DNA from: Alphaproteobacteria bacterium
Lineage (GTDB): Bacteria; Pseudomonadota; Alphaproteobacteria; TMED109
Assembly (NCBI GenBank): GCA_022819905.1
Contig: JAJEGJ010000087.1
Location: forward strand, 1-64,000
Direction of reading: 5' to 3'
Length of the DNA stretch: 64,000 nucleotides
Shown: positions 1 to 64,000 of the stretch, piece after piece
Layout: every line of letters starts with the position of its first letter
How positions within the stretch are numbered: the stretch's first letter is position 1
Made by a program: the position numbers and the translations under genes
The notes under the pieces: model-generated
What the model saw: the letters and a program-made list of their open reading frames with translations, nothing else
The model's database searches: none
What the model was told of the DNA's origin: nothing

Positions 1-146
1 GAGCCGGAGGTTGAGGCGTTGTACTGCGCGACACGAAGACAGGCGGAGGCGCGGAGCGATCGGCTGTGCGGCCTCTGGCCTGTCCCCCCGAAGAGGGCAA
101 TCTCTGCGTGATCGCGGACAGCGACCGTGCCGGATTCTCCAGGCGC

Positions 147-178
147 TTGACATGCCGTAACGATTAGCGTTACGTTAG
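147..178 (+). promoter_or_regulatory. higBA promoter with autoregulatory palindrome
   Basis: TTGACA at 147-152 is a consensus -35 box. It is followed by a perfect inverted repeat, GTAACG (157-162), 5-bp spacer ATTAG, CGTTAC (168-173), lying between the -35 box and the expected -10 position just before the toxin start at 182. HigA-type antitoxins normally repress their own operon by binding such palindromes, so this is the likely operator. The promoter reading is seen in sequence; the regulation is inferred. Confidence 0.7.
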
Positions 179-181
179 TCC

Positions 182-463
182 GTGATCAAGAGCTTTGCCA
201 GCAAGCGCGCTGCAGCCATCTTCTCAGGCTATGCCGTTCGTGGGTTGCCCACTCCGATCCAGCGACGGGCTCGTGCCAAGTTGCTTGCGATCGACTCGGC
301 TGCCCGCATCGATGATCTGAGGGTGCCGCCCGGCAACCGACTGGAAGCTCTTCGCGGCGACCGACTCGGGCAACATAGCGTTCGCGTCAACGAGCAATGG
401 TGCATCTGCTTCGTCTGGCGTGGTGGCGACGCCTGGGAGGTCGAGATTGTCGACTATCACTAG
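182..463 (+). CDS. higB: HigB-type toxin (RelE/ParE superfamily mRNA interferase)
   Basis: A 93-residue protein starting at GTG, the usual length for a HigB/RelE-fold ribosome-dependent mRNA endonuclease. The family pattern is visible: IKSFA at the N-terminus, 'PPGNRLEALRGDR' in the middle, and the C-terminal strands 'SVRVNEQWCICFVW' and 'VEIVDYH', where the last His is normally part of the active site. The toxin precedes the antitoxin, as is standard for higBA, and the antitoxin ATG is 15 bp after its stop. The module looks complete and probably functional, unlike several other TA loci in this window. It ends in TAG, showing that UAG is an ordinary stop here. Confidence 0.93.
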   Translation: MIKSFASKRAAAIFSGYAVRGLPTPIQRRARAKLLAIDSAARIDDLRVPPGNRLEALRGDRLGQHSVRVNEQWCICFVWRGGDAWEVEIVDYH

Positions 464-477
464 GAGCTGAAGCAGAC

Positions 478-831
478 ATGATCATCGACAGAGAAGAATT
501 GGACCGGTTCGGGGTTGATTTCTCTGATGTCGCCTCCGGGCAGCGGTTGCCCCCGGTGCATCCCGGCGCGATTCTGCGTGATGAATTCCTGAAACCGATG
601 GAACTCAGCGTCTATCGGCTGGCTCGAGATATTAAGGTTTCGCGCCCACGGCTGAATGACATCGTGCTTGGCCGCCGCGCTGTGACTACCGACACTGCGT
701 TACGATTGGCACGCTATTTCGGGACAACGCCGGAGTTCTGGATCAATCTGCAGGCGCGTTACGATTTGGACGTTGCCGAACGCACAGTGCGACCAAAGAT
801 TGACCGGGAAGTAGCACCCCACGCGGCGTGA
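478..831 (+). CDS. higA: HigA antitoxin (XRE-type helix-turn-helix)
   Basis: A 117-residue antitoxin. The start at 478 was chosen because ATGATCATCGAC follows AGGAGCTGAAGCAG, a good ribosome-binding site; longer in-frame readings run back into higB. The core 'HPGAILRDEFLKPM' followed by 'SVYRLARDIKVSRPRLNDI' and 'PEFWINLQARYDL' is the classical HigA/VapI signature. It neutralises HigB and represses the operon through the palindrome upstream. The C-terminus is complete. Confidence 0.95.
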   Translation: MIIDREELDRFGVDFSDVASGQRLPPVHPGAILRDEFLKPMELSVYRLARDIKVSRPRLNDIVLGRRAVTTDTALRLARYFGTTPEFWINLQARYDLDVAERTVRPKIDREVAPHAA

Positions 832-1124
832 CGTCGACGGAATCCGCCTGCCCCGAGCATGCCTTCTTCGACCTAGTTGCAGCTCGGCTCAAACTTCGGC
901 GCTGAACGATTCCCGCGGGGAACGCGACCACAGCAACGCCGACAGCATGACCGGAAATAGCAAGGCCGAAACACGCCCGTGCACTCCCGCGCCGCAGCCA
1001 GCGATTGCCGTTGTAGCGACAGTGGAGGAGATTCCCGGTTCGCGCGCCTGCATCGGCCATGACTGACGTAAGCGCCTACAGGTCAACTCGGTAAGCAACA
1101 GGAACGGTACAAGTTTCGGGGCGG

Positions 1125-2225
1125 TCAGGCTTCGTAGAGGTTTCCAGCAACCACATCTTCATTCCACTCCAGGCCCATCCCAGGCACATTCGGGATGTGC
1201 AAATGGCTGTCCTTGATCTTGTAGGGCTTTTCCAGGATCGGGTCGGCCCAGTCCTGCCATTCCAGCCAATGCGCGGTTTCGGTCACCCGCATCACATGGG
1301 CGCCGACTTCGGGATAGAGGTGCGTTGACATCGGGATTCCGGCCGCGCCGGCGATGGCTGCAGCGCGCATCCATCCGGTGACACCGCCGATGCGCATAAA
1401 GTCCGGCATCACATAGTCGGAGGCCCGGCAATGCAGTGCCTTATGCAGGTCGCGCGGTCCGTAAAAGTTCTCGCCAATCTGCAGCGGCGTCTTAAGCTCC
1501 CGGGTGAGTTGGGCATATCCATCGAAATTATCGTAGACAACCGGCTCTTCCAGCCAGGTCAATCCAAGGTCGTCGAGCATGTGGCACCGGCGCAATGCCT
1601 CCGCCATGTCCAGACCCTGGTTGAAATCGATCATCAAATGGATGTCTTCACCAACCGCCTGACGAACCGCATCGATCGTGGCGAGATCGTCCTTGGGATC
1701 GTCCCTGCCAAGACGCAGTTTCACGCCATCGAACTGTCCCTCATCGCGGATCTCGACCGCCTCGGCGGCAACCTTGGAAGGCGACTGGAGCCAGAGCCCA
1801 TTGCTGTTGTACGCGCGCACCGGTCCGGGCGAACCGCCGAGCAATGTGCACAACGGCAAGCCGGCAGCCCTCGCCAATGCGTCCCAGGCTGCCATGTCGA
1901 TGCCGGAAACAGCGATCATCGTCATGCCTTCGTACCCTACAAAATGCAGCGACTTTCGCGTAGTTTCGTAGATCTCGGCCGGCGCAAGCTTTTGGCCTTT
2001 GAGCATCGCCCCCATGTCACACAAGGCTGGCACGAGATAGTTCATCGACTTGACGATGTAAGGCTCGAGATAGGCGCGCCCGACGACACCTTCCTCGGTC
2101 TTCAGGTCGATCAGGATGAGAGGCCAGTCCGTAATGGTCGCGATCTTCGCGACCACAGGGCGATTCAGCTTGAGAACGACAGCACGCACATCGACGCTGT
2201 GGAAGGTCAGTGATTCGAGCGGCAT
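1125..2225 (-). CDS. Mandelate-racemase-like enolase-superfamily enzyme (probable sugar-acid dehydratase)
   Basis: A 366-residue enolase-superfamily protein whose whole length follows the mandelate racemase pattern, including 'SGIDMAAWDALA', 'IGGVTGWMRAAA' and 'TAHWLEW'. Metal ligands are Asp200 (IDFNQ), Glu226 (LEEP) and Glu252 (IGENF). The Asp275/His302 dyad (MPDFMRIGG, STHLYPE) and Glu322 are present. The second Lys of the KxK motif of mandelate racemase is replaced: the sequence is K169-L-R171, so the S-face base is altered and a one-base acid-sugar dehydration is more likely than racemisation. The gene lies downstream of KDG kinase and KDPG aldolase and next to a porin, which suggests it makes 2-keto-3-deoxy acids for that pathway. 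A GGAG sits upstream of the ATG. The substrate cannot be told from sequence. Confidence 0.88.
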   Translation of the reverse strand: MPLESLTFHSVDVRAVVLKLNRPVVAKIATITDWPLILIDLKTEEGVVGRAYLEPYIVKSMNYLVPALCDMGAMLKGQKLAPAEIYETTRKSLHFVGYEGMTMIAVSGIDMAAWDALARAAGLPLCTLLGGSPGPVRAYNSNGLWLQSPSKVAAEAVEIRDEGQFDGVKLRLGRDDPKDDLATIDAVRQAVGEDIHLMIDFNQGLDMAEALRRCHMLDDLGLTWLEEPVVYDNFDGYAQLTRELKTPLQIGENFYGPRDLHKALHCRASDYVMPDFMRIGGVTGWMRAAAIAGAAGIPMSTHLYPEVGAHVMRVTETAHWLEWQDWADPILEKPYKIKDSHLHIPNVPGMGLEWNEDVVAGNLYEA

Positions 2226-2569
2226 CTAACGGGACTCCATCGGTCTTGCTGAGGCTCTCAGCGCGTGAGCGAGCATTTGGCTTGCGGGATTGCCGAACGG
2301 CATTTTCGGCCGGGCCAGAGTAACCCAGTTTCATGACATGTTGGCCGGCTCACCGGCTGAGCAACGATCGGCACGCTAATCCTCTGAATTTCCTTAGCAC
2401 CGTGTGGGCAAACTCGGGCGCTATGCGTCGGCCCACAAGAAATCACTGATCGAGACCCGGGCCGCGTCGTCCGCCAGTGCTGAAGGTGCCATCCAGCGGA
2501 CCAGCTCGCGAGGCCGAGTGGGCGCTTGAACTGAGAAGGGCTATCGGCCAGCTCGCCTTCAACTGGCTT
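2226..2569. other. Intergenic stretch without a recognisable gene
   Basis: The gap between the racemase-like gene and the porin contains only short readings that do not resemble a family. It probably holds a promoter for the downstream gene, but no convincing -35/-10 pair was seen. Confidence 0.5.
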
Positions 2570-3796
2570 TCAGTAGGTGTAACTGAGTGAGAGCCACACC
2601 TTGGTCGTGTCTGAACCGCGAGTATCGGCTTCGTAACGGGCAATTTTCAGCGTTGTACTGAAGTGCTCGGCGAACTTCCGTGTGATCACCAGATCCAGTT
2701 CAGAGCCGTAGTCGTCCCCGCCGACGGCGGTGCCGAAATGATGATAGACGCCAACAAGTTGGGTACCCGCAAGTGGTCCATGGCCTTTTGGCCTGTACAC
2801 GAGAGTCGCGTAGGAGTCGTTGATTCCGTCAGGGGGCGTGGTGAGGAACTTGTCGGCGAAACCTTGGAACGCGTGAAGCGTCGCCAACGGTGTCTGGAAG
2901 GCCAGCATGCCGTCCCCGCGAAGGCTTTCGTGACCGACCTTGACGGTCACGTCCCCGAGACGCAAGCCCGGCTCGACAGCCCAATAGCCGAAATCGAACT
3001 TATTCGGATTGCCAGCATGGTCGCTCTGTCGAGCAGCCTCCAGCGTGTAGAGCCATGTGACACCGGAACCGGCATCGAACGTACCTGCCAAGCGCACCCC
3101 GAAGGTTTTGGAGGAGAGTGCCGGTGCCTCCTCGATGTCCAGGAGATAGCCATAGCCGACCAGCTTAGCCGGCGCAGACCCGGCGTAGTTCAGACGGAAG
3201 AAATGGTTTCGGGTGTCGAAGGTGCCGTTGCGCGAATCCGCCCCGAAGACCCGGTTGACGCGGTAGACGTAGGTGTACTCGCCCTTCAGACCAGAAATGC
3301 CGGTCGCCGTCAGGCGCAGCCCATCGAAAGTCTGCTCGTTCTGCCGCCAGCCGACATTGCCGACAAACCTGTCGTTGTCGTACTTGATCCGGTGGCGCCC
3401 GACGCGAGCGCTGGCGCCTGGTGCGAGCAACATGCTGATCCACGCGCGGTTGATCTCGGTGACCTGGGGATCTGCGATCACCGGGTAGGCGGTCCGTGCA
3501 GTGACGGTGTCATTGAAGGTGCCGCTCTCGAGGTGGGCGACATTTTCGAGCTCGAGCAGCGCCTGAACCGGAAGCGATGCGGAGGTCGAATAGCCCACTC
3601 GAGTACGGAGCGTATGCGCAGCCGCTTCTTCGGGGAGGTCATCCTGGCTGACCCGCTCGTACCGGTATCGGAGGCTGAAGCTGGCTTGGCCGTCGGCAAA
3701 TGCTTCGGACCCGGCGGTTTGGGCGCGCACATCACCCACCGGCATCAGCGCCATCGCAAGGCCAGCCGCGATGAACAGGCGAAAGGTCGCGGTCAT
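2570..3796 (-). CDS. Outer-membrane beta-barrel porin, alginate-export-like
   Basis: A 408-residue protein with a clear signal peptide (about residues 1-25, ending DVRAQ) followed by alternating polar/hydrophobic strands and a C-terminal strand ending 'VWLSLSYTY', the terminal aromatic expected of BAM-assembled barrels. The pattern 'FSLRYRYERVSQDD', 'LRTRVGYSTS', 'VGRHRIKYDNDRFVG' and 'NEQTFDGLRL' matches the alginate-export/porin-like family found in proteobacterial uptake loci. It probably lets an acidic sugar cross the outer membrane for the adjacent dehydratase-KdgK-Eda pathway. No inner-membrane transporter is present in the cluster, so that component is elsewhere or lost. Confidence 0.82.
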   Translation of the reverse strand: MTATFRLFIAAGLAMALMPVGDVRAQTAGSEAFADGQASFSLRYRYERVSQDDLPEEAAAHTLRTRVGYSTSASLPVQALLELENVAHLESGTFNDTVTARTAYPVIADPQVTEINRAWISMLLAPGASARVGRHRIKYDNDRFVGNVGWRQNEQTFDGLRLTATGISGLKGEYTYVYRVNRVFGADSRNGTFDTRNHFFRLNYAGSAPAKLVGYGYLLDIEEAPALSSKTFGVRLAGTFDAGSGVTWLYTLEAARQSDHAGNPNKFDFGYWAVEPGLRLGDVTVKVGHESLRGDGMLAFQTPLATLHAFQGFADKFLTTPPDGINDSYATLVYRPKGHGPLAGTQLVGVYHHFGTAVGGDDYGSELDLVITRKFAEHFSTTLKIARYEADTRGSDTTKVWLSLSYTY

Positions 3797-4767
3797 GTTC
3801 GTCGAACTTCTCCTCCGGGTTCCTCCCGAACTGCTTGTGGGCCGCTCGGCGCTCCAGCCAGGACACCGGTACAGTAATGGCCGCCCAACCGGGCTGGGCG
3901 TTCGGCGGCGGGCACACGTAGCAAAATGATAGCCGGGCCATCGGTCTCCAGTGCCCTTTCGGCCATATCCGCGAGCGTAGTGGGGGTCACGATCGTCACC
4001 TGCATCGCCGGGTCGCAGCCTGATGCGATCAGGGTCGCCTGTACGGCGGGCGACGCGCGAACTGCCATGTAGAGAGCCATGGTGGTTCCCGGTGCGAGAT
4101 GTCGACCCCAGTCACGACCCACGTCGCCCTGCCGCGTCTGGCCGGTGGTCTAGACGACTGCGTTGGTCGTGCCTCGTTCGGTCGGGAACTCGCTCGCCGA
4201 GGCGGCGGCCGAGACCGCCGCCGTCACACCCGGAACGATCTCCCATGCGATCCCGGCTTCCTGCAGCGCGGATACCGCTTCGGCCACATCAGCAATCTTC
4301 TTGCCCTGATCCATGGCCGTCTTGCGCTCCGCCAGTGCGGCCTTGGTCGCCGTCAGTTCTTTCTGCAGCCGCGAGAACTGGTGGAAACGGGCGATCACCA
4401 CGTCAAGGATCGGCTTGATTCGCTTTTTCTGTAATCCGTCGACCACATAGGCGCATACTACGGCCTAGACCGCGGCAATTGCCGACGAATCGTCGGACCT
4501 GTCGACAAACTTGGCGACGGTCCGCTTCATCGGGCTCGAGGCGACCGCAGGCGCTTCGAGCACCTCGCGATTCGGATCCTCAATGTCAATGAGAACCACA
4601 TCGGGGGCGATCTCGGCACGTCTGTGGGCGAGCCCGGTGTCGTCGCCAAAGACGAAAACTTGATGGTTGGCTTCGTCGCGCAACGCGTCAACGGTCATCA
4701 ACGCGCGTTCGCGGTCTCGCCCGACTACGACGATCTTCGGAGCGGGAAACAAGCTGGCGTCAGACAT
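3793..4767 (-). pseudogene. Decayed chimera of nasT (ANTAR response regulator) and cobA/SUMT
   Basis: One reading frame runs from an ATG at 4767 to 3793, broken by in-frame TAG codons at 4465-4467 and 4150-4152. The first part is NasT: receiver 'PKIVVVGRDRERA', phospho-acceptor region 'PDVVLIDIEDPNRE', then TAG where Glu is usual, then 'AYVVDGLQKKRIKPILDV'. The ANTAR domain has lost its centre: 'ALAERK' joins directly to 'TAMDQGKKIADVAEAV'. It then switches to uroporphyrinogen-III methyltransferase ('EAGIAWEIVPGVTAAVSAA'), meets the second TAG, and resumes 'TTGQTRQGD' and 'PGTTMALYMAVRASP'. NasT and SUMT are both nitrate-assimilation genes, so this is a deletion scar of a nas locus. The open frame overlaps the porin start by 4 bp. 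Confidence 0.85.
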
Positions 4768-4835
4768 GCATCGATCCGTCGAGAGCGTTGTGTTCGCAGA
4801 CGAGTCCCGGGCGCCCCCTCTGTCGATTGACAGTT

Positions 4836-5510
4836 TCAATCGGTCCGGGCAATGAGTGTGACCGCTTCCTCAGCAAGGCGTGTGATCTCGTCGAACCTGG
4901 ATGCCCGCACGAGTGCCGGACTTACGACCCAAGACCCGCCGCATGCGAGGACATTGGACAGGGCGAGATAGTCGCGGAGGTTATTCGGGCCGATGCCGCC
5001 AGTCGGCAGGAACCGGATCGAGGGATACGGGCCGGACAACGCTTTCAGGAACGACACGCCGCCGCTGGCCTCGGCAGGAAAGAACTTGACGACCTCAAGA
5101 CCGAAGCCCATGGCCTGCTCGACGCCGGTTGGATTGTTGATGCCTGGAAGCACAGGCACTTCCAGCTTGATGCAGGCTTCGACGACCGCGGGATTGAACC
5201 CGGGCGTGACGACAAACTGGCTACCAGCTCGATGGGCCATCTCCACCTGATCGACATTGAGAATTGTCCCGGCTCCCACCAGCATCTGCGGAAGCTCCTC
5301 CCGCAAGATCTGGATCGAAGCCGCCGCCGCTTCCGATCTGAACGTGATTTCGGCAACGGGCAAACCGCCCGCCGTCAGCGCTTTCGCAAGAGGTAGAGCA
5401 ACTTCGCAGCCGTCCAGTTCGACGACCGGCACTACCCCAGCCTCGCCGAGCCGGGCCAAGACATTCCGTGCATTGTCGGTCATGGTCTTCGATCCGAATT
5501 GGGTTTGCAT
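4836..5510 (-). CDS. eda: 2-keto-3-deoxy-6-phosphogluconate aldolase
   Basis: A 224-residue class I aldolase. The KDPG/KHG aldolase signature is complete: the catalytic Glu in 'VAEITFRS', 'VGAGTILN', 'FVVTPGFNP', and the Schiff-base Lys in 'LEVVKFFPAE', followed by 'FLPTGGIGP' for phosphate binding. It cleaves KDPG into pyruvate and glyceraldehyde-3-phosphate in the cytoplasm, the last step of the Entner-Doudoroff route. A second possible start is the internal ATG at residue 10 (MTDNARN), which fits the family length better. It lies 48 bp downstream of the KDG kinase gene on the same strand, so the two form an operon. Confidence 0.95.
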   Translation of the reverse strand: MQTQFGSKTMTDNARNVLARLGEAGVVPVVELDGCEVALPLAKALTAGGLPVAEITFRSEAAAASIQILREELPQMLVGAGTILNVDQVEMAHRAGSQFVVTPGFNPAVVEACIKLEVPVLPGINNPTGVEQAMGFGLEVVKFFPAEASGGVSFLKALSGPYPSIRFLPTGGIGPNNLRDYLALSNVLACGGSWVVSPALVRASRFDEITRLAEEAVTLIARTD

Positions 5511-5558
5511 CGGGACGGCTCCGACCGGGTGTTTGACCGCTGGGATCGGACGCTCGTT

Positions 5559-6461
5559 TCAGCTGCGCGCAATCAAGGCCCCCGACGCGCCGACCACCCG
5601 GGAGGCGATCTTGTGGCCGGCCAGGAGGCATCGCCCTTCATCTTCGCCGCGAAGGAGCGCCGCCAGGTAACCGCCGTTGAAGCTGTCTCCCGCCGCAGTC
5701 GTATCGACGACCCCGGGTGCGGGGGCGAATTCGGGATGCGCGCCGCGCGCGAGCCGCGGCGACACCGGGCCGAGCGCTCCCCGCTTGATGGCGCAGGCAT
5801 GCCAGTCTGAAGAGGCAAATCGCGCAATTACGGCCTCTTCGTCCGCATCGCCGAACAAGGCGATTTCGTCGTCAACCGAAGGCAGGGCAATGTCCGCAAC
5901 CTGCCACATCTCCCGGACTGAGCGGCGCGCGGTCTCGGCGTCCTCCCAGAGTTGCGGCCGGTAGTTCGAATCGAAGGCCACATGGCAGGCGCTGCGCCCC
6001 CGCAACTCGCGCAAATGCGCGATGAGGCGCTGGCGGGCCGAAGGATGCACGATGGCCAGCGTTATGGCCGACAGATAAACAACCCTCGCGGGCGGCAGGG
6101 AAACAGGGGGCTCGGCGGACGCGAACAGTCGGCGCGCCGCCGAGTTGCTGCGCCAGTAGTGAAAGATGCGTTCGCCGGCACTGTCGGTCGAGACGGTGTA
6201 AACGCCGAGGTTGCGTTCACGATCGAAGCCGACCTGGGAAACATCGATCCCCTCTTTCTTCGCGACGCTCAGGAAGGCATGGGAAAGGGGATCACAGCCG
6301 ACACGCGTGCAATAGCCGATGCGGGCCGATGGGTCGGACTCCCTGACGCAATAGACCGCGGTGTTGAACGTGTCGCCGGCAAACCCGACGCGGAAGCCGG
6401 CGGTCGGATCTTGTCGGATCTCGGCCATGACTTCGCCGATGGCGAGCAGATCCACTGTCAC
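5559..6461 (-). CDS. kdgK: 2-keto-3-deoxygluconate kinase (PfkB family)
   Basis: A PfkB/ribokinase-fold sugar kinase. The N-terminal 'DLLAIGEVMAEIR' and 'FAGDTFNTAVY' are characteristic of KDG kinases, and the C-terminal 'VDTTAAGDSFNGGYL' holds the catalytic Asp of the anion hole (here AAGD rather than GAGD). The start at GTG 6461 was chosen because the family begins just before LLAIGE; an upstream TTG at 6512 would add 17 unrelated residues. It phosphorylates KDG to KDPG, the substrate of the aldolase directly downstream, making a two-step pathway fed by the enolase-superfamily dehydratase at the end of the cluster. Confidence 0.9.
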   Translation of the reverse strand: MTVDLLAIGEVMAEIRQDPTAGFRVGFAGDTFNTAVYCVRESDPSARIGYCTRVGCDPLSHAFLSVAKKEGIDVSQVGFDRERNLGVYTVSTDSAGERIFHYWRSNSAARRLFASAEPPVSLPPARVVYLSAITLAIVHPSARQRLIAHLRELRGRSACHVAFDSNYRPQLWEDAETARRSVREMWQVADIALPSVDDEIALFGDADEEAVIARFASSDWHACAIKRGALGPVSPRLARGAHPEFAPAPGVVDTTAAGDSFNGGYLAALLRGEDEGRCLLAGHKIASRVVGASGALIARS

Positions 6462-7141
6462 CAGTCCGGTGCGAAGGCAGACATACTCGATTCCCAGTGC
6501 TCTGTAAGGCAATTGTCGCGGGTGACACCGGCCGGTCGTTATCGTCCTGCGTCCGTTCTACAGCATCTTCGAATATGTGATCGGTCGTTGCGACCAGCCG
6601 CTGCCGTGGAGTGCCCCTGCCGACCCGCATGCAGGCCACTTGAACACGGCGATCTGTGGGTGCGTTTCTGCCTACGGCCTCGGTTGGCGCGCAGTCCTCT
6701 CTCGGCACGCCCGTTCCGCCGCCCATGAATCGCCTGAGAACGGATCTCTCGGCAACGCCATCACGTCATGACAGCTCAGGTGAGTGTCGATTTGTTCGGC
6801 AACCTGTCGATAGTAATTTCACAAGAAATGAGAAAACTCTCTCAAGCATCTATTTATGCTTTGGTTTAAGATATGCCCTTGCTTTCACAGCCGTTGAGGC
6901 CGGTATCTTCGGGTAAACCCGGTCTGCGACGGCGCGACCTACTCGTTGTGGAGCAAGCACACCGCTGAACGCACCCGTGCTGCCCGGCCACGCTAGGCCA
7001 TCACGTCCCCAGTTCACCGGCGCAATACGTGCGCGCGGTCAATTGGTGCTCGCCCGGCACGGACGGCGCCACAACAGAAACGCTGTGCGGCGGCAACGAT
7101 TTCCTCGCGATCAGCGGTTACCTCGACGGGCGCAATCATCA
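6462..7141. other. Intergenic region with AT-rich segment and inverted repeat
   Basis: No gene is recognisable over about 680 bp. The part around 6780-6900 is clearly AT-richer than its surroundings and contains a perfect inverted repeat, AAGCAT (6844-6849), CTATTT, ATGCTT (6856-6861), which could be an operator for the divergently placed kdgK-eda operon. The assignment to a regulator is a guess. Confidence 0.4.
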
Positions 7142-7178
7142 GAAAAACGACCGGAGCCCGGTGATCGGACTCCGGTCG
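7142..7178 (-). terminator. Rho-independent terminator of the PQQ dehydrogenase transcript
   Basis: Read on the minus strand, the stem arms CGACCGGAG (7178-7170) and CTCCGGTCG (7156-7148) extend with one mismatch to 12 bp, close on a short loop and are followed at once by five T (7147-7143). It lies about 80 bp after the dehydrogenase stop, the expected distance for an intrinsic terminator. Confidence 0.9.
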
Positions 7179-7255
7179 CAAAATTCCCGTGTTCAGGGTT
7201 GGGCTTCAGGGCGGCGCTTGCATCCGCAACGCCGCCCCCAAGCCTCCTGCAAGCC

Positions 7256-8995
7256 CTACGGAAGCGCGAACACCCAGATCACGCCACCCTGCGGTACGTG
7301 CACGTCGTACCCGGGAATGATGCCGCGCAGGACGTCCTGCTTGCGCTCGGCGTCCACGCCCCAGCCCGACTGTACGGCAACGTACTGCTTGCCATCGACG
7401 CTGTAGGTGCTCGGCGAAGCGGTCACACCCGAATTCGTCGGGTATTCCCACAGCGTTTCGCCGGTCGCCGCATCATGGGCACGGAACATGTGGTCGTTGG
7501 TGCCGCCGGAGAACAGCACACCGCCACCGGTCGCCAGAATCGGACCCCAGTTCTGGTGTGCGAAGTCCTTGCTCCACACTTCCTCGCCACTGTCGACGTT
7601 CCAGGCCTGGATTTCCCCGATGTGGTCCCACCCCTCACGGAGGCTGAACCCGCCGAGGATCACCGGGATCGGCACCCCGATGTACAGCTCGCCCGGCACG
7701 TACTTCTCTTCGGCACCTTCCAGGGTGCTGCAGAGGTTCTCGTTCGCCGGAATGTAGAGCAGGCCCGTGTCCGGGCTGTAGGCCGAATACGGCCAGTCCT
7801 TGCCGCCCCAGAGCGACGGACAGAACAGCGCTGCCTTCCCGGTGCCCGGCCAGTGATTGTCGTCATACGACACGCGGCCCGTGTCGGGATCGAACGCAGT
7901 GATCACGTTGCTGTAGACGTAGCCCCACGCGTCGACGAACTCGATCGGACCTTCAGCGGTCGGCTTCAGAAGGTAGATGTGACCGTTGCGGGCCACGTTG
8001 ACGAGTGCCTTGAAGGTCTCCCCGTCACGGGTGACGTCGTAGATGAGCGGGGGTGAGACCTCATCCCAGTCCCAGGAATCGTTCCAGTGGTACTGGTGGT
8101 GTCCCACGAGCGCCCCGGATTCCACGTCCACCGCAATGACCGACGTCGTGTAGAGGTTGTCCATGCCGCCGCGGGTGTCACCCATCCAGGGCGCGGCGTT
8201 GCCGATACCCCAATAGGAAAGACCCGTGTCGGGGTCGTAGTTCCCCGTCAGCCACACCGATCCTCCGCCGGTCTTCCAGGCGTCGTCGTCCGGCCAGGTA
8301 TCGCTCCCTGGCTCGCCTGGCGCCGGCACCGTGTAGGTACGCCACGCCTCTTCACCGGACTCCGCATCGTAGGCTGCGACGTAACCGCGGATGCCGTATT
8401 CACCGCCGGACACGCCCACCATGATCTTGCCCTTGGCAGCCAGCGGAGCGATCGTCATGTAGTAGCCCGCCTGGTAGTCGTCGACGGCGACCTCCCAGAT
8501 CACCTCGCCGGTTCGAGCATCGAGCGCGACCAGGAAGCAGTCGGTGAGCGCCACGTAGAGCCTGTCGCCTAGCAGCGCCGGTCCACGGTTGGTGGGGTGC
8601 AGCTGGAAGAGGTCTTCCGGCAGCTCTCTCTGAAAACGCCACAGCCGCTTGCCGGTGGCCGCATCGAGAGCCAGGACCTGGTTCATCGGCGTGGTGACAT
8701 ACATCACGCCGTCGTTGACCAGCGGCGGTGCTTGGTGTCCTTCCTGAACGCCAGTCGAGAACAGCCAGGCCGGTTGCAGAGACCCGACGTTCGAGGTGTT
8801 GATCTGGTCGAGCGGGCTGTACCCCCACCCCTCCCGGTTGCCCCGAACCTGGAGCCAGTTGTGCGGCTCCGGGTTGTCCAGTCGATCCTCGGTGACCGGG
8901 TTGTAGTTCTCGATGGCGTCGGCGCTGGTCGCGCTGCCCACCATCAGGGCGAGAAGTGCGGCCGCTACGGCCGTGCCCGTCAATAGACTCCTCAT
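7256..8995 (-). CDS. Periplasmic PQQ-dependent alcohol dehydrogenase (methanol/ethanol type), lanthanide-type active site
   Basis: A 579-residue quinoprotein with a Sec signal peptide (MRSLLTGTAV to SATSADA) and repeated beta-propeller W motifs such as 'LALDAATGKRLWRF' and 'LVALDARTGEVIWE'. The start at 8995 has GGGGAG upstream. Active-site positions are readable: Glu199 (SGGEYGIRGY), Asn266 (YWGIGNAAPW) and catalytic Asp309 in 'WNDSWDWDEVSPP'. Asp311, two residues after Asp309, is the extra carboxylate that marks lanthanide-dependent XoxF/ExaF-type enzymes. The vicinal Cys-Cys pair near 'NRGPAL' is absent (QLHPTNRG), which is unusual. There is no fused cytochrome c domain. It oxidises an alcohol or sugar in the periplasm; its electrons may go to the Rieske protein encoded just upstream. 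The substrate is unknown. Confidence 0.92.
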   Translation of the reverse strand: MRSLLTGTAVAAALLALMVGSATSADAIENYNPVTEDRLDNPEPHNWLQVRGNREGWGYSPLDQINTSNVGSLQPAWLFSTGVQEGHQAPPLVNDGVMYVTTPMNQVLALDAATGKRLWRFQRELPEDLFQLHPTNRGPALLGDRLYVALTDCFLVALDARTGEVIWEVAVDDYQAGYYMTIAPLAAKGKIMVGVSGGEYGIRGYVAAYDAESGEEAWRTYTVPAPGEPGSDTWPDDDAWKTGGGSVWLTGNYDPDTGLSYWGIGNAAPWMGDTRGGMDNLYTTSVIAVDVESGALVGHHQYHWNDSWDWDEVSPPLIYDVTRDGETFKALVNVARNGHIYLLKPTAEGPIEFVDAWGYVYSNVITAFDPDTGRVSYDDNHWPGTGKAALFCPSLWGGKDWPYSAYSPDTGLLYIPANENLCSTLEGAEEKYVPGELYIGVPIPVILGGFSLREGWDHIGEIQAWNVDSGEEVWSKDFAHQNWGPILATGGGVLFSGGTNDHMFRAHDAATGETLWEYPTNSGVTASPSTYSVDGKQYVAVQSGWGVDAERKQDVLRGIIPGYDVHVPQGGVIWVFALP

Positions 8996-9110
8996 GTGGA
9001 TCTCCCCAATGGTTGTCCTTTGTGGGATTGGTTGCATGGTGAATGGGGCGCAGAAGCACCGCCCGGGCGTCTCTTCCCACGGAGACACGCCCGACATTCA
9101 CGTCGCGACA

Positions 9111-9713
9111 TCAATTTCCGACCCGTCCACTGAAGCCGCCTGCGATCCTGAGCTCGTTTTCGCCCTCCAATCGCAGCGGCAGCGTGGGAAGTTTCCGCAC
9201 GGCCGGTCCGTTCACGACCTTGCCGGCGTTCCACGGGTCGAAGCGGGACCGATGGCAGAAGCAGAACAACGCCTCGGCCTGCTCGTCCCACGCGGTCACT
9301 GGACACTGCTGGTGTGTGCAGGTGGCCGAAAAGGCAATGATCCCGTCCACGGTGCCCGGTCGGGTCCGGTCGTCAAATCGGGAAGGATCCACCCGCAGCA
9401 ACGTGATCTGGTTGAGGCGTGATCCATCCCGGATCACGCCGGAAGACGGATCACGTGGATAGGCGATAAAGGGCTGCTCTCCCAGGGAGAGATCGGCGGG
9501 CGCGATGACTTCGCCATCGCGATCGCCACCGAAGAACGTCAGTTGGTCCCCGTCCTGGGGGCGTTGTCGTGCGATCTCCGCCGCGTCGGCGTCGGTTATC
9601 CAGGCGTCGGGGGAAACCAGTCCCACTGCGATGCCAAGGCCAAGAACACCCTGCATCACACGACGACGATTCCAACGGATACCGAAGCTTCTCACAGGCC
9701 TGAATGCCTTCAT
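9111..9713 (-). CDS. TAT-exported Rieske [2Fe-2S] protein
   Basis: A 200-residue protein. The N-terminus 'NRRRVMQGVLGLGIAVGLV' is a twin-arginine signal. The Rieske motifs are C132-T-H134-QQ-C137 and C151-F-C153-H154: Cys132, His134, Cys151 and His154 would bind the cluster, and Cys137/Cys153 form the disulphide seen in high-potential Rieske proteins. The start at 9713 has GGGGGAG upstream. The folded cluster is exported through TAT to the periplasm. The gene lies 115 bp upstream of the PQQ dehydrogenase on the same strand, which suggests it carries electrons for that enzyme in place of the usual cytochrome c. A role as the orphan small subunit of another oxidase cannot be excluded. Confidence 0.9.
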   Translation of the reverse strand: MKAFRPVRSFGIRWNRRRVMQGVLGLGIAVGLVSPDAWITDADAAEIARQRPQDGDQLTFFGGDRDGEVIAPADLSLGEQPFIAYPRDPSSGVIRDGSRLNQITLLRVDPSRFDDRTRPGTVDGIIAFSATCTHQQCPVTAWDEQAEALFCFCHRSRFDPWNAGKVVNGPAVRKLPTLPLRLEGENELRIAGGFSGRVGN

Positions 9714-10319
9714 CGGTCTCGCATCTCCCCCACTGACGTGACGGCCCCTTCTCGCGTATACGTAGCGTGGCCCCATCATAACGGAATCGGTTCGTCTGCA
9801 ATCGGCCCGGCTCCCGATGACGGATCGGGCCGCGCCTTGCCCGAGCCCCGTTTCGGTCTTGTCGACGTTCGCGGCGCCACGAGGACCGCGCTCGGGACCC
9901 GGGTATCCCGAAAGCCGTGCTCCTCCGACCGGCTGTCGCGGCGCGCCATCGATCCGTGGTACTGCTGCCCGGTTCGTGGACCATGGGAGTGGAGGCCGTC
10001 GCCATGGAGACCCGGAGTCCGAGGTCCGCAAACTTGACGTTGTCATTGCGCCGCCGGGCAGGAATGATCAATCCTCGATGCCGCCGCGTCCGAGCCGCCA
10101 TGCTACTTTCGATTTGCCAGACCGGTTGTCTCGCCCAGGAGCTTCGGGCCTGCGCATGATCTACGCTCGCAGCGGCGTCCGATGGCGGCGGATCGAGAGA
10201 GGGTTCGCCGCTCGTGTGGCGCGCCTTGCGTCCTTCCCTGCCTCGACGGCCCCTGCACCGGTGCAGCATCGACGCACGAATGCTGTCCTGATCGGCATCG
10301 CACAGAGGCGGTGCCGGCA
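9714..10319. other. Divergent intergenic region between the Rieske/PQQ unit and the MoxR operon
   Basis: About 600 bp separate the two divergent transcription units and must hold both promoters. No gene resembling a known family and no convincing sigma-70 box was seen. Confidence 0.5.
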
Positions 10320-11807
10320 GTGACGGTGAACGCTTCGGAGCGGGCCGGCCTCCGCTCGACCCTGCGCCGGGCAGGCCGGCGAATTCGGCTGGCAAGAGGT
10401 ATTTCCGGCGCGGTTCTGGCTGCGCTTGCCGTTCATGTCGTCCTGATACCGTGGCTGCTGCTCAAGGCGGTGTGGCCGATCGACGGGACCGAGTACGGGC
10501 TCGCGGTGATCGCGGCGACCGCGCTCGGGGCAATGGCCGGTTTCCTCGTTCCGGTTCCGATTCGGCTAGCTGCCAGGACCCTGGACCGGAACCTCGGACT
10601 GGATGAGCGACTGGCCGCCGCCCTCGAGTTTGAAACCAGCACCCATCTACCGCTGGCCGGTCCACTCCTGTCCGACGCCGCCGCTCACGCCGGCAGGCTC
10701 TCGGTACCGACGGGCGTCCCGCTGGCGCCGTCCTCCCGGCCGGCACACGCTGCCCTTGCCGTCCTCGCCGTCTCCACCCTCCTCGTCTGGCTTCCGCCAT
10801 TCCCCCTCGTCTCCCCTGCGTCCGTCCAAGCGGCGCCGGAGGCGCAACCCGTCGCCGGCACCAGCCCCGTGGAGCTTGGAGTGACGATGGCTCCGATCAC
10901 TCCCCTGCGGCGACCGCCCCGGCAGCCGGTTCAGGAGACGCCTGCCGTCGAGTTCCGGGACTCTCCGGTCGAAATCGATCCCGAAACCCTCGAGCATGCC
11001 CTCCGCCTGTCCGACCAGCGCCGTCCGTTCCACGATCTCGACGATCGCCTGCCCAGTCTGCGGGTCGGGGGAGCCCCGGGGGACATCCTCCCGCTCCCGG
11101 CCAACACCATCTCCCGGCCCGACACCGAACTGTCGGCCCGGCGCTACTCGCGGGCCGAGGCGGCCGCGGCCCTGGGCGAGCTGGAATCCCTGTGGGGCGG
11201 CGCGCGGCAGCGCGACATGACCCGGCCGCCGCCGCTGGAGGTCGTGCGGGAGCGCCCAGAGGAGGGCGGCCCGGCCGGCCAGCCGGACGGGGCCGAGCCC
11301 GTGCAGCGCGAACCTTCGGCGGACGACCCACCGGAGACCATGCCGCTCTTTCCCGACGAGGAGCGCCTGACCCCGCAGAGCGACCGCTTCGCGAGCCTGC
11401 CTGAGTCGACCGACACCGCGACGAGCGATGTGCCGCCGTGGCCCAAGCACGGGCCCGGCGAGGGCATCGACGATGACAGCCCGAGAGACGAGGAAGGAAC
11501 CGGACGAAACGCCGGGGAACCCGGCACCGGTTTCGCCGTCCTGCCGCCCGGCTCGATTGCGGACCGGATCGATACGGAACAGGCACCGGAAGTCGAGCTC
11601 GCGGGCCTGCGCCAGGATGGCGCCCATCGGTCGTTCCTCGCGGATTCGGCGGGACAGGTCGCTCGAGGGCAGGCCCGGCGCCCCATGCAGGACATGCGGG
11701 CACGGTTCACGCGGCGCGCCGAGCAGACGCTGAGCGAGGAGTGGATTCCGCTGGACGCCCGGAGCCGGATCAAGCGGTACTTCCAGGCCATTCAGACGCG
11801 ACGATGA
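10320..11807 (+). CDS. Membrane protein of unknown function, first gene of a MoxR/DUF58/vWA operon
   Basis: A 495-residue protein starting at GTG 10320 (VTVNASERAG) after a GAGGCGG. Two adjoining hydrophobic segments lie near residues 22-70 (ISGAVLAALAVHVVLIPWLL, then AVIAATALGAMAGFLV), and a third lies near 140-160 (AHAALAVLAVSTLLVWLPPF). Between them is 'AARTLDRNLGLDERLAAALE', a pattern also seen near the N-terminus of DUF4175-like membrane proteins. The long C-terminal part is rich in Pro, Glu and Arg and looks disordered, ending in a basic helix. Its stop overlaps the next ATG by 4 bp. In mxa clusters the corresponding positions hold small membrane proteins (MxaA, MxaK), but no residue-level similarity can be claimed. 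Confidence 0.75.
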   Translation: MTVNASERAGLRSTLRRAGRRIRLARGISGAVLAALAVHVVLIPWLLLKAVWPIDGTEYGLAVIAATALGAMAGFLVPVPIRLAARTLDRNLGLDERLAAALEFETSTHLPLAGPLLSDAAAHAGRLSVPTGVPLAPSSRPAHAALAVLAVSTLLVWLPPFPLVSPASVQAAPEAQPVAGTSPVELGVTMAPITPLRRPPRQPVQETPAVEFRDSPVEIDPETLEHALRLSDQRRPFHDLDDRLPSLRVGGAPGDILPLPANTISRPDTELSARRYSRAEAAAALGELESLWGGARQRDMTRPPPLEVVRERPEEGGPAGQPDGAEPVQREPSADDPPETMPLFPDEERLTPQSDRFASLPESTDTATSDVPPWPKHGPGEGIDDDSPRDEEGTGRNAGEPGTGFAVLPPGSIADRIDTEQAPEVELAGLRQDGAHRSFLADSAGQVARGQARRPMQDMRARFTRRAEQTLSEEWIPLDARSRIKRYFQAIQTRR

Positions 11808-12706
11808 ACATCACGGAGCGCTTTGACGCGGCCTTCCTCTACCGGCTTGCCCGATTGCGGCTGCAGTCCGCGCGCCTGTTCGATGGGCGCATTCCCGGCG
11901 ACCGGCGCAGCCCGCGCTACGGCGCAAGCCTGGAGTTCGTCGACGTCCGCCCCTACGCGCCGGGGGACGACACGCGCTACGTGGACTGGAACGTCTACCG
12001 GCGCCTGGACCGGCTGGTCGTCAAGCGCTTCCGCGAACATCGGGATCTCTGCTTGCATCTCCTCGTCGACACCAGCGCATCCATGGGGGCGGGCACGCCA
12101 TCCAAGCTAGACCACGGCCTGCGAGCCGGGGCCGTGCTCGCCTGCGTCGCGCTCGCGAACCACGAACGTGTCTCCGTGGGACTGCTCGCCGACGATGGGC
12201 AGCGCGACCGCGGGATGACACCGCGTCGTGGTCATCGTCGGATGGCGCCCCTCCTGGACCGGCTCGGCGTCATCCGGGCGGGCGGGCGCACCCGGCTCGG
12301 AGACGCCCTGACCGAGCACGCGCGTTCGTCGCTTGCGCCGGGCGTGGCCGTCATCATCTCCGATCTCATCGAGCCGGTGGAACGCATCGAGGCCGGTCTT
12401 CGAGCGCTGCTTGCCCGCGGGCTGGATGCGCGCGTTGTGCAGGTGCTCGCCAACGACGAGATCTCGCCCGACATCGACGGCGACGTGGAGCTCCTCGATG
12501 TTGAAGAACCCTCGCCGGCAACGGCGAAGAGGTTGACCGCCGAGCGTGCGACCCACAAGCGATACGGGGAGAATCTCACCCGTTTCCTCGACGAACGGGT
12601 AGCGCTGTGCCGGCGCCTCCAGGCACCGTACGTGCGACTGGCCGGCACCGGCACGTCCGACGTGCAACTCCTGCAGCAGCTGCGCTCGGCAGGATTTCTC
12701 GCATGA
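11804..12706 (+). CDS. DUF58 domain protein (MxaS-like)
   Basis: A 300-residue protein with the DUF58 core 'VRPYAPGDDTRYVDWNVYRR', followed by 'KRFREHRDLCLHLLVDTSASM', which is also a vWA-like metal-binding strand. DUF58 proteins accompany MoxR AAA+ ATPases and vWA proteins; in methylotrophs the member is MxaS, needed to assemble active methanol dehydrogenase. It starts within the stop of the preceding gene and ends within the start of the next (ATGA in both cases), so translation is probably coupled along the operon. Confidence 0.92.
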   Translation: MNITERFDAAFLYRLARLRLQSARLFDGRIPGDRRSPRYGASLEFVDVRPYAPGDDTRYVDWNVYRRLDRLVVKRFREHRDLCLHLLVDTSASMGAGTPSKLDHGLRAGAVLACVALANHERVSVGLLADDGQRDRGMTPRRGHRRMAPLLDRLGVIRAGGRTRLGDALTEHARSSLAPGVAVIISDLIEPVERIEAGLRALLARGLDARVVQVLANDEISPDIDGDVELLDVEEPSPATAKRLTAERATHKRYGENLTRFLDERVALCRRLQAPYVRLAGTGTSDVQLLQQLRSAGFLA

Positions 12707-15700
12707 GCCTCGCCAACCCGGCGGCGCTCTGGCTGCTCGCGGCCGTTCCGCTGGTCCTCCTCCTGCACATGTACCGCGTGCAGCGCCGGGAGGTCCGGGT
12801 CACCACCCTGTCGCTCTGGGAGGCGGTCGACGACCGCCGCGGCTCGCCGCGTCCGGCCTGGCTCCGGCTGCGTCCGAGCGCTTCCCTCGGGCTGCAGCTC
12901 CTCGCCGTCGTCGCGGCGGCGCTGGCGATCGCCAACCCGCTCTGGTCGACCACCCAGTCCGGCTGGCCCCGGGTGGTCATGATAGTCGACACCTCGGCCA
13001 GCATGCAGGCGACCGACGTCCCTGAAGGGCGCTTCGAGGCCGCCCGCCGGATGGCCCGCAGCGTCGCCGAGGGGCTCGAGCGGAGCCAGTCCGGGATGCT
13101 CATGACCTCCCGGGGGGAGATCGTGGTCCCCTTCACCACGGATACCGACCGTCTCCGGGACGGGATCGATGCCCTCGCCGCGACCCACCGGTCGGATCGC
13201 ATGTCCGATGCCGTGGGCATCGCCCGCCGTCTCGTCGCCACCGGCCCCGCCGCGCGCATCCACGTCTTCACCGACGCCGCGGAGCCGTCCACGGAGTCGA
13301 CCTCCGAGACGCCCCTCGTCTGGCACCTGGTCGGCGAGTCGTCGGCCAATACCGGCATCACCGAGTTCGCGCTTCGCCGGGACTCCGCGCCCGAGGTGGA
13401 CTACCAGCTCTACATCACCATCGCGAACTTCGATGATGCCGCGCGCGCCGTCGAGTTCGAGGTTGCGTTCAAAGACGTCCTGCTCCATCAGCAGGGGCTG
13501 TCGCTGCCAGCCGGGGTGCAAAGAGGCGTGGTGCTGCCCTTCCGGCACGACGCCGCGGGGGTGCTCACCGCCCGCATCGCTGGCGGCGACGCGCTGGGTG
13601 CCGACGACGTTGTGCACGCGGTGCTGCCGGCGCCGCGCTCGCGACGAATCGCGCTGGTCGGTGAAGGCGACCTGTTCCTGGAGGAAGCGCTGCGGGCGGA
13701 CGGTGCCGGCCAGCTGTTCCGGGCCCCGTCCGTCGCAGCCGCCCACGCCGCCGGAGCCGATGTTGTGGTGATCGATGGCGCCGCCCCCGAACGCCTGCCG
13801 CCGGGGCGGTACCTGCTCCTGGGGTCGCTCCCCGCCGATGCACCCATTGCCGCCAGCGGTCGCGTCGAACGGCCCGCCGTCACCAGCTGGCACCAGGCCC
13901 ATCCGGTGATGCGCGACGTGGACCTGACGGACCTGCTGGTCGAGGAAGCGCTCGCCGTGGAGCGCAAGGAGCCGGAGAGCCGCGGCACCGTGCTCGCGGA
14001 GTCGAGCGACACGCTGCTGATGTACGCGTGGAACGACGAGGCGGCGGAGGACGCGGCCGACCGGAACACCGGGCCGCGCGGAAGCGGCGCCGACAGCCGC
14101 GAGGGCGCGGGGCCAGGCGGTGAGGCCGACGGGTCTGTCCGGGCCGTGTTCCTCGGGTTTCGTTCCCTGCAGTCGGACCTGCGGGTGCGGGTCGCCTTTC
14201 CCCTCCTCGTCGGCAACGCGCTCGAATGGCTGCATCCCGTGCGGCTGGACTCGCTGCCGGTGCAGTACCGCACGGGAGCGCCGGTTCCAGGCGAGCATCC
14301 CGACATCGGGCTGCTCACCGGCATTCATGCGCGCCCCGATGCCGACGACGGCGCGCCGCCCCAGATCGCGATCAACCTTCTCGACGCGTCTGAATCCAAT
14401 ATTGCTCCTGGCAGGACCGGGCCCGCGTCCGGCGCGGCCGCTTCCGACCTGGCGCCTCCGACCTACCCGCACCAGCAGGCGCTCTGGCTGATCCTCGCCC
14501 TGATCGCGCTCGCCGCGGGCGGCGCCGAACTCGCCCTCTACCTGTACCGCCGGCGCCGGCAGGCGTCGCCCCTGGCGACCGGCCTTCGGCTCGTCACCCT
14601 CGCCCTGGCGGCGGCCGCGCTGTGGCAGCCCCGTCTGCTGCTGGATACGGATGCCCGCCACGTGGTGTTCGTCGTCGACGAATCCGCGAGCGTCGGAGCG
14701 GGCGCCGCGGATGCGGCAGCTCACGCGGCGGAACTGGCCGCAGGCCATGCCGGCCCGGACGACACCATCGGGATTGTCGGATTCAGTGGCGATGCGAGGG
14801 TGATCGCGCCCGGCGACGGCGTGGCCGGACCTGTCGCGCCCCTACCCGACCCGGAGCCGGACGGGGCGTCGACCCCGGGCCTCGCGCACGGCGCGACCGA
14901 CCTGGCACTGGCCCTGCGACGCGCACAGACGCTCCTGCCCGAAACGGGTGATCGCCGCGTGGTGCTGTTGTCCGACGGTCACGACACGGTTTCGGATCGG
15001 TCCCGCATTGCCCAGAGCGCGCACCGCAGCGGGATCGCGATCCATCCGGTCGTGATCGGGGGCCCCGCTCCCGGAGAGATTTCCGTGGAACGCGTCGACG
15101 TCCCCGCCGACGTTCGGCGCGGTGAGCCGTTCGACATTCGGGTCACGGTCCGCGCTAACCAGGACGGGATCGCGCAAATCGGCCTGTTTCGCGATGGTTC
15201 GCTGGTGCGATCGGGCCAGATACAGCTCCGCCGCGGGGACAACCCCCTGGTCCACCGCGAGGTGATGGACCGCGAGGGGTTCGGCATCTTCGAGGCGCGA
15301 ATCGAATCCGCCGAGGACGGGGAGGCATGCAACAACCACGCGGCCGGCGTGGTTGCTGTCCGACCGGCGTTGCGCGCCCTGTTGTTCGATCCAGTGCCGG
15401 CCGAGGCGGAGTTCCTCGCCCGGGCCCTCAGGACCCAGAACATCGATGTCAGCGTGTATGCGGAGCCGGCCGCGTTCGCGGCCGCTTCCGAGGTAGCCGG
15501 CCCGGTCGGACCGGAGATGTTCGCCGGTTTCGACGTGGTGCTGCTCAGCAACCTCTCGTCCCTTGCCCTGACGGACGCGGAGATGCGTGCACTGCGCGAT
15601 TTCGTGCGCGATCGCGGCGGCGGACTGGTGATGCTGGGTGGCGAGCGGAGCTTCGGTCTGGGCGGGTACTACGACACGCCGGTCGAGGAAGCGCTTCCGG

Positions 15701-17153
15701 TCAGGATGGTGGCCCGGCGCAAGCTCGATGCGCCCTCCACCGCCATCGTGCTGGTCATTGACCGATCCGGGAGCATGAACCAGGCCGATGGCGACCATCA
15801 CCGCCTCGCGCTCGCCCGCGAAGCCGCGCAACGCGCGGTTTCGGTGATGGATCACCGCACCGAGCTCGGGGTGCTCGCCTTCGACATGAAGTCGGACTGG
15901 GTCGTGCCCATTGGCCCGATCGGGGCGCCGGGCAGGACGCTTGACGCCATCGCGTCGATGCGCGCCGGAGGCGGCGGCACGCAGCTCATGTGGGGCCTCC
16001 AGAAGGCGTACCGGGCCATCGACCGCAGTCCCGCCGTCATCCGCCACGTGATCATCCTGTCGGACGGCGAGGTGTACTCCTCGAAGTTTCCGGAGCTTCT
16101 CGGGCGCATGGTCCGGAAGAAGATCACGGTCTCCGCTGTCACCATCGGCTCGGAAACGGGCAGGCCGCAACTGCAGAGCATCAGCGAGATGGGCCAGGGC
16201 CGGTTCTATTTCACGAGCGATGCATCCAAGCTGCCGCGGATCTTCACCATGGAAACCCAGCTCGCGACCCGCAGCGGCTTGGTCGAGGAATCGTTCCGGC
16301 CCGTGGCGCGGGCTCTCCATCACGAGGTTGCAAGGGGTAACGTGCTTGATGCGGTACCGGTGCTCGATGGCTATGTCGCGACCACGGCGCGGCGCGGCGT
16401 GGACGTGCTCCTGGAGAGCCCGGCGCAGGATCCGGTCCTCGCCGTCTGGCGCTTCGGCCTCGGCAGGACCGCGGTGTTCACGTCCGAGATCAAGCCGCGC
16501 TGGGGCGCGCAATGGGTCGAGTGGGAGTCACTCGGGCCGCTGTTTGCGCAACTCGTCCGCTGGGCGGCACGGAGCGAGCGCCGGGACGACCTGGCCGTCC
16601 GGACCAACGTCGACACGGACCAGGTGGACATCACGGTCGATGTCGCCGGCAAGGACGGGCGCCTGGTCAATTTCGCGGACGTGCAGGCCGAGGTGATCCG
16701 GCCCGACCGGGAGAGCCGCGTTCTGCAACTCCGTCAGGTCGCGCCGGGACGTCACCAGGGAACGGTCGCCGCCGCCGGGCATGGTGCGTACCTGGTCGCC
16801 GTCTCGATGAACCATCAAGCCGGAACCGGGTTCGCCCCGGACGATGATCGAACCCGCGGGTCGGGTCTCCGCGACCCGGATGCCGGTGCCGACGTCCTCT
16901 CCACGATCACGGGCGCCGTGGTCTCCTACCCGGACGAGTATCGCCATCGCCCACCCGACCGCACCTTCCTGAATATCCTTGCGGCGCAGACCGGGGGACA
17001 GGTGCTTGCCCACGCAGCAGATGTATTCGAGCTGCCACGACAGCCGTATCCGCATCCCGTTCCCATTCGGGAGTGGCTGCTGGCAGCTGCACTCGCCATG
17101 CTGCTGCTGGACCTCGGTGCCCGGTGGCGTGCCAATCGCATGAGGGAGAAGAC

Positions 17154-17157
<4 letters not shown>
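12703..17157 (+). CDS. Giant BatA/MxaC-like protein with three von Willebrand A domains
   Basis: A 1484-residue membrane protein that looks like two proteins fused. The first half (1-585) is BatA-like: an N-terminal membrane helix (LANPAALWLLAAVPLVLLLH), a second helix near 65-85, and a vWA domain with the MIDAS start VDTSAS near residue 98. A further helix pair (585-640) begins the second half: vWA with VDESAS near 658, a glutamine-amidotransferase-like region (887-1000, GGGLVMLGGERSFGLGGYY), a third vWA with IDRSGS near 1020, and a C-terminal helix (WLLAAALAMLLLDLGA). Separate BatA-type and amidotransferase-vWA proteins are common; three MIDAS domains on one chain is unusual. The first ATG overlaps the stop before it. 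A large extracytoplasmic scaffold working with MoxR and DUF58 is inferred. Confidence 0.9.
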
Positions 17158-18188
<1,031 letters not shown>

Positions 18189-18503
18189 CGCTTGGAGCCG
18201 TCAACGGCGCCTCGACGCCCTCCCCCGGTGCCTCCGGCACGCTGGACGGCGCGGTGCCCCGGAACCGGAATGCACCGGGCCTGCACGTGGCCGGCCTGCC
18301 GGCTTGACCGCCGCCGCTCCCGCATGACCCGAATCCTTTTACGGGCGCTGGCATCGCCGGGGAAGCCGCCCAGACTCCGCACGCGAAACCGAGTCTCAAT
18401 ACGTCTCCGGGCCGTACCTGCCTATGATCAGCCCGCTACCGCAACATCGTCCGGGCTGGCGGGCGGGTGGGTTTGCCGCGACTGAGCCTCGAGGAGCAGC
18501 GTC
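18189..18503. other. Intergenic stretch, nothing recognised
   Basis: High-GC sequence between the MoxR stop and the secreted NTF2-like gene. No gene, terminator with a T-run or repeat was recognised. Confidence 0.5.
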
Positions 18504-19022
18504 ATGACAGGTGAAGCCGATCGGCGATCTTTGCGGCGGGGCCGAGGCGTGAGGTTCGCTTCCCACGTCGCGATCGCGGCAACGTGGCTCTTGTTGGCGC
18601 TGCCGGCGCAGGGCGCTCAGGGCGACGCCGAGATCGACACGTTCATGCGGGACTACCTCGAGACCTTCGACCATGGGCACGCCTGGGAGATCGTGGCGCA
18701 CTACGACGCACCGCTGTTCATGCTCGCTCCCAACGGGGACCTGCGCGCGTACGAGACGCCGAAGGACATCCGGCTGACCATCAAGAAGTGGAAGCGCTAC
18801 ATGATCCACGGCGGTTTCGAGGATTCCCGCTGGGTTGCGCTCAACGTCAAACGGCTCACGGACGGCACCGCAATCGCGAGTACCGCGTTCGAACGCGTGA
18901 ATTCCCGCGGGCAGGTCTATCAGCGCGCCGGCGCGACCTACACCCTCAGGAAGAAGGACGGCAAGTGGGTGATCATGCTCATCCACATTCACGACCCCGA
19001 TGCCGTGATGTCCCTCGACTGA
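18504..19022 (+). CDS. Secreted SnoaL/NTF2-like protein
   Basis: A 172-residue protein with a basic N-terminus and hydrophobic signal peptide ending near LPAQGAQG. The mature part reads as the cone-shaped NTF2/SnoaL fold: 'IDTFMRDYLETFDHGHAWEI', 'IVAHYDAPLFMLAPNGD', and the paired strands 'AGATYTLRKKDGKWVIMLIH'. Such proteins can be small enzymes or ligand carriers; no catalytic set can be named. A GGAG precedes the ATG. It follows the MoxR operon on the same strand after 315 bp, so it may have its own promoter. Confidence 0.75.
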   Translation: MTGEADRRSLRRGRGVRFASHVAIAATWLLLALPAQGAQGDAEIDTFMRDYLETFDHGHAWEIVAHYDAPLFMLAPNGDLRAYETPKDIRLTIKKWKRYMIHGGFEDSRWVALNVKRLTDGTAIASTAFERVNSRGQVYQRAGATYTLRKKDGKWVIMLIHIHDPDAVMSLD

Positions 19023-19283
19023 GGCCCGGCGAGCTGCTTGGACGCCGATCGGCGTCACCAAGTGATCGATCACGTGGCGTCTGGGCTGGGCAGGGCCCCA
19101 CGCGAAACCACGTAATCGGCGCAAAGATGATCCCCACCGCCAGCCCGCATTACGCGACGCGATGCAGGGTCAGTGGTCCGCGCGATATCGGCAGGAACGG
19201 AAGTCCGTAATCGGCTCCCGCTGTGACATCGTCATTCGGCTTGCGGGCATGCGTTTAGGCCGGATCAAACTCCGCACGGGCCT

Positions 19284-19943
19284 TCAGTCAATTTCGTCCT
19301 CGGGCACGACCCAGGGTTCCTTCAGTGCCGCCTCGCGCCATTCCATGAAGGCCGGCAGGCTCAGCACGGCACGGCTGTAGGCGTCGCAGGTCTCGTCGAG
19401 GTCGATGCCGTAGGTGTCAAGCCGTGTCACCACCGGCGCGAACATGGCGTCGGCCGCGCTGAAAGCCCCGAACAGGAAATCGCCGCCCGCGCCCCACTGT
19501 GCCCGGCAGTCTCGCCAGATCTCGCAGACACGCGCGATATCGTCGTCGACTCCCGGCCCGCGGCCCTTCCCCTTGAGGTCCCGACGGCGCAGGTTCATGG
19601 GCATGTGGGTGCGTAGCGCGATGAAGCCCGCGTGCATCTCGTTCGCGACCGCGCGGGCCTGGGCGCGCGCGTCGCGGCCGGAGGGCCAGAACCCGGCATC
19701 CGGGAACAGTTCATGGACGTATTCCAGGATCGCGAGCGATTCCCATACCGTGCGCTCGCCGTGCAGCAGCACCGGCACGCGGCCGGAGGGCGAAACGGCG
19801 GTGATGGCCTCCTTCCAGTGCTCATCGAACAACCGCAGCAGTCGTTCGTCGAAGGGGATTCCTGCGTGGCGCATGGCAAGCCAGGGCCTGAGTGACCAGG
19901 ACGAGTAGTTCTTGTTGCCGATCACCAGTGTCAGGGCGCTCAT
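19284..19943 (-). CDS. Glutathione S-transferase family protein
   Basis: A 219-residue GST. The thioredoxin-fold N-terminus 'LVIGNKNYSSWSLRPWLAM' carries the Ser/Trp signature of zeta/maleylacetoacetate-isomerase-like bacterial GSTs (NKxYSSWSLRPW), followed by 'PSGRVPVLLHGE' (cis-Pro loop) and 'WESLAILEYVHELFP', and a helical C-terminal domain with 'FGAFSAADAMFAPVVTRL'. The start at 19943 has AAAGGA upstream. It is a cytoplasmic thiol transferase or isomerase; the substrate is unknown, and the neighbours give no hint. Confidence 0.92.
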   Translation of the reverse strand: MSALTLVIGNKNYSSWSLRPWLAMRHAGIPFDERLLRLFDEHWKEAITAVSPSGRVPVLLHGERTVWESLAILEYVHELFPDAGFWPSGRDARAQARAVANEMHAGFIALRTHMPMNLRRRDLKGKGRGPGVDDDIARVCEIWRDCRAQWGAGGDFLFGAFSAADAMFAPVVTRLDTYGIDLDETCDAYSRAVLSLPAFMEWREAALKEPWVVPEDEID

Positions 19944-20098
19944 GGCATTGCTGGTCCTTTCTCGGTCTCGCGCAGTGCGCCGGGGCGCAAACACCGCATT
20001 GCCCCGGCACCTCATGTCGTTGCCGCTCGCCACACCGGGCGCTCGCCGTCAACCTCGGGTGATGAATGGGCGATGCGGCAGGAATCGCCCCAGCGTAC

Positions 20099-20656
20099 TT
20101 AAAGCGGGCGTACGATTGCTGCCTCCGCCCAACCCGGGAGATCTTCCGCGGCCCACCTCATCCCGTCGGTCATCACCGCGACCTCGCGATGGGGCCTGTC
20201 GGGGTCGTTGTTGTCGTAGAGGCGTACTTCGTCGGACCGCGCGGTCGCAGCCGGCAGGTTGGCCTGCGACCGCACAAACCGCCGGCGCACGTCGGTTTCC
20301 GGGACGTGGTGGCCGCCAGCCGCAACTCGGGTTCGGATGCGGTCAAGTGCCACTTCGGGCGACTTTACGCACACATAGTGCAGCTCGACCCGGAGACCGG
20401 CCGCCCGCGTGGCCTCCATGTGGCGAAACACGCCTGAGCCCGCGAGCGTGGTTTCCAGCACGTGCGTTCGGCCAGCGCGGAGCGCGGCCCGTCGTCTCCG
20501 CAACGCCTCGCGCGCGGCCGCGGCGGGCATGGCGAAAACGGCGGCACGCGCGATTGCGTCGGGATCGATGATGTCGAGGTCACGGAGCCACCCGGTGCGC
20601 GTCAAAGTGGACTTGCCGCACCCGTTCGGGCCGGCCACCACATACAGCGTCGGCAT
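20099..20656 (-). CDS. Zeta-toxin-like P-loop kinase
   Basis: A 185-residue nucleotide kinase-like protein: Walker A 'VVAGPNGCGKSTL' at the very N-terminus, 'IIDPDAIAR' as the substrate-binding Asp region, and 'HVLETTLAGSG', the usual pattern of zeta toxin/AAA_33 proteins that phosphorylate UDP-N-acetylglucosamine. Later 'YVCVKSPEVALDRIRTRVAAGGHHVP' holds the Arg of the lid. It lies 24 bp downstream of a small basic gene that may be its antitoxin or companion. The protein is complete. Confidence 0.85.
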   Translation of the reverse strand: MPTLYVVAGPNGCGKSTLTRTGWLRDLDIIDPDAIARAAVFAMPAAAAREALRRRRAALRAGRTHVLETTLAGSGVFRHMEATRAAGLRVELHYVCVKSPEVALDRIRTRVAAGGHHVPETDVRRRFVRSQANLPAATARSDEVRLYDNNDPDRPHREVAVMTDGMRWAAEDLPGWAEAAIVRPL

Positions 20657-20680
20657 GGCAGCGGGCGCTGGCGCGCCGGG

Positions 20681-20884
20681 TCAGCCGGACTCCTGGGCGG
20701 GACGACGGATTACCCGGTCTCCGTCCTTGGTCCGGGCGATGTAGGCACCGTCTTTTCGGATGCCGTACAGGGTCGCTCCAGCCTCAAGCTGGGCGGCCAA
20801 ATCCGCCTTGATCTGGTCACGCCAGTCCTTTGGACGGCCCGGCATGTCCGGCGGTGGCTGTACGATGCGCTTGCGCTCTTGCAT
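20681..20884 (-). CDS. Small protein paired with the zeta-like kinase (putative antitoxin)
   Basis: A 67-residue protein starting at ATG 20884 (MQERKRIVQPPPDMPGRPKD). It is basic and Pro-rich at the N-terminus, then helical ('DWRDQIKADLAAQLEAGATL') and ends with short strands. No family is recognised with certainty. Its position directly upstream of the zeta-like kinase, same strand and 24 bp apart, is that of an antitoxin or accessory protein in related loci. Confidence 0.6.
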   Translation of the reverse strand: MQERKRIVQPPPDMPGRPKDWRDQIKADLAAQLEAGATLYGIRKDGAYIARTKDGDRVIRRPAQESG

Positions 20885-20943
20885 GTGTCTGAATTTAGGC
20901 TGGAATTCCACAGCCTTCAATGCGCCATCGCGGAGCCGCGGCG

Positions 20944-21231
20944 ACGGTCGCCTCAATCTGCAAGAATGCCTCGCCATCGCAGGGTGCGCGCTACTACGAG
21001 CGCGATGGCTACTACGCCAAGGGAGATCTGGCGCACAAGTAGGCCAGCCGCTGGGCCGACAATGGCCCCGAGGCGCCCGGGCTAGCAGGACCGGTCGATA
21101 CGCATACCTTCCGGCAGATCATCGAAGGCAGGGCTACGGACGGGCCGCAGCTCGGCAGGCGCGGCAAAGACGGCGGGAGCAAGCGCCGCCCCGGCCGCAA
21201 TGTCATCGTTCTGAATGCACAAAAACACTGA
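20944..21231 (+). pseudogene. N-terminal remnant of a MobF (TrwC/TraI) relaxase
   Basis: A 95-codon frame reads 'VASICKNASPSQGARYYERD', then GYYAKGDLAHK, an in-frame TAG (21040-21042) where related proteins have Glu, then ASRWADNGPEAPGLAGPVD and 'TFRQIIEGRATDGPQLGRRG'. The paired tyrosines (YY..GYY) are the catalytic Tyr cluster of TrwC-type relaxases. The expected ATG has become ACG. The frame ends after 'RPGRNVIVLNAQKH', where the family continues with SAPKS. A dead fragment of a conjugation gene, brought in by an integrated plasmid or conjugative element. Confidence 0.85.
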
Positions 21232-21247
21232 GTTTTTGAGCAGCCTG

Positions 21248-21916
21248 TTAGCGCAAGTCGGCCGGACACGCACAATGGCGCCCGCTTGAAATGCGCCCTT
21301 CCAAGTTGTCCAGGCCTTCGCACAGAGACTCGATCTGCGCGGCCCAATCCTTCCCAGGCTCGCCGGCGAGCTTGGCGCAATAGCTTCCCGCCACCGCAAT
21401 CGCGTAGGACCTCACCTGAAAATCGACCTCCGCCGGACACCAAGAAAAGCCCAAGCTTGGCACAGTGTCTGGGTTAGCGTTCGGATAGTCGGGTATCTTG
21501 CACGGCCGGGCCGAAGCGATCCGTGCAACTTCTTCTGCCGCGATCCGCGCGGCCTCTTGTTCCCTTTCCCTTCGTGCTTCTTCCGCCCGGGCCGCATCCG
21601 CCGCATCCGCGGCCTCGACCATTTCAGGGGTAAACATGTCATCGGGACACGCACAGTGATCCCACTTTAGAAAGTTCAGCCCTCCGCACCATTCCTTCAC
21701 GCTTTCCTCGTTCCCGCGACAATGCGATATGGCCGCATTAATCGCATATTGCCTAAACTCCGGAGGGACGTCCGCCGAGCACCAAGAAAAGTCCAAGGAT
21801 TTGTAACTTGGGCGTTCGTCTGGCCAGCCCGGAATCTCGCACGGCCGCTCTGCTGCGGCCGGGACTGTCGCCAACAGTGCGCCGCACAGCGCGATTGCCC
21901 CAATCGTTGCCCTCAT
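21248..21916 (-). CDS. Secreted Cys-rich protein with a duplicated domain, unknown function
   Basis: A 222-residue protein with a signal peptide (MRATIGAIALCGALLATVPAA). Two homologous units follow. Unit 1 runs from 'ERPCEIPGWPDERPSYKSLD' through FSWCSADVPPEFRQYAINAA to HCACPDD; unit 2 from 'ARPCKIPDYPNANPD' through LGFSWCPAEVDFQVRSYAIAV to HCACPADL. Each carries six matching Cys (C-IP, SWC, one after the YAI helix, one before the LxNL motif, and C-x-C), so three disulphides per unit are likely. The linker is a charged Ala/Glu/Arg-rich helix. No known family was recognised. The start at 21916 has GGGAGAAG upstream. Confidence 0.8.
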   Translation of the reverse strand: MRATIGAIALCGALLATVPAAAERPCEIPGWPDERPSYKSLDFSWCSADVPPEFRQYAINAAISHCRGNEESVKEWCGGLNFLKWDHCACPDDMFTPEMVEAADAADAARAEEARREREQEAARIAAEEVARIASARPCKIPDYPNANPDTVPSLGFSWCPAEVDFQVRSYAIAVAGSYCAKLAGEPGKDWAAQIESLCEGLDNLEGRISSGRHCACPADLR

Positions 21917-21936
21917 AGCGCTTCTCCCAAGCTGCC

Positions 21937-22125
21937 TCACCACAAGCCCGGACGCGGCCCCAGCGGTTGCTCGACATACGCCGACGGGTGCCCGAGCCAA
22001 ATCCGGAAGAATCGTTCAGCGGTATAGCCTGCCACAAACAGCCATCGAACGCCCTCTTTGTTATCAATTACGAGTGTGATTAGGGAGTTCTTCCGCCGTA
22101 AATCCGTAAAATCTGACGTCGACAT
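21937..22125 (-). CDS. Small hypothetical protein
   Basis: A 62-residue frame (MSTSDFTDLRRKNSLITLVI...) that ends 20 bp before the start of the Cys-rich secreted protein gene. It has a plausible amphipathic composition, but the ribosome-binding site is weak and nothing similar is recalled. It may be a real small gene of the same operon or a chance frame. Confidence 0.35.
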   Translation of the reverse strand: MSTSDFTDLRRKNSLITLVIDNKEGVRWLFVAGYTAERFFRIWLGHPSAYVEQPLGPRPGLW

Positions 22126-22422
22126 TGGTGGTCGAGGTCTCGATTGGTATTCTCAGCGCGATGATCCCATTGCATCGGAGGGGCCACCGGGCGCGTGACG
22201 TCGATCCTGTACCGGCATGCGGCCCTCGGACGCGCCATGGGTTTCGGTATGGCTGCGACGTGGACGGCGAGCCGGTTCGGTGCGGGAGCGTCGAGCGCGG
22301 CGACCTGGGAGGGAAAGCTGTTACTGATCGGGCTGGAGACGCCGGCAGGAATGGCGTCGGTTTCCGGGCGACGGGCCAAACACCGCCGCCCGCCAGGTAA
22401 GGAAATCACCGGAGGAGCGGCC

Positions 22423-23739
22423 ATGTTCGACCGTCACCGAACACCTGCAGGACTGCTAGCTGCGACGCTGACATTTGCAACGCTGTTCATCTCTGTCCCC
22501 GCTGCCGCGCAAGAGGCCCATGGCGTCATTGCCTTCGGCACCGAAACCGGTCAGGACAACGGCGTGGCCTACGGCTTCGCGTGGAATTTCCCGACGAAAG
22601 ACACGGCCCATGCGGAGGCCGTGAGTGGCTGCATCTCCAGCGGCGGGACGAACTGCATGCAACTCGCCTGGTTCCAGGACGGCTGCGGGGCGCTGGCGAT
22701 GGACCAGCACGGCAATGCGCAGGGAAAGCCCGGGATGACGCTCGAGCAGGCGGAAGCGCGGGCGTTGCGTGCGTGTGAGGCGGCCGGTGGTTCCGAGTGC
22801 GACATCGTCGGTTCTCTGTGCGCCGCCCCGGGCGGCGAACCACGCACCTGGTCGGGCAGCGAAAGCGTCCTCCCGGTGCCAGACGCACAAACGACGGCCA
22901 CGGGGCCGGCGGACGACTCGCTTACCCGTGAAGAACGCGTCCGACTGCAGCAGGCGCTGACCGCCCTGGGATTCGACGCCGGTTCCGCCGACGGTCATTT
23001 CGGGTCCAGGACACGCGCGGCGATCTGGGACTGGCAGGAAGCCAACGGCCATGAAGCAACGGGCTATGTGACGCACGAACAGGCCGCGTCCCTTGCGGCG
23101 GTCGCTGCGTCAACAGGCGAGGAGCAGGAACCTCCCCGGGAAGCGGCTGACCATCCGTCCGGGGACTTGTTGACTTTTGGCCCGGCAACGGGACCGCGAT
23201 GTATCGAAGAGGAGGTCCCTGTCAAAGGATTCTGCTGGCATGAGATTGCCAACAAACCCGGATGCTTTCTCCTGACCGACTCTTATACCTTCGGCCATAA
23301 ACTGATAGGGGACTCACCCGACGCACTTCGTGCCGAGTTCCTGCGCGTACCACATACGTTTACTTGGTCCGGTGGCTGTCTCGGTGATGCCGCTCACGGA
23401 CGGGGAACGCTCAATTTCATGGTCAATCACCTAGATGGCCGGCTCCGCTACAGCGCAAGGGACGCGGGAGAGATGGCTCAGGGAAACAGGCAGGGACATT
23501 GGGTCAACCGCTGGACTTACGACCCTATTGACGACCGTCGGGTTCCCGAGGGCATTTGCGTCGACGAAGGCCAGTATGTTGACGGAAAAAAGAGCGGGAA
23601 GTGGGTGACTCGCTGCAACGACGGGACCAGTTCGGAAGGCTCATATGTGGACGGCGAGAAACACGGCCGCTGGGTCGAACGTTTCGAGGGGACGGTTAGG
23701 GAAGAAACTTATGTGAACGGCGAGTTGACAACCTACTAA
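22423..23739 (+). CDS. Secreted DUF4189 / peptidoglycan-binding / MORN-repeat protein
   Basis: A 438-residue protein; the start at 22423 has GGAGGAG upstream. Domains in order: signal peptide (to about 29, VPAAAQ); a DUF4189-type Cys-containing domain (HGVIAFGTETGQDNGVAYGF, CMQLAWFQDGCGALAM, ALRACEAAGG); a peptidoglycan-binding helix domain near 165-225 (LQQALTALGFDAGSADGHFG, RTRAAIWDWQEANG); and C-terminal MORN-like repeats (QGHWVNRW, EGQYVDGKKSGKWVTRC, EGSYVDGEKHGRWVERF). A cell-envelope protein is likely; the combination suggests sensing or anchoring at peptidoglycan, but no activity can be assigned. Confidence 0.82.
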   Translation: MFDRHRTPAGLLAATLTFATLFISVPAAAQEAHGVIAFGTETGQDNGVAYGFAWNFPTKDTAHAEAVSGCISSGGTNCMQLAWFQDGCGALAMDQHGNAQGKPGMTLEQAEARALRACEAAGGSECDIVGSLCAAPGGEPRTWSGSESVLPVPDAQTTATGPADDSLTREERVRLQQALTALGFDAGSADGHFGSRTRAAIWDWQEANGHEATGYVTHEQAASLAAVAASTGEEQEPPREAADHPSGDLLTFGPATGPRCIEEEVPVKGFCWHEIANKPGCFLLTDSYTFGHKLIGDSPDALRAEFLRVPHTFTWSGGCLGDAAHGRGTLNFMVNHLDGRLRYSARDAGEMAQGNRQGHWVNRWTYDPIDDRRVPEGICVDEGQYVDGKKSGKWVTRCNDGTSSEGSYVDGEKHGRWVERFEGTVREETYVNGELTTY

Positions 23740-24424
23740 CGACCTTGATGCGTGGTCTTGAACGCGCTTGAAGCCAAGCTGGAAGGCTTAAGTCAGCGGC
23801 GTGTTCTCCTGTTGCCGCTGTTGCATCGCACGTAGCTTCGTAAAGGCTTTCTCGGTTTGTTCCTGACCGGTCGAGACTCGATTTCTCACATCGCCCTCAC
23901 CGTCGGCGTGGAGCCGAACACCAAATCCAACCGCAGCCATCAGTCGCGGATACCGCTTTCGAACTGGCCGACCCGGTTCGTTACCAATACCCGCAACCGG
24001 GGAAATCTACTTCGGTACTGACCTGTCCGATCGTGGGTATGGCCTGACGGGGCGTCTTGACTTCGATGCCCCTGCGGAAGGATTGGCGCCGAACTACGAG
24101 GCCACAGAAGGTTGGAGACGTATCGGTGAAACCCGACATGCCGCAGTTGGGGGCAAGCGCAGCTGGAGACACAGTCAAAGGCAGAATTGTCCAAGTGAGT
24201 CGACAGCGCCGACCCAAGGATTTAGGCCCGTCCGAAAAAGGGCATGCCGTAGAGTCGAAGGCCGGGACCGAGTCCGGGGGATGGAGACACCAACCCCGCA
24301 TGGGGGACGGGACTTCGGCCGGATGCCCATGTGACTCGCCGGAGGCGCAGCCCTGATCCCAACGATCTTCTAGGGAACCCAGCCGACGGCAACCGGCTCT
24401 TGACGGGCAGCCGAAGGAGCTACT
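23740..24424. other. Intergenic region with one possible small reading frame
   Basis: No recognised gene over 685 bp. A 51-codon minus-strand frame at 23788-23942 ends '...EQTEKAFTKLRAMQQRQQEN TPLT', which has a protein-like composition and may be the tail of a lost gene. A weak hairpin (CAGCGGC 23794-23800, GCCGCTG 23814-23820) follows the upstream gene. Confidence 0.35.
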
Positions 24425-25186
24425 TCAGCCCGCCGGAATCTCCGGCGGCTCATGATCGCTGCAATCCGGCATCTTGTCCTTCTCCAGAATATGGGGCTTC
24501 GGGTTCCTTCCGTAGAAGATACGGGTGCCGAAAACTCGGATAGCCCAGAAGATGACGTAGGCCTTGCAGCCCATGCCTGACGCCAGCATACCCGCGAGCA
24601 TTGCCCTGTCCGAGAACAGCCGCATGTCGTCCGTGGGAGCGAGCCCGAGCACCTGCCACGCGACGTAGAGCCAGTCGTGAACGATGCAGGCTTCCAGGTG
24701 CCGCCCTACACGGCCTACGTACCAGCGGAAGACAGGGGGCACGGAAGCAAGGTCGGTAACCGTTCCCCATGGGACACTGATGGTCAGGATCCTGTCGCCA
24801 TCCAGTTCAACGCATACGTCATACTGCCTGGCGACAAGGTATTGCTCTTCCGGGCCGAAACGGGGGTCGCGCTCTTGCATACGCGCGAGGCACAAGTCGG
24901 TCTTGAACCAAAATCCGGTAATGCACTTCCAGCCAGGGTTGGGATAGGGGGAAGCGGAAAGTGTGCGCGGTTGGTCGCATGCGCGGGGGTTTCTTCGCTG
25001 TTTCAAGACCGTCCACCAACGGCAGGAAATGAGGGCAAAAGCGAAAAGAACGATGGCAATCTTTGCGATCCAGTGTCCTGCTCCCCGAATGTTCTCGAGA
25101 ACCAGGTCGGGAGGGCAGACAGCCAGCAGCCCGGCGCCAGCGGCCGCCAGGACGATTGCGGAATAGATCGTTGCGCTACGGATCAT
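24425..25186 (-). CDS. Membrane-anchored DUF1353 protein
   Basis: A 253-residue protein: two N-terminal hydrophobic helices (residues about 5-24 and 36-56) followed by the DUF1353 core, 'VPWGTVTDLASVPPVFRWYV' and then HLEACIVHDWLY, a pattern best known from small phage and prophage proteins of unknown role. The C-terminal part has another hydrophobic stretch near 'CKAYVIFWAIRVFGTRIFYG'. The start has GGGGGA upstream. It lies among mobile-element fossils and could be phage-derived cargo. Confidence 0.75.
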   Translation of the reverse strand: MIRSATIYSAIVLAAAGAGLLAVCPPDLVLENIRGAGHWIAKIAIVLFAFALISCRWWTVLKQRRNPRACDQPRTLSASPYPNPGWKCITGFWFKTDLCLARMQERDPRFGPEEQYLVARQYDVCVELDGDRILTISVPWGTVTDLASVPPVFRWYVGRVGRHLEACIVHDWLYVAWQVLGLAPTDDMRLFSDRAMLAGMLASGMGCKAYVIFWAIRVFGTRIFYGRNPKPHILEKDKMPDCSDHEPPEIPAG

Positions 25187-25278
25187 GGCGGAGTCCCCCT
25201 TTGTCTCTCGTTTGACCCCGAAGCGGTTGGCGGCAAATGTCGAGCGAGAGGATGCCTGAAGGGAACTGCGAGAAGTTG

Positions 25279-25440
25279 GCTCGTTCGCGGTCGGCCGTCC
25301 ACCGCTCCCTCCCGCATCCGGCTGTCGTGATACCGAACAGTGCCCTCACTGATACCCAGAAGACGGGCCACATCGCTCTTCGTGCGACCCCGTTCCAGTA
25401 ATGCTGCCATCGAATTGCATGCCTCTCGATCAAGACGGCC
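25279..25440 (-). mobile_element. N-terminal fragment of an IS21-like transposase
   Basis: The frame reads 'LDREACNSMAALLERGRTKS' then DVARLLGISEGTVRYHDSRM and EGAVDGRPRTSQ, the N-terminal helix-turn-helix region typical of IstA-like transposases. After this point the frame continues as unrelated sequence, with no DDE domain, so only a remnant survives. The family name is from memory of the motif. Confidence 0.5.
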
Positions 25441-25523
25441 CGTCGTCCTCTTCCGGCAGATCGCCCACCGGGACATCGATGCAGACCAGACGACACCTCG
25501 TAAATCTGGGTGTCGCCTTACGC

Positions 25524-25675
25524 ATCAATTAACCTGTCGCTGTACACTTGGACCGCAACGGCGACGACGGCCTCCCGCTCCGTGACAGACGACACCGCCA
25601 CCATGACGACGACCGGTGGGACGACGACTAGATCCTGCCCGCCGGCCGGAGCCCGCTCCCAGCGGGCTCCGGCCG
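25524..25675 (+). other. C-terminal gene fragment followed by a perfect 15-bp hairpin
   Basis: A short plus-strand frame reads 'HLDRNGDDGLPLRDRRHRHH' followed by DDDRWDDD and a TAG at 25628-25630, an acidic His-rich tail like an EF-hand-type loop. About 12 bp later is a perfect hairpin, CGGCCGGAGCCCGCT (25643-25657), loop CCC, AGCGGGCTCCGGCCG (25661-25675). There is no T-run. It looks like the 3' end and terminator of a gene whose body is gone. Confidence 0.45.
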
Positions 25676-26027
25676 CGACGCATCACCTGTCTGGAACACC
25701 TCGCGAGATGCATCCGACCGTACCGGAACTGGTCCCTTGGTCCAATCAGCCCATCCGGGTCAAGCCACCGCACCTCGTCGACGACAAGGCCGACCGGCGG
25801 CCCCGGCGGCGCGGTCCTTGGCCAATTGCCCGACCGGGCCGCTGTCGATGTGCCTGCAAGGTGGATTTCGGATCGGGACAATGCAAATCAACACGGACCG
25901 TCCGGGCGTCGGTGCCGCGAACGTTGATTCTGGGAATCCGGGACACTTTTGTTGACTCAGTTGGCCTGACGGGAACGAGAAAATCCCAGCCCGCCCTCCA
26001 CCGGAGGCTCGACGATCAGGTCTTTTA

Positions 26028-26740
26028 CGAATACCTCGCCAAGTCAGCTCTTTCGTCGATCCAATGCCAGCGGCAAAGATGGAAGGAGCAGAAACCTATG
26101 ATGATCCCCAACACGATCATGATCGTCACCATCAAGCCCAGGATCCAGATACCTTCGTATCCCGAGAAGGCGAAGACGATGAAGCCTGCGACCTGCACGG
26201 CCGTCGTGGTGAGAAAACCATGGCCGATCGACCGAAAGGCGTAGCGAACGGCCCCGTCTCACAGAAGGCGGTCGCTCCAAGCCTTCGTGTATTTCGTCAT
26301 GAAATGGATCGTGTCGTCGACAATGATCCCGAATGCGGTCACAGTCGTCATCGCTGCCGGAAAGCTCACCTGACCAACAAGATAGCCCCAGAGGCCAAAG
26401 CCCATCGCCGGGGAGATTAAATTCGGTACGGGGCTGATGAGACCCAAGCGCAGGCTGCGGAAGACCCAGACCAGAATCAACGATATGGCGGCCATTCCGA
26501 TCATCGTCCCCCGCAAGATGCTCTCCATATTGCGCTGGGCAGGGTGCGCGAAAATCATGATGAACCCCGAAGCCTCACCTGTCAGCCCGGGGGCGTTGGC
26601 GGCGACCCACGCTTACGCACGGGCGTCGAGCGCCCGCATGTCCGGTGCTGAAACGTCAGTGACCGTCACAGTCATGCGCGTGGCCAACCTAGCGACGTCG
26701 ATGCGGTCGTTGAGGTCACGCCCTAACGGCAGCCATCCCA
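26028..26740 (-). pseudogene. C-terminal remnant of an MMPL/RND-superfamily exporter
   Basis: Minus-strand frames join to 'GRDLNDRIDVARLATRMTVT', DVSAPDMRALDARA, a TAA stop, AWVAANAPGL, 'IFAHPAQRNMESILRG', then a run of membrane helices up to 'GIIVDDTIHFMTKYTKAW', a frameshift near 26265-26278, then VRYAFRSIGHGFLTTTAVQV and 'GLMVTIMIVLGIIIGF'. VDDTIHFMTKY is diagnostic of the MMPL-type exporters of proteobacteria. The N-terminal half is missing. One stop plus one frameshift show that the gene is dead. Confidence 0.85.
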
Positions 26741-26743
26741 TTG

Positions 26744-27400
26744 TCAAGGCGTCATCATCTCTCTGCCAGATGGCTCGGCGTCATGCTTGTCCTCTGGAAG
26801 TGTCGCCGGAATTGCTTGTGCCGAGAAATCCTGCGGGTTGATTTCAAACACCTCCTTTACGAAAAGATAGAGAAATGCTAGGGACAAAACTAGAATCACA
26901 ACGCCAGTAACGGCTGAAGTCACTTGAAGCTTTTGCAGAGAAAGTGTGAGTTCAATTTTTTCTCTCACTGACGATTGTGGGTCATGGGTCAGTATCTTTT
27001 GTTCCACGTCTGCTGGCTTTCGCAAGGCTGCTTTCACTTCGATTATGCTGAGGTAAATTCCTACGCCGACCACACCAAGAACAAGAACAGTGAGACAATA
27101 CGCCGTAATCAATTGCCACTCAAGTGCCGACATTGCATGTTTTCGAAGAGCTTGCTGATGGTTGAAGAACTCCACCCAACTCTCGTTGTAGGCGTCAATG
27201 GCCGCCTTAGCTTTCGGGTCAATTGGTGGTTGCAGTTGTGCTAGTAACGTCTTCTTCTCTTCCTCCATAGCCTCAAGCGCAACCAAGGCTTCCTGCAACT
27301 TCTGGGCATCTGAAATGTTTTCCTGAGGACTTGCGACTCCAGGAAAATACAGAAATAGGATCGCAACAGTTAGTCGCAAGTACACTGGGGCGGTTTCCAA
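26744..27400 (-). CDS. Hypothetical membrane protein with signal peptide, AT-richer
   Basis: A 218-residue protein with a signal sequence (METAPVYLRLTVAILFLYFPGVAS), a Lys/Glu-rich helix near 30-90 that could form a coiled coil (ALVALEAMEEEKKTLLAQLQ), and two membrane helices near 95-118 (WQLITAYCLTVLVLGVVGVG) and 160-185. The C-terminus is acidic and probably cytoplasmic or periplasmic depending on topology. No family recognised. Base composition is clearly lower in GC than the flanking genes, a sign of recent acquisition. Its start overlaps the end of the upstream gene by 31 bp, so the two are probably co-transcribed. Confidence 0.65.
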   Translation of the reverse strand: METAPVYLRLTVAILFLYFPGVASPQENISDAQKLQEALVALEAMEEEKKTLLAQLQPPIDPKAKAAIDAYNESWVEFFNHQQALRKHAMSALEWQLITAYCLTVLVLGVVGVGIYLSIIEVKAALRKPADVEQKILTHDPQSSVREKIELTLSLQKLQVTSAVTGVVILVLSLAFLYLFVKEVFEINPQDFSAQAIPATLPEDKHDAEPSGREMMTP

Positions 27401-28143
27401 AGCTCAAAATGTCTGCAGTAACTGGGAAACTTCTTTCCGTTTGGGCAATCTGGAGAACTCCTGACAACAATCGGATGTCGAACTTTGCGAAGGGTGACCG
27501 GCACCGTGTTACTAGGCACGGATATACCGCGCTCATAGAGTTCTTTCAGACGCTTCAATTCTGCCGCATTTAGCGTTCCCAATCGGCTCACCAAATCGCG
27601 AAATTCCTGCTCTTGATGTTGTGTATGTCCAGGCAGTGATTTGTCCAAGGAAGTCAGGATGCCGCCGAAGTCGAACGGCTCTCCGTCTGAGCCTCGAAAT
27701 GTCTGTGCGTTAGAGTCAAAGACGGGAACTTGAATAACCAAACCGGCACCGAAGTCGATGTGCGACCTCCTATTGACAGTGGACCGTCGCGTTGACCAAT
27801 GTGCCATATCGTCTCCTGATATAATTCCTAGGACAACGCGGTCCCTTAACTGCCGGTAGATGTCGGCCGGAATACCGGTGGCCTCGGCATCAAGGTCGAT
27901 TGTCGAGATCGTACCGCCGCGCGGGGTGACGACCGACACCCCAGCGCCTTCGAAGGTCGACAGCATCCCCGCTATGTTGTCGTCATATGGCAGCCCAATC
28001 CCGAGTTTAGCGTCAAGGTTTGGGAGTATCACGATCTGTCCGTCGGCAATGGCAGCGACTGGAAATTGGCACAAGACGATAGTTGACAAGCAGCGCATAG
28101 CTGGACTGAACAAAGAAGTGCGCAGTACTGATAAACTCATCAT
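27370..28143 (-). CDS. Hypothetical secreted protein, AT-richer
   Basis: A protein of about 257 residues if started at ATG 28143 (MMSLSVLRTSLFSPAMRCL), which gives a signal-peptide-like N-terminus ending AAIADG; starts at 28098 or at 28332 (better Shine-Dalgarno, GAGAGGG) are alternatives. The mature part has 'QIVILPNLDAKLGIGLPYDD', 'PRGGTISTIDLDAEATGI' and 'DIYRQLRDRVVLGIISGDD', and ends with a Cys-containing tail (CRHFELWKPPQCTCD). No family recognised. It overlaps the downstream membrane protein gene, and the pair shares a lower GC content. Confidence 0.6.
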   Translation of the reverse strand: MMSLSVLRTSLFSPAMRCLSTIVLCQFPVAAIADGQIVILPNLDAKLGIGLPYDDNIAGMLSTFEGAGVSVVTPRGGTISTIDLDAEATGIPADIYRQLRDRVVLGIISGDDMAHWSTRRSTVNRRSHIDFGAGLVIQVPVFDSNAQTFRGSDGEPFDFGGILTSLDKSLPGHTQHQEQEFRDLVSRLGTLNAAELKRLKELYERGISVPSNTVPVTLRKVRHPIVVRSSPDCPNGKKFPSYCRHFELWKPPQCTCD

Positions 28144-28359
28144 TGGAGCAAAACAATTTATGGTAGTGCACAACACGCTATGGCTTAGTGGAAAAGTGGC
28201 GGCGTTACAATATCGGCTGAGTCTTTGGCCCAGCCGCCTCCAGGTGCAGGTATAGCCAAGGTCGTGATTCCGGTCACGACACCGCTTCTCTTCAATATCC
28301 GCTAACCACCCCACTGCATCGAAACTCATCATTGTGAAGAGTCCCTCTCAACCACATGA

Positions 28360-28527
28360 TTATTGTATCACGTAACGAGGATTCGCCCCATTTGACCGGA
28401 TGTTCCGATTTGCCCACCTTACGTCAGCGCCGACTCCATGACGTTCGCGTCCGATAGGTGTCTTCGGGATCGCGTCGATTAGTCGCTCCTGCGAACGCTC
28501 AGGGGGATTACCCAACCTACTTGACAT
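28360..28527 (-). CDS. Possible 55-residue protein with a strong ribosome-binding site
   Basis: A short frame, MSSRLGNPPERSQERLIDAI..., ends 27 bp before the 28332 ATG of the next reading frame. Its start is preceded by AGGAATAGGAGAACGGC, a good Shine-Dalgarno at normal spacing, which is the main reason to list it. It may be a leader or a small gene of the same low-GC unit. Confidence 0.35.
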   Translation of the reverse strand: MSSRLGNPPERSQERLIDAIPKTPIGRERHGVGADVRWANRNIRSNGANPRYVIQ

Positions 28528-28560
28528 GCCGTTCTCCTATTCCTGCATTTCTCCTAGCTT

Positions 28561-28675
28561 GATAAGAGCCCACACCCCCGGTCAGGTACCGTCTGGACCA
28601 CCCGCACCGCGAATGCAACCCCTCGGTTACTGTCGTGACGAAGCCCTCGCGACCACGGGGGTGTGGGCTCTTATC
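28561..28675. repeat. 115-bp element with perfect 20-bp terminal inverted repeats (MITE-like)
   Basis: The left end 28561-28580 (GATAAGAGCCCACACCCCCG) is the exact reverse complement of 28656-28675, with 75 bp between them. No frame inside codes for anything recognisable, and no clear target-site duplication flanks it. The structure fits a miniature inverted-repeat element or a very long hairpin; no second copy was seen in the window. Confidence 0.75.
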
Positions 28676-28862
28676 CCAATGTGGGTTCGTCAACAGGTCG
28701 TCGAAAGCTTGCTCAAGTGAGTAGCAATGTAACTTATCGTCGGACGCTTCTCGCAGGGCTCGTCGTCATGACGCGGGGCGAATTGCGTCTCAGGGATGCG
28801 CAGCCGGCCGGTCGACGGTAGCGTGATACGTCGCAACGACCCGTCGCCAGAGGGGAAACCCG

Positions 28863-29135
28863 ATGAACAAGGCCGACCTATCTGCCCGCGCGGCCACCCG
28901 CACGTCCATGTCCAAGCCAAGCGCCGACGCCACGGTGAGCGGCATGTTCTCGACCATCGCCGATACTCTTGCCAGTAGCGAGACCGTGACGATGGCTCGC
29001 TTCGGAACCTTCTCGATGAGGTCGCGGCTGGCGCGCCAGGGCCGAAACCCCGAGGCCGGCGAGAGAATTGCCATCGCCGCCTCAAACTCGCCTTCCTTCA
29101 AGGCCGGCAAGACCCTTCGCGACATCGTCAACTAG
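28863..29135 (+). CDS. HU-family DNA-binding protein
   Basis: A complete 90-residue HU protein: 'MNKADLSARAATRTSMSKPS' at the N-terminus, the hydrophobic core helix, then 'ETVTMARFGTFSMRSRLARQ', GRNPEAGERIAIAAS with the DNA-bending arm proline, and 'SPSFKAGKTLRDIVN'. An AGGGGAAA ribosome-binding site precedes the ATG. The N-terminal half is divergent (several Ser/Thr replacements) compared with housekeeping HU. It sits alone between mobile remnants, so it may be an element-encoded nucleoid protein rather than the main HU. Confidence 0.93.
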   Translation: MNKADLSARAATRTSMSKPSADATVSGMFSTIADTLASSETVTMARFGTFSMRSRLARQGRNPEAGERIAIAASNSPSFKAGKTLRDIVN

Positions 29136-29352
29136 CGGCCGAGGTAAAACCGTATTTCGTTGCGCTCCTCCGACGAGGCAACAAGTGGCAACTCGATCTG
29201 ATGCCCCCGATGCCATCAACTTTCCATTACGTGTCCGTAGGATTGGTCGAAGGCCGGCGCAGCTTCCGAGTCTGACAGTACAGCAGATCCGATGCTCGGC
29301 CCGCATGAAATGACCCGGCGAACGGGCACCTGCCACGAAGCGCCCACTTGAA

Positions 29353-30384
29353 TTGGTGAGTACGCTCTTGTTTGGCCATCCAACCAATGACCCTCCCCTC
29401 CGGGAAGACGACCGTCGGCCTCACGATCGCAATGGTCAGGTCGACGACCATCCTAGTTTCCTCGGGCGACTACTCGAATGGTGCGGAGCTATACCGTCCC
29501 CCGCTGCAATTCTTACGCAGGCCAACTTGCCTACTCGCATTCGTCAGGTTCTATTTGTTGTCTTGTTTTTGTTCGCATTGTCCGCTGCCATCGCAAGCTG
29601 GGGAAACGTTAAAGGTATCCTCCAGACAGTCGGGGTCTTGTTTGTGATTTCTTTGGCAGCGTACGCGCTGGATCGCATGATTCGTTCAACAGATCGGTAC
29701 TGGAAGCTTATGGCCAAGGTGGTTTCCAGTTTTGCCCTCCTCCTTCTGCTGGCTGTGTCTATGACGACATTTCTCGCTATTTTCGGGATAGTAAGTCCAT
29801 CCACCGTGCCTGTGCTAACTGCCATATATCAGCCCCAACGCTTGCCTGAAGAGTCGACCGTGGCTCCTCAAGTGGTAAGGACTACGGCACCGACCCTGCG
29901 TGCGACGCTGCGGGATTCTTCCGATGCGGGGGCGGTTTGGGAACCTCTGGTTGATTGGGCGGCTGTTCTAGATGGAGATTCTCTCTCAATCAAGGGCACG
30001 CGGGTTCGTCTACACGGCGTTGATGCTCCCGAACTTCGTCAGACTTGCTTAGCTGAAGGGGATAGTTGGCCTTGTGGCGATGCAGCTCGATCTGCGCTAG
30101 ACCGGCGTATTTCTGGCCAAGTCGTTGAATGTGAAGCGGTTGACATAGACCGCTATGGGCGCACTTTGGCGAAGTGCTACGTAGCAGATATCGACATTGG
30201 TTCGTGGTTAGTGTCCGAAGGCTGGGCTTTTGCGTATTGGAAATACTCGACTGACTATCTCGTGCAGGAACAAGAGGCAAAGGCGGCACGCCGAGGGATC
30301 TGGCGGGGACATGTGCTGCCACCGTGGGATTGGAGGCGCGGCGCGCGCCTCCACACTACAGACCCGACACAAAGTGAAGACTGA
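29353..30384 (+). CDS. Membrane-anchored thermonuclease (SNase-like) protein
   Basis: A protein of up to 343 residues. The N-terminal part has two to three membrane helices (residues about 65-82, 87-106 and 120-142), and the C-terminal half is a staphylococcal-nuclease domain: 'VLDGDSLSIKGTRVRLHGVD', APELRQ, 'DRYGRTLAKCYV', 'WLVSEGWAFAYWKYS', 'EQEAKAARRGIW'. The catalytic Arg/Glu of the RLHGVDAPE strand and the Arg of DRYGR are present. Two Cys pairs suggest an extracytoplasmic location. The start (TTG 29353) is uncertain, since the first 45 residues look atypical and lack a ribosome-binding site. Lower GC than surrounding genes. Confidence 0.85.
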   Translation: MVSTLLFGHPTNDPPLREDDRRPHDRNGQVDDHPSFLGRLLEWCGAIPSPAAILTQANLPTRIRQVLFVVLFLFALSAAIASWGNVKGILQTVGVLFVISLAAYALDRMIRSTDRYWKLMAKVVSSFALLLLLAVSMTTFLAIFGIVSPSTVPVLTAIYQPQRLPEESTVAPQVVRTTAPTLRATLRDSSDAGAVWEPLVDWAAVLDGDSLSIKGTRVRLHGVDAPELRQTCLAEGDSWPCGDAARSALDRRISGQVVECEAVDIDRYGRTLAKCYVADIDIGSWLVSEGWAFAYWKYSTDYLVQEQEAKAARRGIWRGHVLPPWDWRRGARLHTTDPTQSED

Positions 30385-30573
30385 CGTCCAGAGATACCTG
30401 TCCGCTGGGGTATTCATGAAACGCCTTCTTCGCCATCTCGGTGGTCGCCCCAGGCATTCGGTCCTTACGTCCCGCGAGGCCGGTGCCATTGAACACGGCG
30501 ACTTCGGGTCCACTGACGGCAGGACCGCCCTGCTCGCACCAGCCACGCCGGCACCGCTCTTTCCAGAGCGCCA

Positions 30574-30636
30574 CTATGACCAATTCGCGGAACGGGTCAT
30601 GACGTTGGCGTAAAGCAACGCCCTCTGCCTCGCCAT
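30574..30636 (-). pseudogene. Stub of a PIN-domain toxin
   Basis: Directly after the antitoxin stop, an ATG at 30636 begins 'MARQRALLYANVM', which matches the first strand of PIN toxins (usually ...VFLDANVL), then diverges and hits TAG at 30574. Only about 13 residues survive, and the first catalytic Asp is replaced by Tyr. The rest of the toxin is gone. Confidence 0.5.
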
Positions 30637-30639
30637 CAA

Positions 30640-31098
30640 CTACTGCAGGCCGAGTTCCTGGTCACGTGCCGTCAGCTCGTCCAGCGCCGAACGGCGGTGT
30701 GTTTCCGTCTCACGGCGGTAGGCCACGATGTCCGCCGCACGAATACGGCGGTGCGCGCCTACCATCCGGCAGGGAATCCGCCCTGCGTCGAGCAACTGCA
30801 CCAGATGTGTCCGCGAGACCTGCAGCAGGTCCGCCGCCTCCCCCGTCGTCAGTTCCGCGTGCAGCGGCGTCAGTGCGACGCCGTGCCCACGCGCCATCTG
30901 GTCCAGGATCTCCCTGAGCAACCGCACCGCCGATGTCGGAATGTCGACCGACTCCGCTGCGGCCGCACCGAAACGGGCCGGTACCGGCCCTGCTTCATCG
31001 GCCAACGCCGCCAGCTTCCCGACGGCGCGTTCCGCGAGCGCAGCATCCCGGGCGCTAGGAATGCCGGATTCCGTGCGCACTGCAGATTTACCAGCCAT
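30640..31098 (-). CDS. Excisionase-family (HTH_17) antitoxin, orphaned
   Basis: A 152-residue protein from ATG 31098, preceded by GGAGA. The C-terminal half is a MerR-like/excisionase helix-turn-helix: 'LTTGEAADLLQVSRTHLVQL' followed by LDAGRIPCRMVGAHRRI and 'DIVAYRRE'. The N-terminal half contains a helical region 'ILDQMARGHGVALTPLHAEL' that is common in antitoxins paired with PIN toxins. The cognate toxin is reduced to a stub immediately downstream, so the protein is now an orphan DNA-binding regulator. Confidence 0.82.
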   Translation of the reverse strand: MAGKSAVRTESGIPSARDAALAERAVGKLAALADEAGPVPARFGAAAAESVDIPTSAVRLLREILDQMARGHGVALTPLHAELTTGEAADLLQVSRTHLVQLLDAGRIPCRMVGAHRRIRAADIVAYRRETETHRRSALDELTARDQELGLQ

Positions 31099-31199
31099 TT
31101 CAGCGTCTCCATCCGACGCGCACATGATAGGCCACTAACGCCGTAAATCCAACAAATACCGCAAACGACACAACCACAGAGTGTCTGGCCGGGGCTCGT

Positions 31200-31298
31200 G
31201 CAATGCTAGCCTCGAACGGCGAGATCCAGCACCGCCCCGGTCGCGATGCCACCGTCTCTGCCCCGAAGTCCGTCTTTCTCATGGCGATGGTGGATCGC
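31200..31298 (+). pseudogene. Second MobF relaxase remnant
   Basis: The plus-strand frame reads 'ASNGEIQHRPGRDATVSAPK' followed by SVFLMAMV, the strand that precedes the HxH metal site in TrwC-type relaxases (HRPGRDVTLSAPKSVSLMA). It overlaps, in family coordinates, the end of the remnant at 20944-21231, so it derives from a different copy or a different element. No start, catalytic Tyr or helicase domain remains. The acyl-ligase gene starts shortly after. Confidence 0.75.
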
Positions 31299-31389
31299 CA
31301 GAAGACGGCGGCCGCAACCTCCCGGCACGACACCTCGCGCATCCAACAATTGTTGACAGGCAGGCCGGGCATGCGAGATTGGCTTCGCC

Positions 31390-34257
31390 ATGGAGAACGG
31401 CGGCACAGGATCGCGTAGCGGCAAGACCGACCCCAACGGTGCAGCGCAGCTGCTGCACCTGATCGCGAACCTCTCGCAAGAGCTTCGTTCCGCGCGCGAC
31501 ACCCCGCGCGTTACCCTCGAAAGCAGGCTAAGCGAAGAACTGGGTTTCGACAGCCTGGGGCGCACCGAGCTGCTGGTGCGCATCGAGCAGACATTCTCGG
31601 TCAGCCTTCCCGGATCGACGCTGGCAGAAGCTGAAACCCCAGCCGATCTCTTGCGCGCGATGGAAGCGGCCGGCGGGCGACGCGGGCGCGCGACCCCGCG
31701 GCTCCCGGCGGACACGGCCCAAGGCCCCGTTGAAGCAATACCGAGCGCCGCGGCGACCCTGACCGAGATGCTCGATTGGCACGCCCACGCCCATCCCGAC
31801 CGCGTCCATGCCTGGCTCCGGGAACGGGAAGACCATCTCGAGACCATCACCTACGCGAGCCTCCGCGAGACGGCTCTCGCCGTCTCCAGCGGCATCCTCG
31901 ATGCGGGACCGACGCCGGGCACCCGCGTCGCATTGATGCTGCCCACCTGCGCGGGGTTTCTGCACGCCTTCTTCGGGATCCTCTACGCCGGCTGCGTGCC
32001 GGTCCCGATCTATCCACCGGCGCGGCCTTCGCAGCTCGCGGATCACCTGCGCCGGCAGGCCGTGATACTCGCCAACGCGGGAGCCGAGATTCTGGTCACC
32101 GTGCCGGAGGCGCGCGTGCTCGCGAACTTCCTGCGCTCGAAGGTCGCGAGCCTTCGGGCGGTCGAGACCGTCGAGGGACTCCTTGGGTGCGGCGGAGCGG
32201 CAGCGGCCCCGCCGCGCGACGCGGGAGACGTCGCCTTTCTCCAGTACACCTCGGGCAGCACCGGCGATCCGAAGGGCGTGGTGCTGAGCCACGCCAATCT
32301 GCTGGCCAACATTCGCGCCATGGGCCGGACCATGGAAGTCGAGCCCGACCGCGACGTGTTCGTGAGCTGGCTTCCGCTCTACCACGACATGGGCCTGATC
32401 GGCGCGTGGCTGGGCAGCCTCCATTTCGCGGTGCCGGTCTCGATCATGTCGCCGCTCATCTTCCTGGCGCGCCCGGAGAGCTGGCTGTGGGAGATCCACG
32501 CCCGGCGGGCGACACTTTCGGGTGCGCCCAACTTCGCCTTCGACCTGTGCGTCGGACGGATCGACGACAGCGCGATCGAGGGCCTCGACCTCAGCTCGGC
32601 CCGCATGGTCGTCAACGGGGCGGAGCCGGTGCGGGCCGCGTCTGTCCGGGCGTTCTGCGAGCGCTTCGCGCCCCACGGCTTCGATCCCGGGGCACTCGCC
32701 CCCGTCTACGGCCTGGCCGAAAGCAGCGTGGGGCTGGCCTTTCCCAGGCCGGGCCGGGGGCTGCTCGCCGATCGGGTCGACCGGACCGAGCTGATCGAGC
32801 GGTCGCGTGCGGTGCCGGTGACGACCGGGCACGAAGACGCGATCGAGGTCGTGGCGTGCGGTTCGCCGATCCCCGGGCATCAGTTCCGGGTGGTCGACGA
32901 TTCCGGCCGCGAAGCGCCCGAGCGCCGCCAGGGGCGGCTGCAATTCAACGGTCCCTCGTCGACCGTCGGCTACCACGAGAACGCGGCTGCGACGCGCGAC
33001 CTGTTCGACGGCGACTGGCTCGAGACCGGCGACCTGGCCTACGTCGCCGGGGGCGAGGTCTATCTGACTGGCCGGATCAAGGACATCATCATCCGCGGCG
33101 GCCGCAACATCCATCCGCACGAGCTGGAAGCCGCCGTCGGCGACCTTCCCGGCATCCGGCGCGGCTGCGTCGCGGTCTTTGCGGCCGCCGGGCCCGACCG
33201 GGCCGAGCGGCTGGTGGTGGTCGCCGAGACCCGCGAGGAGGACGGGCCTGCCCGTGACCGGATGCGGCAGAGCATCGAGGCAGCGGCGGTGGATATCGCG
33301 GGCATCGCACCGGACGACGTCGTCCTGGCGCCGCCCCGGGCCGTGCTCAAGACCTCGAGCGGCAAGCTCCGCCGCGCCGCCACCCGCGCACGCTACCTGG
33401 AGGGCCGTCTCCACGAAGCCGCCCCCGGGCTCTGGCGGCAACTGCTCGGGCTGTGGCTCTCGGCGACCACCGGCAGGTTGCGCGCCGGGGGTCGCCTGGT
33501 GCTCGGCCGCGCCTTCGCCGGCTACTGGTGGGCCGTCCTGGTGGCCCTGGCGTTGGCCGTCTGGCCGCTGGTGATCGTGCTGCCCCGGCGCGCCTGGCGC
33601 TGGAAGGTGGTCCATGCGGCCGCACGGGTCATGCTGAAGCTCACCGGCACGCGGCTGACCGTGAGCGGCGAGTCCGCTCCGGAACGAGGCGCCATCCTAG
33701 TGGCCAATCACAGCAGTTATCTCGACAGTCTGGTGCTCGTCGCGGCCCTGCCCGGCGAGACCGCCTTTGCCGCCAAGGCCGAGCTGGCTTCGCAGCTGAT
33801 CGCCGGACCGTTCCTGCGCCGGCTCGGCGCGCTGTTCGTGGAGCGGTTCGACGACGCCCGCGGCCGGGGCGACATGGACGACGTCATCGAGGCGGCGCGG
33901 GCGGGCCGCCGGCTGGCGGTCTATCCGGAAGGGACGCTCACCCGCCGCCCCGGCCTGCTTGCCTTCAAGCTTGGCGCCTTCGCCGCTGCTGCTGCCGCCG
34001 GGGTGCCCGTGGTGCCGGTGACGCTGCACGGGACGCGGTCGGTACTGCGCGGCGGTCAGTGGTATCCCCGCCCCGGCGACGTGCAGGTCACGGTGGGCTC
34101 ACCGTTGTTCACAGAGCAGGACGGCTTCGACGCCGCGATCACGCTCCGCGATGCGGCGCGGGCGGCGATCCTGACCGGTTGCGGGGAGCCGGATCTTGCC
34201 GGCGAGGAGACCCTGCTGAAGGACCCTCGAACCACGCCGCCCTCACCCCCCACCTGA
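31390..34257 (+). CDS. ACP - fatty acyl-AMP ligase - acyltransferase fusion protein
   Basis: A 955-residue three-domain enzyme. Residues about 20-95 are an acyl carrier protein with the phosphopantetheine Ser55 in 'ELGFDSLGRTELLVRIEQ'. Residues about 125-680 are an ANL ligase of the FAAL/FadD type: YTSGSTGDPKGVVLSHANL near 286, 'WLPLYHDMGLIGAWLGSL', 'TGDLAYVAGGEVYLTGRIKD' and the late Lys in LKTSSGKLRRAA. After a membrane helix pair (about 700-740) comes a PlsC-type acyltransferase with NHSSYLD (HX4D, near 773) and 'YPEGTLTRRPGLLAFKLGA'. It could activate a free fatty acid, carry it on its own ACP and transfer it to a lysophospholipid or another acceptor at the membrane. The domain order differs from Aas. 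Confidence 0.92.
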   Translation: MENGGTGSRSGKTDPNGAAQLLHLIANLSQELRSARDTPRVTLESRLSEELGFDSLGRTELLVRIEQTFSVSLPGSTLAEAETPADLLRAMEAAGGRRGRATPRLPADTAQGPVEAIPSAAATLTEMLDWHAHAHPDRVHAWLREREDHLETITYASLRETALAVSSGILDAGPTPGTRVALMLPTCAGFLHAFFGILYAGCVPVPIYPPARPSQLADHLRRQAVILANAGAEILVTVPEARVLANFLRSKVASLRAVETVEGLLGCGGAAAAPPRDAGDVAFLQYTSGSTGDPKGVVLSHANLLANIRAMGRTMEVEPDRDVFVSWLPLYHDMGLIGAWLGSLHFAVPVSIMSPLIFLARPESWLWEIHARRATLSGAPNFAFDLCVGRIDDSAIEGLDLSSARMVVNGAEPVRAASVRAFCERFAPHGFDPGALAPVYGLAESSVGLAFPRPGRGLLADRVDRTELIERSRAVPVTTGHEDAIEVVACGSPIPGHQFRVVDDSGREAPERRQGRLQFNGPSSTVGYHENAAATRDLFDGDWLETGDLAYVAGGEVYLTGRIKDIIIRGGRNIHPHELEAAVGDLPGIRRGCVAVFAAAGPDRAERLVVVAETREEDGPARDRMRQSIEAAAVDIAGIAPDDVVLAPPRAVLKTSSGKLRRAATRARYLEGRLHEAAPGLWRQLLGLWLSATTGRLRAGGRLVLGRAFAGYWWAVLVALALAVWPLVIVLPRRAWRWKVVHAAARVMLKLTGTRLTVSGESAPERGAILVANHSSYLDSLVLVAALPGETAFAAKAELASQLIAGPFLRRLGALFVERFDDARGRGDMDDVIEAARAGRRLAVYPEGTLTRRPGLLAFKLGAFAAAAAAGVPVVPVTLHGTRSVLRGGQWYPRPGDVQVTVGSPLFTEQDGFDAAITLRDAARAAILTGCGEPDLAGEETLLKDPRTTPPSPPT

Positions 34258-34287
34258 GCCGGGGCAGCGCGGACGAACGGGCGAAGG

Positions 34288-34579
34288 ATGCTCCGTCCGG
34301 TCGCTGGGTCAGCCTCCTTGATCATCACGCCGCCAAGCGCGTGGCGACTGCGCTATACCGGATGGAGATGGGAAACCTGTCCAATGTGAAGGCGGCGGCG
34401 GCGGGGTCATGGAGTACCGAATCGACTTCGGGCTCGGCTACCGGATCTACTTCGGACGGGATGATGATGTGTTGATCATTCTCCTCGGCGGGGGAACGAA
34501 AGTGCGCCAGCAGCGCGACATCGAGACCGCGGTGGCGTTGTGGGGCGAGTACAGACAGAGCAAGCGGCAGGAGGGCTGA
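34288..34579 (+). pseudogene. Frameshifted RelE/ParE-family toxin
   Basis: Frame 1 reads 'HHAAKRVATALYRMEMGNLS' then NVKAAAAG; a one-base shift in the GCG repeat near 34391-34408 moves to 'GVMEYRIDFGLGYRIYFGRD', DDVLIILLGGGTKVRQQRDI and ETAVALWGEYRQSKRQEG before TGA at 34577-34579. This is the usual sequence of the short RelE-type 'addiction module killer' toxins. The N-terminal strand is also missing. The matching antitoxin starts 4 bp later and is intact. Confidence 0.8.
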
Positions 34580-34583
34580 GACT

Positions 34584-34901
34584 ATGCCATTGACACGCGA
34601 CTTCAGAGTGACGATCACGGAGCGGCTCGCTCGCGATCCGGGCTTCCGGGAGGCGCTGCTCGAAGAAGGTGTGCAGCGTCTTCTTGCCGGCGAGGTCGAT
34701 GTCGGCAAGTCGATTCTGCGCGACTATGTCAATGCAACCATTGGGTTTCAGGAACTCGGCGGATTGACCGCGAAGTCGCCCAAAAGCCTGATGCGAATGC
34801 TCGGCCCGAAGGGCAATCCGCAGGCGCGCAATCTATTCGAGATCATCAGCTGCCTTCAGGAGCGCGAGGGCCTGCACCTCAAAGTACAGGCGGTTCGATA
34901 A
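34584..34901 (+). CDS. Antitoxin of a RelE-type addiction module (HigA-like), toxin dead
   Basis: A 105-residue protein matching the 'addiction module antidote' family: 'LTRDFRVTITERLARDPGFR', EALLEEGVQRLLAGEVDVGK, 'LRDYVNATIGFQELGGLTAK', and the recognition helix region SPKSLMRMLGPKGNPQARNLF. It is preceded by the frameshifted toxin at 4-bp spacing. The protein is full length, so it is retained as a regulator or simply not yet lost. Its 3' end overlaps the convergent Phd/IS630 chimera by about 23 bp. Confidence 0.88.
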   Translation: MPLTRDFRVTITERLARDPGFREALLEEGVQRLLAGEVDVGKSILRDYVNATIGFQELGGLTAKSPKSLMRMLGPKGNPQARNLFEIISCLQEREGLHLKVQAVR

Positions 34902-35226
34902 CTGGTACCCGCCGTCCACTTGTTCGGCCGCGGGCCATGGTACATCGGGCTTGCAGTTCTCGGTCCGGCCCCCTCCAAGTGCGGCCAGGTGTTTTCACCG
35001 TGCGCATCTGGGTGTCGCACATCCAGCGCCTGATCTTGGCGAAGGCCTGCTCGATGGGGTTGAGATCCGGCGAGTACGCCGGCAGATCCGGGGGCTCGTA
35101 CGGAACGATCATCGCGATGGGTTCCCGGGACTGTCCGTACAGGATGCCAATCCGCTCGCCGGCACGGACCGCCGCAAGCACCTTGGAGAACTGCGCCATA
35201 AGTTCGGCAACGGACAAAGTGATCAC
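34879..35226 (-). pseudogene. Phd/YefM antitoxin N-terminus fused to an IS630 transposase tail
   Basis: A 115-codon open frame. Residues 1-44 are a Phd/YefM antitoxin: 'MITLSVAELMAQFSKVLAAV', RAGERIGILYGQSREPIAMIV. Residues 45-69 are the C-terminal DDE part of an IS630 transposase, 'LPAYSPDLNPIEQAFAKIRR', with the last catalytic Glu in NPIE. The rest is transposase-like to about residue 92 and then unrelated. The frame stays open across the joint, so a chimeric DNA-binding protein could in principle be made, but no toxin partner follows. Confidence 0.75.
34950..35094 (-). mobile_element. IS630-family transposase remnant
   Basis: About 145 bp encode the third catalytic motif region of an IS630/Tc1-mariner-type transposase (YSPDLNPIEQAFAKIRRWM). 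No terminal inverted repeats or upstream transposase half were found. It truncates a Phd-type antitoxin gene. Confidence 0.75.
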
Positions 35227-35701
35227 GCGCAGACCCGGTCATGAAGATGTCGTCATCTCAGGAACCTGTTGACAGGACGTCTGGCCGCCGTGACTGAAAA
35301 ACCGTCCCGCACGACGCCGCATTGACTCGCATTCGGGCCGCTCGTAGGAAATCCGTGCGATGTGTCCCAAAGGGTGTTCGTTCGAGTGGCGAACCCGTGA
35401 ACCCGCCACCGAACGATAGGGCCACCGCAGGAGTCGCTGACGGCGGGACAGTCCCGCTGCGGCCACTGGGCAACCCAAACGATTGAGGTTTCGTCGTCAG
35501 TTATGGAAGCAGTTTCTCCGCAGCCACCAATCGTTAGTTCTGGTCGCTCCTGCTCCCGGAGACCGGCGTCGTCGTGCAGGATCGCCGACACCTCGGGCGC
35601 AACCCGTGCGGCAATCTGGGCAGTCATTCCATGCCGGTAATGGCCCTGGACGGCCTCGGCGCCGACCGCGCCGCCGCCCTGGACACCTCGAGGCGCACAG
35701 C
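35227..35701. other. Intergenic stretch, nothing recognised
   Basis: Frames on both strands are open for over 100 codons in places, but none resembles a family and codon usage is not convincing. Possibly further decayed insertion-sequence DNA. Confidence 0.4.
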
Positions 35702-36628
35702 GTGACCGCGCCGTCCGGCTTCGAGCTGCCGGCGCCCACGGCGACGCTCGACCTCACCATGGACGACGGCGCGCCCATCCAGGTCGTCCGCCACGGCAAC
35801 CCGTCCGGGCCACGCGTGATCCTGAGCCACGGGAACGGCTTCGCCAGTGATTCCTACTTCCCGTTCTGGCAGCACATGCTCGAGCGTTTCGATCTTGCCC
35901 TGTTCGACTTCCGGAACTGCGGGCGCAATCCGTTCCATGCGGCCGAGCCCCACAGCTATCACCGCTTCGCGTGCGACAACGTGGCGGTTCATCGCGCCAT
36001 CGCCGAGGCGTGGGGCGGGAAGACCACCATCGGCGTCTTCCATTCGATGTCGGCGATAGCGGCGCTGCTCGCAGTCATCCAAGGCGTCTGGCACTGGGAT
36101 GCGCTGGTGCTGTTTGACCCGCCCGTGATGCCGCCTGTGGGCCACCCGCTGCACGCGCCGCTGGTGGCCGCGGGCGAGATACTTCGCGACGCCGCCCGAA
36201 TCCGGCAGAATCGATTCTCTGACCCCGGCGAGCTGGCTGAAGTGTTTCGTACCCTGCACCGGTTCCGGCGCATGCGGAGAGGAGTTGCGGAACTCAACGC
36301 GCGATCGACGCTGCGCTTCGTTCCCGCCGACGGCGCCTGGGAGCTCTGCTGTCCGGGGCCGGTCGAAGCCGGTCTGTATACCGACGTGGCAGCGCTGCCG
36401 ATATGGCAGGAGGCTGGCCCGCCCGCGCGACCGATGCTGATCGTGGGCTCGGACCCGGAACTAGACGGGGCACTGAAAACCTCGCGGCGTTGCCCGGAAT
36501 TCTGCGAACTTCACGGCATCGAATACGCTGCTGTGCCCGACACCACCCACCTCCTGCAGGTCGAAGAACCGGAACGATGCTTCGCCCTGTTCAATGGTTT
36601 CCTCGAGGAGCACGGGATCACCGAATGA
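35702..36628 (+). CDS. Alpha/beta-hydrolase
   Basis: A 308-residue hydrolase starting at GTG 35702 (VTAPSGFELPAPTATLDLTM). The fold is clear: 'HGNPSGPRVILSHGNGFASD' with the HGNG oxyanion loop, 'LALFDFRNCGRNP', the nucleophile strand 'TIGVFHSMSAIAALLAV', 'MLIVGSDPELDG' (acid) and 'DTTHLLQVEEPERC' (His). The nucleophile elbow reads FHSMS rather than GxSxG, with Ser in place of the last Gly, so activity may be altered. Similar proteins hydrolyse esters or carbon-carbon bonds; the substrate is unknown. No clear operon partner. Confidence 0.85.
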   Translation: MTAPSGFELPAPTATLDLTMDDGAPIQVVRHGNPSGPRVILSHGNGFASDSYFPFWQHMLERFDLALFDFRNCGRNPFHAAEPHSYHRFACDNVAVHRAIAEAWGGKTTIGVFHSMSAIAALLAVIQGVWHWDALVLFDPPVMPPVGHPLHAPLVAAGEILRDAARIRQNRFSDPGELAEVFRTLHRFRRMRRGVAELNARSTLRFVPADGAWELCCPGPVEAGLYTDVAALPIWQEAGPPARPMLIVGSDPELDGALKTSRRCPEFCELHGIEYAAVPDTTHLLQVEEPERCFALFNGFLEEHGITE

Positions 36629-36839
36629 ACGCGCCGCTGGTCGCTGAACTTCGACCGTTTCATGGCCTCTTCCCCGTCGCGTCCATGAAAACCTAACCGA
36701 GAATTTTCTCGTTATCAGTGGTCCAGATTCCGGGGAGCAGGTCAGGTCCTCCGATTACTCACCTTAACGGTGGACCCATTCATCGGGGGCAGGTCATGTC
36801 GGCGGCGACTTTTCGGCGAACGTTTGAAAAAGGGGCAAT

Positions 36840-37290
36840 GTCTCGCTCAGGAATACGATGGTAAGCACGCCGCCCTCGGATCAGCGTTCAACCAGTCGGG
36901 GAAACACGCCCCGGAGAACCCGCCACCTCTCATCGTTTCGGACCTAGCGCGGTTCCGTATCGCACCGACTAGACCAATGGCGTGAGCTCGACGCGCGAGT
37001 TGGCGCTTGACGAACAATCCGATGCAACTACCTGCGGCAAACTGAAGTGGGCCAGGTACGATCCGGAACGCTTGCGTCCAGCCGGAGCAGATAGCTGCTG
37101 ACCGAGCACGCTGCGGCGAGCTTGGTACGGGGCTACAGTCGCTACGCCTACGGTGTCAAGAACCGCAAGCGGTGACGCACATTGTGAATCATCTGGTTTT
37201 CTGCCCGTTCGCCGACAACAAGAGCGTGCAGCCCGACGACCTCTTAACGCAGATCCTGCTGCAGTTCGCTCTTCACGATGCAAGGTAACG
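36840..37290 (+). pseudogene. Remnant of an MmeI-like (type IIL) DNA methyltransferase/restriction enzyme
   Basis: Plus-strand frames carry three consecutive blocks of the MmeI/YeeA-like family in the right order: 'FNQSGKHAPENPPPLIVSDL' (family: ..ENPPLLVVSDMDRFEIHTNWT), then after a frameshift a TAG in place of the Trp of NWTNTVS, 'TRELALDEQSDATTCGKLKW' with YDPERLRPA (family: KLKWAFSDPERLRP), and then 'VTHIVNHLVFCPFADNKSVQ' (family: HFVNRLVFCMFAEDVGLLP). The methyltransferase catalytic motifs and nuclease are gone. This is a dead restriction-modification gene close to a tRNA. Confidence 0.75.
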
Positions 37291-37346
37291 TGCCGTTTCC
37301 ATACACGACCAAGGCTTTGTATACTCAATAATGTGTCTTGATGGCA

Positions 37347-37447
37347 TGGTACCCCCAGTGGGATTCGAACCCACACGGACGTTGCCCGAGAGCAATGTGT
37401 CCACTCAATTCGCAGTTGAGCGCGTCTACCAATTTCGCCATAGGGGC
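37347..37447 (-). tRNA. Class II tRNA with Leu-like body, anticodon GCG and an oversized variable region
   Basis: A cloverleaf of 98 nt plus encoded CCA. Acceptor GCCCCTA/TGGGGGT (one G.U at the end, one U.G), D arm GCG-AAATTGGTAGA-CGC with the GG pair, anticodon arm CTCAA-CTGCGAA-TTGAG, T arm GTGGG-TTCGAAT-CCCAC, discriminator A. Positions 34-36 are GCG, an Arg (CGC/CGU) anticodon. The D arm, acceptor and A73 look like alphaproteobacterial tRNA-Leu. Between the anticodon and T stems are 29 nt, far more than a Leu variable arm, able to fold as GGAC...GTCC around an inner TTGC-TCTCGG-GCAA hairpin. Isotype is therefore unclear: Leu by body, Arg by anticodon. Confidence 0.85.
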
Positions 37448-37925
37448 ACCGAAAGCGGTGGTTGACTGCCTCGGCTTAGTTCCGGCAAGGTCTCCCACCA
37501 GTTTAACGATCTCGGCGGGGCTTCTGCCCCGCCGGGGTCCACCGAATTTATAGTGCCGATCGATCTTCCTAGCAACCTAACGATCCGACAGCCAATAGGC
37601 AGTTAATGTGGCGCGCCGGCGCATTACTATAGGCGACGAAGAACAACCATGTTTTTACACGTATGCGTCTTTTACATCCATACCGGCCGCTAGAACGGTC
37701 CAGGGTTAGGTGGTCCTCGCGAAAGGTTCTCAATTAGGTCTCTATGCCCTTAGCGCCTAATCCGAAGTAGTCGTTTTAAGATTATGATTTTACAGAAAAT
37801 ATATAGATATTGGATCGTGGGTGAATTGCTTATACCTCCCCCTTGACTTTTTTCCTGGAAACACCAGATTCCTACTATTCTGACCTACTGCAGGTCATGC
37901 ACTCAAAAACGTATTGGAGCACACC
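37448..37925. other. AT-rich intergenic region upstream of the tRNA and a hypothetical gene
   Basis: Contains a perfect hairpin CGGCGGGGC (37513-37521), TTCT loop, GCCCCGCCG (37526-37534) with no T-run, and an AT-rich block around 37770-37880. A TTGACT at 37843-37848 is a possible -35 box for the plus-strand gene at 37926, without a good -10 at the right spacing. No gene seen. Confidence 0.45.
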
Positions 37926-38606
37926 ATGTTATCTCATCCTTCTTCAGACCTTGAAGAGTGCATCGAGAGGTGCAAGCGGGTTCACGATCAAGTAGGTACT
38001 AAGCAGATCGGTAGAGAGGCACTGGTCGCTGCTCTTGGGTATCGTAGCCTGAGCGGGGCGAGCATTGCCAAGATTTCTGACCTGCGCAAATTCGGGCTCA
38101 TAACGGGCAGTCGTGACGAGATCCGCGTATCTGACATCTTCATGAAGATTCGGTTTCCTCAGCCCGGCGAAGATGTGCAGTCAGCAAAGTTGCAGGCCGC
38201 AACTATGCCCGGATTGTTTGCAGACCTTCACTCAAAGTTCCCACAGTTTCCCATCAGTGAAGCCAACGTTTCCAGCTATCTTGCGCGATCGGGCTTGGAC
38301 GAGAATCGTGCGCAGGCCGTCACCCGGGACTATCTCAAAACTATGGAGTACGTAAACTCGGGCGGTAGCGCACACGCTTCTGCGGGTGCTTCTCAGAGCG
38401 AATCACAACCCGAAGTTCGCGCTGCTGCAGACTCGGACGACATATTGTCATTCACGGCTAAAGGAGTGTCGGTAACCGTAACAGAAGATGCAGATAAGAA
38501 TGCGCTGATGCTTGCCAGAGAAGTGATAGAGGTCGCACTAGCCAGGCCCCAACATTCGATTCCACAGCTCACGTATGAAACAGACGATCATTCCAAGCAT
38601 TCATAA
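37926..38606 (+). CDS. Hypothetical protein with winged-helix-like N-terminus, AT-richer
   Basis: A 226-residue protein from ATG 37926 with GGAG upstream. The first 90 residues ('ECIERCKRVHDQVGTKQIGR', EALVAALGYRSLSGASIAKI, 'SDLRKFGLITGSRDEIRVSD') read as a winged helix: a turn-helix with 'GYRSLSGASIAKISDLRKFG' followed by a beta wing. A second helical region at 90-145 ends before a Ser/Ala-rich linker, and a short C-terminal strand-helix domain follows (FTAKGVSVTVTEDADKNALM). No known family is recalled by name. Lower GC than neighbours and flanked by its own hairpin terminator, so it looks like an independent acquired gene. A transcription-regulator role is possible but unproven. Confidence 0.65.
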   Translation: MLSHPSSDLEECIERCKRVHDQVGTKQIGREALVAALGYRSLSGASIAKISDLRKFGLITGSRDEIRVSDIFMKIRFPQPGEDVQSAKLQAATMPGLFADLHSKFPQFPISEANVSSYLARSGLDENRAQAVTRDYLKTMEYVNSGGSAHASAGASQSESQPEVRAAADSDDILSFTAKGVSVTVTEDADKNALMLAREVIEVALARPQHSIPQLTYETDDHSKHS

Positions 38607-38631
38607 GGTTAGGTTCCGATGCGGTCGACGG

Positions 38632-38662
38632 CCGCGCGCATGAACGTAATTTCATGCGCGCG
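38632..38662 (+). terminator. Hairpin terminator after the hypothetical gene
   Basis: A perfect 13-bp stem, CCGCGCGCATGAA (38632-38644), loop CGTAA, TTCATGCGCGCGG (38650-38662), followed by TTGGTTGT. It lies 26 bp after the stop codon. The T-run is imperfect, but position and stem strength favour a terminator. Confidence 0.7.
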
Positions 38663-39303
38663 GTTGGTTGTGATCATTAACGACGCTTTGGCCGGTACGG
38701 CGACGCAAATCTCGATCTTCTTACTTTCCTCCTCACGATTGGCCCGGGGACGGATACTCCGTGCTCATCCGTTCTGTCCGCCAACGGGGATTACTTCGAC
38801 CGCTGCAAGTCGACCAGCCCAGCCTCCTTTGGCCCAAATTGTCATGGCATGTACGTAACGCCCTAGCGGCGCTGAACAACTCCGGCGGGCGAGGCGATGC
38901 CACCCTTGCGAGCCGGGCTCGGATCGAACGTATCTCGCTGACGCCCATCTTCGCCCGGAGCAAGGCTGACGCGAAGCCGGTCGGCGTCTCGGCACTGTCC
39001 ACACATAAACCCGTGTCGGGGACAGTTGGTGCCATGCCAGCGCTCAAGTGCTGTATGCGTTGGTCTCAATGGTTGGTGGTTCAGAATTGGAATCCGGTGT
39101 CTCTGAATGATCCCGGCTGGAGAGCAATTCCCGGGACGTTCTCGGGCAGTGCCTCTTTCCAGCCGTCCACATGCCGATTCGGTGCCAATGAAACAGACGT
39201 AGCGTATCGCTCGAAATCGGCAATGCATAGTGTGAACCGAAAACTCATCCGACATGTCCTGCAACTGGTACTCGTGTAACGAGCCGGTTTCCAGCTATCA
39301 CTG
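38663..39303. other. Intergenic region, probably decayed DNA
   Basis: Both strands show frames of 70-170 codons without recognisable motifs. The composition is mixed, suggesting degenerate coding sequence, but no family could be named. Confidence 0.35.
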
Positions 39304-40140
39304 CTAGCGGCCACTCACCTGTGCAGCCTCAGTGCCACTGTAGCGCGGCGGGCCACCGAGCGTGCCTCCCCCATCGACCACGAGGGTTTGGCCGGTGATG
39401 TAGCGCGCCCACCCCGACGCGAGAAAGACGACCGCGCGGCCGATGTCCCAACCGGTGCCTTCGATGCCAAGGAGCGAGTACTTCCGTCGTCGTTCGCGCG
39501 CCTCGTCCGACATGCCGTCCGCGTAGACCATCGGTGTGTAGACCACGCCCGGAGCGATGCAGTTGACGCGAATCCCGTCGCTCGCGTGGTCGATCGCCAT
39601 CGCCCGGGTCAGGCCAATAACCGCGGCCTTCGACGTGGAATAGGCGGACATGCCACGCGGTCGCAACGCGGCGATCGAGGAAATGTTCACGATCGCGCCG
39701 CCGTCGCCGCTCTCAATCATCGCCGGGATGGCATGCTTGGCGTTGAGGAACATCGCCTCGACATTGACCCGCATGACCCGTTCCCACTGGCTTTGGGTCT
39801 CCTCGGTCACCGCGCTGAGGCTCGCGATTCCGATGTTGTTGTCGAGAACATCAAGCCGTCCAAATTGACCGACTGCTGCCTCGACCATGGCCACGCACTG
39901 CTCCTCGTCGGTGAGGTCAGCTTCGTGGGCAACCGCCACACCACTCTCCGACTCGATCATGCGGACGGTTCCCTCGGCGAGCTCGAGCGACCGGTCCACC
40001 ACGAACACCTTGGCGCCCGCTCGCGCCAGGAGAATGGCCGCCGCCCGACCATTGCCGATGCCGTCGCCCGCCGCACCGCCACCCGCGACGATGGCAACCT
40101 TTCCTTCCAACCCGAGATCTGCCTGAAGACTGTCGTTCAC
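39304..40140 (-). CDS. Short-chain dehydrogenase/reductase
   Basis: A 278-residue SDR from GTG 40140, preceded by GGGG. The glycine motif is 'VAGGGAAGDGIGNGRAAAI' (a variant TGxxxGxG with insertion), followed by 'VDRSLELAEGTV', the NNIG stretch (LDNNIGIASL), catalytic Ser in 'IVNISSIAALRPRG', and Tyr/Lys in 'AYSTSKAAV'. The C-terminus 'YITGQTLVVDGGGTLGGPP' is typical of the classical fabG-like group. It reduces a ketone or oxidises an alcohol with NAD(P)H. No neighbouring pathway gene indicates the substrate. Confidence 0.93.
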   Translation of the reverse strand: MNDSLQADLGLEGKVAIVAGGGAAGDGIGNGRAAAILLARAGAKVFVVDRSLELAEGTVRMIESESGVAVAHEADLTDEEQCVAMVEAAVGQFGRLDVLDNNIGIASLSAVTEETQSQWERVMRVNVEAMFLNAKHAIPAMIESGDGGAIVNISSIAALRPRGMSAYSTSKAAVIGLTRAMAIDHASDGIRVNCIAPGVVYTPMVYADGMSDEARERRRKYSLLGIEGTGWDIGRAVVFLASGWARYITGQTLVVDGGGTLGGPPRYSGTEAAQVSGR

Positions 40141-40502
40141 CGTAAATCCCCCATCGCTAAAGATGCTGGATGTTAGTTCCACGTCCGCCCGTGTTGGACT
40201 CGATGCGGAAGCGCCTGTCCGCCAACTACCTTTCGGCCTTACGGACCGCCGCACCACCCGACTGAAATAACCGCGAGCGATGACCGCCCAACGCGGACCG
40301 GCGATACACGCAGCCCGTTGGCAACTTGCCCAAACCCGGGTCGATCGGACTATTGCCAGCCGGATGGCGCACCGAACGGAGCGAACGATTTGAGTGAATG
40401 CGGCGGGGCAATTTGCCTCGCGTCGGAAGCCACCGGCGGTGTGACCCGCCCTAGTCCCTGCGCCTCAGCTCCGTTCAGTCGAACATGCGTGATCTGGCGA
40501 GG
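40141..40502. other. Intergenic stretch, nothing recognised
   Basis: No gene, strong hairpin or repeat was recognised between the SDR gene and the nucleoside hydrolase gene. Confidence 0.5.
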
Positions 40503-41318
40503 TTACGGCGTCGAAGCCTTGAATCGCACCAGGCGCTCGGTCAAGAGGGTAAAAAACCCGTCTGAATTCACGTGCTCGAGAACACGGGCATTCGGCGTAC
40601 CGCTTCGCCCGTACACGTCGCAGACCGTCCGTCCCTGAGAGTGTTCGCCTGCCAGTTCAATCTCGACCCGCATGTCGCGCCCTTCGAACAGCTCAGGCTT
40701 CAGGAGATACGCAATCACGCACGGATCATGGAGCGGAGGGTCGTGGCGATACTTGGCTGTAGTTCGCGCACCGTAAAACTCAAGCATGCCGCAGACAGCC
40801 ACCGCAGGCGGCGTGCCCAGGGACCGGATCGCATCGATTCGCGCAGGCGTTGCAGTCGCCTGCCGGGTGACGTCGAGCCCCACCATCGTGAGCGGTACAC
40901 CCGCTTCGAAGACCACATGGGCCGCATGCGGATCGGCATAGATGTTGAACTCGGCCGCCGCGGTGACGTTGCCGAGCCCGATGGCGCCGCCCATCGCCAC
41001 GATCTCGGCGACATTGTCGAGGATCGACGGGTTCTTGATGATTGCGAGCGCGACATTGGTGAGCGGCCCGAGGGTGGCGAGGGTCACGGGCGCGCGCACC
41101 ATGGGCCGCGGGCAGCCGGCATACACGGGCAGCTCGGGCCGGCCGGCCAGATCCCTGACCCGGCGCGCGTTGGCCTCGGTCTTTGCCAGGGGCACGTTGC
41201 CGGCAACCGCCGTCACGCCAAGCAGGTCGAATTCCTTGGTAGATGCGATGGCCAGCAACAGGGCGATGGCGTCGTCCTGACCCGGATCACAGTCGATGAT
41301 CAGTGGCCGCGCGCCCAT
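40503..41318 (-). CDS. Inosine-uridine-preferring nucleoside hydrolase with an internal deletion
   Basis: A 271-residue protein from ATG 41318. The calcium-binding signature 'IIDCDPGQDDAIALLLA' is intact, as are 'GVTAVAGNVPLAKTEANARR', 'LGPLTNVALAI', 'IVAMGGAIGLGNVTAAAEFN' (Asn/Glu of the active site) and 'LHDPCVIAYLL' with the catalytic-pocket His. Between 'CPRPMVRAP' and 'VTLATLGPLTN' about 45 residues found in relatives (the segment with HGxTGLDG and the following helix) are missing in frame. Full-length members are about 310-315 residues. The missing loop contains an active-site His and lines the ribose pocket, so the enzyme may be inactive or changed in specificity. Confidence 0.9.
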   Translation of the reverse strand: MGARPLIIDCDPGQDDAIALLLAIASTKEFDLLGVTAVAGNVPLAKTEANARRVRDLAGRPELPVYAGCPRPMVRAPVTLATLGPLTNVALAIIKNPSILDNVAEIVAMGGAIGLGNVTAAAEFNIYADPHAAHVVFEAGVPLTMVGLDVTRQATATPARIDAIRSLGTPPAVAVCGMLEFYGARTTAKYRHDPPLHDPCVIAYLLKPELFEGRDMRVEIELAGEHSQGRTVCDVYGRSGTPNARVLEHVNSDGFFTLLTERLVRFKASTP

Positions 41319-41644
41319 GCCTCGCCCCGCCCTGCCCGCAGTTCCGGCCAATCATAGGTCTCGCCTTGGCCGAGGCGCGTCCTGACCCGGTTGATGGCAT
41401 CCACTCTGCATCACCGCCAGCAGCTGGCGGTCGCGAGGAGTCGAGAGGCAGTCCTGCCCGTCCCCGCCTACGACCGAAAGGTCTTGCCTGCGCGCGCTGA
41501 GCGCGAACCCAAGCTACCGCGATCAGCGAGGAGGCCGTCGCCCCTGCCGGCGCCGGCCCTCTGGGCAACCCGCCCCGCTCGCCTCGCTCGTCCCCGGCCG
41601 GGCACCGGCTTACTCCATCAAGCTGGGCCAACACCATCTCGGCA
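41319..41644. other. Intergenic stretch, nothing recognised
   Basis: The gap between the nucleoside hydrolase start and the amidohydrolase stop has no recognisable gene. Very GC-rich open frames here lack family resemblance. Confidence 0.5.
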
Positions 41645-42571
41645 TCAGACCGACATGAGAACGCGCACATGCTCCGTGACGCTCGACGCGAGCGCCCCGA
41701 GGTCATAGCCGCCTTCAAGCGTGGCGGCCAGCCGGCCGCCGCATACCTCGTCGGCAACCTCGCAGAGCCGCTCCGTCACCCACGCGAAGTCGTCATCCTC
41801 CAGCCGCAGCGTCGCAAGCGGGTCGCGCACATGGCCGTCAAAGCCCGCGGACACCAGGATGATGTCGGGCTCGAACGCCCGCAACTGCGGCAGCACGGCC
41901 CCTTCCATGCCTGCGCGGAACTCGGTCGATCCCGACCCCGGTTCGAGCGGGACATTGACGATGTTGCCGACGCCCCGCTCGTCAGCGCGTCCCGTCCCGG
42001 GATAAAGGGGAAACTCGTGGGTCGAGGCGAAGAACAGCGACGGGTCGGACTCGAATCTCGCCTGGGTTCCGTTGCCGTGGTGGACGTCGAAGTCGACCAC
42101 GGCCACCCGCTCCGCGCCAAGCGCCTCGCGCGCATGCAGCGCGCCCACCGCGACATTGTTGAACAGGCAGAACCCCATGCTGCGCTCGGGCTCGGCGTGG
42201 TGCCCCGGCGGCCGGACTGCGCAAAAGGCGTTGGTGGCCTCGCCCCCCATCACCGCCGTCACCGCGGCAACCATCGCACCTGCCGCGCGGAGCGCCGCCT
42301 CGCCCGAATCGGGAGACATCACGGTATCGGCATCCACCCGGACGAGTCCCGTCTCCGGCACCGCATCCAGCAATGCCTCGACGTAGCGCGCGCTATGGGC
42401 ACGCGCGACCTGCTCACGTTCGGCCTCGGGGGCCTCGCGTCGAACGAGATCCGCAAACGCGTCGACGGACAATGCCTCCATCACCGCGCGATACCGTGCC
42501 GGACGCTCGGGATGGCCGGGACCAGTGTCGTGCCTGGCCGAGCTTTCATGGTGCAAAAGCAAGGTCGTCAT
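41645..42571 (-). CDS. Histone-deacetylase-superfamily deacylase (acetoin-utilisation AcuC/HDAH type)
   Basis: A 308-residue zinc hydrolase from ATG 42571, with GAAGGAG upstream. Signature elements: 'GPGHPERPARYRAV', the two active-site His in 'RPPGHHAEPERSMGFCLFNN', zinc ligands Asp and His in 'VVDFDVHHGNGTQ', 'FASTHEFPLYPGTG', the third zinc ligand in 'ILVSAGFDGHVRDPLA', and 'LEGGYDLGALASSV'. Bacterial members deacetylate polyamines or small acylamides, or proteins. All catalytic residues are present. It stands alone on the minus strand. Confidence 0.95.
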   Translation of the reverse strand: MTTLLLHHESSARHDTGPGHPERPARYRAVMEALSVDAFADLVRREAPEAEREQVARAHSARYVEALLDAVPETGLVRVDADTVMSPDSGEAALRAAGAMVAAVTAVMGGEATNAFCAVRPPGHHAEPERSMGFCLFNNVAVGALHAREALGAERVAVVDFDVHHGNGTQARFESDPSLFFASTHEFPLYPGTGRADERGVGNIVNVPLEPGSGSTEFRAGMEGAVLPQLRAFEPDIILVSAGFDGHVRDPLATLRLEDDDFAWVTERLCEVADEVCGGRLAATLEGGYDLGALASSVTEHVRVLMSV

Positions 42572-42934
42572 CGCGGTCTCCTTCTCGCCATCCTCCGTCT
42601 TCCCGCCGGTCGCCTCGCCGGCAGGTCGGCACAGTCTCCCACAACACCCCATGGAGCGCTCTCTCGTCGGAAGGTGCCGCGATTCTTCGAGCCGCGAGGG
42701 ACACATTGCGGCTGAACGCAACTGACCGCCACCATCACCAACATGCCCGCATCAAGGATCGAAACCGGGCAGTCTCTCCTGCGTCACCGCCTGGCACCCC
42801 ATGGATGCATCGGAATATCCGTCGTCCGTGGTGACGTTCCTTCGTGACGTTGCGTCCGCCCGGCGCACCCGCGCGCCTTGCCATCGACCGACGGTCGCTG
42901 GCAAGGTCGGCCCTTCGCAGTTTGGAGACCGCTC
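42572..42934. other. Divergent intergenic region, nothing recognised
   Basis: Lies between the divergent deacylase and GST genes and should hold their promoters; no clear boxes or short genes were seen. Confidence 0.5.
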
Positions 42935-43918
42935 GTGGCAACCTATCGCATCTTCGGTTCGGAACTCTCTCCGTACTCCGTCAAGGTCCGGGCCTATTTT
43001 CGTTACAAGGGGATCGCCCACGAGTGGCTGACGCGAACGCCCGACACCCAAGCTGAATTCGACGCCCATGCCAGGCTGCCGCTCGTGCCGCTGGTCATCA
43101 CCCCCGACGGCGAAGGCCACCAGGACTCGACCCCCATCATCGAGCGGCTGGAGGCGGCGTTCCCTGAGCCCGCCATCCAGCCCGATGACCCCGCGCTTGC
43201 CTTCCTCTCCGCGCTCCTCGAGGAGTACGGGGACGAATGGGGCAACAAGCCCATGTTCCACTATCGCTGGCGCGACGAGGCGGACCAGCTGTCGGCGGCC
43301 GATCGGATCGCCCGGTCCATGCTCCCCGGCGCCGGCGACGACGCCGTGGCCGAGCGGGCCCGGGCCGTGCGCGAACGCATGGTCCCCCGCGTCTGGTTCG
43401 TGGGCTCGTCACCGCAGACGGCCCCGATCATCGAGAAATCGCTTGCCCGGATGCTCGAGCTGCTGGAGGCCCACCTGGACGGCCGGAAATACCTGTTCGG
43501 CGCACGGCCTGCCTTCGCCGATTTCGGCATCGCCGCCCAGGTCTGGCAGATGTCCACTGATCCCGCCGGCAGCGGATTGATCCCGCTGCGGACGCTCGCG
43601 TGGTGCCGGGAGATGCAGGATCCGACAGCGCACGGACCGTTCGAGCCCTGGCCTGCGCTGGCGCCGACCCTGATGCCACTGCTCGCGGAAGAGGTCGGCG
43701 GCCGCTTCCTCCCCTGGTCCGACGCCAATGCCAGGGCCATTGCCGAGGAAGCCGAGGAGTTCGAGGTTGACCTCGCGGGCGACCGCTGGGCCCAGAAGCC
43801 GCAGCGCTATCACGCCCGCTCGCTCCGCGTACTGCGCGAACGGTACGCCCGCCTCGACGACAACGCCGATCTCGATCAGGTGCTGGAGACCGCCGGCTGT
43901 CTCACCTGGCTGCGCTGA
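42935..43918 (+). CDS. Glutathione S-transferase-like protein, long form
   Basis: A 327-residue protein from GTG 42935, with GGAG upstream. The N-terminal thioredoxin fold 'YRIFGSELSPYSVKVRAYFR' carries the Ser-Pro-Tyr-Ser active-site turn, then 'PLVPLVITPDGEGHQDSTPI' (cis-Pro and glutathione gamma-Glu contacts, DST) and 'IIERLEAAFPEP'. The C-terminal all-helical domain has 'LARMLELLEAHLDGRKYLFG' and 'PAFADFGIAAQVWQM'. The protein is some 100 residues longer than a normal GST, with extra sequence both between the domains and at the C-terminus. Substrate unknown. Confidence 0.88.
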   Translation: MATYRIFGSELSPYSVKVRAYFRYKGIAHEWLTRTPDTQAEFDAHARLPLVPLVITPDGEGHQDSTPIIERLEAAFPEPAIQPDDPALAFLSALLEEYGDEWGNKPMFHYRWRDEADQLSAADRIARSMLPGAGDDAVAERARAVRERMVPRVWFVGSSPQTAPIIEKSLARMLELLEAHLDGRKYLFGARPAFADFGIAAQVWQMSTDPAGSGLIPLRTLAWCREMQDPTAHGPFEPWPALAPTLMPLLAEEVGGRFLPWSDANARAIAEEAEEFEVDLAGDRWAQKPQRYHARSLRVLRERYARLDDNADLDQVLETAGCLTWLR

Positions 43919-44541
43919 CGCGCCTTTTCGGTTCGCATGCGCGTACCAAAGCTGTGCCACCTCCAAGAGATTTGGCGTCCAGGGGGCCCGCCGAAGACAC
44001 GCGGTGCCAGGGTGTCGATCCGGAAGCGTTCGATCTTCAGCTGGAAGGCAAGTTCAGAGTTCTTCGGGGCCTGGCCCGCGGGCGTATTGGAGAGCCGCAG
44101 AGAGGTTCCGACCCAGCTCTTCGTGCCGTTCCTGCTCAAAGGTCAAGCCTACGTGCGCGAGGCTGAGCGCATTGAGGTGTTCCCGGGTGGCATCACTATC
44201 CAACCGGGTTCGGGCCGGGCTTATCGGGCGTCCCCTGCCGGCGCGGCGTAGAGGTCCATGGAGCGGTGCGCCACGGGTGCGACGTGCAGCTCCTGCAGGC
44301 ACCGACGCGACTGCCTACAAGCTGAACCGCACCGCCAATCTCCTCGCCGCCGGATAGGCCTCCCGCAGCGGTGGCCCGGACCATGTCCCGAGCTCCGCGA
44401 CGCAATGACACAACCCGCCCACGACGGTACGGCAAGATCCAAACTGACGCTGCCAGGCCACCGCGATCGGTCACGCCATATCCTTGACTCTGCAAACAAA
44501 TCCTTCACCGCACACAGATCTCTAGTAAGGCAATAGCACTC
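43919..44541. other. Region without a recognised gene
   Basis: Open frames occur on both strands, but none matches a family known to me and they disagree with each other in frame. The composition changes toward AT at the right edge, where the helicase island begins. Confidence 0.4.
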
Positions 44542-45312
44542 TCAGGAAAAGTAAAATATTCTCCGTTCCCCCTCTGTGAAATATTGATCGCCCAGTCGCT
44601 TACACTTCTGTTTTTCCTCAGCCAATAGTCGATCAAATTCGTTGCTCAAACAAGCGTCATCATCGCCACCCCTCCAGCACTGCGGATAGTAATACTTGAG
44701 AACGAGTAGGGAGAACGCAAAAGGTGTAATTTTCCGCGCCACTGCCCACCTACTTTGAGGCAGATGACCAATGTGAAAATGCGCGCATGGATGTCTCACT
44801 TCTCTGTATTGTGTCACTGAGTGCTCAAACCGAATCGCTGGCATATCTACACGATGCTTGGCTTCGCCAACTAGATCAAGGTAATCTTCGACCGAAATGT
44901 TACCCTTTGAAACCTCACTGGCCAGTTCCAAGCCATGCCCCATCTCACTGCCATCTGGCTGGTTCAAGTCGTTAAACTTGATTTCATCGCTAGCTTCGCC
45001 AAGAAAATTACTGTCTGATTGTGTTATCCCGCCGAACTGTAGGTACGGATTGGGGTAATAGGCGTATCTCAGATCTTCTCCAAATATAGAAAACTGAAAA
45101 TACGAAAAATCATTCAGAATGAAATTGTAGTGTCGCAATCGACAGCCAGCTACGTAAACTTCCGTATACGACCCGCCTGCATCCAGCGCGATGTCCCGAA
45201 ATTCATCATTCACACCCAACGGGTGGAAGCCGGCTACCGACTGCCCAATACCAAGCCTGGCGACCAACTCCCAAGAAAGACGAATACCGCGTGCTACATC
45301 GCCCTCACTCAT
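44542..45312 (-). CDS. DUF2290-like protein, partner of the adjacent helicase
   Basis: A 256-residue protein from ATG 45312. Its start overlaps the stop of the helicase gene (ATGAGTGA), so the two are translationally coupled. The central part has 'VYVAGCRLRHYNFILNDFSY', then 'LRYAYYPNPYLQFG', and the conserved motif R-H174-P-C-A-H178-F-H180-I-G after 'IRFEHSVTQYREV', followed by 'SRWAVARKITPFAFSLLVLK' and a Tyr-rich helix. The HPxxHxHxG pattern is what I recall of DUF2290; it could bind metal or serve as a catalytic site. Function unknown. Base composition is clearly AT-richer than flanking genes. Confidence 0.72.
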   Translation of the reverse strand: MSEGDVARGIRLSWELVARLGIGQSVAGFHPLGVNDEFRDIALDAGGSYTEVYVAGCRLRHYNFILNDFSYFQFSIFGEDLRYAYYPNPYLQFGGITQSDSNFLGEASDEIKFNDLNQPDGSEMGHGLELASEVSKGNISVEDYLDLVGEAKHRVDMPAIRFEHSVTQYREVRHPCAHFHIGHLPQSRWAVARKITPFAFSLLVLKYYYPQCWRGGDDDACLSNEFDRLLAEEKQKCKRLGDQYFTEGERRIFYFS

Positions 45313-47446
45313 CAACGCGCTCCGCAGCCAAAATCCGCCCGATTTCTTCTTCGTTAAAGCCCTCCTCCCGCAGCTCTCCCAAGTACTTCTCCCGGATTTG
45401 CTGAGCCTTAGCGGCACGCTCTGTTCTGTCGCGCTGAATCGTTTCGACTTCATCTGTGTCGGGCATCACAAACCTTAGGTTGGGGAACTCGTCCATAGCT
45501 CGCCTGACCTCAGCTTCAATTGCATGGGCATTCTCGCCCACTCCAGATATTCTTAACCACGCATTGGACCGAGTAAACGCGGCGAACAAACGGTTTCGAC
45601 CTCCCCGCCTGCTTCTGTCGACCGCATCAACGCCAGCGGCAAAAACAACTGCCGCCTCGTGCCCCTTAGCACGATATACGGTGGAAAGAGTTATTTTCCC
45701 TTCAATTGCGAAAGGCGGCTCACTATAGGGATCGGCAATAATATTGTTGGTCTCGTACCCCAAACTAGCAAGTCGTTCCGAAAGTGCTCGAAAATACCCT
45801 TTGGCATTCCTGTCATCGAGCGCAACGATCAATATATCTTCAGGCTTTAGTCCTTGCTTTAGGAATTCCTGTGTCTCCCGAGCGATCCATCCAAGTTCCT
45901 CATTAAAACTCTTGGCCGCCACGGCTTCAACCAGATCTGAAATATCGTGCTTGGCTAGGCTAAGCGGACTGTTTTCTTCGGGGCGGAAGATTACTACTTC
46001 ACGGCCTGTTTCAAACCCGTTCGAAGTGATTTTGTAGCCAACGTCTTGCCAATGCTCTTTGTTTTGCAGCATTTGAACTATCTGCTCTCCGTAACACCCG
46101 AAGCCAAGTGCATGTGCGACAACTAATACTTCCCTCTGATTGCGATAACACTTACTGAGCACGGTGTCGTTCTCAGCGCCGGTCGGAAGCTCGGCGTGCG
46201 CTCGTTCCAGATCAATTCTAGGTTCTCCGTCAGCATCTAGGCCAAATAGTTGAGCCGGTGTTTTTAGCTGCACATCCATGATGTTCTGAAGTTCGTCGTA
46301 AGCCCAAATTACATTCTTTTTGTTTCTCACGCCTTTGGTCATCATGAAAGCCAGCTCATAGAACGCGCTCGGAAAGTCCTGACCTTCGTCAATAAGAGCG
46401 TAGTCAAAGTAAGGGTCAATAACTGCCTTGCTAATCAGTTCTCGACAAACATAACCAAATGGATCACGGGTAGAACCAGATCTCGCTTCGCTAAGATTCA
46501 GAGGTCTCTGTTCTGCTCTCTTGCAAGCGTCCGTGTATGCCCCCGGACGACTTGTGCCGCCCCAAGCGTGTCGCACCTGTACTTGCGACCAATCAGGATC
46601 TTCCTCCTTGTAGTGTCTATAAAAGCGCGTAATTAAAGTAACGAAAAGAGTCTGTAAACTCCGGGTATAGAAGGTCACCAACACTCTAGCATTTGGGTGA
46701 GTGAGGTGAATATGCGCCGCCTTCATAGCGAGAATTATGGTTTTTCCAGAACCTGCCAGCCCTCGAATTCGCTGCGGTCCCTGTATTAGTGACAGTGCAA
46801 CCTGCCGCTGCTTCGCGTCAAAGTTCGCGATCTCGTCTTCTAGTTGAGATAATGCGACTGCATACGTTTCAATATCGGGATTCGCAACTGTGCGCCTTTG
46901 AGATCTTGAAATAGCCTTGCCACCCTCAATAACTGAACGCACCTCCTCAATCTCGGTATCTCCAATGGCGTCACCGTACATCTCATTGAGGAAATCACTA
47001 AGGCCTTGATATGAAAAGACCAGCGAGCAGGATAAATCTGTCTCGCCGAATTTGTCGTCACCGTCTACTAGCAGGATCAATGGCTCTACTCTAAACTTGA
47101 GATCGCGTCGTGAGCGTCGGAGGAATCGACTTCGGAGCAGTCGACCTTCTAAGTTACTGGTGAAATCCTCAAGTTGGCGGTCGATTTGTTCGAGGGGCTC
47201 TAGCTCTACAGAAAATACACTACTGTGGCGCACCAGACGCATGGCGACAATGCCATGGACGGGAGAAAATATAAGCACATCAGGCTTTAAAGTTCTTGAT
47301 TCGTAATCGTTGTAGGTTGGAAAATCGTAGTAAATCAGGGCATCCGAAAGCCGCAGATCTTCGCTTTCTTCGTACAGGTATTCAATAAGTTGTCGACCAT
47401 CAGGGTCCTTCGTTATACGATCACTTGTAACGATTGTTTCAGCCAT
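45305..47446 (-). CDS. Superfamily I (UvrD-like) DNA/RNA helicase of a putative defence system
   Basis: A 713-residue helicase. Walker A is GLAGSGKT (229-236), the Walker B/DEXQ box is DEGQDF (353-358), motif IV-V region 'ITLSTVYRAKGHEAAVVFAA' (584-604) and motif VI 'NRLFAAFTRSNAWLRISG' (617-635). The N-terminal 200 residues contain 'LKPDVLIFSPVHGIVAMRLV', which has the shape of the core strand-turn-strand of NERD-like PD-(D/E)xK nucleases, but the usual ExK is replaced by MRL, so the nuclease is probably inactive. Acidic C-terminal tail with a coiled helix. Low GC, no homologous neighbour on either side except the coupled DUF2290-like gene. A two-gene anti-phage or DNA-repair system is inferred. 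Confidence 0.88.
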   Translation of the reverse strand: MAETIVTSDRITKDPDGRQLIEYLYEESEDLRLSDALIYYDFPTYNDYESRTLKPDVLIFSPVHGIVAMRLVRHSSVFSVELEPLEQIDRQLEDFTSNLEGRLLRSRFLRRSRRDLKFRVEPLILLVDGDDKFGETDLSCSLVFSYQGLSDFLNEMYGDAIGDTEIEEVRSVIEGGKAISRSQRRTVANPDIETYAVALSQLEDEIANFDAKQRQVALSLIQGPQRIRGLAGSGKTIILAMKAAHIHLTHPNARVLVTFYTRSLQTLFVTLITRFYRHYKEEDPDWSQVQVRHAWGGTSRPGAYTDACKRAEQRPLNLSEARSGSTRDPFGYVCRELISKAVIDPYFDYALIDEGQDFPSAFYELAFMMTKGVRNKKNVIWAYDELQNIMDVQLKTPAQLFGLDADGEPRIDLERAHAELPTGAENDTVLSKCYRNQREVLVVAHALGFGCYGEQIVQMLQNKEHWQDVGYKITSNGFETGREVVIFRPEENSPLSLAKHDISDLVEAVAAKSFNEELGWIARETQEFLKQGLKPEDILIVALDDRNAKGYFRALSERLASLGYETNNIIADPYSEPPFAIEGKITLSTVYRAKGHEAAVVFAAGVDAVDRSRRGGRNRLFAAFTRSNAWLRISGVGENAHAIEAEVRRAMDEFPNLRFVMPDTDEVETIQRDRTERAAKAQQIREKYLGELREEGFNEEEIGRILAAERVDE

Positions 47447-48114
47447 CTAATTTCACCGTAGTAGGTTGGATTGTCCAATGATCAAGATCGACACGACGCA
47501 ATGGCGTGAATATGCCTATTGATGATGAGATTGTGCTAGTTGATCGAGCGCCATTTCTCGGGGTCCGATTAGGTCCCGTGCGATCATATGCAATTGGCGC
47601 CGCATTGTCATAGTTTGCGAAAACTACAGGACAAGAGAGAGGATGGCCGAGGCCTCGGTGTGTCCCGTTTTCGACCGATCATCTTGTGATTAGGTGGTCA
47701 TCATCACCGACTCTCCACCAGAATTGGTCGTTCTTGCTTGCGAGCCACTGCACCGGATCCGTCTGCCGACGACCGCGCTTGCGGCGCTGATGGCGACGGG
47801 CTCTAGAAGGCCATTCCGATCGCCTGACGCCGGACAGCTGAAACCACGGCCGTCGGCCAGCCTGCCAACCCGCCGACAATGCCCTGGTAGCCCGGTGCTG
47901 CCCTGATCCCGGTCGGCAGGTTGTCGCCGGCCATCGCGTTCCAGGTCATCTGGGATCGCCCAAGCAGCTCGGTCGGTCGGAGAATCCTGGCCGAGCCGGC
48001 AAGAGACCTCAGAAGCGGCGTGCCGGCCCTGCGTTCGATCACGCGAGGATTTCTCATTGCAGGTGGTCGAACGTCGAAAGGAAGCGCTGTTTGGCATGCT
48101 CGTACTTGCCCGCC
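47447..48114. other. Promoter region of the helicase operon and decayed DNA
   Basis: The first 100 bp are AT-rich and probably carry the helicase-operon promoter. The rest is high in GC, with frames on both strands that match nothing recognised. Confidence 0.4.
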
Positions 48115-49113
48115 TTACACGTAAAGCACCGCGCAGCGAACCTCGATGCTCCAGCGGTCAGGGGCATCCGGCGGGGTCGCCGGATCCTCGAAGGCGCTGT
48201 GGAAGCTGAAGGTGCAAGGCTGGTCGACACCGTCAGGGTCGCCCTTCGCACCTTCGGACCGGGCCAACTCGCCGGCCGAATCCCACTGCTTGATGAGCAG
48301 CGCCTCGTCGCGGGTCATCGCGGACCAGTAGACCCAGCGGTGGCGGGCGTCGTGCTTGGCGAAGTAGTTCTCGCCGATCCGGTCGCTGTAATGGATCTCG
48401 AAGACGACGAGCTCTTCCGGGTGCACGCTCATGCCGTCGCAGAGCGCGAGCGGCCGCGTCGCCACCGGCTCGCGGGCGATGTTGCGCCAGACATTGATGA
48501 GCGCGAACCGTCCGTCCGTGATCGCCTGCTCGACCGCCCCGGCGTCGAGCAGCGTCTCGCCCTCGGCCAGCACCGTGCGATAGGTATCGTTGAGAGTGGG
48601 CGGCCGGGTCAGGTCGCGCATTCGCTGGGGCGCGCTGGTCAGGGTGTAGTCGCCGTGCACCAGGTGCGCCGGGCCCTGCACCTGCTGGCCGCCGGCGATG
48701 CGCCGCTTGCCCGACTTGCCGGTCGCGGAGCGGACGTTGTGATCGAAGGCCGCCACGGTGACCGCGCCGGTCGCGGCGCGCACGATCTCGGCGCATTCGG
48801 GGTAGTACACCCGGGTCACCGCGTCGTGATCGAGGAAGTCCAGATCAGGGCTGGCCGTCGGCCGATCCATGAGCTCGAAGCCGTTGGCGACCAATGTCGG
48901 TTGCTCGTCCTGCGTCACCGAGCGGGCGTCGAGGATCGCCATCTCGCGGTCCTCCAAGTCGACGCCGAGGAGGCCGCTGTCACTGCCGTCCCGGTCACGG
49001 CGGCTGAGCACCTTGCCGTTCCGGTAGAGCGAGGATTCCGCCGACGGCTGCATGTAGCGGAAGGTACCGAGGCGAACCCCTTCGCGGGTTCCCTCCGTGG
49101 CCAGTCTGGTCAT
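48115..49113 (-). CDS. CmcJ/NvfI/AsaB-family oxygenase-like protein
   Basis: A 332-residue protein from ATG 49113. The family pattern is visible: 'FRYMQPSAESSLYRNGKVLS' near the N-terminus, 'RVYYPECAEIVRAATGAVTV', 'AFDHNVRS', 'PAHLVHGDYTLTSAPQRM', 'FALINVWRNI', and the C-terminal block 'VFEIHYSDRIGENYFAKHDA' with 'HRWVYWSAMTRDEALLIKQW' and FSFHSAFEDP. CmcJ-like proteins take part in cephamycin 7-alpha-hydroxylation, and fungal relatives (AsaB, NvfI-like) in secondary metabolism. His residues (HGDY, HSAF) may bind iron, but the chemistry of bacterial members is mostly unknown. No biosynthetic cluster is next to it. Confidence 0.85.
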   Translation of the reverse strand: MTRLATEGTREGVRLGTFRYMQPSAESSLYRNGKVLSRRDRDGSDSGLLGVDLEDREMAILDARSVTQDEQPTLVANGFELMDRPTASPDLDFLDHDAVTRVYYPECAEIVRAATGAVTVAAFDHNVRSATGKSGKRRIAGGQQVQGPAHLVHGDYTLTSAPQRMRDLTRPPTLNDTYRTVLAEGETLLDAGAVEQAITDGRFALINVWRNIAREPVATRPLALCDGMSVHPEELVVFEIHYSDRIGENYFAKHDARHRWVYWSAMTRDEALLIKQWDSAGELARSEGAKGDPDGVDQPCTFSFHSAFEDPATPPDAPDRWSIEVRCAVLYV

Positions 49114-49410
49114 GCCGGTTGCCTGTTCCTGTGCAAGGTCGCTGCGTGTCCGACGGCCGTCCGACAAGACTGACGGCCGCCAGGAACGGACGCTCTTCAC
49201 CCGCATACATAGTCCGCCTGCGACCAAATGACCATCGCTGCCGGCCGCGCCCCCGGCGACCGTGATCGATGCGAGGATTGCGCTAGCGGGTGAACCTGGA
49301 AGCACCCCTTCCCGTACCACCGGTACTTGGACATCGGACGACGCGATGCACCGAATGCCGCCGCATCTTCCGGCCCGTTTCCGCCTGGGATCGGAACCCG
49401 GCCCCGGCGC
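49114..49410. other. Intergenic stretch, nothing recognised
   Basis: About 300 bp upstream of the CmcJ-like gene; no gene, repeat or clear promoter recognised. Confidence 0.5.
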
Positions 49411-49716
49411 TCAGATGGTCTGGACGAGTTCCACCACCTCGCGCGTGCGCGTCACGTGGCCGCTCCACAGCCGGTCGAATTCACCGATCATTCGCTTGAG
49501 CGCGTCCGAGCCCATCACCCTGTTCACGTCCGGCATGTCCCGGAACTCGTAGAAGGCGATATGCACGTTCTCTTCCAGTTCGCTCCAGCCGCGGCTCGCG
49601 CCGACGGCGCTGAAGGCCTCGACCGCCTCCGGCAGGTGCTCGTTCTGGTACCAGGTGTCGAACGCGTCCTTCGCGGCCGGATCCACCTGGGCGCGAACGA
49701 TCAGAAATGCAGCCAT
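49411..49716 (-). CDS. Dimeric alpha-beta-barrel protein (EthD/ABM-like)
   Basis: A 101-residue ferredoxin-like fold protein from ATG 49716: 'AAFLIVRAQVDPAAKDAFDT' first strand, 'WYQNEHLPEAVEAFSAVGAS' with the NEHLP motif of EthD/antibiotic-monooxygenase-like dimers, 'HIAFYEFRDMPDVNRVMGSD' and a final helix and strand. Such small proteins dimerise around a ligand; function not assignable. It may be co-transcribed with the CmcJ-like gene downstream. Confidence 0.8.
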   Translation of the reverse strand: MAAFLIVRAQVDPAAKDAFDTWYQNEHLPEAVEAFSAVGASRGWSELEENVHIAFYEFRDMPDVNRVMGSDALKRMIGEFDRLWSGHVTRTREVVELVQTI

Positions 49717-49810
49717 TTTCGGGTCCCTGTTGAACGGAGTTGCGGGCAGCATTCGGCCCGTCCGGACCGGATGCTAGCTGGATGTGCGCCGGCAGTACCT
49801 TACGGCGAGC

Positions 49811-50506
49811 TCAAGACTGGCTGTCATCAGCGATTTCGCGTTTCTCATAGACGGTCTCAACCTTCTGACCGTTCCATACGTAGCAGAGGTGCCGCTCCTG
49901 GCGGGCGTTCGAGAGCAAGGGAGGTCGTAACACCGCAACACATTGACCGCCTGCCCGGCGGACGCTGTCATAGGCAATCCCGTTCGAGCCGGCCGCGCGC
50001 AGCGTTCTCGCCAGATGCTGGCCAGCGGCGTAGTTGTCGTTGTGGTAGACGAGCGGCTGGGACGCCTTCTGGCCGCACAGGTCATGCAGGTTCCCGTCGA
50101 GGTTGACCAAGTAGACCCGCATGTCCAGTTCCATGCGTGCCTGGGCCGTGGCGCTCAGGAATCGCTCGCGGTGATGTTTGGTCTCAGCAATGGCCGTGTA
50201 GAGATCGTTCGCAGCGTAGAAGACACCGTAAGTACCGTCCGAGAAGCGGCTGCCGTTCGGGTTCAGGTGGGTGAAAGCTGCCATGACGACGGCGGTCTCG
50301 GGTCCGCTGATGCGATCCTCCGGCGGCACGAGCTCAATATCGCCGGCCTCGTCACGAAGCCTGGGATTCGTGAGGGCCTCTAGGGCGAAGATCGCCTCGA
50401 GGTCGTCCGGATCGGTCACGCGCTCGAAGAGCTGAATTGGCGGAAACCGGCTGGGGATGATTCGCCAGCACGGCCTCCATTGGATGTGGGCAACCGGCAG
50501 CGTCAT
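49811..50506 (-). CDS. RES-domain toxin
   Basis: A 231-residue protein from ATG 50506. RES family markers: 'WRIIPSRFPPIQLFERVTDP', 'GSRFSDGTYGVFYAANDLYT' (the Arg and Tyr active-site region), 'AIAETKHHRERFL' (with the Glu), and 'GNGIAYDSVRRAGGQCVAVL'-like stretch (NGIAYDSVR...CVAV) with the Ser. RES toxins degrade NAD+. The start overlaps the antitoxin stop by 4 bp (ATGA). The module appears complete and intact. Confidence 0.93.
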   Translation of the reverse strand: MTLPVAHIQWRPCWRIIPSRFPPIQLFERVTDPDDLEAIFALEALTNPRLRDEAGDIELVPPEDRISGPETAVVMAAFTHLNPNGSRFSDGTYGVFYAANDLYTAIAETKHHRERFLSATAQARMELDMRVYLVNLDGNLHDLCGQKASQPLVYHNDNYAAGQHLARTLRAAGSNGIAYDSVRRAGGQCVAVLRPPLLSNARQERHLCYVWNGQKVETVYEKREIADDSQS

Positions 50507-50919
50507 GCCCAGCCGCCCCGCTGGGCGTCGAGGTATTGCCGTACGACGAAGAGGTCTGCCACCTGGCCCGAGAGCATGCGGTCGAGCGCCGACCGACCGC
50601 CAAATCCCGCTGCAGCGTTTGGACGCTTCACCCATTCATCTGCCGCCTGATCGTTGGGAAGCAGCAGCTGAAGCGCCTTGTAGATACCCAGAATGTAGGA
50701 AATGCGCTCCAGCGTATCCTTCGGCAGAACCGTGTTCGGATTCTTCTTCCACTTGAAGAAGGTAGATCGAGCTGTGAGCCCAAGCAGGGTCATCTGTTCC
50801 TCGACGGAGAGGCTCCAGAGTTCGGCGATGCGAAAGAACGTCCGCAACGCCGGGCCGGAGAGGCCCTTCCGGTCAAAGGCTGTTGCCGGATGCACCCGTG
50901 CAACCATGACTAAATCCAC
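50503..50919 (-). CDS. Xre/MbcA/ParS-type antitoxin of the RES module
   Basis: A 138-residue antitoxin. The start is GTG 50919 or the internal ATG at 50907. The N-terminal HTH region reads 'RIAELWSLSVEEQMTLLGLT' and 'STFFKWKKNPNTVLPKDTLE', followed by 'ISYILGIYKALQLLLPND' and the DUF2384 toxin-binding tail 'EWVKRPNAAAGFGGRSALDR' with MLSG. It blocks the NAD+ site of the RES toxin and represses the operon. Confidence 0.93.
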   Translation of the reverse strand: MDLVMVARVHPATAFDRKGLSGPALRTFFRIAELWSLSVEEQMTLLGLTARSTFFKWKKNPNTVLPKDTLERISYILGIYKALQLLLPNDQAADEWVKRPNAAAGFGGRSALDRMLSGQVADLFVVRQYLDAQRGGWA

Positions 50920-50940
50920 AAAGGTCGTTTGAAGGATAAT

Positions 50941-50958
50941 TAGTCTATATATGGACTA
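50941..50958 (-). promoter_or_regulatory. Operator-like inverted repeat of the Xre/RES module
   Basis: TAGTC (50941-50945), 8-bp AT-rich spacer, GACTA (50954-50958), within an AT-rich promoter about 20 bp upstream of the antitoxin start. Position fits autorepression by the Xre antitoxin. Confidence 0.5.
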
Positions 50959-51070
50959 TATGCAAGTTTGGAGTGATCGAATTGACGGAGGCATCATTGT
51001 CAGTACGCGGACAATGGCGCGACGGGGGATTGCCCAGCGTTGACGCCATAGGGCTCTCGCCCAAGGAAAG

Positions 51071-51994
51071 TCACACCCCGTTAAGCAGCGCCTCCACCTC
51101 GGCACGATGCGGCATGGAGAGCGCCGTTCCAGGTCGCGTGACCGAGAGACCGGCAACTGCGCATCCGAAGCGCACCGCCTGGCCCGGCTCCCGGCCTTCG
51201 GCCAGCGCCACCGCGAACGCCCCGTTGAACGCGTCCCCGGCCCCCGTGGTTTCCACTACCGGGCCCGCCCGAAACGCCGGCACGAGGTGTCCGCCTCCTG
51301 GACCATCGAAGAGCGCCCCCTCGGCGCCCAGCGTGATTACGGCGGACCCGGCTCCGCGCTCCCTGAGCGCGCGCGCAGCCGCGCGGGCCTCGTCTTCGCT
51401 CCGCACCGGCAAATCGGTCATGGCCGAAGCCTCTGTCTCGTTCGGCGTCACGTAGTCACAAAGGCCGAGCATGCGCTCCGGGACCGTCGCCGCCGGCGCC
51501 GGGTTGAGCACGGTCGTCACCCCCGCCTCCCTCGCAATCGTGAGTCCGCGCATCGCAGCCTCAACCGGCTGCTCGAGCTGGGTGACGAAGACGGCCGCCG
51601 AGCGGATCGCGTCCGCAGCCGCATCGACATCGGCCTCCGAGAGTTCGAAGGAAGCGCCAGGGCACACGACGATCGCGTTCTCGCCGGTCGCTGCGTTCAC
51701 CATCACCGACGCGGCCCCGGTCGCCGAGCGGTCCGACCGGGCCACCAGCGGCTCCACGCCTGCATCGGCCCACACCGCGAAGCCCAGGTCGGCGAAAGCG
51801 TCGCGACCAACCCTCGAGATGAACCGGACGTCGGCGCCCAGCCGGGCAGCGGCGACAGCCTGGTTGGAGCCCTTGCCGCCCGGGCTCAACGCGACACTCT
51901 CGCCGATGACGGTCTCACCCATCTGCGGCAGGCGATCCGTCCGGAACGTGGCGTCGGCAACGAAGATGCCGAGAATCGCGATGTGACCCGCCAT
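51071..51994 (-). CDS. rbsK: Ribokinase (PfkB family)
   Basis: A 307-residue sugar kinase. Ribokinase features: 'ILGIFVADATFRTDRLPQMG', 'SPGGKGSNQAVAAARLGADV' (the GGKGxNQA ribose-binding signature), 'NPAPAATVPERMLGLCDYVT', 'PNETEA', and the catalytic-Asp anion hole 'VETTGAGDAFNGAFAVAL'. It phosphorylates ribose or a related pentose at O5. The nucleoside hydrolase upstream on the same strand releases ribose, so the two could serve nucleoside salvage, although they are about 10 kb apart. No transporter is next to it. Confidence 0.92.
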   Translation of the reverse strand: MAGHIAILGIFVADATFRTDRLPQMGETVIGESVALSPGGKGSNQAVAAARLGADVRFISRVGRDAFADLGFAVWADAGVEPLVARSDRSATGAASVMVNAATGENAIVVCPGASFELSEADVDAAADAIRSAAVFVTQLEQPVEAAMRGLTIAREAGVTTVLNPAPAATVPERMLGLCDYVTPNETEASAMTDLPVRSEDEARAAARALRERGAGSAVITLGAEGALFDGPGGGHLVPAFRAGPVVETTGAGDAFNGAFAVALAEGREPGQAVRFGCAVAGLSVTRPGTALSMPHRAEVEALLNGV

Positions 51995-52313
51995 GACGTG
52001 GCCCTCTAACCGGGTAGTCGCGCACCTGGCAGCCGCCGGAAAACGCCGGGCACGGACGCTTTTCCAGCAGTCGGCTCGGCGAGAGCTGGCGCCCCGGCCA
52101 AACCTGCTGCGGAACCTGGCGCAGAAGATACTCCGGGCAAGCTGCGTCGGGCGCGCCGTATGCCAAGCCTCAGCGATTCACGGTCTGCCGACACCGGACA
52201 CCGTGGCAGCATCCGGGCTTCAGGACGGCTGCCCCGGCGAACCGGGACGGCCGGAGGCGTGTATAAGGAGCGGCGCGCAAGATACGCCTCCCCCGCCCCT
52301 TCAGGAGCACTCC
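51995..52313. other. Divergent intergenic region, nothing recognised
   Basis: About 320 bp between the divergent ribokinase and DUF3237 genes; no gene or clear promoter boxes recognised. Confidence 0.5.
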
Positions 52314-52769
52314 ATGCCACTCGAATCCGAACTGCTCGCCGTCTTCGACCTGACCGTCGACAAACCCATAGTGCTCGACAACACGCCATCCGGCCGGCGT
52401 CTCAACGTCAATGTCACAGGCGGCACGTTCGAGGGCCCCGACTTCCGCGGCGAGGTTCTCCAAGGCGGCGGCGACTGGCTGGTGCTCCGCGCAGATGGTT
52501 CGCTCCGGCTCGATGTCCGGGCGACCCTTCGCACCCACGACGGGGCCTTGGTCTACATGACATACTTCGGCGTCCGGCATGGTCCCGAGGACGTGATGCG
52601 CCGGCTCAACGCAGGGGAAACCGTCGACCCTTCCGAGTACTACTTCCGGATCGCCCCGTTCTTCGAGACCGGCGCCCCCGAGTACGCCTGGCTCAATGGC
52701 CTCGTATGCGTGGGCAAGGGCGATCGCAAGCCGACCGGCCCGACATATGAGGTGTACCGGATCCTGTAA
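52314..52769 (+). CDS. DUF3237 domain protein
   Basis: A 151-residue protein from ATG 52314, with CAGGAG upstream. The DUF3237 beta-barrel pattern is clear: 'VTGGTFEGPDFRGEVLQGGG', 'DWLVLRADGSLRLDVRATLR', 'THDGALVYMTYFGVRHGP' and 'YYFRIAPFFETGAPEYAWLN'. This is a small soluble fold often found beside catabolic genes. Its activity is unknown to me. Complete, single gene. Confidence 0.9.
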   Translation: MPLESELLAVFDLTVDKPIVLDNTPSGRRLNVNVTGGTFEGPDFRGEVLQGGGDWLVLRADGSLRLDVRATLRTHDGALVYMTYFGVRHGPEDVMRRLNAGETVDPSEYYFRIAPFFETGAPEYAWLNGLVCVGKGDRKPTGPTYEVYRIL

Positions 52770-53099
52770 CAGTCCTGAGCCGATCCGCTCCAGGTGGCGT
52801 CATCGCGGCGTGACAGCGCCTGTCGGCAGGTCCTCTGCACGCCGCGACCCGGTTCGGTTCTTCGCGACCGACTGACGATGTGGAATGGCGCGGTTTCCGG
52901 GCGATGGGCCCGGGCACAAATTACCTAACCGCGTCGCCTGCCGTGGACGGCGGCGGATAGTCGCTCGCGCACCGCAATGGAGCCGTTCCGGGGCCGGCCC
53001 TGCTCCCCCTCGCCCCGTCCAGCCGCTCTCTGCGCCGGCGTGGACTGCCGGGATCTGGGGAGGTACATCCCGTTGCCATAATCCGCCGTGGAGGTTCCG
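52770..53099. other. Intergenic stretch, nothing recognised
   Basis: High-GC sequence before the vapB start, with no recognised gene; the GGAGG just before 53100 is the vapB ribosome-binding site. Confidence 0.5.
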
Positions 53100-53327
53100 A
53101 TGGCCGCAACCGCCAAACTCTTCTGGTCGGGCCGTTCGCAGGCCGTCCGGCTTCCGAAGGAATTCCAGATGGCAGGCGCCGAAGTGCGCATCCGCCGGCA
53201 GGGCGCCGCAGTAATCCTCGAACCCATCGCATCGGACTGGGACTGGCTCGACGACGTTGTGGGCCGGTTCTCGGAGGATTTCTTCGCCGCGGGCCGCAAC
53301 CAGCCGGCGCTTCCGCCGCGGTCGTGA
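53100..53327 (+). CDS. vapB: VapB antitoxin (AbrB/MazE-like)
   Basis: A 75-residue antitoxin with the AbrB swapped-hairpin pattern: 'TAKLFWSGRSQAVRLPKEFQ', 'GAEVRIRRQGAAVILEP' and the C-terminal toxin-wrapping tail 'DWDWLDDVVGRFSEDFF'. ATG 53100 has GGAGG five bases upstream. Its stop overlaps the start of a truncated VapC, so the antitoxin has survived its toxin. Confidence 0.88.
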   Translation: MAATAKLFWSGRSQAVRLPKEFQMAGAEVRIRRQGAAVILEPIASDWDWLDDVVGRFSEDFFAAGRNQPALPPRS

Positions 53328-53347
53328 CTCGGCTGCGCCTTCCGCTG

Positions 53348-53479
53348 ATGCGCTACCTGTTCGACACCAACGCCTGCATCGCCCTGCCCAACGACGCCTC
53401 GCCGCCGCTACAGGCGCGTCTGCGCCGCCTCGCTCCCGCAGATGTCGGTTTGCCCGTGCCCGTTGCATACGAACTTCAA
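53348..53479 (+). pseudogene. Truncated VapC PIN-domain toxin
   Basis: The N-terminal third of a VapC: 'MRYLFDTNACIALPNDASPP' with the first catalytic Asp (FDTN), then 'LPVPVAYEL' reaching the second acidic position (Glu). At about 53475-53490 the sequence runs into a convergent AbiEii fragment, and the remaining catalytic Asp residues and C-terminus are gone. A GTG at 53324 overlapping the vapB stop is an alternative start. Confidence 0.85.
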
Positions 53480-53613
53480 CGAACCGCCAGAACCCGATCC
53501 CGCGCGATCTCTTGCAACAGGTCCAGAAGCCGCAGCACCTTCTCCAGCGTGCCGGCCTGGTGACCGGTCTCGTCGGCGAGACGTAGCGGAATCTGGGCGG
53601 ACGGCGGCGCCAT
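53476..53613 (-). pseudogene. Truncated AbiEii nucleotidyltransferase toxin
   Basis: A 45-codon frame starting directly after the AbiEi stop: 'QIPLRLADETGHQAGTLEKV' then LRLLDLLQEIARDRVLAVR and TGA. Full-length AbiEii proteins continue with '..VLxGRLALKGGTALNLF', so the catalytic nucleotidyltransferase core is missing. The fragment ends head-on against the truncated VapC. Confidence 0.85.
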
Positions 53614-54408
53614 CTACAGCCCCTCGAAGCGGCGTTCGAGGACATCGACGGGCAGTATGACGTTCCAGCCCCTGGCCGTCATTCCTTCGCCCGATTTGGT
53701 GCCAAGGGCATATCGGGGCTGAGCCGGCATGAATGTACGAAGATCCTCCAGTGCAGCATCCGGGACGCCCAGCCGCTTCTGCTCGCGCTCCAGCCAGAAG
53801 CCCGTGGCGCCGGCGGCGGCGGCCTTGCCGAGCGCGCGCACGTACCGGACCAACGCCAGGGCGTCGACCCGCACCACCAAGTCCAGGGAGTTGAAGAGTT
53901 CCTCCGCGCCCCCGGCCAGGTCGTAGCGGTCGAACAGGTCGGCAATCGTCCGCTCGATCGTCGTCACCCTGACCTCTTGCCCCATGCGGTCGACCGTCAT
54001 GACGCCATCCGGGGGCGCGAAGCCGCGCGGCGGCCTGACGAACCGGCAAGCGAGACCGGCCACCTCGAAAAGGCCGGGTTCCCCCTGCGCGATGACCTGC
54101 ACGTCATGCCCCTCCGTGTAGGCGTAGCCTTGCAGTTCAAGGGCCGAGTGATAGGCGATCGTGCCGCCATCGCGAAGACGGGAGGCGGCCAGGAAGCGGT
54201 CGACCGACCACGTCGCGGCGTCGGCATGCTTGGGAACCGAGGCGAAGACACCACGAGCGATGCGCCGGATGTTGCCGGCGTGGAGATGCTGGGCGAGCAT
54301 CGCCGTGACGACCTTGTCATCTGGTCGGCGCCCAACCGCCGCGGCGTATTCGGCCCGCCGGAAGACCGGGTTGGCGCTGAAGAAGGGCGCGGAGAGGAGC
54401 CGGGACAT
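53614..54408 (-). CDS. AbiEi-type antitoxin (type IV TA)
   Basis: A 264-residue protein from ATG 54408. The N-terminal winged helix 'FRRAEYAAAVGRRPDDKVVT' with 'LHAGNIRRIARGVFASVP' and the AbiEi body, 'YHSALELQGYAYTEGHDVQV', 'VTTIERTIADLFDRYDLAGG', 'EELFNSLDLVVRVDALALVR', are all intact. AbiEi represses the operon and counteracts AbiEii. The toxin directly downstream is truncated, so this antitoxin is an orphan. Confidence 0.9.
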   Translation of the reverse strand: MSRLLSAPFFSANPVFRRAEYAAAVGRRPDDKVVTAMLAQHLHAGNIRRIARGVFASVPKHADAATWSVDRFLAASRLRDGGTIAYHSALELQGYAYTEGHDVQVIAQGEPGLFEVAGLACRFVRPPRGFAPPDGVMTVDRMGQEVRVTTIERTIADLFDRYDLAGGAEELFNSLDLVVRVDALALVRYVRALGKAAAAGATGFWLEREQKRLGVPDAALEDLRTFMPAQPRYALGTKSGEGMTARGWNVILPVDVLERRFEGL

Positions 54409-54664
54409 CGCGGTTCGGTGATCTTTCAATTGATTCGATTATAGCCATATATGAGCTATGGCTTCAGCCGCCAATCATGAAATCAACCGCATCGACCAAG
54501 TTTTCTCCTGCGCGGCTCGATCTGATGCGCTGGACCTCAGGCAGTTTCGGCAAGGACGGCATCCCGCTCCGCCAACCCCGGCGGCGTGATCCCCGAGCCA
54601 GCAGCACAGGAATTCAAGCGCGGGTCCATTCAGCCGCTTCCGGCTACGCTTCTTCCATCTCACG

Positions 54665-55237
54665 ATGACGCGCCTGCTTATCCTCTTCGCCTTCATCGCG
54701 GCCTTCGGCCTCCCGCCTGCGCCGACCGCCGCCGACCAGCGCTTCGCCCGTTTGACGGAGCCCGGCATCGTCGCTGTCATGCGCCACGCCCTTGCCCCCG
54801 GGAGCGGAGATACCGCATCGTTCGCGCTCGACGACTGTGCCACCCAGCGCAATCTCGACGCGCGGGGGCGCGAACAGGCGCGAGCAATCGGCGTGGCGAT
54901 CCAAGCGGCGGGAGCGACCGTCGACCGGGTACTCACCAGCCAATGGTGTCGTTGCCGCGACACGGCCGAGCTCCTCGGTCTCGGGCCGGTCGAGGAGTTG
55001 CGTGTACTCAACTCGTTTTTCCGCAACCCGGCCCGCGCCGAGCCGCAAACCGCCGACCTACGGCGATACCTGTTGGGTCTCCCGCCAGGAGAGACCATCA
55101 TCCTGGTCACCCACTACGTGAACATCAGGGCGCTGACCGGCAGGCCCGTCGCCTCCGGCGAGGTCGTCTTGCTCAAGATCGGACGCGACCGCACGGTCTC
55201 TGTGGTCGACGAGATTCTCATCGGTCCCCGCCGCTGA
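54665..55237 (+). CDS. Secreted histidine phosphatase (SixA/phosphoglycerate-mutase-like)
   Basis: A 190-residue protein with a signal peptide (MTRLLILFAFIAAFGLPPAP). The catalytic motif is 'IVAVMRHALAPG' (RHA in place of RHG), with 'RNLDARGREQARAIGVAIQA', 'VLTSQWCRCRDTAELLG' and the second His in 'ETIILVTHYVNIRALTG'. It hydrolyses a phosphate monoester in the periplasm through a phosphohistidine. The physiological substrate is unknown. Confidence 0.9.
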   Translation: MTRLLILFAFIAAFGLPPAPTAADQRFARLTEPGIVAVMRHALAPGSGDTASFALDDCATQRNLDARGREQARAIGVAIQAAGATVDRVLTSQWCRCRDTAELLGLGPVEELRVLNSFFRNPARAEPQTADLRRYLLGLPPGETIILVTHYVNIRALTGRPVASGEVVLLKIGRDRTVSVVDEILIGPRR

Positions 55238-55542
55238 GATTTCTCGGATCACGCCAGCAAGCTGCCCCGGACCGTCGGCAGGTCGTCTGACCGCTACCGT
55301 CGGTCCCTGGCACCGAGACGTCCAGAGCGCAGTCCCAACCCTGACTGCGGGAAACATTCGGGCAAACATCGTGGTCGACCAGGCTGTGCTTGCCCGCGCG
55401 CAAGTCGCGCTGACATTGTCGACCCGCCGGCGAGCAATCGGCCCGAATGTCAATCTGCGCGCTCACCCTTGATCTGGTGTCTGCGGTCGGTCAGCCGCAG
55501 CCCCGCGACGGACAGGCCGGGCGCCAGCCAGCGGGGATGCGA
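55238..55542. other. Intergenic stretch, nothing recognised
   Basis: No gene or repeat recognised between the phosphatase and the antitoxin genes. Confidence 0.45.
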
Positions 55543-55878
55543 TCAGTCGGACGGGACGTCGGCGGGGTGGTCCGCAAAATTCGTGATGGTGACATTCCCT
55601 TGGGGAAATTCGGCGACGATACTGAGCTTCCCGCCCAGGGCTTCGACATAGGAGCGGAGGTTGGAAACGTCCTTATCCGTCCTGCGTTCGAGCTTGGCGA
55701 CGGCTGGCTGCTTCACGTGCAACGCCTGTCCGATCGCCTGTTGAGTCATGGCGCGTGCCCGACGCAGTTCGTGGAGCGGCATGGCGGCACGGAGCTCGGC
55801 TTTTCTGGCCTCCACCCGACGGCGGCGTTCCGGCGTGAAATCCCTGATCAGGTCGTGAAAGCTGTTCCGTCCAGTCAT
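55543..55878 (-). CDS. XRE-family antitoxin (HigA2-like), toxin lost
   Basis: A 111-residue protein with a helix-turn-helix, 'LHELRRARAMTQQAIGQALH' and VKQPAVAKLERRTDKDVSNL, followed by 'RSYVEALGGKLSIVAEFP', the standard antitoxin of HigB/RelE-type modules. Its ATG overlaps the stop of a chimeric toxin remnant by 4 bp, the coupling typical of an intact TA operon. Confidence 0.88.
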   Translation of the reverse strand: MTGRNSFHDLIRDFTPERRRRVEARKAELRAAMPLHELRRARAMTQQAIGQALHVKQPAVAKLERRTDKDVSNLRSYVEALGGKLSIVAEFPQGNVTITNFADHPADVPSD

Positions 55879-56015
55879 CGAATCAATCCTTCCTGTCGCA
55901 ACTCTTCGAGATAAACGTCGTAGAGGCGGTCGGCGACGGGCACATACCGCTTGTAGAACCGCGCATTATCCTGCTCGGCGCCGCTCTCGAACTCAATCCT
56001 CCAGACCCAGGCCAA
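55875..56015 (-). pseudogene. Toxin-toxin deletion chimera: RelE N-terminus joined to HigB C-terminus
   Basis: A 46-codon frame from TTG 56015. The first 16 residues (WVWRIEFESGAEQD) are the N-terminus of a RelE toxin whose antitoxin is the overlapping RelB gene upstream. The rest, 'NARFYKRYVPVADRLYDVYL', is the C-terminus of a HigB-type toxin that normally precedes the XRE antitoxin downstream (family: ..RFYKRLIAVAD..). The deletion removed the catalytic parts of both toxins and kept the frame, the RelB overlap and the ATGA coupling. Confidence 0.8.
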
Positions 56016-56223
56016 GGTTGCGCGCCACTTCCTCGAGCGTATAGGTGCGCGACCGACCTTCCCGCAACTCAATCAGGGCCTGCTCGGCGAGGTACACATC
56101 CTCGAGGTCCTCCAGATGCCGGAGGATGGCCTCGCGCGCGTAGAACGTCTTGGTGCGGCCGGTCGCCTTCGCGAGATGCTCCAAGCGCTCCTCGATGTCG
56201 GCCGGCAGGCGGATTGTCAACAT
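55993..56223 (-). CDS. RelB/DinJ-type ribbon-helix-helix antitoxin
   Basis: A 76-residue antitoxin from ATG 56223 with GGAG upstream: 'MLTIRLPADIEERLEHLAKA', TGRTKTFYAREAILRHLEDL, 'EDVYLAEQALIELREGRSRT' and YTLEEVARNLGLGLED. Full length. The overlapping toxin start shows an original relBE operon, but only the first 14-16 toxin residues remain. Confidence 0.9.
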   Translation of the reverse strand: MLTIRLPADIEERLEHLAKATGRTKTFYAREAILRHLEDLEDVYLAEQALIELREGRSRTYTLEEVARNLGLGLED

Positions 56224-56546
56224 GGGTCGATACTCCGGGCGTACTGTACGCATATCTGGCACGCTTGGCGCAACCTTGCCGCCCGCGCACTGCGGATGGG
56301 ATCAGGAAATGGTCGATCGGAAAGCATCCCCAGGAGGACGGGTGGCCACTCCGCAGTCGGTCTACAAGAACAACATGAACCGTCACTTGTCCGTAGCTTG
56401 GCCACGGCTCCTGGCCTGCCGGCCCGAGCGATTCGGGATACGCCAGAATAGGCCGTGAATGGCGGGAACGAGCTGGCTCGGCGCGCGAGGGAACGGCCAA
56501 TAGCCGGCGTTGGGAACGCACGAAGCGCCGCGGTACGGGAGGAGCC
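56224..56546. other. Divergent intergenic region, nothing recognised
   Basis: About 320 bp between the RelB gene and the divergent dioxygenase gene, with no recognised gene. Confidence 0.45.
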
Positions 56547-57407
56547 ATGTTTGTAATCGGAGAGCCGGGTTGCTCCGACATCAGGCGCTTTCGCCGGGAT
56601 GGCTTCCTCGTCGTCGAACGGCTCATCGAACCCGAGGCCGCCGCCCGCCTGGCCGCGCGCTTCGGGCCGCTCTTCCGCGGCGAATTCGAGACCGGCCTCG
56701 AACCCGACGAGTGGAACTGGCGCGAGGGGAAGGACGCCGACGACCTGACTCGCCAGATCTGCAATGCCTGGAAGTCGGACCGCGAGTTGGCGCGCGCGGT
56801 CTTGCATCCCCGCATCGGCCTCTGGTGCGCGCGGCTCAGCGGCTGGCCGGGCGCCAGGATCAACCAGGACAACGTGCTGTGGAAGCCGCCGGACGCCCGC
56901 CCGCTCGCCTTCCACCAGGACGACAGCTATCAGCAGTGGGTGGTGCCGCCCGAGCTATGCACCTGCTGGATGGCGCTCGACGCGACCAGCGAGGCCGGCG
57001 GCACCATCGAGTACGTCGCCGGCTCGCACCGCCGGGACCTTGGCCCGCCAGCGTCCCGGTTCCACGCGCCCGACGACTACGAACGCGAAATGCGCGAGGC
57101 CGCCGCGCGGGCGGGCGCCGTCCCCGAAGTGGTGCGGATCGAACTTCCGGCGGGAGGCGGAGTCTTTCACCACGGACGGACGTTCCACGGTTCGGGCACC
57201 AACCGCACCGACGCGCCGCGACGGGCTCTGGTGTCACACTGCATGTCTTCCGAGGCCCGCTACCACCCGACCAACGTCGGCAGCATCTACGGCCGCTACA
57301 AGCGCGCCGGCAGGACGGAGATGGACGAAGCCTTCTTTCCCGTGCTGTGGACCGGGGACGGCTACCGGAGCGCCTTTCTCGACGGCTATCTCGACCCCGC
57401 AGGCTGA
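56547..57407 (+). CDS. Phytanoyl-CoA-dioxygenase-family protein (PhyH)
   Basis: A 286-residue Fe(II)/2-oxoglutarate oxygenase. The iron triad is His-x-Asp in 'LAFHQDDSYQQWVVPP' and the distal His in 'GGVFHHGRTFHGSGTNRT'; the Arg after it binds 2-oxoglutarate. 'CWMALDATSEAGGTIEYVAG' and SHRRDL are the usual central strand. PhyH enzymes hydroxylate small hydrophobic or acidic substrates. GAGGAGCC precedes the ATG. Stand-alone gene. Confidence 0.9.
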   Translation: MFVIGEPGCSDIRRFRRDGFLVVERLIEPEAAARLAARFGPLFRGEFETGLEPDEWNWREGKDADDLTRQICNAWKSDRELARAVLHPRIGLWCARLSGWPGARINQDNVLWKPPDARPLAFHQDDSYQQWVVPPELCTCWMALDATSEAGGTIEYVAGSHRRDLGPPASRFHAPDDYEREMREAAARAGAVPEVVRIELPAGGGVFHHGRTFHGSGTNRTDAPRRALVSHCMSSEARYHPTNVGSIYGRYKRAGRTEMDEAFFPVLWTGDGYRSAFLDGYLDPAG

Positions 57408-57611
57408 TCGGCGCGGGCGGCCCGTTCCCGTCGGTCTGGAAGCACGAGATTCAACACAATCCCCGGTGGTGGCGGAGTATCGGATGCTCTGACCATCCAG
57501 GAGATGGGACGGTGGTGTCCCCCCTCGCTTCATCCTGGCCGCACAACTCCAGATGGACGCAACACGAAGCCTCGGTTCGAGGGGGCATCCATCCCGTCTC
57601 CTGGGTGCAGG

Positions 57612-58454
57612 TCAGCGGGCCACCTGCAACGGTACGCCCGCATTGACATCCTCGATCGCTGAGAGGATGTGAGCCACTCTTGCTTCGTTGCTGGGATGCG
57701 TCTGCAAGAAGCCCACCTTTCCCCCGAACAATCCCGACCGACTTCGCCTCGTCTTCTCCTGCTTCATGCGCACCACCACATCCCGCATGGCAGTGACGGG
57801 GTATCCGGCACGTTGAAGGATGTAAACCGCCGTGCGGTCGGCCTCTATCTCCATGCTTTGGCTGTAAGCCCGGCTGCCGACTGCCGCTCCGAGTGCGGCC
57901 GCACTTTGCACGGCCTCAGCGTCGTACTCGCTGGCATTGGCTTGACCGATTGCCATGAGCATTCCGGCGAGAGCTGCGCCTACGGCCGCATTCTGGAATT
58001 TTCGGTCTACGTGGCCATACATGATGTGCGCATACTCGTGCGCGAGCACCGCGGCGATTTCTGCATCCGTACCCATTGCGCTGACCAACCCGCCGTAAAT
58101 TCCGACGTTGTTGTCTTGGTCCGCATAGGCATTAATGTCGCTCTCGCCCAGATACACAGTCACGTCTGATGCCGCCATGAACTCGCACCGAACGGGTTCC
58201 TCAAGTTGGAGCTCTACGCAGACTTCGTACGCCGCGTCCGTCACCCTACCCAGCACGCGATCCACCGTCGGCAACATGTCGGTGTGAGCAATGTTGCGCG
58301 AAGGCCCGACTTGGCCATCCCTCAGCAATTGCTGTGCGGCAAGCTGGTGTTGGTCCAGTGGTTCCGTGAGTTCGAGCACGGGCTTCGCACACCCCGTGAG
58401 GCCCACGATCGCGAAAAAACAGCAGGCCAACGAAGTGCCGGCTTTCAGAACCAT
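57612..58454 (-). CDS. M48-family metallopeptidase lipoprotein
   Basis: A 280-residue protein from ATG 58454, preceded by GGGGGAGGG. The signal peptide ends in a lipobox (VGLTGC-AKP), so the mature N-terminal Cys is lipidated. The zinc motif is HEYAH in 'IAAVLAHEYAHIMYGHVDRK', and the third ligand is the Glu of 'SMEIEADRTAVYILQRAGYP'. Other markers: 'DINAYADQDNNVGIYGGLV' and 'FLQTHPSNEARVAHI'. An outer-membrane or periplasmic protease of the BepA/LoiP type, taking part in envelope quality control. Confidence 0.93.
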   Translation of the reverse strand: MVLKAGTSLACCFFAIVGLTGCAKPVLELTEPLDQHQLAAQQLLRDGQVGPSRNIAHTDMLPTVDRVLGRVTDAAYEVCVELQLEEPVRCEFMAASDVTVYLGESDINAYADQDNNVGIYGGLVSAMGTDAEIAAVLAHEYAHIMYGHVDRKFQNAAVGAALAGMLMAIGQANASEYDAEAVQSAAALGAAVGSRAYSQSMEIEADRTAVYILQRAGYPVTAMRDVVVRMKQEKTRRSRSGLFGGKVGFLQTHPSNEARVAHILSAIEDVNAGVPLQVAR

Positions 58455-58682
58455 GCTTCCCTCCCCCGCTTGGTTTCCCTGAGGCTGGCAGCGCGCGCCC
58501 GGTCCTGCGGGACGGGCGTCCGGGCGCCGGCTCTGGCACGTCCGTAGAGCGCGCCTGCGCCGCGGTGCCCGAGGCGACAACCCCAGCATCGGCGGGGGCG
58601 GTTCACCTCCAATCCGGCGGCCGGGAGCTTGCCTGCGGGCTGGAGCAAATCAGCGCCCCCCGGTTACCCTGACTGACCCGCT

Positions 58683-60398
58683 CTAGGTGTCCGCGTAGCA
58701 GTGGGTCTCGGCCTGCCCGCCCGGATGCGTCACTGCACCGCCCACCGCCGGGCCCACGAGCTGCGAGTACTTCCAGAGCTCGCCTGACGTGTACTCGTGC
58801 GTGCGCGGCGTCCAGCCGGCGCGCCGCGACTCCAGTTCCTCGTCGCTGAGCGCAACCGACAGCTCGCCGGTCTCCGCATCGATCGTGATCTGGTCGCCCT
58901 CCCGAAGGAGACCGATCGGGCCCCCCACCGCTGCTTCGGGCCCGACGTGGCCGATGCAGAAGCCGCGCGTCGCGCCCGAGAACCGCCCGTCGGTGATCAG
59001 GGCGACCTTCTCGCCGAGCCCCTGGCCGTAGATCGCGGACGTCGTGGCCAGCATCTCCCGCATGCCGGGGCCGCCCTTGGGCCCCTCGTAGCGGATGACG
59101 ACCACGTCGCCGTCGCGGATTCGCTTCTCCTTCACCGCCTTGAAGGCCTCCTCCTCGGTGTCGAACACGCGCGCCGGGCCCTCGTGGCGCAGCCGCTGCA
59201 TGCCCGCCACCTTCACGATGGCGCCCTCCGGGGCGAGGTTCCCCCGGAGCCCCACCACGCCGCCGGTCGGCGTGATCGGGTTCGACACCGGACGGATGAC
59301 GTCCTGGTCCTCGGGGAAGGTGACGTCCGCGAGGTTCTCGGCCACCGTGCGCCCGGTCACCGTCACGCAGTCGCCGTGGATGTAGCCGCCCTCATAAAGC
59401 GCCTTCATCAGCACCGGTAGCCCGCCCGCCTCGTAGAGGTCCTTCGCCACGTACTTGCCGCCGGGCTTGAGATCACCGATGTACGGCGTCGAGCGGAATA
59501 GCTCCGCGACGTCGTTCAGGTCGAACTTGATGCCGCACTCGTGCGCGATCGCCGGGAGGTGCAGCCCGGCATTGGTCGAACCGCCGCTCGCGGCGACGAC
59601 CCGTGCGGCGTTCTCGAGCGCCTCGCGGGTGATGATGTCGCGCGGGCGGAGGTTGCTTTCGATCAGCTTCATCACGGCTTGGCCCGACGCGAAGGCGTAC
59701 TCGTCGCGCGACTGGTACGGGGCCGGCGCACTGGCGGAATGCGGCAGCGCGATGCCGAGCGCCTCTGACACGCAGGCCATCGTGTTCGCCGTGAACTGAC
59801 CGCCGCAGGAGCCCGCCGACGGGCACGCGACCCGCTCGATCTCGGCGAGGTCGTCCGCATTCATGTTGCCGCCCTGGAACTGCCCCACCGCCTCGAAGAC
59901 GTCCTGGACGGTCACGTCGCGCCCGCGGAACCGCCCTGGCATGATCGATCCGCCGTAGAGGAACACGCTCGGCACGTTGAGGCGCGCCATCGCCATCATC
60001 ACGCCCGGGAGCGACTTGTCGCACCCGGCGAGGCCCACGAGGCCGTCATAGGCGTGTCCGCGCACGGTGAGCTCGATCGTGTCCGCGATCGCCTCCCGGC
60101 TCGCGAGCGACGCCTTCATGCCCTGGTGCCCCATCGCAATCCCGTCGGTCACCGTGATCGTCGTGAATTCGCGCGGGGTGCCGTCGGCCTGATCGACGCC
60201 CGCCTTGGCCGCCTGGGCCTGCCGGCGGAGCGTAATGTTGCACGGCGCCGCCTCGTTCCAGGTCGTCGCCACCCCGATCAACGGCTGGTGAATCTGCTTC
60301 TCGGTGAGCCCCATCGCGTAGTAGAAGGAACGGTGCGGGGCGCGCTCGGGGCCCTCGGTCGTGTGCCGGCTGGGAAGTCTGCTCTTGTCGATCGTCAT
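58683..60398 (-). CDS. ilvD: Dihydroxy-acid dehydratase
   Basis: A 571-residue enzyme of branched-chain amino acid synthesis that dehydrates dihydroxyisovalerate and dihydroxymethylvalerate to the 2-keto acids. Signature segments: '[20 protein letters not shown]' (first cluster Cys), '[19 protein letters not shown]' (second), '[20 protein letters not shown]' (third region), and '[20 protein letters not shown]'. Full length. The gene follows valS at 62 bp on the same strand. All expected iron-sulphur cysteines are present. Confidence 0.97.
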
Positions 60399-60460
60399 GG
60401 CGTGAAGTCCGTGAATGTGGGGGTCGGCCCGGGCTGGCCGGGGGCAGGATACGATTCGTG

Positions 60461-63127
60461 CTACGCGGCTTCCATCCCGGTTCCGAGCCGCGCCAGTGCA
60501 CGTTCGATGCGTTCGGAGCGGACCTCCGCATCGGTCTTCCGGTCGCGCTGCTCCTGCACGACGGCCGGCGGCGCCCGGTCCACGAACGACGGGTTGGCCA
60601 GCTTCGCCTCGAACCGCGCAATGTCCTTCCGCAGCGTCTCCATCTCCTTCGCGAGCCGGGTCCGCTCCGCCGCGACGTCGATGGTGCCGGCGAGCGGCAT
60701 GAGCGCGACCGTCCCGGCCGCTTCGAGCTCGGCGGCCTGGCCGTCCTGACCGTCGTCAACCGCAAACGATTCGATGCGGGCGAGCCTCCGCATGGCTTCG
60801 CCGTGCACGGCGAGCGCGCGATCCGCCGCCGGCGTCGTGGTCCGGAACCGGATTCCCACCATCGCCGCCTGCGGCACCCGGAGTTCCGAGCGCACGGAGC
60901 GGACCTCGTTCACGAACGCCATCAGCCACTCGATCTCGCCCTTCGCTTCCAGATCGGTTGAGCGGGGCGCATCCGGCCATGGCGTGAGGGCCAGCAGGCG
61001 CTCCGTTTCCCGGCGGAGCGACCAGAGCTCCTCCGTCACGAAGGGCATCAGCGGGTGCAGCATCCGCAGGGTCACGGCAAACGCCGCGGCGGCGCTTCCC
61101 TGCGTTTCGGACCGGGCGGCCGCGTCATCGCCACCCAGCAGCGGCTTGGCGAGCTCCAGGTACCAGTCACAGTAGGTGTGCCACAGGAACTGGTAGGCCA
61201 CGGCCGCGGCCTCGTCGAAGCGATAGGCGGAAATCGCGGTCGCGACCTGCTGCGCCGCCTCGGCCGCCGCCGCCTCGATCCACCGGTTGAGGCTCAGCAC
61301 CGGGGCCGGCCTTGCGGCCGAAGCAGCCTGGCCGGCGCCTTGCAGTTCCAGGAAGCGCGCGGCGTTCCAGAGCTTGGTGACGAAGTTCCGGTACCCCTTC
61401 ACCCGGTCCTCGGCCAGCCGGATGTCCCGGCCCTGCGCGGCCATGGCGACCAGCGTGAACCGGACGGCGTCCGTTCCGTACCGATTCATCAGCTCGAGCG
61501 GATCGATCACGTTCCCCTCGGACTTGGACATCTTCCGCCCCTTCGCATCGCGCACGAGGGCGTGGATGTAGACCTCCTGGAACGGCACCTGCTTCTGGAA
61601 GTGCAGCCCCATCATCATCATCCTGGCCACCCAGAAGAAGATGATGTCGAACCCGGTCACCAGGACGGTCCCCGGGTAGTAGCGCTCGACCAGGTCCGTC
61701 CGGGCGGGCCAGTCCAGCGTGGAGAACGGCCAGAGCGCCGACGAGAACCAGGTGTCCAGAACATCCTCGTCCTGGACCAGTTCCACCGGCTTGCCGAACT
61801 CCTTTTCGGCTGCCGCCATCGCTTCCGCCTCCGATTCGGCGACGAACACCTTGCCGTCAGGGCCGTACCACGCCGGGATCCGGTGTCCCCACCAGAGCTG
61901 CCGCGAGACGCACCATGGCTGGATGTTGCGCATCCATTCGAAGTAGGTGTTGGCCCAGTTGGCCGGCACGAACCGGGTCGCGCCCTCCTCGACCGCCCGG
62001 ATCGCCGGAGCGGCCAGCGTCTTCGCGTCGACGAACCACTGGTCGGTGAGCCAGGGCTCGATCACCGTCTGCGAGCGGTCACCGAACGGGACCGTGTGCA
62101 CGATCTCCTCCTCGCGCTCGAGCAGGCCCTGCGCCTCGAGGTCGGCGACCACGCGCTTCCTGGCCTCGAAGCGGTCGAGGCCGCGATAGGCCGCGGGCAC
62201 GTTGTCGTTGAGTGAGCCGTCGGCGTTCAGGATGTTGATCGGCGTCTGGTCGTGCCGGCGCCCCACCTCGAAATCGTTGAAGTCGTGGGCCGGCGTGATC
62301 TTGACCGCGCCCGTCCCCTTCTCCGGATCCACGTACTCGTCGGCGACCACCGGGATCACCCGGTCGGTGAGCGGCAGCCGGACCTCGCGTCCCACGAAGC
62401 CCGCGGTGCGCGGATCCTCCGGGTGCACGGCGACGCTGGTGTCCCCCAGCATGGTCTCCGGGCGAGTCGTCGCCACGGTGACATCGCCGTCACCATCGGC
62501 AAACGGGTAGCGGATGTACCAAAAGCCCCCCTTGACCTCGCGCGTGTCCACCTCGAGGTCCGAAATGGCGGTTCGGAGCTGGGTGTCCCAGTTGACCAGC
62601 CGTTTGTCCCGGTAGACCAGTCCGTCGCGGTGCAATTGCACGAACACTTTCCGGACCGCCGCCGACAGACCCTCGTCCAGCGTGAAGCGTTCGCGGGACC
62701 AGTCGGCGGACGCGCCCAGCCGGTGCAGCTGCCGGTTGATCGTGCCGCCCGATTCGCGTTTCCACGCCCAGACCCGCTCGACGAACGCCTCGCGGCCGAG
62801 CGCCTTGCGGTCCGGCCCCTTCTCCTCCGCCAACTGCCGCTCCACCACCATCTGGGTAGCGATCCCGGCGTGGTCCGAACCCGGCTGCCACAGCGTGTCC
62901 CGGCCGCACATGCGCCAGTAGCGGCTGAGGACATCCTGCAGCGTCATGTTCAGCGCATGCCCGATGTGCAGGCTCCCCGTGACATTGGGGGGCGGCATCA
63001 TCACGACGAAGGGGTCCTCGGCGGAGTCCGGGTCGCAGGCGAACGCACCTGCGTCCTCCCAGGCCTGGTAGACGCGTGATTCCACGATGGCCGGCTCGTA
63101 CGCCCGACCGATCCGTTGTTCTGGCAT
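60461..63127 (-). CDS. valS: Valyl-tRNA synthetase
   Basis: An 888-residue class Ia synthetase. The HIGH motif is in '[20 protein letters not shown]', the KMSKS motif in '[20 protein letters not shown]', and the CP1 editing domain has '[20 protein letters not shown]'. The C-terminal coiled coil is '[20 protein letters not shown]' to [15 protein letters not shown], the ValS-specific tRNA-binding arm. ATG 63127 is 2 bp after the popZ-like stop. Essential housekeeping gene; no irregularity seen. Confidence 0.98.
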
Positions 63128-63129
63128 GG

Positions 63130-63396
63130 CTAGGTCGGTTTGTCGGGACGGAGGCCCTCAGGCCGGGATGCAAGTTCGGCCCGGAGCAGGTCGCGGACCG
63201 TCGCGTGGAGATTCTCGCGGAGCCACGCCCGAATCAGCTCGTCCACCCGGCGGCGCACGTACTCATCGAGCGGGTTGTCCACGCGGGCCTCGAGGCCGGC
63301 GGACACCGGGCCCTCCGGGTGGGGACCCGCCCGCTCCAGATCGGCCCGGATCGCCTCCAGGGTCGCTTCGATCCTGTCCTGCGACGGTAGCGTCAC
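63130..63396 (-). CDS. Short DUF2497/PopZ-like protein
   Basis: An 88-residue protein with the PopZ oligomerisation-domain pattern: 'LDEYVRRRVDELIRAWLREN', LHATVRDLLRAELASRPEGL, preceded by a short helical N-terminus. Start is GTG 63396. PopZ (DUF2497) is usually encoded between tolC and valS in alphaproteobacteria, exactly this order. Full-length PopZ has a much longer Pro/acidic N-terminal region, so this is a minimal form. It probably helps form a polar scaffold; residues for partner binding cannot be judged. Confidence 0.8.
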   Translation of the reverse strand: MTLPSQDRIEATLEAIRADLERAGPHPEGPVSAGLEARVDNPLDEYVRRRVDELIRAWLRENLHATVRDLLRAELASRPEGLRPDKPT

Positions 63397-63403
63397 GGAC
63401 GGC

Positions 63404-64000
63404 TCAGAGACCCAGTTGCTCGGCCGTCATCCGGCCGGTGGCGTGGAGCAGCCCGTAGGCCGCAACCTGCAGGACGTGTCGCGCTTCGTCGAGACGGTCC
63501 TCGGCCACCAGCAGCTCCTGGTTGGCATTCAGCACGTCGAGGGTGGTGCGGTTGCCAACCTCGGCCTCGCGGCGGACACCATCGGAGGCGATGCGGTTCG
63601 CGCGCGCCGACGATTCGAGCGCCGTGATCGTCTCCGAAGCACTCCGGAAGCGGTGCCACGCGCTCAGTGCCTGCAGCCGGACGCGCCGCATCTCGGCATC
63701 GAGTTCGCGCTGCGTCTGTCCCAACAGCTCCTCGCTGCTGCGCACCGCCGCATCCACGCGCCCGCCGGACCACAGCGGCACCGTGGCGCCGATGCCGACC
63801 GTCAGGTCGGTCGAGGACTCGAAGAACGTGTTCGGATTGCGCGCGTAGGTCGCGGTACCGGTCAGGTCGAACGTCGGCAGGATCTCGAGCACCATCGTGT
63901 CCTTGCCCCGGGTCGCCGCGTCCACCCGGGCCCGCCGCATGAGCACCGCGGGGTGCATATTGACGGAGCTGTCCTCCACCTCGATCTCGCTCGCGGGCAC
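63404..64000 (-). CDS. tolC: TolC-family outer-membrane efflux protein, C-terminal part (runs off the window)
   Basis: A 198-residue C-terminal fragment cut by the window edge. It shows the second TolC repeat: 'ILPTFDLTGTATYARNPNTF' beta strand, 'DLTVGIGATVPLWSGGRVDA' loop, long coiled-coil helices and 'EVGNRTTLDVLNANQELLVA', the highly conserved NxxxxLDVLNAQ(E) region, then the C-terminal 'AAYGLLHATGRMTAEQLGL'. It is the outer-membrane channel of type I secretion and RND efflux. The upstream part lies beyond 64000. Confidence 0.95.
   Translation of the reverse strand: MPASEIEVEDSSVNMHPAVLMRRARVDAATRGKDTMVLEILPTFDLTGTATYARNPNTFFESSTDLTVGIGATVPLWSGGRVDAAVRSSEELLGQTQRELDAEMRRVRLQALSAWHRFRSASETITALESSARANRIASDGVRREAEVGNRTTLDVLNANQELLVAEDRLDEARHVLQVAAYGLLHATGRMTAEQLGL

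Follow-up and report, generated by a model that had tools for sequence, protein, structure and literature searches.

PQQ-dependent alcohol dehydrogenases pass electrons to dedicated c-type cytochromes, with a rare vicinal disulphide in the path, and Mennenga 2009 is reported to have linked the disulphide ring of ExaA to the transfer of electrons towards cytochrome c550 (both as given in parts of PMC12997753 and PMC8546591). The lanthanide methanol dehydrogenase system XoxF–XoxG shares with the enzyme described here the PQQ propeller and the second Asp for a lanthanide, but XoxF systems have the Cys pair and a dedicated cytochrome c, whereas the present locus has neither and instead carries a gene for a Rieske [2Fe-2S] protein. 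We found no description of such a dehydrogenase–Rieske pair in the open text of PubMed Central; an earlier mention in Keltjens 2014 is possible. Within the portions available, PMC11697101 proposes for Bathyarchaeia proteins with PQQ domains and Rieske proteins located inside the cell, an arrangement that differs from the pair studied here, and PMC11996626, a classification of marine PQQ enzymes, gave no hits for the terms Rieske and cytochrome. Both proteins belong to known families; their pairing is apparently undescribed, and we infer for the Rieske protein the role of electron acceptor.

The DNA analysed, referred to below as the window, is a stretch of 64,000 nucleotides. A preliminary description had noted a PQQ dehydrogenase gene with a Rieske gene upstream of it, and both are present at that place on the reverse strand, with the following features.

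7256..8995, (-) strand: PQQ dehydrogenase gene; 579 aa, Sec-type N-terminus, eight-bladed propeller
8063..8074, (-) strand: WDWD (WDFD in the aligned PedH), which holds the catalytic Asp and the second Asp typical of lanthanide-type enzymes
8198..8200, (-) strand: GNAAPW, whose Asn aligns with a metal ligand of PedH; Asn invariant in the dehydrogenase alignment (A4)
8399..8401, (-) strand: Glu of GGEYG, metal/PQQ-site residue by alignment with PedH; invariant in A4
8582..8602, (-) strand: LHPTNRG at the position of the vicinal Cys pair, its His aligned with the His of mGDH QHVTCRG
9111..9713, (-) strand: gene for a Rieske [2Fe-2S] protein of 200 aa; 115 bp separate it from the dehydrogenase gene downstream
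9246..9263, (-) strand: CFCHRS, second cluster motif; Cys and His ligands, middle Cys for the disulphide, Ser
9303..9320, (-) strand: CTHQQC, first cluster motif; Cys and His ligands, second Cys for the disulphide
9663..9668, (-) strand: Arg-Arg of a twin-arginine-type signal, preceding a hydrophobic stretch

The dehydrogenase probably starts at the ATG at 8995, which is preceded by GGGGAG; the first start of the open frame lies at 9097. Its product scored 539.9 bits against TIGR03075 (NCBIfam; PQQ-dependent dehydrogenase, methanol/ethanol family), above the cut-off of 480.05, and 185.5 bits against TIGR03074 (membrane-bound PQQ glucose/quinate dehydrogenase), below the cut-off of 832.65. The AlphaFold model (mean pLDDT 91.5) found its best structural match in PedH, a lanthanide enzyme (6zcw; Z 52.1, rmsd 1.7, 529 aligned), with which the sequence shares 36-38% identity. 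Alignment and model agree on an eight-bladed propeller with the Glu, Asn and Asp of the PQQ/metal site, and alignment with PedH shows the second Asp of the lanthanide-type D-x-D motif as WDWD, both Asp being invariant in A4 (57 relatives). The metal is probably a lanthanide, and pqqE, a PQQ synthesis gene, is present in the same genome. The protein thus described would be a periplasmic enzyme that oxidises an alcohol or a sugar with PQQ as cofactor. PedH, ExaA and ExaF, which work with cytochrome c550, have in common with it the fold, the TIGR03075 family and periplasmic export, and the lanthanide-type Asp pair is as in PedH; the window enzyme, however, lacks their vicinal Cys pair and has a Rieske gene where they have a cytochrome gene.

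The neighbouring gene product scored 38.9 bits against PF00355 (Rieske [2Fe-2S]; cut-off 20.3), a family that all 62 of its aligned relatives also match. Both cluster motifs and the disulphide Cys pair attributed to it earlier are indeed there, and the four cluster ligands and both disulphide Cys are invariant in 62/62 aligned relatives (alignment A3). As to the label of TAT protein, Arg-Arg is kept in 62/62 relatives and the NCBIfam TAT model TIGR01409 matches 1/62; TAT targeting is proposed from the Arg-Arg motif, as recognised by inspection. The model of the Rieske protein (pLDDT 90.4) matched best the Thermus Rieske protein 1nyk (Z 26.2, rmsd 1.6, 154 aligned), followed by actinobacterial bc-complex Rieske chains and then by arsenite oxidase small subunits (Z about 14; AioB, Z 14.3, 118 aligned).

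Although the Thermus/actinobacterial bc-complex Rieske subunits are closest in sequence (E 1.3e-23) as well as in solved fold, no cytochrome b gene lies beside the window Rieske gene. The genome's own bc1 Rieske gene sits on a different contig (C78), adjoining cytochrome b, which rules out the window protein as the bc1 subunit, and the score against the proteobacterial bc1 Rieske model TIGR01416 was 29.5 bits against a cut-off of 97.4. In arsenite oxidase AioBA, too, a small Rieske protein is exported and its gene adjoins that of the periplasmic catalytic partner, but that partner is a Mo enzyme, and the window protein stays below the cut-off of the arsenite oxidase small-subunit model TIGR02694 (55.4 bits versus 95.65). 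None of the specific NCBIfam cut-offs was reached, and identity as AioB or as a dioxygenase ferredoxin is unsupported by them. Rieske proteins of the same type are also found on plasmids of Thermus and Meiothermus, where they adjoin TauE/SafE family genes (L230 5863-6456, L231 5842-6441); no PQQ dehydrogenase lies beside these nearest Thermus-type plasmid relatives in the regions inspected.

We then compared the surroundings of the six full-length PQQ dehydrogenases of the source genome. The other five each have a same-strand CxxCH ORF within 184 bp, with a PF13442 cytochrome match at each site. On the window's contig (C11) there is no cytochrome c gene by PF13442 or PF00034, which rules out a dedicated cytochrome gene next door to the window dehydrogenase, and positions 1-25000 of the window hold no CxxCH ORF of at least 80 aa. 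The vicinal Cys pair and the adjacent cytochrome c gene, the marks of cytochrome c-linked type I quinoprotein ADHs, are both absent from this locus. The same contrast emerged from a survey of the class, where a same-strand CxxCH ORF within 300 bp accompanied 0/10 Rieske-paired dehydrogenases versus 11/15 next-best ones, all CC-type (Fisher p = 0.0005, kinship not corrected). Among the named loci, taken as the best 80 of 579 candidates, a CxxCH ORF neighbour was seen in 0/67 paired and 1/13 unpaired cases. The earlier claim of a Rieske protein instead of cytochrome c therefore stands as far as the contig and the strong linkage of the two genes are concerned, but not in excluding a cytochrome elsewhere: the source genome holds many c-type cytochromes able in principle to act in trans, and one of these might receive the electrons, either directly or after the Rieske protein.

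The linkage of the two genes was also seen in samples of other genomes. A search of 385 genomes of the class with the Rieske protein gave some match at E 1e-3 in 108, of which 10 were full-length (E 5e-27 or better; the remainder 2e-7 or weaker), and in 10/10 of these a dehydrogenase homologue, 54-96% identical, adjoins the Rieske gene. The reverse search with the dehydrogenase covered the same number of genomes, with up to three candidates scored per genome and those at E 1e-100 or better listed, and returned 10 hits (E 3.5e-212 or better; the remainder 1.6e-111 or weaker). Rieske-positive and dehydrogenase-positive genomes are the same 10, with the genes adjacent in all. In a phylum sample of 398 genomes the Rieske protein was detected at E 1e-20 in 12, next to a dehydrogenase gene in 12/12, although these are not 12 independent cases because 8/12 come from a single genus and the class sample already contains two of the genomes; both samples include close relatives.

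Beyond these samples, a Rieske gene on the same strand lies near the dehydrogenase gene in 67/80 named relatives (best 80 of 579 candidates), nearly always directly upstream; it lies 0.56-0.57 kb downstream in 2 of the 67 (L123, L131), and in another locus (L134) it lies 0.6 kb upstream of a cut dehydrogenase frame. The named loci span Pseudomonadota, Rokuibacteriota, Myxococcota, Gemmatimonadota and Acidobacteriota, with one MAG labelled Acidimicrobiia. A full-length Rieske homologue is encoded elsewhere in 2/13 genomes of unpaired members; none was detected in the other 11/13, several of which are incomplete MAGs. Distances in the dehydrogenase and Rieske trees correlate (r = 0.77, 65 pairs; 0/2000 permutations as high), with r = 0.47 among distant pairs. 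Chance neighbourhood is ruled out by the linkage in class, phylum and named relatives, and the pair is a conserved module that recurs in many unrelated bacteria. One of its carriers is a MAG titled Klebsiella pneumoniae (L063), a label that is probably wrong because the tree groups it with environmental Gammaproteobacteria.

Plasmids carry both types of locus. Of 20 plasmid records with a good dehydrogenase hit, 9 have the Rieske gene and the other 11 have a CC enzyme with a cytochrome ORF. The nine pairs include Paracoccus and Alteromonas, with the gene order reversed and WDWA rather than WDWD. Among 31 plasmid Rieske records we inspected the nine with a dehydrogenase and six more regions, one of them a second place in a record already covered. 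Methylobacterium aquaticum 22A has two dehydrogenase–Rieske pairs on one plasmid (L201, L232). On a Deinococcus aetherius plasmid (L199 5323-7617) a PQQ dehydrogenase with the Cys pair has a Rieske gene alongside, a possible intermediate.

The vicinal Cys pair had been reported missing from the window enzyme, and alignment confirms this: LHPTNRG stands where the solved relative PedH has CCDVINRG. His, Thr, Arg and Gly of this motif are invariant in the 57 rows of A4, and H-x-T-(N/S/T)-R-G occurs in 78/78 named relatives from the best 80 of 579 candidates, a near copy (L061) and a truncated sequence (L134) having been left out of the motif count and the tree. The E. coli membrane-bound PQQ glucose dehydrogenase (mGDH, Gcd) reads QHVTCRG at the aligned place and so shares His-x-Thr-x-Arg-Gly at the position of the MDH-type disulphide. 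This enzyme, which is not known to use cytochrome c, passes its electrons to ubiquinone, and it offers a precedent for a His at the disulphide position. Unlike Gcd, the window enzyme has no membrane domain and falls far under the TIGR03074 cut-off.

A quick tree of 109 rows, which has some long branches, places the 88 H-x-T enzymes together (SH-aLRT 100) and separates them from the 18 CC enzymes. The 13 members of this clade without a Rieske neighbour fall into one subgroup of 11 and two single cases. Motif and partner do not follow each other strictly. The Deinococcus pair keeps CC despite its adjacent Rieske gene, 2/5 cytochrome-linked PQQ dehydrogenases of the source genome lack CC, and 13/80 named relatives (best 80 of 579) have neither CC nor an adjacent Rieske gene. 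A strict rule by which a missing Cys pair means a Rieske partner is ruled out by these exceptions in both directions, and because two cytochrome-paired dehydrogenases of this very genome lack CC, loss of the Cys pair and change of acceptor are not closely coupled. For the clade as a whole, lack of the Cys pair is typical but not strict.

Several genes around the pair bear on its possible substrate and on the extent of the module.

1125-2225, (-) strand: enolase-superfamily dehydratase, same strand as the pair
2570-3796, (-) strand: alginate-export porin, same strand as the pair
4836-5510, (-) strand: KDPG aldolase, same strand as the pair
5559-6512, (-) strand: PfkB sugar kinase (KDG kinase), same strand as the pair
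11741-18188, (+) strand: DUF58, BatA/VWA and MoxR-type AAA genes, diverging from the Rieske gene

The sugar-acid route encoded at 1125-6512 might hint at the substrate of the dehydrogenase; the kinase and the aldolase are kept beside the pair only in close relatives. We did not count the KDG kinase, KDPG aldolase, DUF58 and BatA/VWA genes as parts of the module, because their homologues were found only at the loci of close relatives (L046, L061) or in other copies of the same regions (L141, L142), nor the MoxR gene, with homologues in 5 of the loci compared. On Paracoccus yeei plasmids, VWA and BatD genes lie just upstream of that species' own pair. Between porin and aldolase (3793-4839, (-) strand), pieces resembling an ANTAR regulator and a uroporphyrinogen methyltransferase occupy different frames and look broken, by reading alone. 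Downstream of the pair, other genomes have either a Mo aldehyde dehydrogenase, its 2Fe-2S subunit being present in 17 loci, or an Aldedh gene, present in 9, which suggests an alcohol-to-acid route there. In Entotheonella the sole full-length Rieske homologue is far from the clade dehydrogenase and adjoins a gene for a cytochrome c–SBP fusion (L216 5208-7096), with a XoxF-like gene nearby.

Our preferred reading, to which we assign a probability of roughly 0.7, is that dehydrogenase and Rieske protein work together as a periplasmic oxidation module in which the latter replaces the usual cytochrome c. The PQQ dehydrogenase, probably with a lanthanide, would oxidise an alcohol or a sugar, and the reduced PQQ would release single electrons in turn to the Rieske [2Fe-2S] protein. 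This small exported protein would act as the immediate acceptor in place of cytochrome c and feed the respiratory chain, probably via a c-type cytochrome. In most of the clade, His-x-Thr stands in place of the vicinal disulphide over PQQ, which in related enzymes has a part in passing electrons to cytochrome c; the pattern fits an enzyme with a changed electron outlet. Motifs and neighbouring genes suggest the metal and the substrate, and direct transfer and the next carrier are likewise inferred. For that carrier a c-type cytochrome is likely because the genome has many of them together with a bc1-type cytochrome b, and because a distant Rieske gene of the family, in Entotheonella, has a cytochrome c gene as its neighbour.

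The Rieske protein might instead be a tightly bound, AioB-like redox subunit that connects the dehydrogenase with a soluble cytochrome c whose gene lies elsewhere. This would push the cytochrome one step back, and it overlaps with our preferred reading, from which it differs in postulating a stable complex; we think it rather unlikely but well worth weighing. In AioBA, too, the small Rieske gene precedes the catalytic gene, and the window protein's model does match AioB. A complex of arsenite oxidase with cytochrome c552 has been solved (8ed4), the unlinked Rieske gene of Entotheonella adjoins the cytochrome c–SBP fusion gene, and c-type cytochromes abound in the source genome. The dehydrogenase, however, has its own Sec-type N-terminus, and the best structural match of its putative subunit is the Thermus bc-complex Rieske protein, not AioB.

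We regard as improbable a role of the Rieske protein in maturation or protection, outside the electron flow of turnover, with the gene linkage reflecting co-transfer. Such co-transfer would by itself yield correlated trees, as expected of any pair inherited in this way, but this reading sits poorly with six cluster residues invariant in 62/62 relatives and with a Rieske gene that occupies the place of cytochrome c in related enzymes. It is very improbable, in our estimate, that the Rieske protein serves another cluster enzyme, such as a Mo aldehyde dehydrogenase, with the PQQ dehydrogenase relying on a cytochrome c in trans. A xanthine dehydrogenase/aldehyde oxidase-type 2Fe-2S subunit does lie nearby in 17 loci and in Roseomonas, yet no Mo enzyme was detected in most paired loci or near the window pair, and the constant partner of the Rieske protein is the dehydrogenase.

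On the reading of the Rieske protein as replacement for cytochrome c, we lean slightly towards a broader proposal, namely that a class of dehydrogenases reaching from Pseudomonadota to Deinococcota exchanged cytochrome c for an exported Rieske acceptor, after which most of its members lost the disulphide. If so, the Deinococcus pair, which combines CC with a Rieske gene, would be a surviving intermediate and the clade a natural test of the purpose of the vicinal disulphide, whose role would become testable by comparing natural enzymes and by single swaps. A large clade with both cytochrome and disulphide exchanged would mean that PQQ dehydrogenases have a modular electron outlet. The pair points to a little-noticed electron route, by which an exported iron-sulphur carrier would join periplasmic carbon oxidation; generic Rieske names in annotation hide such a carrier, and in the plasmid records public annotation gives generic names to both genes.

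Follow-up and report, generated by a model that had tools for sequence, protein, structure and literature searches.

Allo-tRNAs, reportedly described by Mukai et al. in 2017, have acceptor branches of 8/4 or 9/3 pairs. The tRNA gene studied here resembles them in its type II variable arm, its sporadic occurrence in metagenomes and phages and its sense anticodon mismatched to the body. It differs from them in its 7/5 branch and in having a leucine body, which is not serine- or selenocysteine-like. By its branch it is excluded from the allo-tRNAs, one of the options raised in the initial annotation. A disagreement of body and anticodon, with mistranslation shown, is also documented for tRNA-ProX (tRNA-ProA, -ProN and -ProT) of Streptomyces and Kitasatospora (PMC10365949, PMC11415595). 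These tRNAs are like the set reported below in joining the complete body of one amino acid to the anticodon of another, and in being natural, bacterial and present beside normal tRNAs. They use a proline frame, whereas the frame here is that of leucine, with Arg, Ala, Gly, His, Asp and Pro anticodons. They have a partner synthetase, whereas no adjacent or duplicated synthetase was found here. The Leu-frame set also occurs mainly in Gemmatimonadota and viral contigs, with a long variable arm in some members, and its mistranslation is a prediction, whereas that of tRNA-ProX was shown. In CUG-clade yeasts, an anticodon-blind synthetase lets tRNA-Ser(CAG) read the codon of another amino acid (PMC11415595). 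The principle is shared with the present case, but the yeast codon was reassigned, whereas normal Arg tRNAs are present here and no reassignment is indicated.

In the window (the whole 64-kb stretch analysed), the only Rfam match (cmscan) was the following tRNA gene.

37347..37447, minus strand: Leu-frame tRNA gene with anticodon GCG and encoded CCA (RF00005, 55 bits; stems 7/7, 5/5 and 5/5; Leu profile 45 vs Arg 10 bits)
37409..37415, minus strand: anticodon loop CTGCGAA, with the anticodon GCG at 37411-37413 (sequence reading and segment parse)
37375..37403, minus strand: 29-nt variable region with a 4-bp base stem, an ACA bulge and a 5-bp distal hairpin (parse; fold of the inner 26 nt)

The gene is real and intact. 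It matched RF00005 at 55.0 bits (gathering cut-off, 29 bits) over model positions 1-71 of 71, with an E-value of 3e-10 in 5 kb (cmscan). The minus-strand parse from 37447 to 37347 reads GCCCCTA-TGGCGAAATTGGTAGACGC-G-CTCAA-CTGCGAA-TTGAG-TGGACACATTGCTCTCGGGCAACGTCCGT-GTGGG-TTCGAAT-CCCAC-TGGGGGT-ACCA, with all 17 parsed pairs formed (acceptor 7/7, anticodon stem 5/5, T stem 5/5), the acceptor stem including a G1.U72 wobble. D-loop GG, T-loop TTCGAAT, A73 and CCA are also present, which bears out the cloverleaf with an intact T arm described in the initial annotation. The anticodon loop, C-U-G-C-G-A-A, gives the anticodon GCG. An alternative fold giving a standard anticodon, raised there as a concern, can be set aside: a 7-nt loop containing U33 and closed by a perfect 5-bp stem leaves GCG as the only register. 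An intron was ruled out as well, since the surplus bases sit in the variable region and not in the anticodon loop. The whole-strand minimum free energy structure of the tRNA alone was without the D and anticodon arms of the cloverleaf; computational folds of unmodified tRNAs often miss the cloverleaf.

The variable region is as oversized as had been claimed, at 29 nt vs 13-18 nt in canonical Leu tRNAs (45 distinct, from related and Gemmatimonadota genomes), and it holds an internal hairpin. Its inner arm, GGAC-ACA-UUGCU-CUCG-GGCAA-C-GUCC, folded at -8.0 kcal/mol (z -2.35; 4 of 200 shuffles were equal or better). At the base of the arm the unpaired bases, T ahead of the stem and GT behind it, are those of canonical Leu tRNAs, and the extra length is the distal hairpin beyond the ACA bulge, the distal part alone being lengthened. 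ARAGORN did not report the gene in the window, presumably owing to this long variable region.

The amino-acid identity was profiled with isotype HMMs built on anticodon-masked tRNAs taken from the host, from related genomes and from Gemmatimonadota, covering the ten isotypes with enough members (Ala, Tyr and His are among those without a profile). Against these ten profiles, the masked window tRNA scored 45 bits for Leu, 11 for Lys, 10 for Glu and 10 for Arg. The leucine determinants for E. coli LeuRS are A73, A15-U48, G18G19 and A20a; neither the anticodon nor the variable arm, in its sequence or its folding, is crucial for this enzyme, and the main arginine determinants are A20 and C35 (PMC9976931). 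The window tRNA carries A73, U8-A14, A15-U48, G18G19 and A20a, that is, all checkable leucine determinants, and the earlier reading of a Leu-type body with an Arg GCG anticodon stands. It has the body and determinants of a tRNA-Leu with C35 in place of the A35 of a Leu anticodon; it has the C35 of a tRNA-Arg with U20, not A20, and a low Arg score; and its GCG anticodon and 7/5 branch are not those of a tRNA-Sec, which has UCA. In joining a Leu body to an Arg anticodon it matches natural dual-identity tRNAs such as tRNA-ProX. Because all leucine determinants are present, C35 is accompanied by U20, and each of the three host Arg tRNAs detected has A20 and G73, leucine identity is expected, with LeuRS as the expected charging enzyme. 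The tRNA shares its acceptor sequence, D arm and A37-A38 with ordinary bacterial tRNA-Leu(CAA), from one of which (L002) it differs at 11 of 45 compared positions. All three anticodon bases, the 29-nt variable region and G1.U72 set it apart from that type.

The host draft genome (G000; 3.6 Mb, 96% complete) gave 42 tRNA-like matches, among them Arg ACG, CCG and CCT and Leu UAG, GAG and CAG. The encoded CCA and the Leu tRNAs of related genomes would point to a proteobacterial host, probably one of the Alphaproteobacteria. A fifth Leu-type tRNA (G000:C96:291008-291338), apparently split by about 228 nt, is probably tRNA-Leu(UAA) with an intron, and its D-arm variant is also present in congeners. 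Three low-scoring tRNA-like genes are without encoded CCA (G000:C96:2947-3019, C96:4245-4317 and C40:47091-47163; L053, L054 and L055), two having apparent six-base anticodon loops ATCGCA and one being short-armed with a Ser GCT anticodon. This 96%-complete draft yielded no tRNA-Leu(CAA) gene and no clear counterpart of the L076 locus. Replacement of a lost tRNA-Leu(CAA) was rejected as the role of the window tRNA, as GCG is unable to read UUG. Full-length LeuRS occurs once per genome in 12 genomes; the host has no second full-length copy and no synthetase paralogue near the tRNA, its LeuRS being on contig C46 and the tRNA on C11. Arginine codons in four window genes were CGC 67, CGG 66 and CGU 11. 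The earlier statement that CGC and CGU are the most used Arg codons thus fits CGC in these four genes, but CGG is level with it and CGU is well below both.

The genomic setting of the tRNA includes two further features.

37237..39280, no strand: segment of low GC (about 47-60%), nearly without DNA match in six same-genus genomes, holding the tRNA and an orphan frame (blastn vs genus; GC profile)
37914..38606, plus strand: orphan open reading frame of 230 aa that shares this segment with the tRNA, without known relatives

When 31300-42000 was compared with the genus by blastn, query positions 5959-7981 had no substantial match except one 80-bp piece; the GC content of this segment is 47-60% vs mostly 62-74% around it. 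Blocks conserved in congeners extend on the left to ~36.6 kb and on the right from ~39.3 kb, with only repeats and weak fragments between them. Because in two congeners, G003 and G001, a single contig carries blocks from both sides with order and orientation kept (~17 and ~10 kb apart), we read the tRNA site as a variable spot between conserved neighbours and not as an obvious misjoin. No relative of the orphan frame was found in Pfam, PHROG, phages, plasmids or viral contigs, and no close DNA relative of the tRNA was found among named phages and plasmids. Upstream of the tRNA on the minus strand no sigma-70-like promoter was found, which is weak evidence in either direction. Nearby, a short dispersed repeat (36625-36796) has many 75-92% copies across the genus genomes, and insertion-sequence debris lies at 34879-35226 on the minus strand, in a frame whose antitoxin-like start is followed by a C-terminal piece of a DDE_3 transposase.

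A strict pattern that combined the Leu D arm with the loop YTGCGAA was searched in 84,980 species genomes, from which genomes very near that of the window were perhaps left out. Ten loci were found, all titled Gemmatimonadetes or Gemmatimonas, together with three viral contigs, of which two are copies of a single phage region. In the look at relatives suggested by the initial annotation, the tRNA is absent from six same-genus genomes; the combination of Leu frame and GCG recurs at these loci and contigs. A looser GCG pattern detected 10 of 395 Gemmatimonadota genomes. In a T-loop-anchored scan for anticodons without A35, altered-anticodon Leu-frame tRNAs occurred in 24 of the 395, with the anticodons GCG (commonest), CGC, GGC, GCC, GTG, GTC, CGG and TGG, which belong to Arg, Ala, Gly, His, Asp and Pro. 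Five of 385 genomes of the window's class carried such tRNAs, namely the host (G000), G477 (six tandem copies with CGC and GCC, whose 29-30-nt variable arms are much like that of the window tRNA), G474 (two tandem TGC copies), G693 (two GGA genes) and G756 (GCC). The six-copy array (Ala CGC, Gly GCC) lies in two blocks at 10298-16030 of L197 (G477:C1:1505000-1524900) and adjoins two large repeat-rich, autotransporter-like genes; its anticodon and variable-arm loops vary between copies and its stems are nearly constant. An exact match to tRNA-Arg(ACG) was present in six of the nine Gemmatimonadota genomes checked, and in the other three, all drafts, the matches were at best Arg(CCG)-like.

The 12 distinct Gemmatimonadota GCG tRNAs had 203 of 204 stem pairs standard (maximum 156 with shuffled partners), a count somewhat favoured by the parser, which took only tRNAs with most pairs formed. 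Two-sided changes, which the parser does not favour, were seen at 12 of 17 stem pairs. Because of both, we infer that selection is maintaining these tRNAs. A defect or an assembly error, as considered earlier for the window tRNA, is not favoured, given its perfect fold, independent members with compensatory changes in another phylum and the flanking order kept in two congeners. Each of the 39 distinct altered Leu-frame tRNAs, 38 from cellular genomes and one from a virus, has A73 and U48, neither of which the search patterns required. G1.U72 occurred in 8 of 31 distinct acceptors of altered vs 2 of 26 of canonical Leu tRNAs; as a mark of a special role this excess was rejected, not being significant after repeated acceptors were collapsed (p = 0.09). 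Genes scanned near the Gemmatimonadota altered tRNAs were mostly ordinary metabolic or housekeeping ones, and no common neighbour gene was found at these loci beyond one near-identical genome pair and scattered weak matches. The window tRNA is part of a recurring, sporadic and probably mobile set of Leu-frame tRNAs with non-Leu anticodons.

Among viral contigs, a first, narrower pattern with a fixed D-loop length gave no match. The extra GCG matches of a looser viral pattern were rejected as nearly all due to chance, with a recognisable tRNA only in L100, L098/L099 and L381; the acceptor stem is broken in L098/L099 and the anticodon stem is poor in L381. On L100 (381-479 and 700-966), ~220 bp separate a GCG Leu-frame tRNA, its variable arm 25 nt long, from an integrase arm-binding domain, which suggests that this viral tRNA serves as an attachment site. 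As for the earlier idea that the window tRNA is an integration-site tRNA, the direct repeats listed in the window include no copy of it (att site) and the scanned neighbouring genes include no integrase, but this viral relative does have an integrase domain nearby.

With any anticodon allowed, at least 69 altered Leu-frame tRNAs were parsed among the viral matches listed, many with variable regions of 24-38 nt. In these listed matches the acceptor end was U1-A72 with G73 in 23 of 24 Asn GTT tRNAs and in the single Gln TTG tRNA, G73 was found in 4 of 4 Ser GCT and C73 in 3 of 3 His GTG tRNAs, and most others keep A73. Some viral Leu-frame tRNAs thus look rebuilt to the amino acid of their anticodon. 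The acceptor end of the window tRNA (A73, C2-G71) falls in the Leu-like group, and a mobile or viral origin of its long arm is plausible, though the searches gave no close DNA relative. The Asn GTT family (L251, L255, L259, L264, L273, L295, L297, L310, L322, L323, L327 and others), with its Asn-type acceptor (U1-A72, G73) and variable arms of 28-31 nt, apparently consists of tRNAs for asparagine that were rebuilt with a long-armed frame; for one member, a comparison with named phages gave no match. Other viral Leu-frame tRNAs have stop-codon anticodons (TTA in L286, L313, L332, L342 and L357; CTA in L275 and L290; TCA in L350) and are possible leucine-inserting suppressors.

With about even confidence, we interpret the window tRNA as a real, probably horizontally acquired leucine-identity gene in which GCG replaced the anticodon, most likely charged with leucine and reading CGC/CGU. 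Leucine is the most likely amino acid because bacterial LeuRS does not read the anticodon. The tRNA would be transcribed and charged by the host's single LeuRS, on the ribosome the leucyl-tRNA(GCG) would compete with the cell's tRNA-Arg(ACG) in reading CGC and CGU, and leucine would enter at a fraction of arginine codons as a low-level Arg-to-Leu substitution. The initial annotation reasoned soundly that charging by LeuRS would bring leucine to Arg codons. What the sequences show is the intact fold, the anticodon, the Leu-type body, the recurrence elsewhere with compensatory changes, the absence of the segment from congeners, the normal Arg tRNAs and the single LeuRS, whereas transcription, leucylation, decoding and any benefit are inferred. 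Strong expression is unlikely, since CGC is a common codon here and placing leucine at it should carry a cost, and the unusual G1.U72 and A37 next to G36 might weaken function. The lack of a promoter call and of a partner synthetase, unlike the Streptomyces tRNA-ProX set, counts against this interpretation, and absence from congeners means that there is no sign of long retention in the host lineage.

The chief rival is a silent passenger, a phage- or mobile-element-borne gene unexpressed in this host whose anticodon and variable arm drifted or came from a former host. The ~2-kb low-GC segment missing from six congeners and the lack of a promoter call are consistent with such a relic, as are the broken acceptor stem of L098/L099 and the long variable arms and odd anticodons common among the viral Leu-frame tRNAs listed. 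Decay has not visibly begun, however, as all stem pairs and CCA are intact; all three anticodon bases are unlike those of the nearest Leu(CAA) tRNAs, yet the stems are paired; and the same GCG recurs in other lineages with clear pair conservation. We regard a relic as rather unlikely. A non-ribosomal or protective RNA, acting as a Leu-tRNA donor for an aminoacyl-transferase or as an anticodon-nuclease decoy without decoding as its task, would fit the variable loops and nearly constant stems of the G477 array and the commoner G1.U72 in altered tRNAs, itself at p = 0.09. It appears improbable, as the cellular anticodons are all sense and lie in a well-formed loop with U33, and no common neighbour such as a transferase or nuclease was found at the loci scanned. 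The slimmest chance goes to an accessory arginine tRNA of unusual shape, a Leu frame charged by ArgRS without mistranslation. In its favour, the tRNA has C35 and G36, arginine identity tolerates A73, and the acceptor ends of the listed viral Asn, Ser and His tRNAs do fit their anticodons, but A20, the main bacterial ArgRS determinant, is missing, the host Arg tRNAs have A20 and G73, and cellular His, Asp, Ala and Gly anticodons sit on A73 acceptors with no visible match to those identities.

The literature search found no description of an altered-anticodon Leu-frame set, most subscription papers being outside its reach. As tRNAscan-SE 2.0 can flag conflicts of body and anticodon (PMC8450103), single genes of the set may have been flagged before. 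An annotation gap also exists, in that ARAGORN misses the long-armed window gene and labels shorter-armed ones tRNA-Arg from the anticodon alone. In the literature searched, natural bacterial mismatch of body and anticodon is mainly one proline-based family with its own synthetase. We tentatively suggest, at somewhat less than even confidence, that bacteria and viruses share a mobile pool of anticodon-swapped Leu-frame tRNAs, charged by LeuRS without a special synthetase, that would program leucine at Arg, Ala, Gly, His or Pro codons, the acceptor end of some viral members being rebuilt to the new amino acid. If true, a recurring set built on the leucine frame, with a range of anticodons, links to mobile or viral DNA and no partner enzyme, would make encoded mistranslation wider than thought, and able to spread as a single ~100-bp gene.

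Follow-up and report, generated by a model that had tools for sequence, protein, structure and literature searches.

Helicase+DUF2290 is a two-gene anti-phage system that inhibits phage T7 in E. coli and was discovered among genes carried by P4-like satellites and in prophage hotspots (Rousset et al. 2022, PMC9122126). The pair PA1372/PA1371 of Pseudomonas aeruginosa PAO1 has been assigned to the same system (PMC11637435), although it is known through plasmid-cost compensation and not through phage assays. In PAO1, compensatory mutations fall in the helicase gene (PMC4208098, PMC4410645), and when PA1372 loses its function, a small plasmid is no longer costly to its host and no longer induces the SOS response, while the helicase mutation left the cost of four other plasmids unchanged (PMC4410645). 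Our search of the literature on Helicase+DUF2290 returned no published explanation of its mechanism. Two further systems offer points of comparison: Gabija (GajA-GajB), whose two genes include one for a UvrD-like helicase, and Hachiman (HamA-HamB), which combines a small protein with a helicase and in which the sensor helicase is described as restraining an effector nuclease (PMC12278908).

Here we analyze a two-gene operon in a 64-kb stretch of alphaproteobacterial DNA (hereafter the window), which is very probably a divergent member of the Helicase+DUF2290 system. An earlier note on this DNA had guessed that the pair was a defence system but took pairs of this composition to be uncharacterised. 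The guess was sound and withstood both checks that the note had named, as the small protein matches no metabolic family and the pair recurs in other genomes. The second statement does not hold, since both proteins match the PADLOC Helicase+DUF2290 models and the pair corresponds to a published system that is active against T7. The window operon shares both protein families, the gene layout and a location on mobile or accessory DNA with Rst_HelicaseDUF2290 (PMC9122126). In gene content and setting it also resembles PA1372-PA1371, a low-GC island pair in which the genes for a UvrD_C-type helicase and a DUF2290 protein lie side by side.

Results

Gene layout and distinction from Gabija and Hachiman

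Both genes and their 8-nt overlap were recovered at the positions and lengths previously given (Table 1), and the overlap suggests that translation of the two is coupled. Gabija could be set aside, as the partner protein matches DUF2290 only and no OLD/TOPRIM family in Pfam or PADLOC, so that the nuclease partner of Gabija is missing from the window pair; likewise, the window helicase matches GajB weakly (2e-7) compared to its dedicated model (2.7e-130). For Hachiman, the small-protein-plus-helicase arrangement is common to both, but the window helicase is UvrD-like, and neither HamA/DUF1837 nor HamB was matched in Pfam or PADLOC.

Table 1 Features of the locus, with coordinates in the window.
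Feature	Position	Strand	Evidence
UvrD-type SF1 helicase gene, 713 aa	45305..47446	-	PADLOC, Pfam, AF2 model, motifs
DUF2290 gene, 256 aa, beginning at an ATG within the helicase stop overlap	44542..45312	-	Pfam PF10053, PADLOC, conservation, AF2 model
8-nt overlap ATGAGTGA of DUF2290 start and helicase stop	45305..45312	-	sequence
AT-rich insert with the pair, ~3.86 kb	about 43925..47780	.	homology breaks against congeneric genomes (blastn)
Gene remnant fragments	47781..48109	-	intact in congener G002 (L095 6318-7253), 311 aa, dihydrodipicolinate-synthase (dapA)-like by eye

The pair lies on an AT-rich insert at a variable site

An AT-richer block had been described at the pair, and the composition bears this out: GC content is 0.485-0.565 across 44-48 kb (~48-57%) against mostly 0.65-0.70 (65-70%) on either side, with other GC dips elsewhere in the 64-kb window. 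Homology breaks with congeners delimit an insert larger than the interval 44542-47446 previously outlined. The left break falls at 43920-43924, just past a GST gene, in 5/5 congeners compared by blastn (G001, G002, G003, G005 and G006), and homology restarts at 47781-47816 in four of the five. Between these points, G005 has ~69 bp, whereas G001, G002 and G006 have ~1.68 kb of unrelated sequence; that of G002 is AT-rich and contains an HTH-like ORF. In G003, ~12 kb of GC-rich DNA lies at the site beside the GST gene. Because the insert is absent (69 bp) or replaced by other DNA in congeners, these genome comparisons identify it as cargo that was acquired horizontally, at a site whose content varies.

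The DUF2290 gene was not found in any of six congeners searched. A sample of 144 genomes likewise gave no match in the remaining members of the family, and a single other genome there, from the same class as that of the window, matched DUF2290. In a phylum-wide sample, 9 of 398 genomes had it, the window's own genome counted.

At the G002 site (L095 7654-8284), the HTH-like ORF overlaps a small ORF in a manner that looks toxin-antitoxin-like by eye. Separately, positions 49811-50919 of the window hold a RES-domain protein and an Xre/MbcA/ParS-type antitoxin; this RES protein has matches in 7/7 genomes of the genus, one of them partial, and its G001, G002 and G006 copies contain in-frame TGA codons.

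The two genes recur together and are probably co-inherited

Relatives were gathered from genomes, both whole and as contigs, as well as from plasmids and viral contigs. The recurrence set comprises those loci at which a long helicase ORF occurs together with a DUF2290 ORF, i.e., 34 distinct loci including the window (35 rows, one contig appearing twice). The pair recurs with near-perfect fidelity: at the 34 loci the helicase gene lies upstream of DUF2290 and both share a strand, and intact pairs are spaced by -23 to +43 nt. Where a helicase had no DUF2290 partner, it was cut off by a contig end, was only distantly related, or, in an archaeal example, preceded a DUF1837 gene. This archaeal helicase, a relative on a Haloarcula plasmid (L075 3009-8611), is followed directly by genes for DUF1837 and a DEAD/DEAH helicase, a Hachiman-like arrangement. 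On Acinetobacter pittii pMS32-3 (L076 2950-3619), DUF2290 is split into two ORFs beside a full-length helicase, which suggests a frameshifted, decaying copy.

Distance matrices of the two proteins were strongly correlated (mirror-tree r = 0.91, reached by none of 2000 permutations), which is what would be expected of a co-inherited pair and is by itself no proof of physical interaction. The pair has defence-type neighbours on two plasmids: on one from Agrobacterium they include genes for a SIR2-family protein and an AAA ATPase, and on one from Nostoc they are restriction-modification genes. The pair also occurs on viral contigs, for the scanning of which the all-clade DUF2290 alignment was too diverse; an annotated phage collection gave no DUF2290 match at E<=0.001. 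At one locus (L031 1-1837), DUF2290 adjoins an ORF that resembles a P2-type portal protein by eye, which fits the prophage hotspots of Rousset et al.

A UvrD-type helicase with a degenerate nuclease-like N-terminus

The helicase matched the PADLOC model Helicase PDLC03002 over residues 12-694 of 713 (E=2.7e-130) and Pfam UvrD_C_2 (2.8e-8), and 18/18 helicase rows scanned matched the same PADLOC model. The helicase motifs reported earlier could be confirmed; the protein has Walker A GLAGSGKT (residue 229), DEGQD (353), YDELQ (383), YRAKG (591) and FTRS (624). In an AF2 model (pLDDT 85, pTM 0.85), the best VIA match was Deinococcus UvrD (Z 24.8), and the sequence profile favoured PcrA, HelD and UvrD. 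Top Foldseek matches of this model were the helicase region of human Schlafen SLFN11/SLFN14 (E 5e-17), with the alignment to SLFN11 (9erd) starting at model residue 1. However, Schlafen was tied with UvrD in VIA (Z 23.4) and absent from the sequence profile, and we rejected a special Schlafen kinship.

Residues 15-127 of the helicase are predicted to follow an alpha-beta-beta-beta-alpha-beta order in the AF2 model. This order is typical of PD-(D/E)XK enzymes. Based on this predicted fold and the aligned members, residues ~1-130 are a putative degenerate PD-(D/E)XK/NERD-like domain without ExK: D56 is kept in the window helicase, whereas ExK is absent there and in all aligned members. The D...ExK residues of an active NERD or PD-(D/E)XK nuclease are thus incomplete, and since the loss extends to every aligned member, the apparently dead nuclease-like domain is a trait of the family and not peculiar to the window copy. 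The earlier description of a NERD-like N-terminus without ExK was therefore correct as to the missing ExK, but "NERD-like" reflects a local pattern and the predicted fold order, as Pfam NERD was matched by none of 18 helicases at E<=0.1. One aligned relative (L042 5923-8004) is alone in having D...DxK in its N-terminal domain and is possibly a still-active nuclease-like form.

Conserved residues of the DUF2290 protein

The product of the smaller gene matched Pfam PF10053 (2.4e-10; 40.6 bits, cut-off 25) and two PADLOC DUF2290 models (E=3e-13 for PDLC02998), and 14/14 DUF2290 rows scanned matched the same PADLOC models. DUF2290 was its only Pfam match, with none to a metabolic family. The protein is 17-21% identical to the Pfam-core clade, and its divergent subclade carries HPxxHFHIG and NRW motifs in place of HPxxHLTLG and CRIP; it further differs by a low-confidence insertion at about residues 94-136, a stretch over which its model is unreliable.

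Five residues (R161, H174, H178, R188 and F200) are identical in all 35 aligned rows. D68 does not vary in the rows that have it, position 163 holds either D or E throughout, and P175 is P in 31 rows. The HPxxHxHxG site highlighted earlier (His174, His178 and His180, all at the positions given) is thus in part a family feature: His174 and His178 are invariant throughout, whereas the third histidine is a subclade trait, since position 180 is H in 17/35 rows and T in 16/35. The AF2 model, built from 20 sequences (pLDDT 79, pTM 0.80), is mixed alpha/beta and places R161, H178 and R188 on three successive predicted strands, with H174 just ahead of the second.

No fold match to this model was found among solved structures (best Foldseek E 0.58, best VIA Z 2.4) or in the viral structure library BFVD (best E 0.33), and the sequence profile retrieved nothing convincing from the PDB (best E 0.051). 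The protein may adopt a new fold, which these searches do not by themselves prove. A TumE toxin (PF20126) match over the H-rich motif was discarded (hhalign probability 0.1%, 7 columns); the TumE alignment was small, with nine rows, one of them misplaced.

Discussion

In the mechanism that we consider most likely, the helicase would sense DNA and license DUF2290 to act as an enzymatic effector, and the effector role that the earlier note proposed for the small protein is plausible. Specifically, the helicase, i.e., an SF1 motor with a catalytically dead nuclease-fold platform at its N-terminus, would sense unusual replicating DNA such as phage or plasmid forks, ends or ssDNA, and would then release or activate its DUF2290 partner. 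In the latter, an enzymatic site would be built from R161, D/E163, H174, H178 and R188, which successive beta strands contribute, and its activity, at best guess that of a metal-independent nuclease, would halt infection. The effects of PA1372 on plasmid cost and SOS induction are consistent with sensing of replicating mobile DNA, although the trigger may be narrow or different, because the cost of four other plasmids was unaffected in PAO1. In its complete form, i.e., a helicase-licensed enzyme of new fold with an R-(D/E)-H-H-R active site, triggered by replicating mobile-element DNA, the proposal is tentative and rather unlikely to be right in every part. The enzymatic role is read from conservation, and the same invariant residues may equally serve in ligand binding or in keeping the complex assembled. 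Defence activity of the window copy is likewise predicted from family membership, the T7 block being that of another member.

Some alternatives keep the same known system and redistribute the roles. DUF2290 could be a non-enzymatic regulatory or nucleic-acid-binding subunit, with the helicase motor itself acting as effector and blocking the replication of phages or plasmids. This is possible, if still doubtful: it was the helicase gene that carried the compensatory mutations of PAO1 (PMC4208098, PMC4410645), and DUF2290 yielded no fold or nuclease match, but almost all intact loci keep DUF2290 beside the helicase, and its polar invariant residues are of the kind typical of active sites. An enzymatic DUF2290 of the HEPN ribonuclease type appears extremely improbable. 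The window sequence RHPCAH does fit R-(N/H)-xxx-H, so that the motif is literally present (R173-H178), but its arginine is R in 3 of the 35 rows and the model is mixed alpha/beta instead of a HEPN helical bundle; because R173 is not conserved, we excluded a HEPN RxxxxH site.

It is also very unlikely that the locus is an ordinary housekeeping helicase operon without a link to defence. Matches to the same helicase model do occur in 7/14 control genomes, among them those of Bacillus subtilis and Thermotoga maritima. However, neither the six congeners nor the other sampled members of the family have DUF2290, no synteny of the pair was seen in the congeners compared across the genus, the pair sits on an AT-rich insert whose site is empty in a congener, and another family member has proven anti-T7 activity (PMC9122126).

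Taken together, these results add a divergent subclade to a defence system that has been published but whose mechanism awaits explanation. They also document movement of the element, with one genomic site that is empty, holds Helicase+DUF2290 or holds other DNA in close relatives. By combining distant members, DUF2290 is narrowed to six invariant residues that lend themselves to mutagenesis: D68, R161, H174, H178, R188 and F200. If the reading of DUF2290 as a helicase-licensed enzyme is true, it would account for both the defence against T7 and the plasmid cost.
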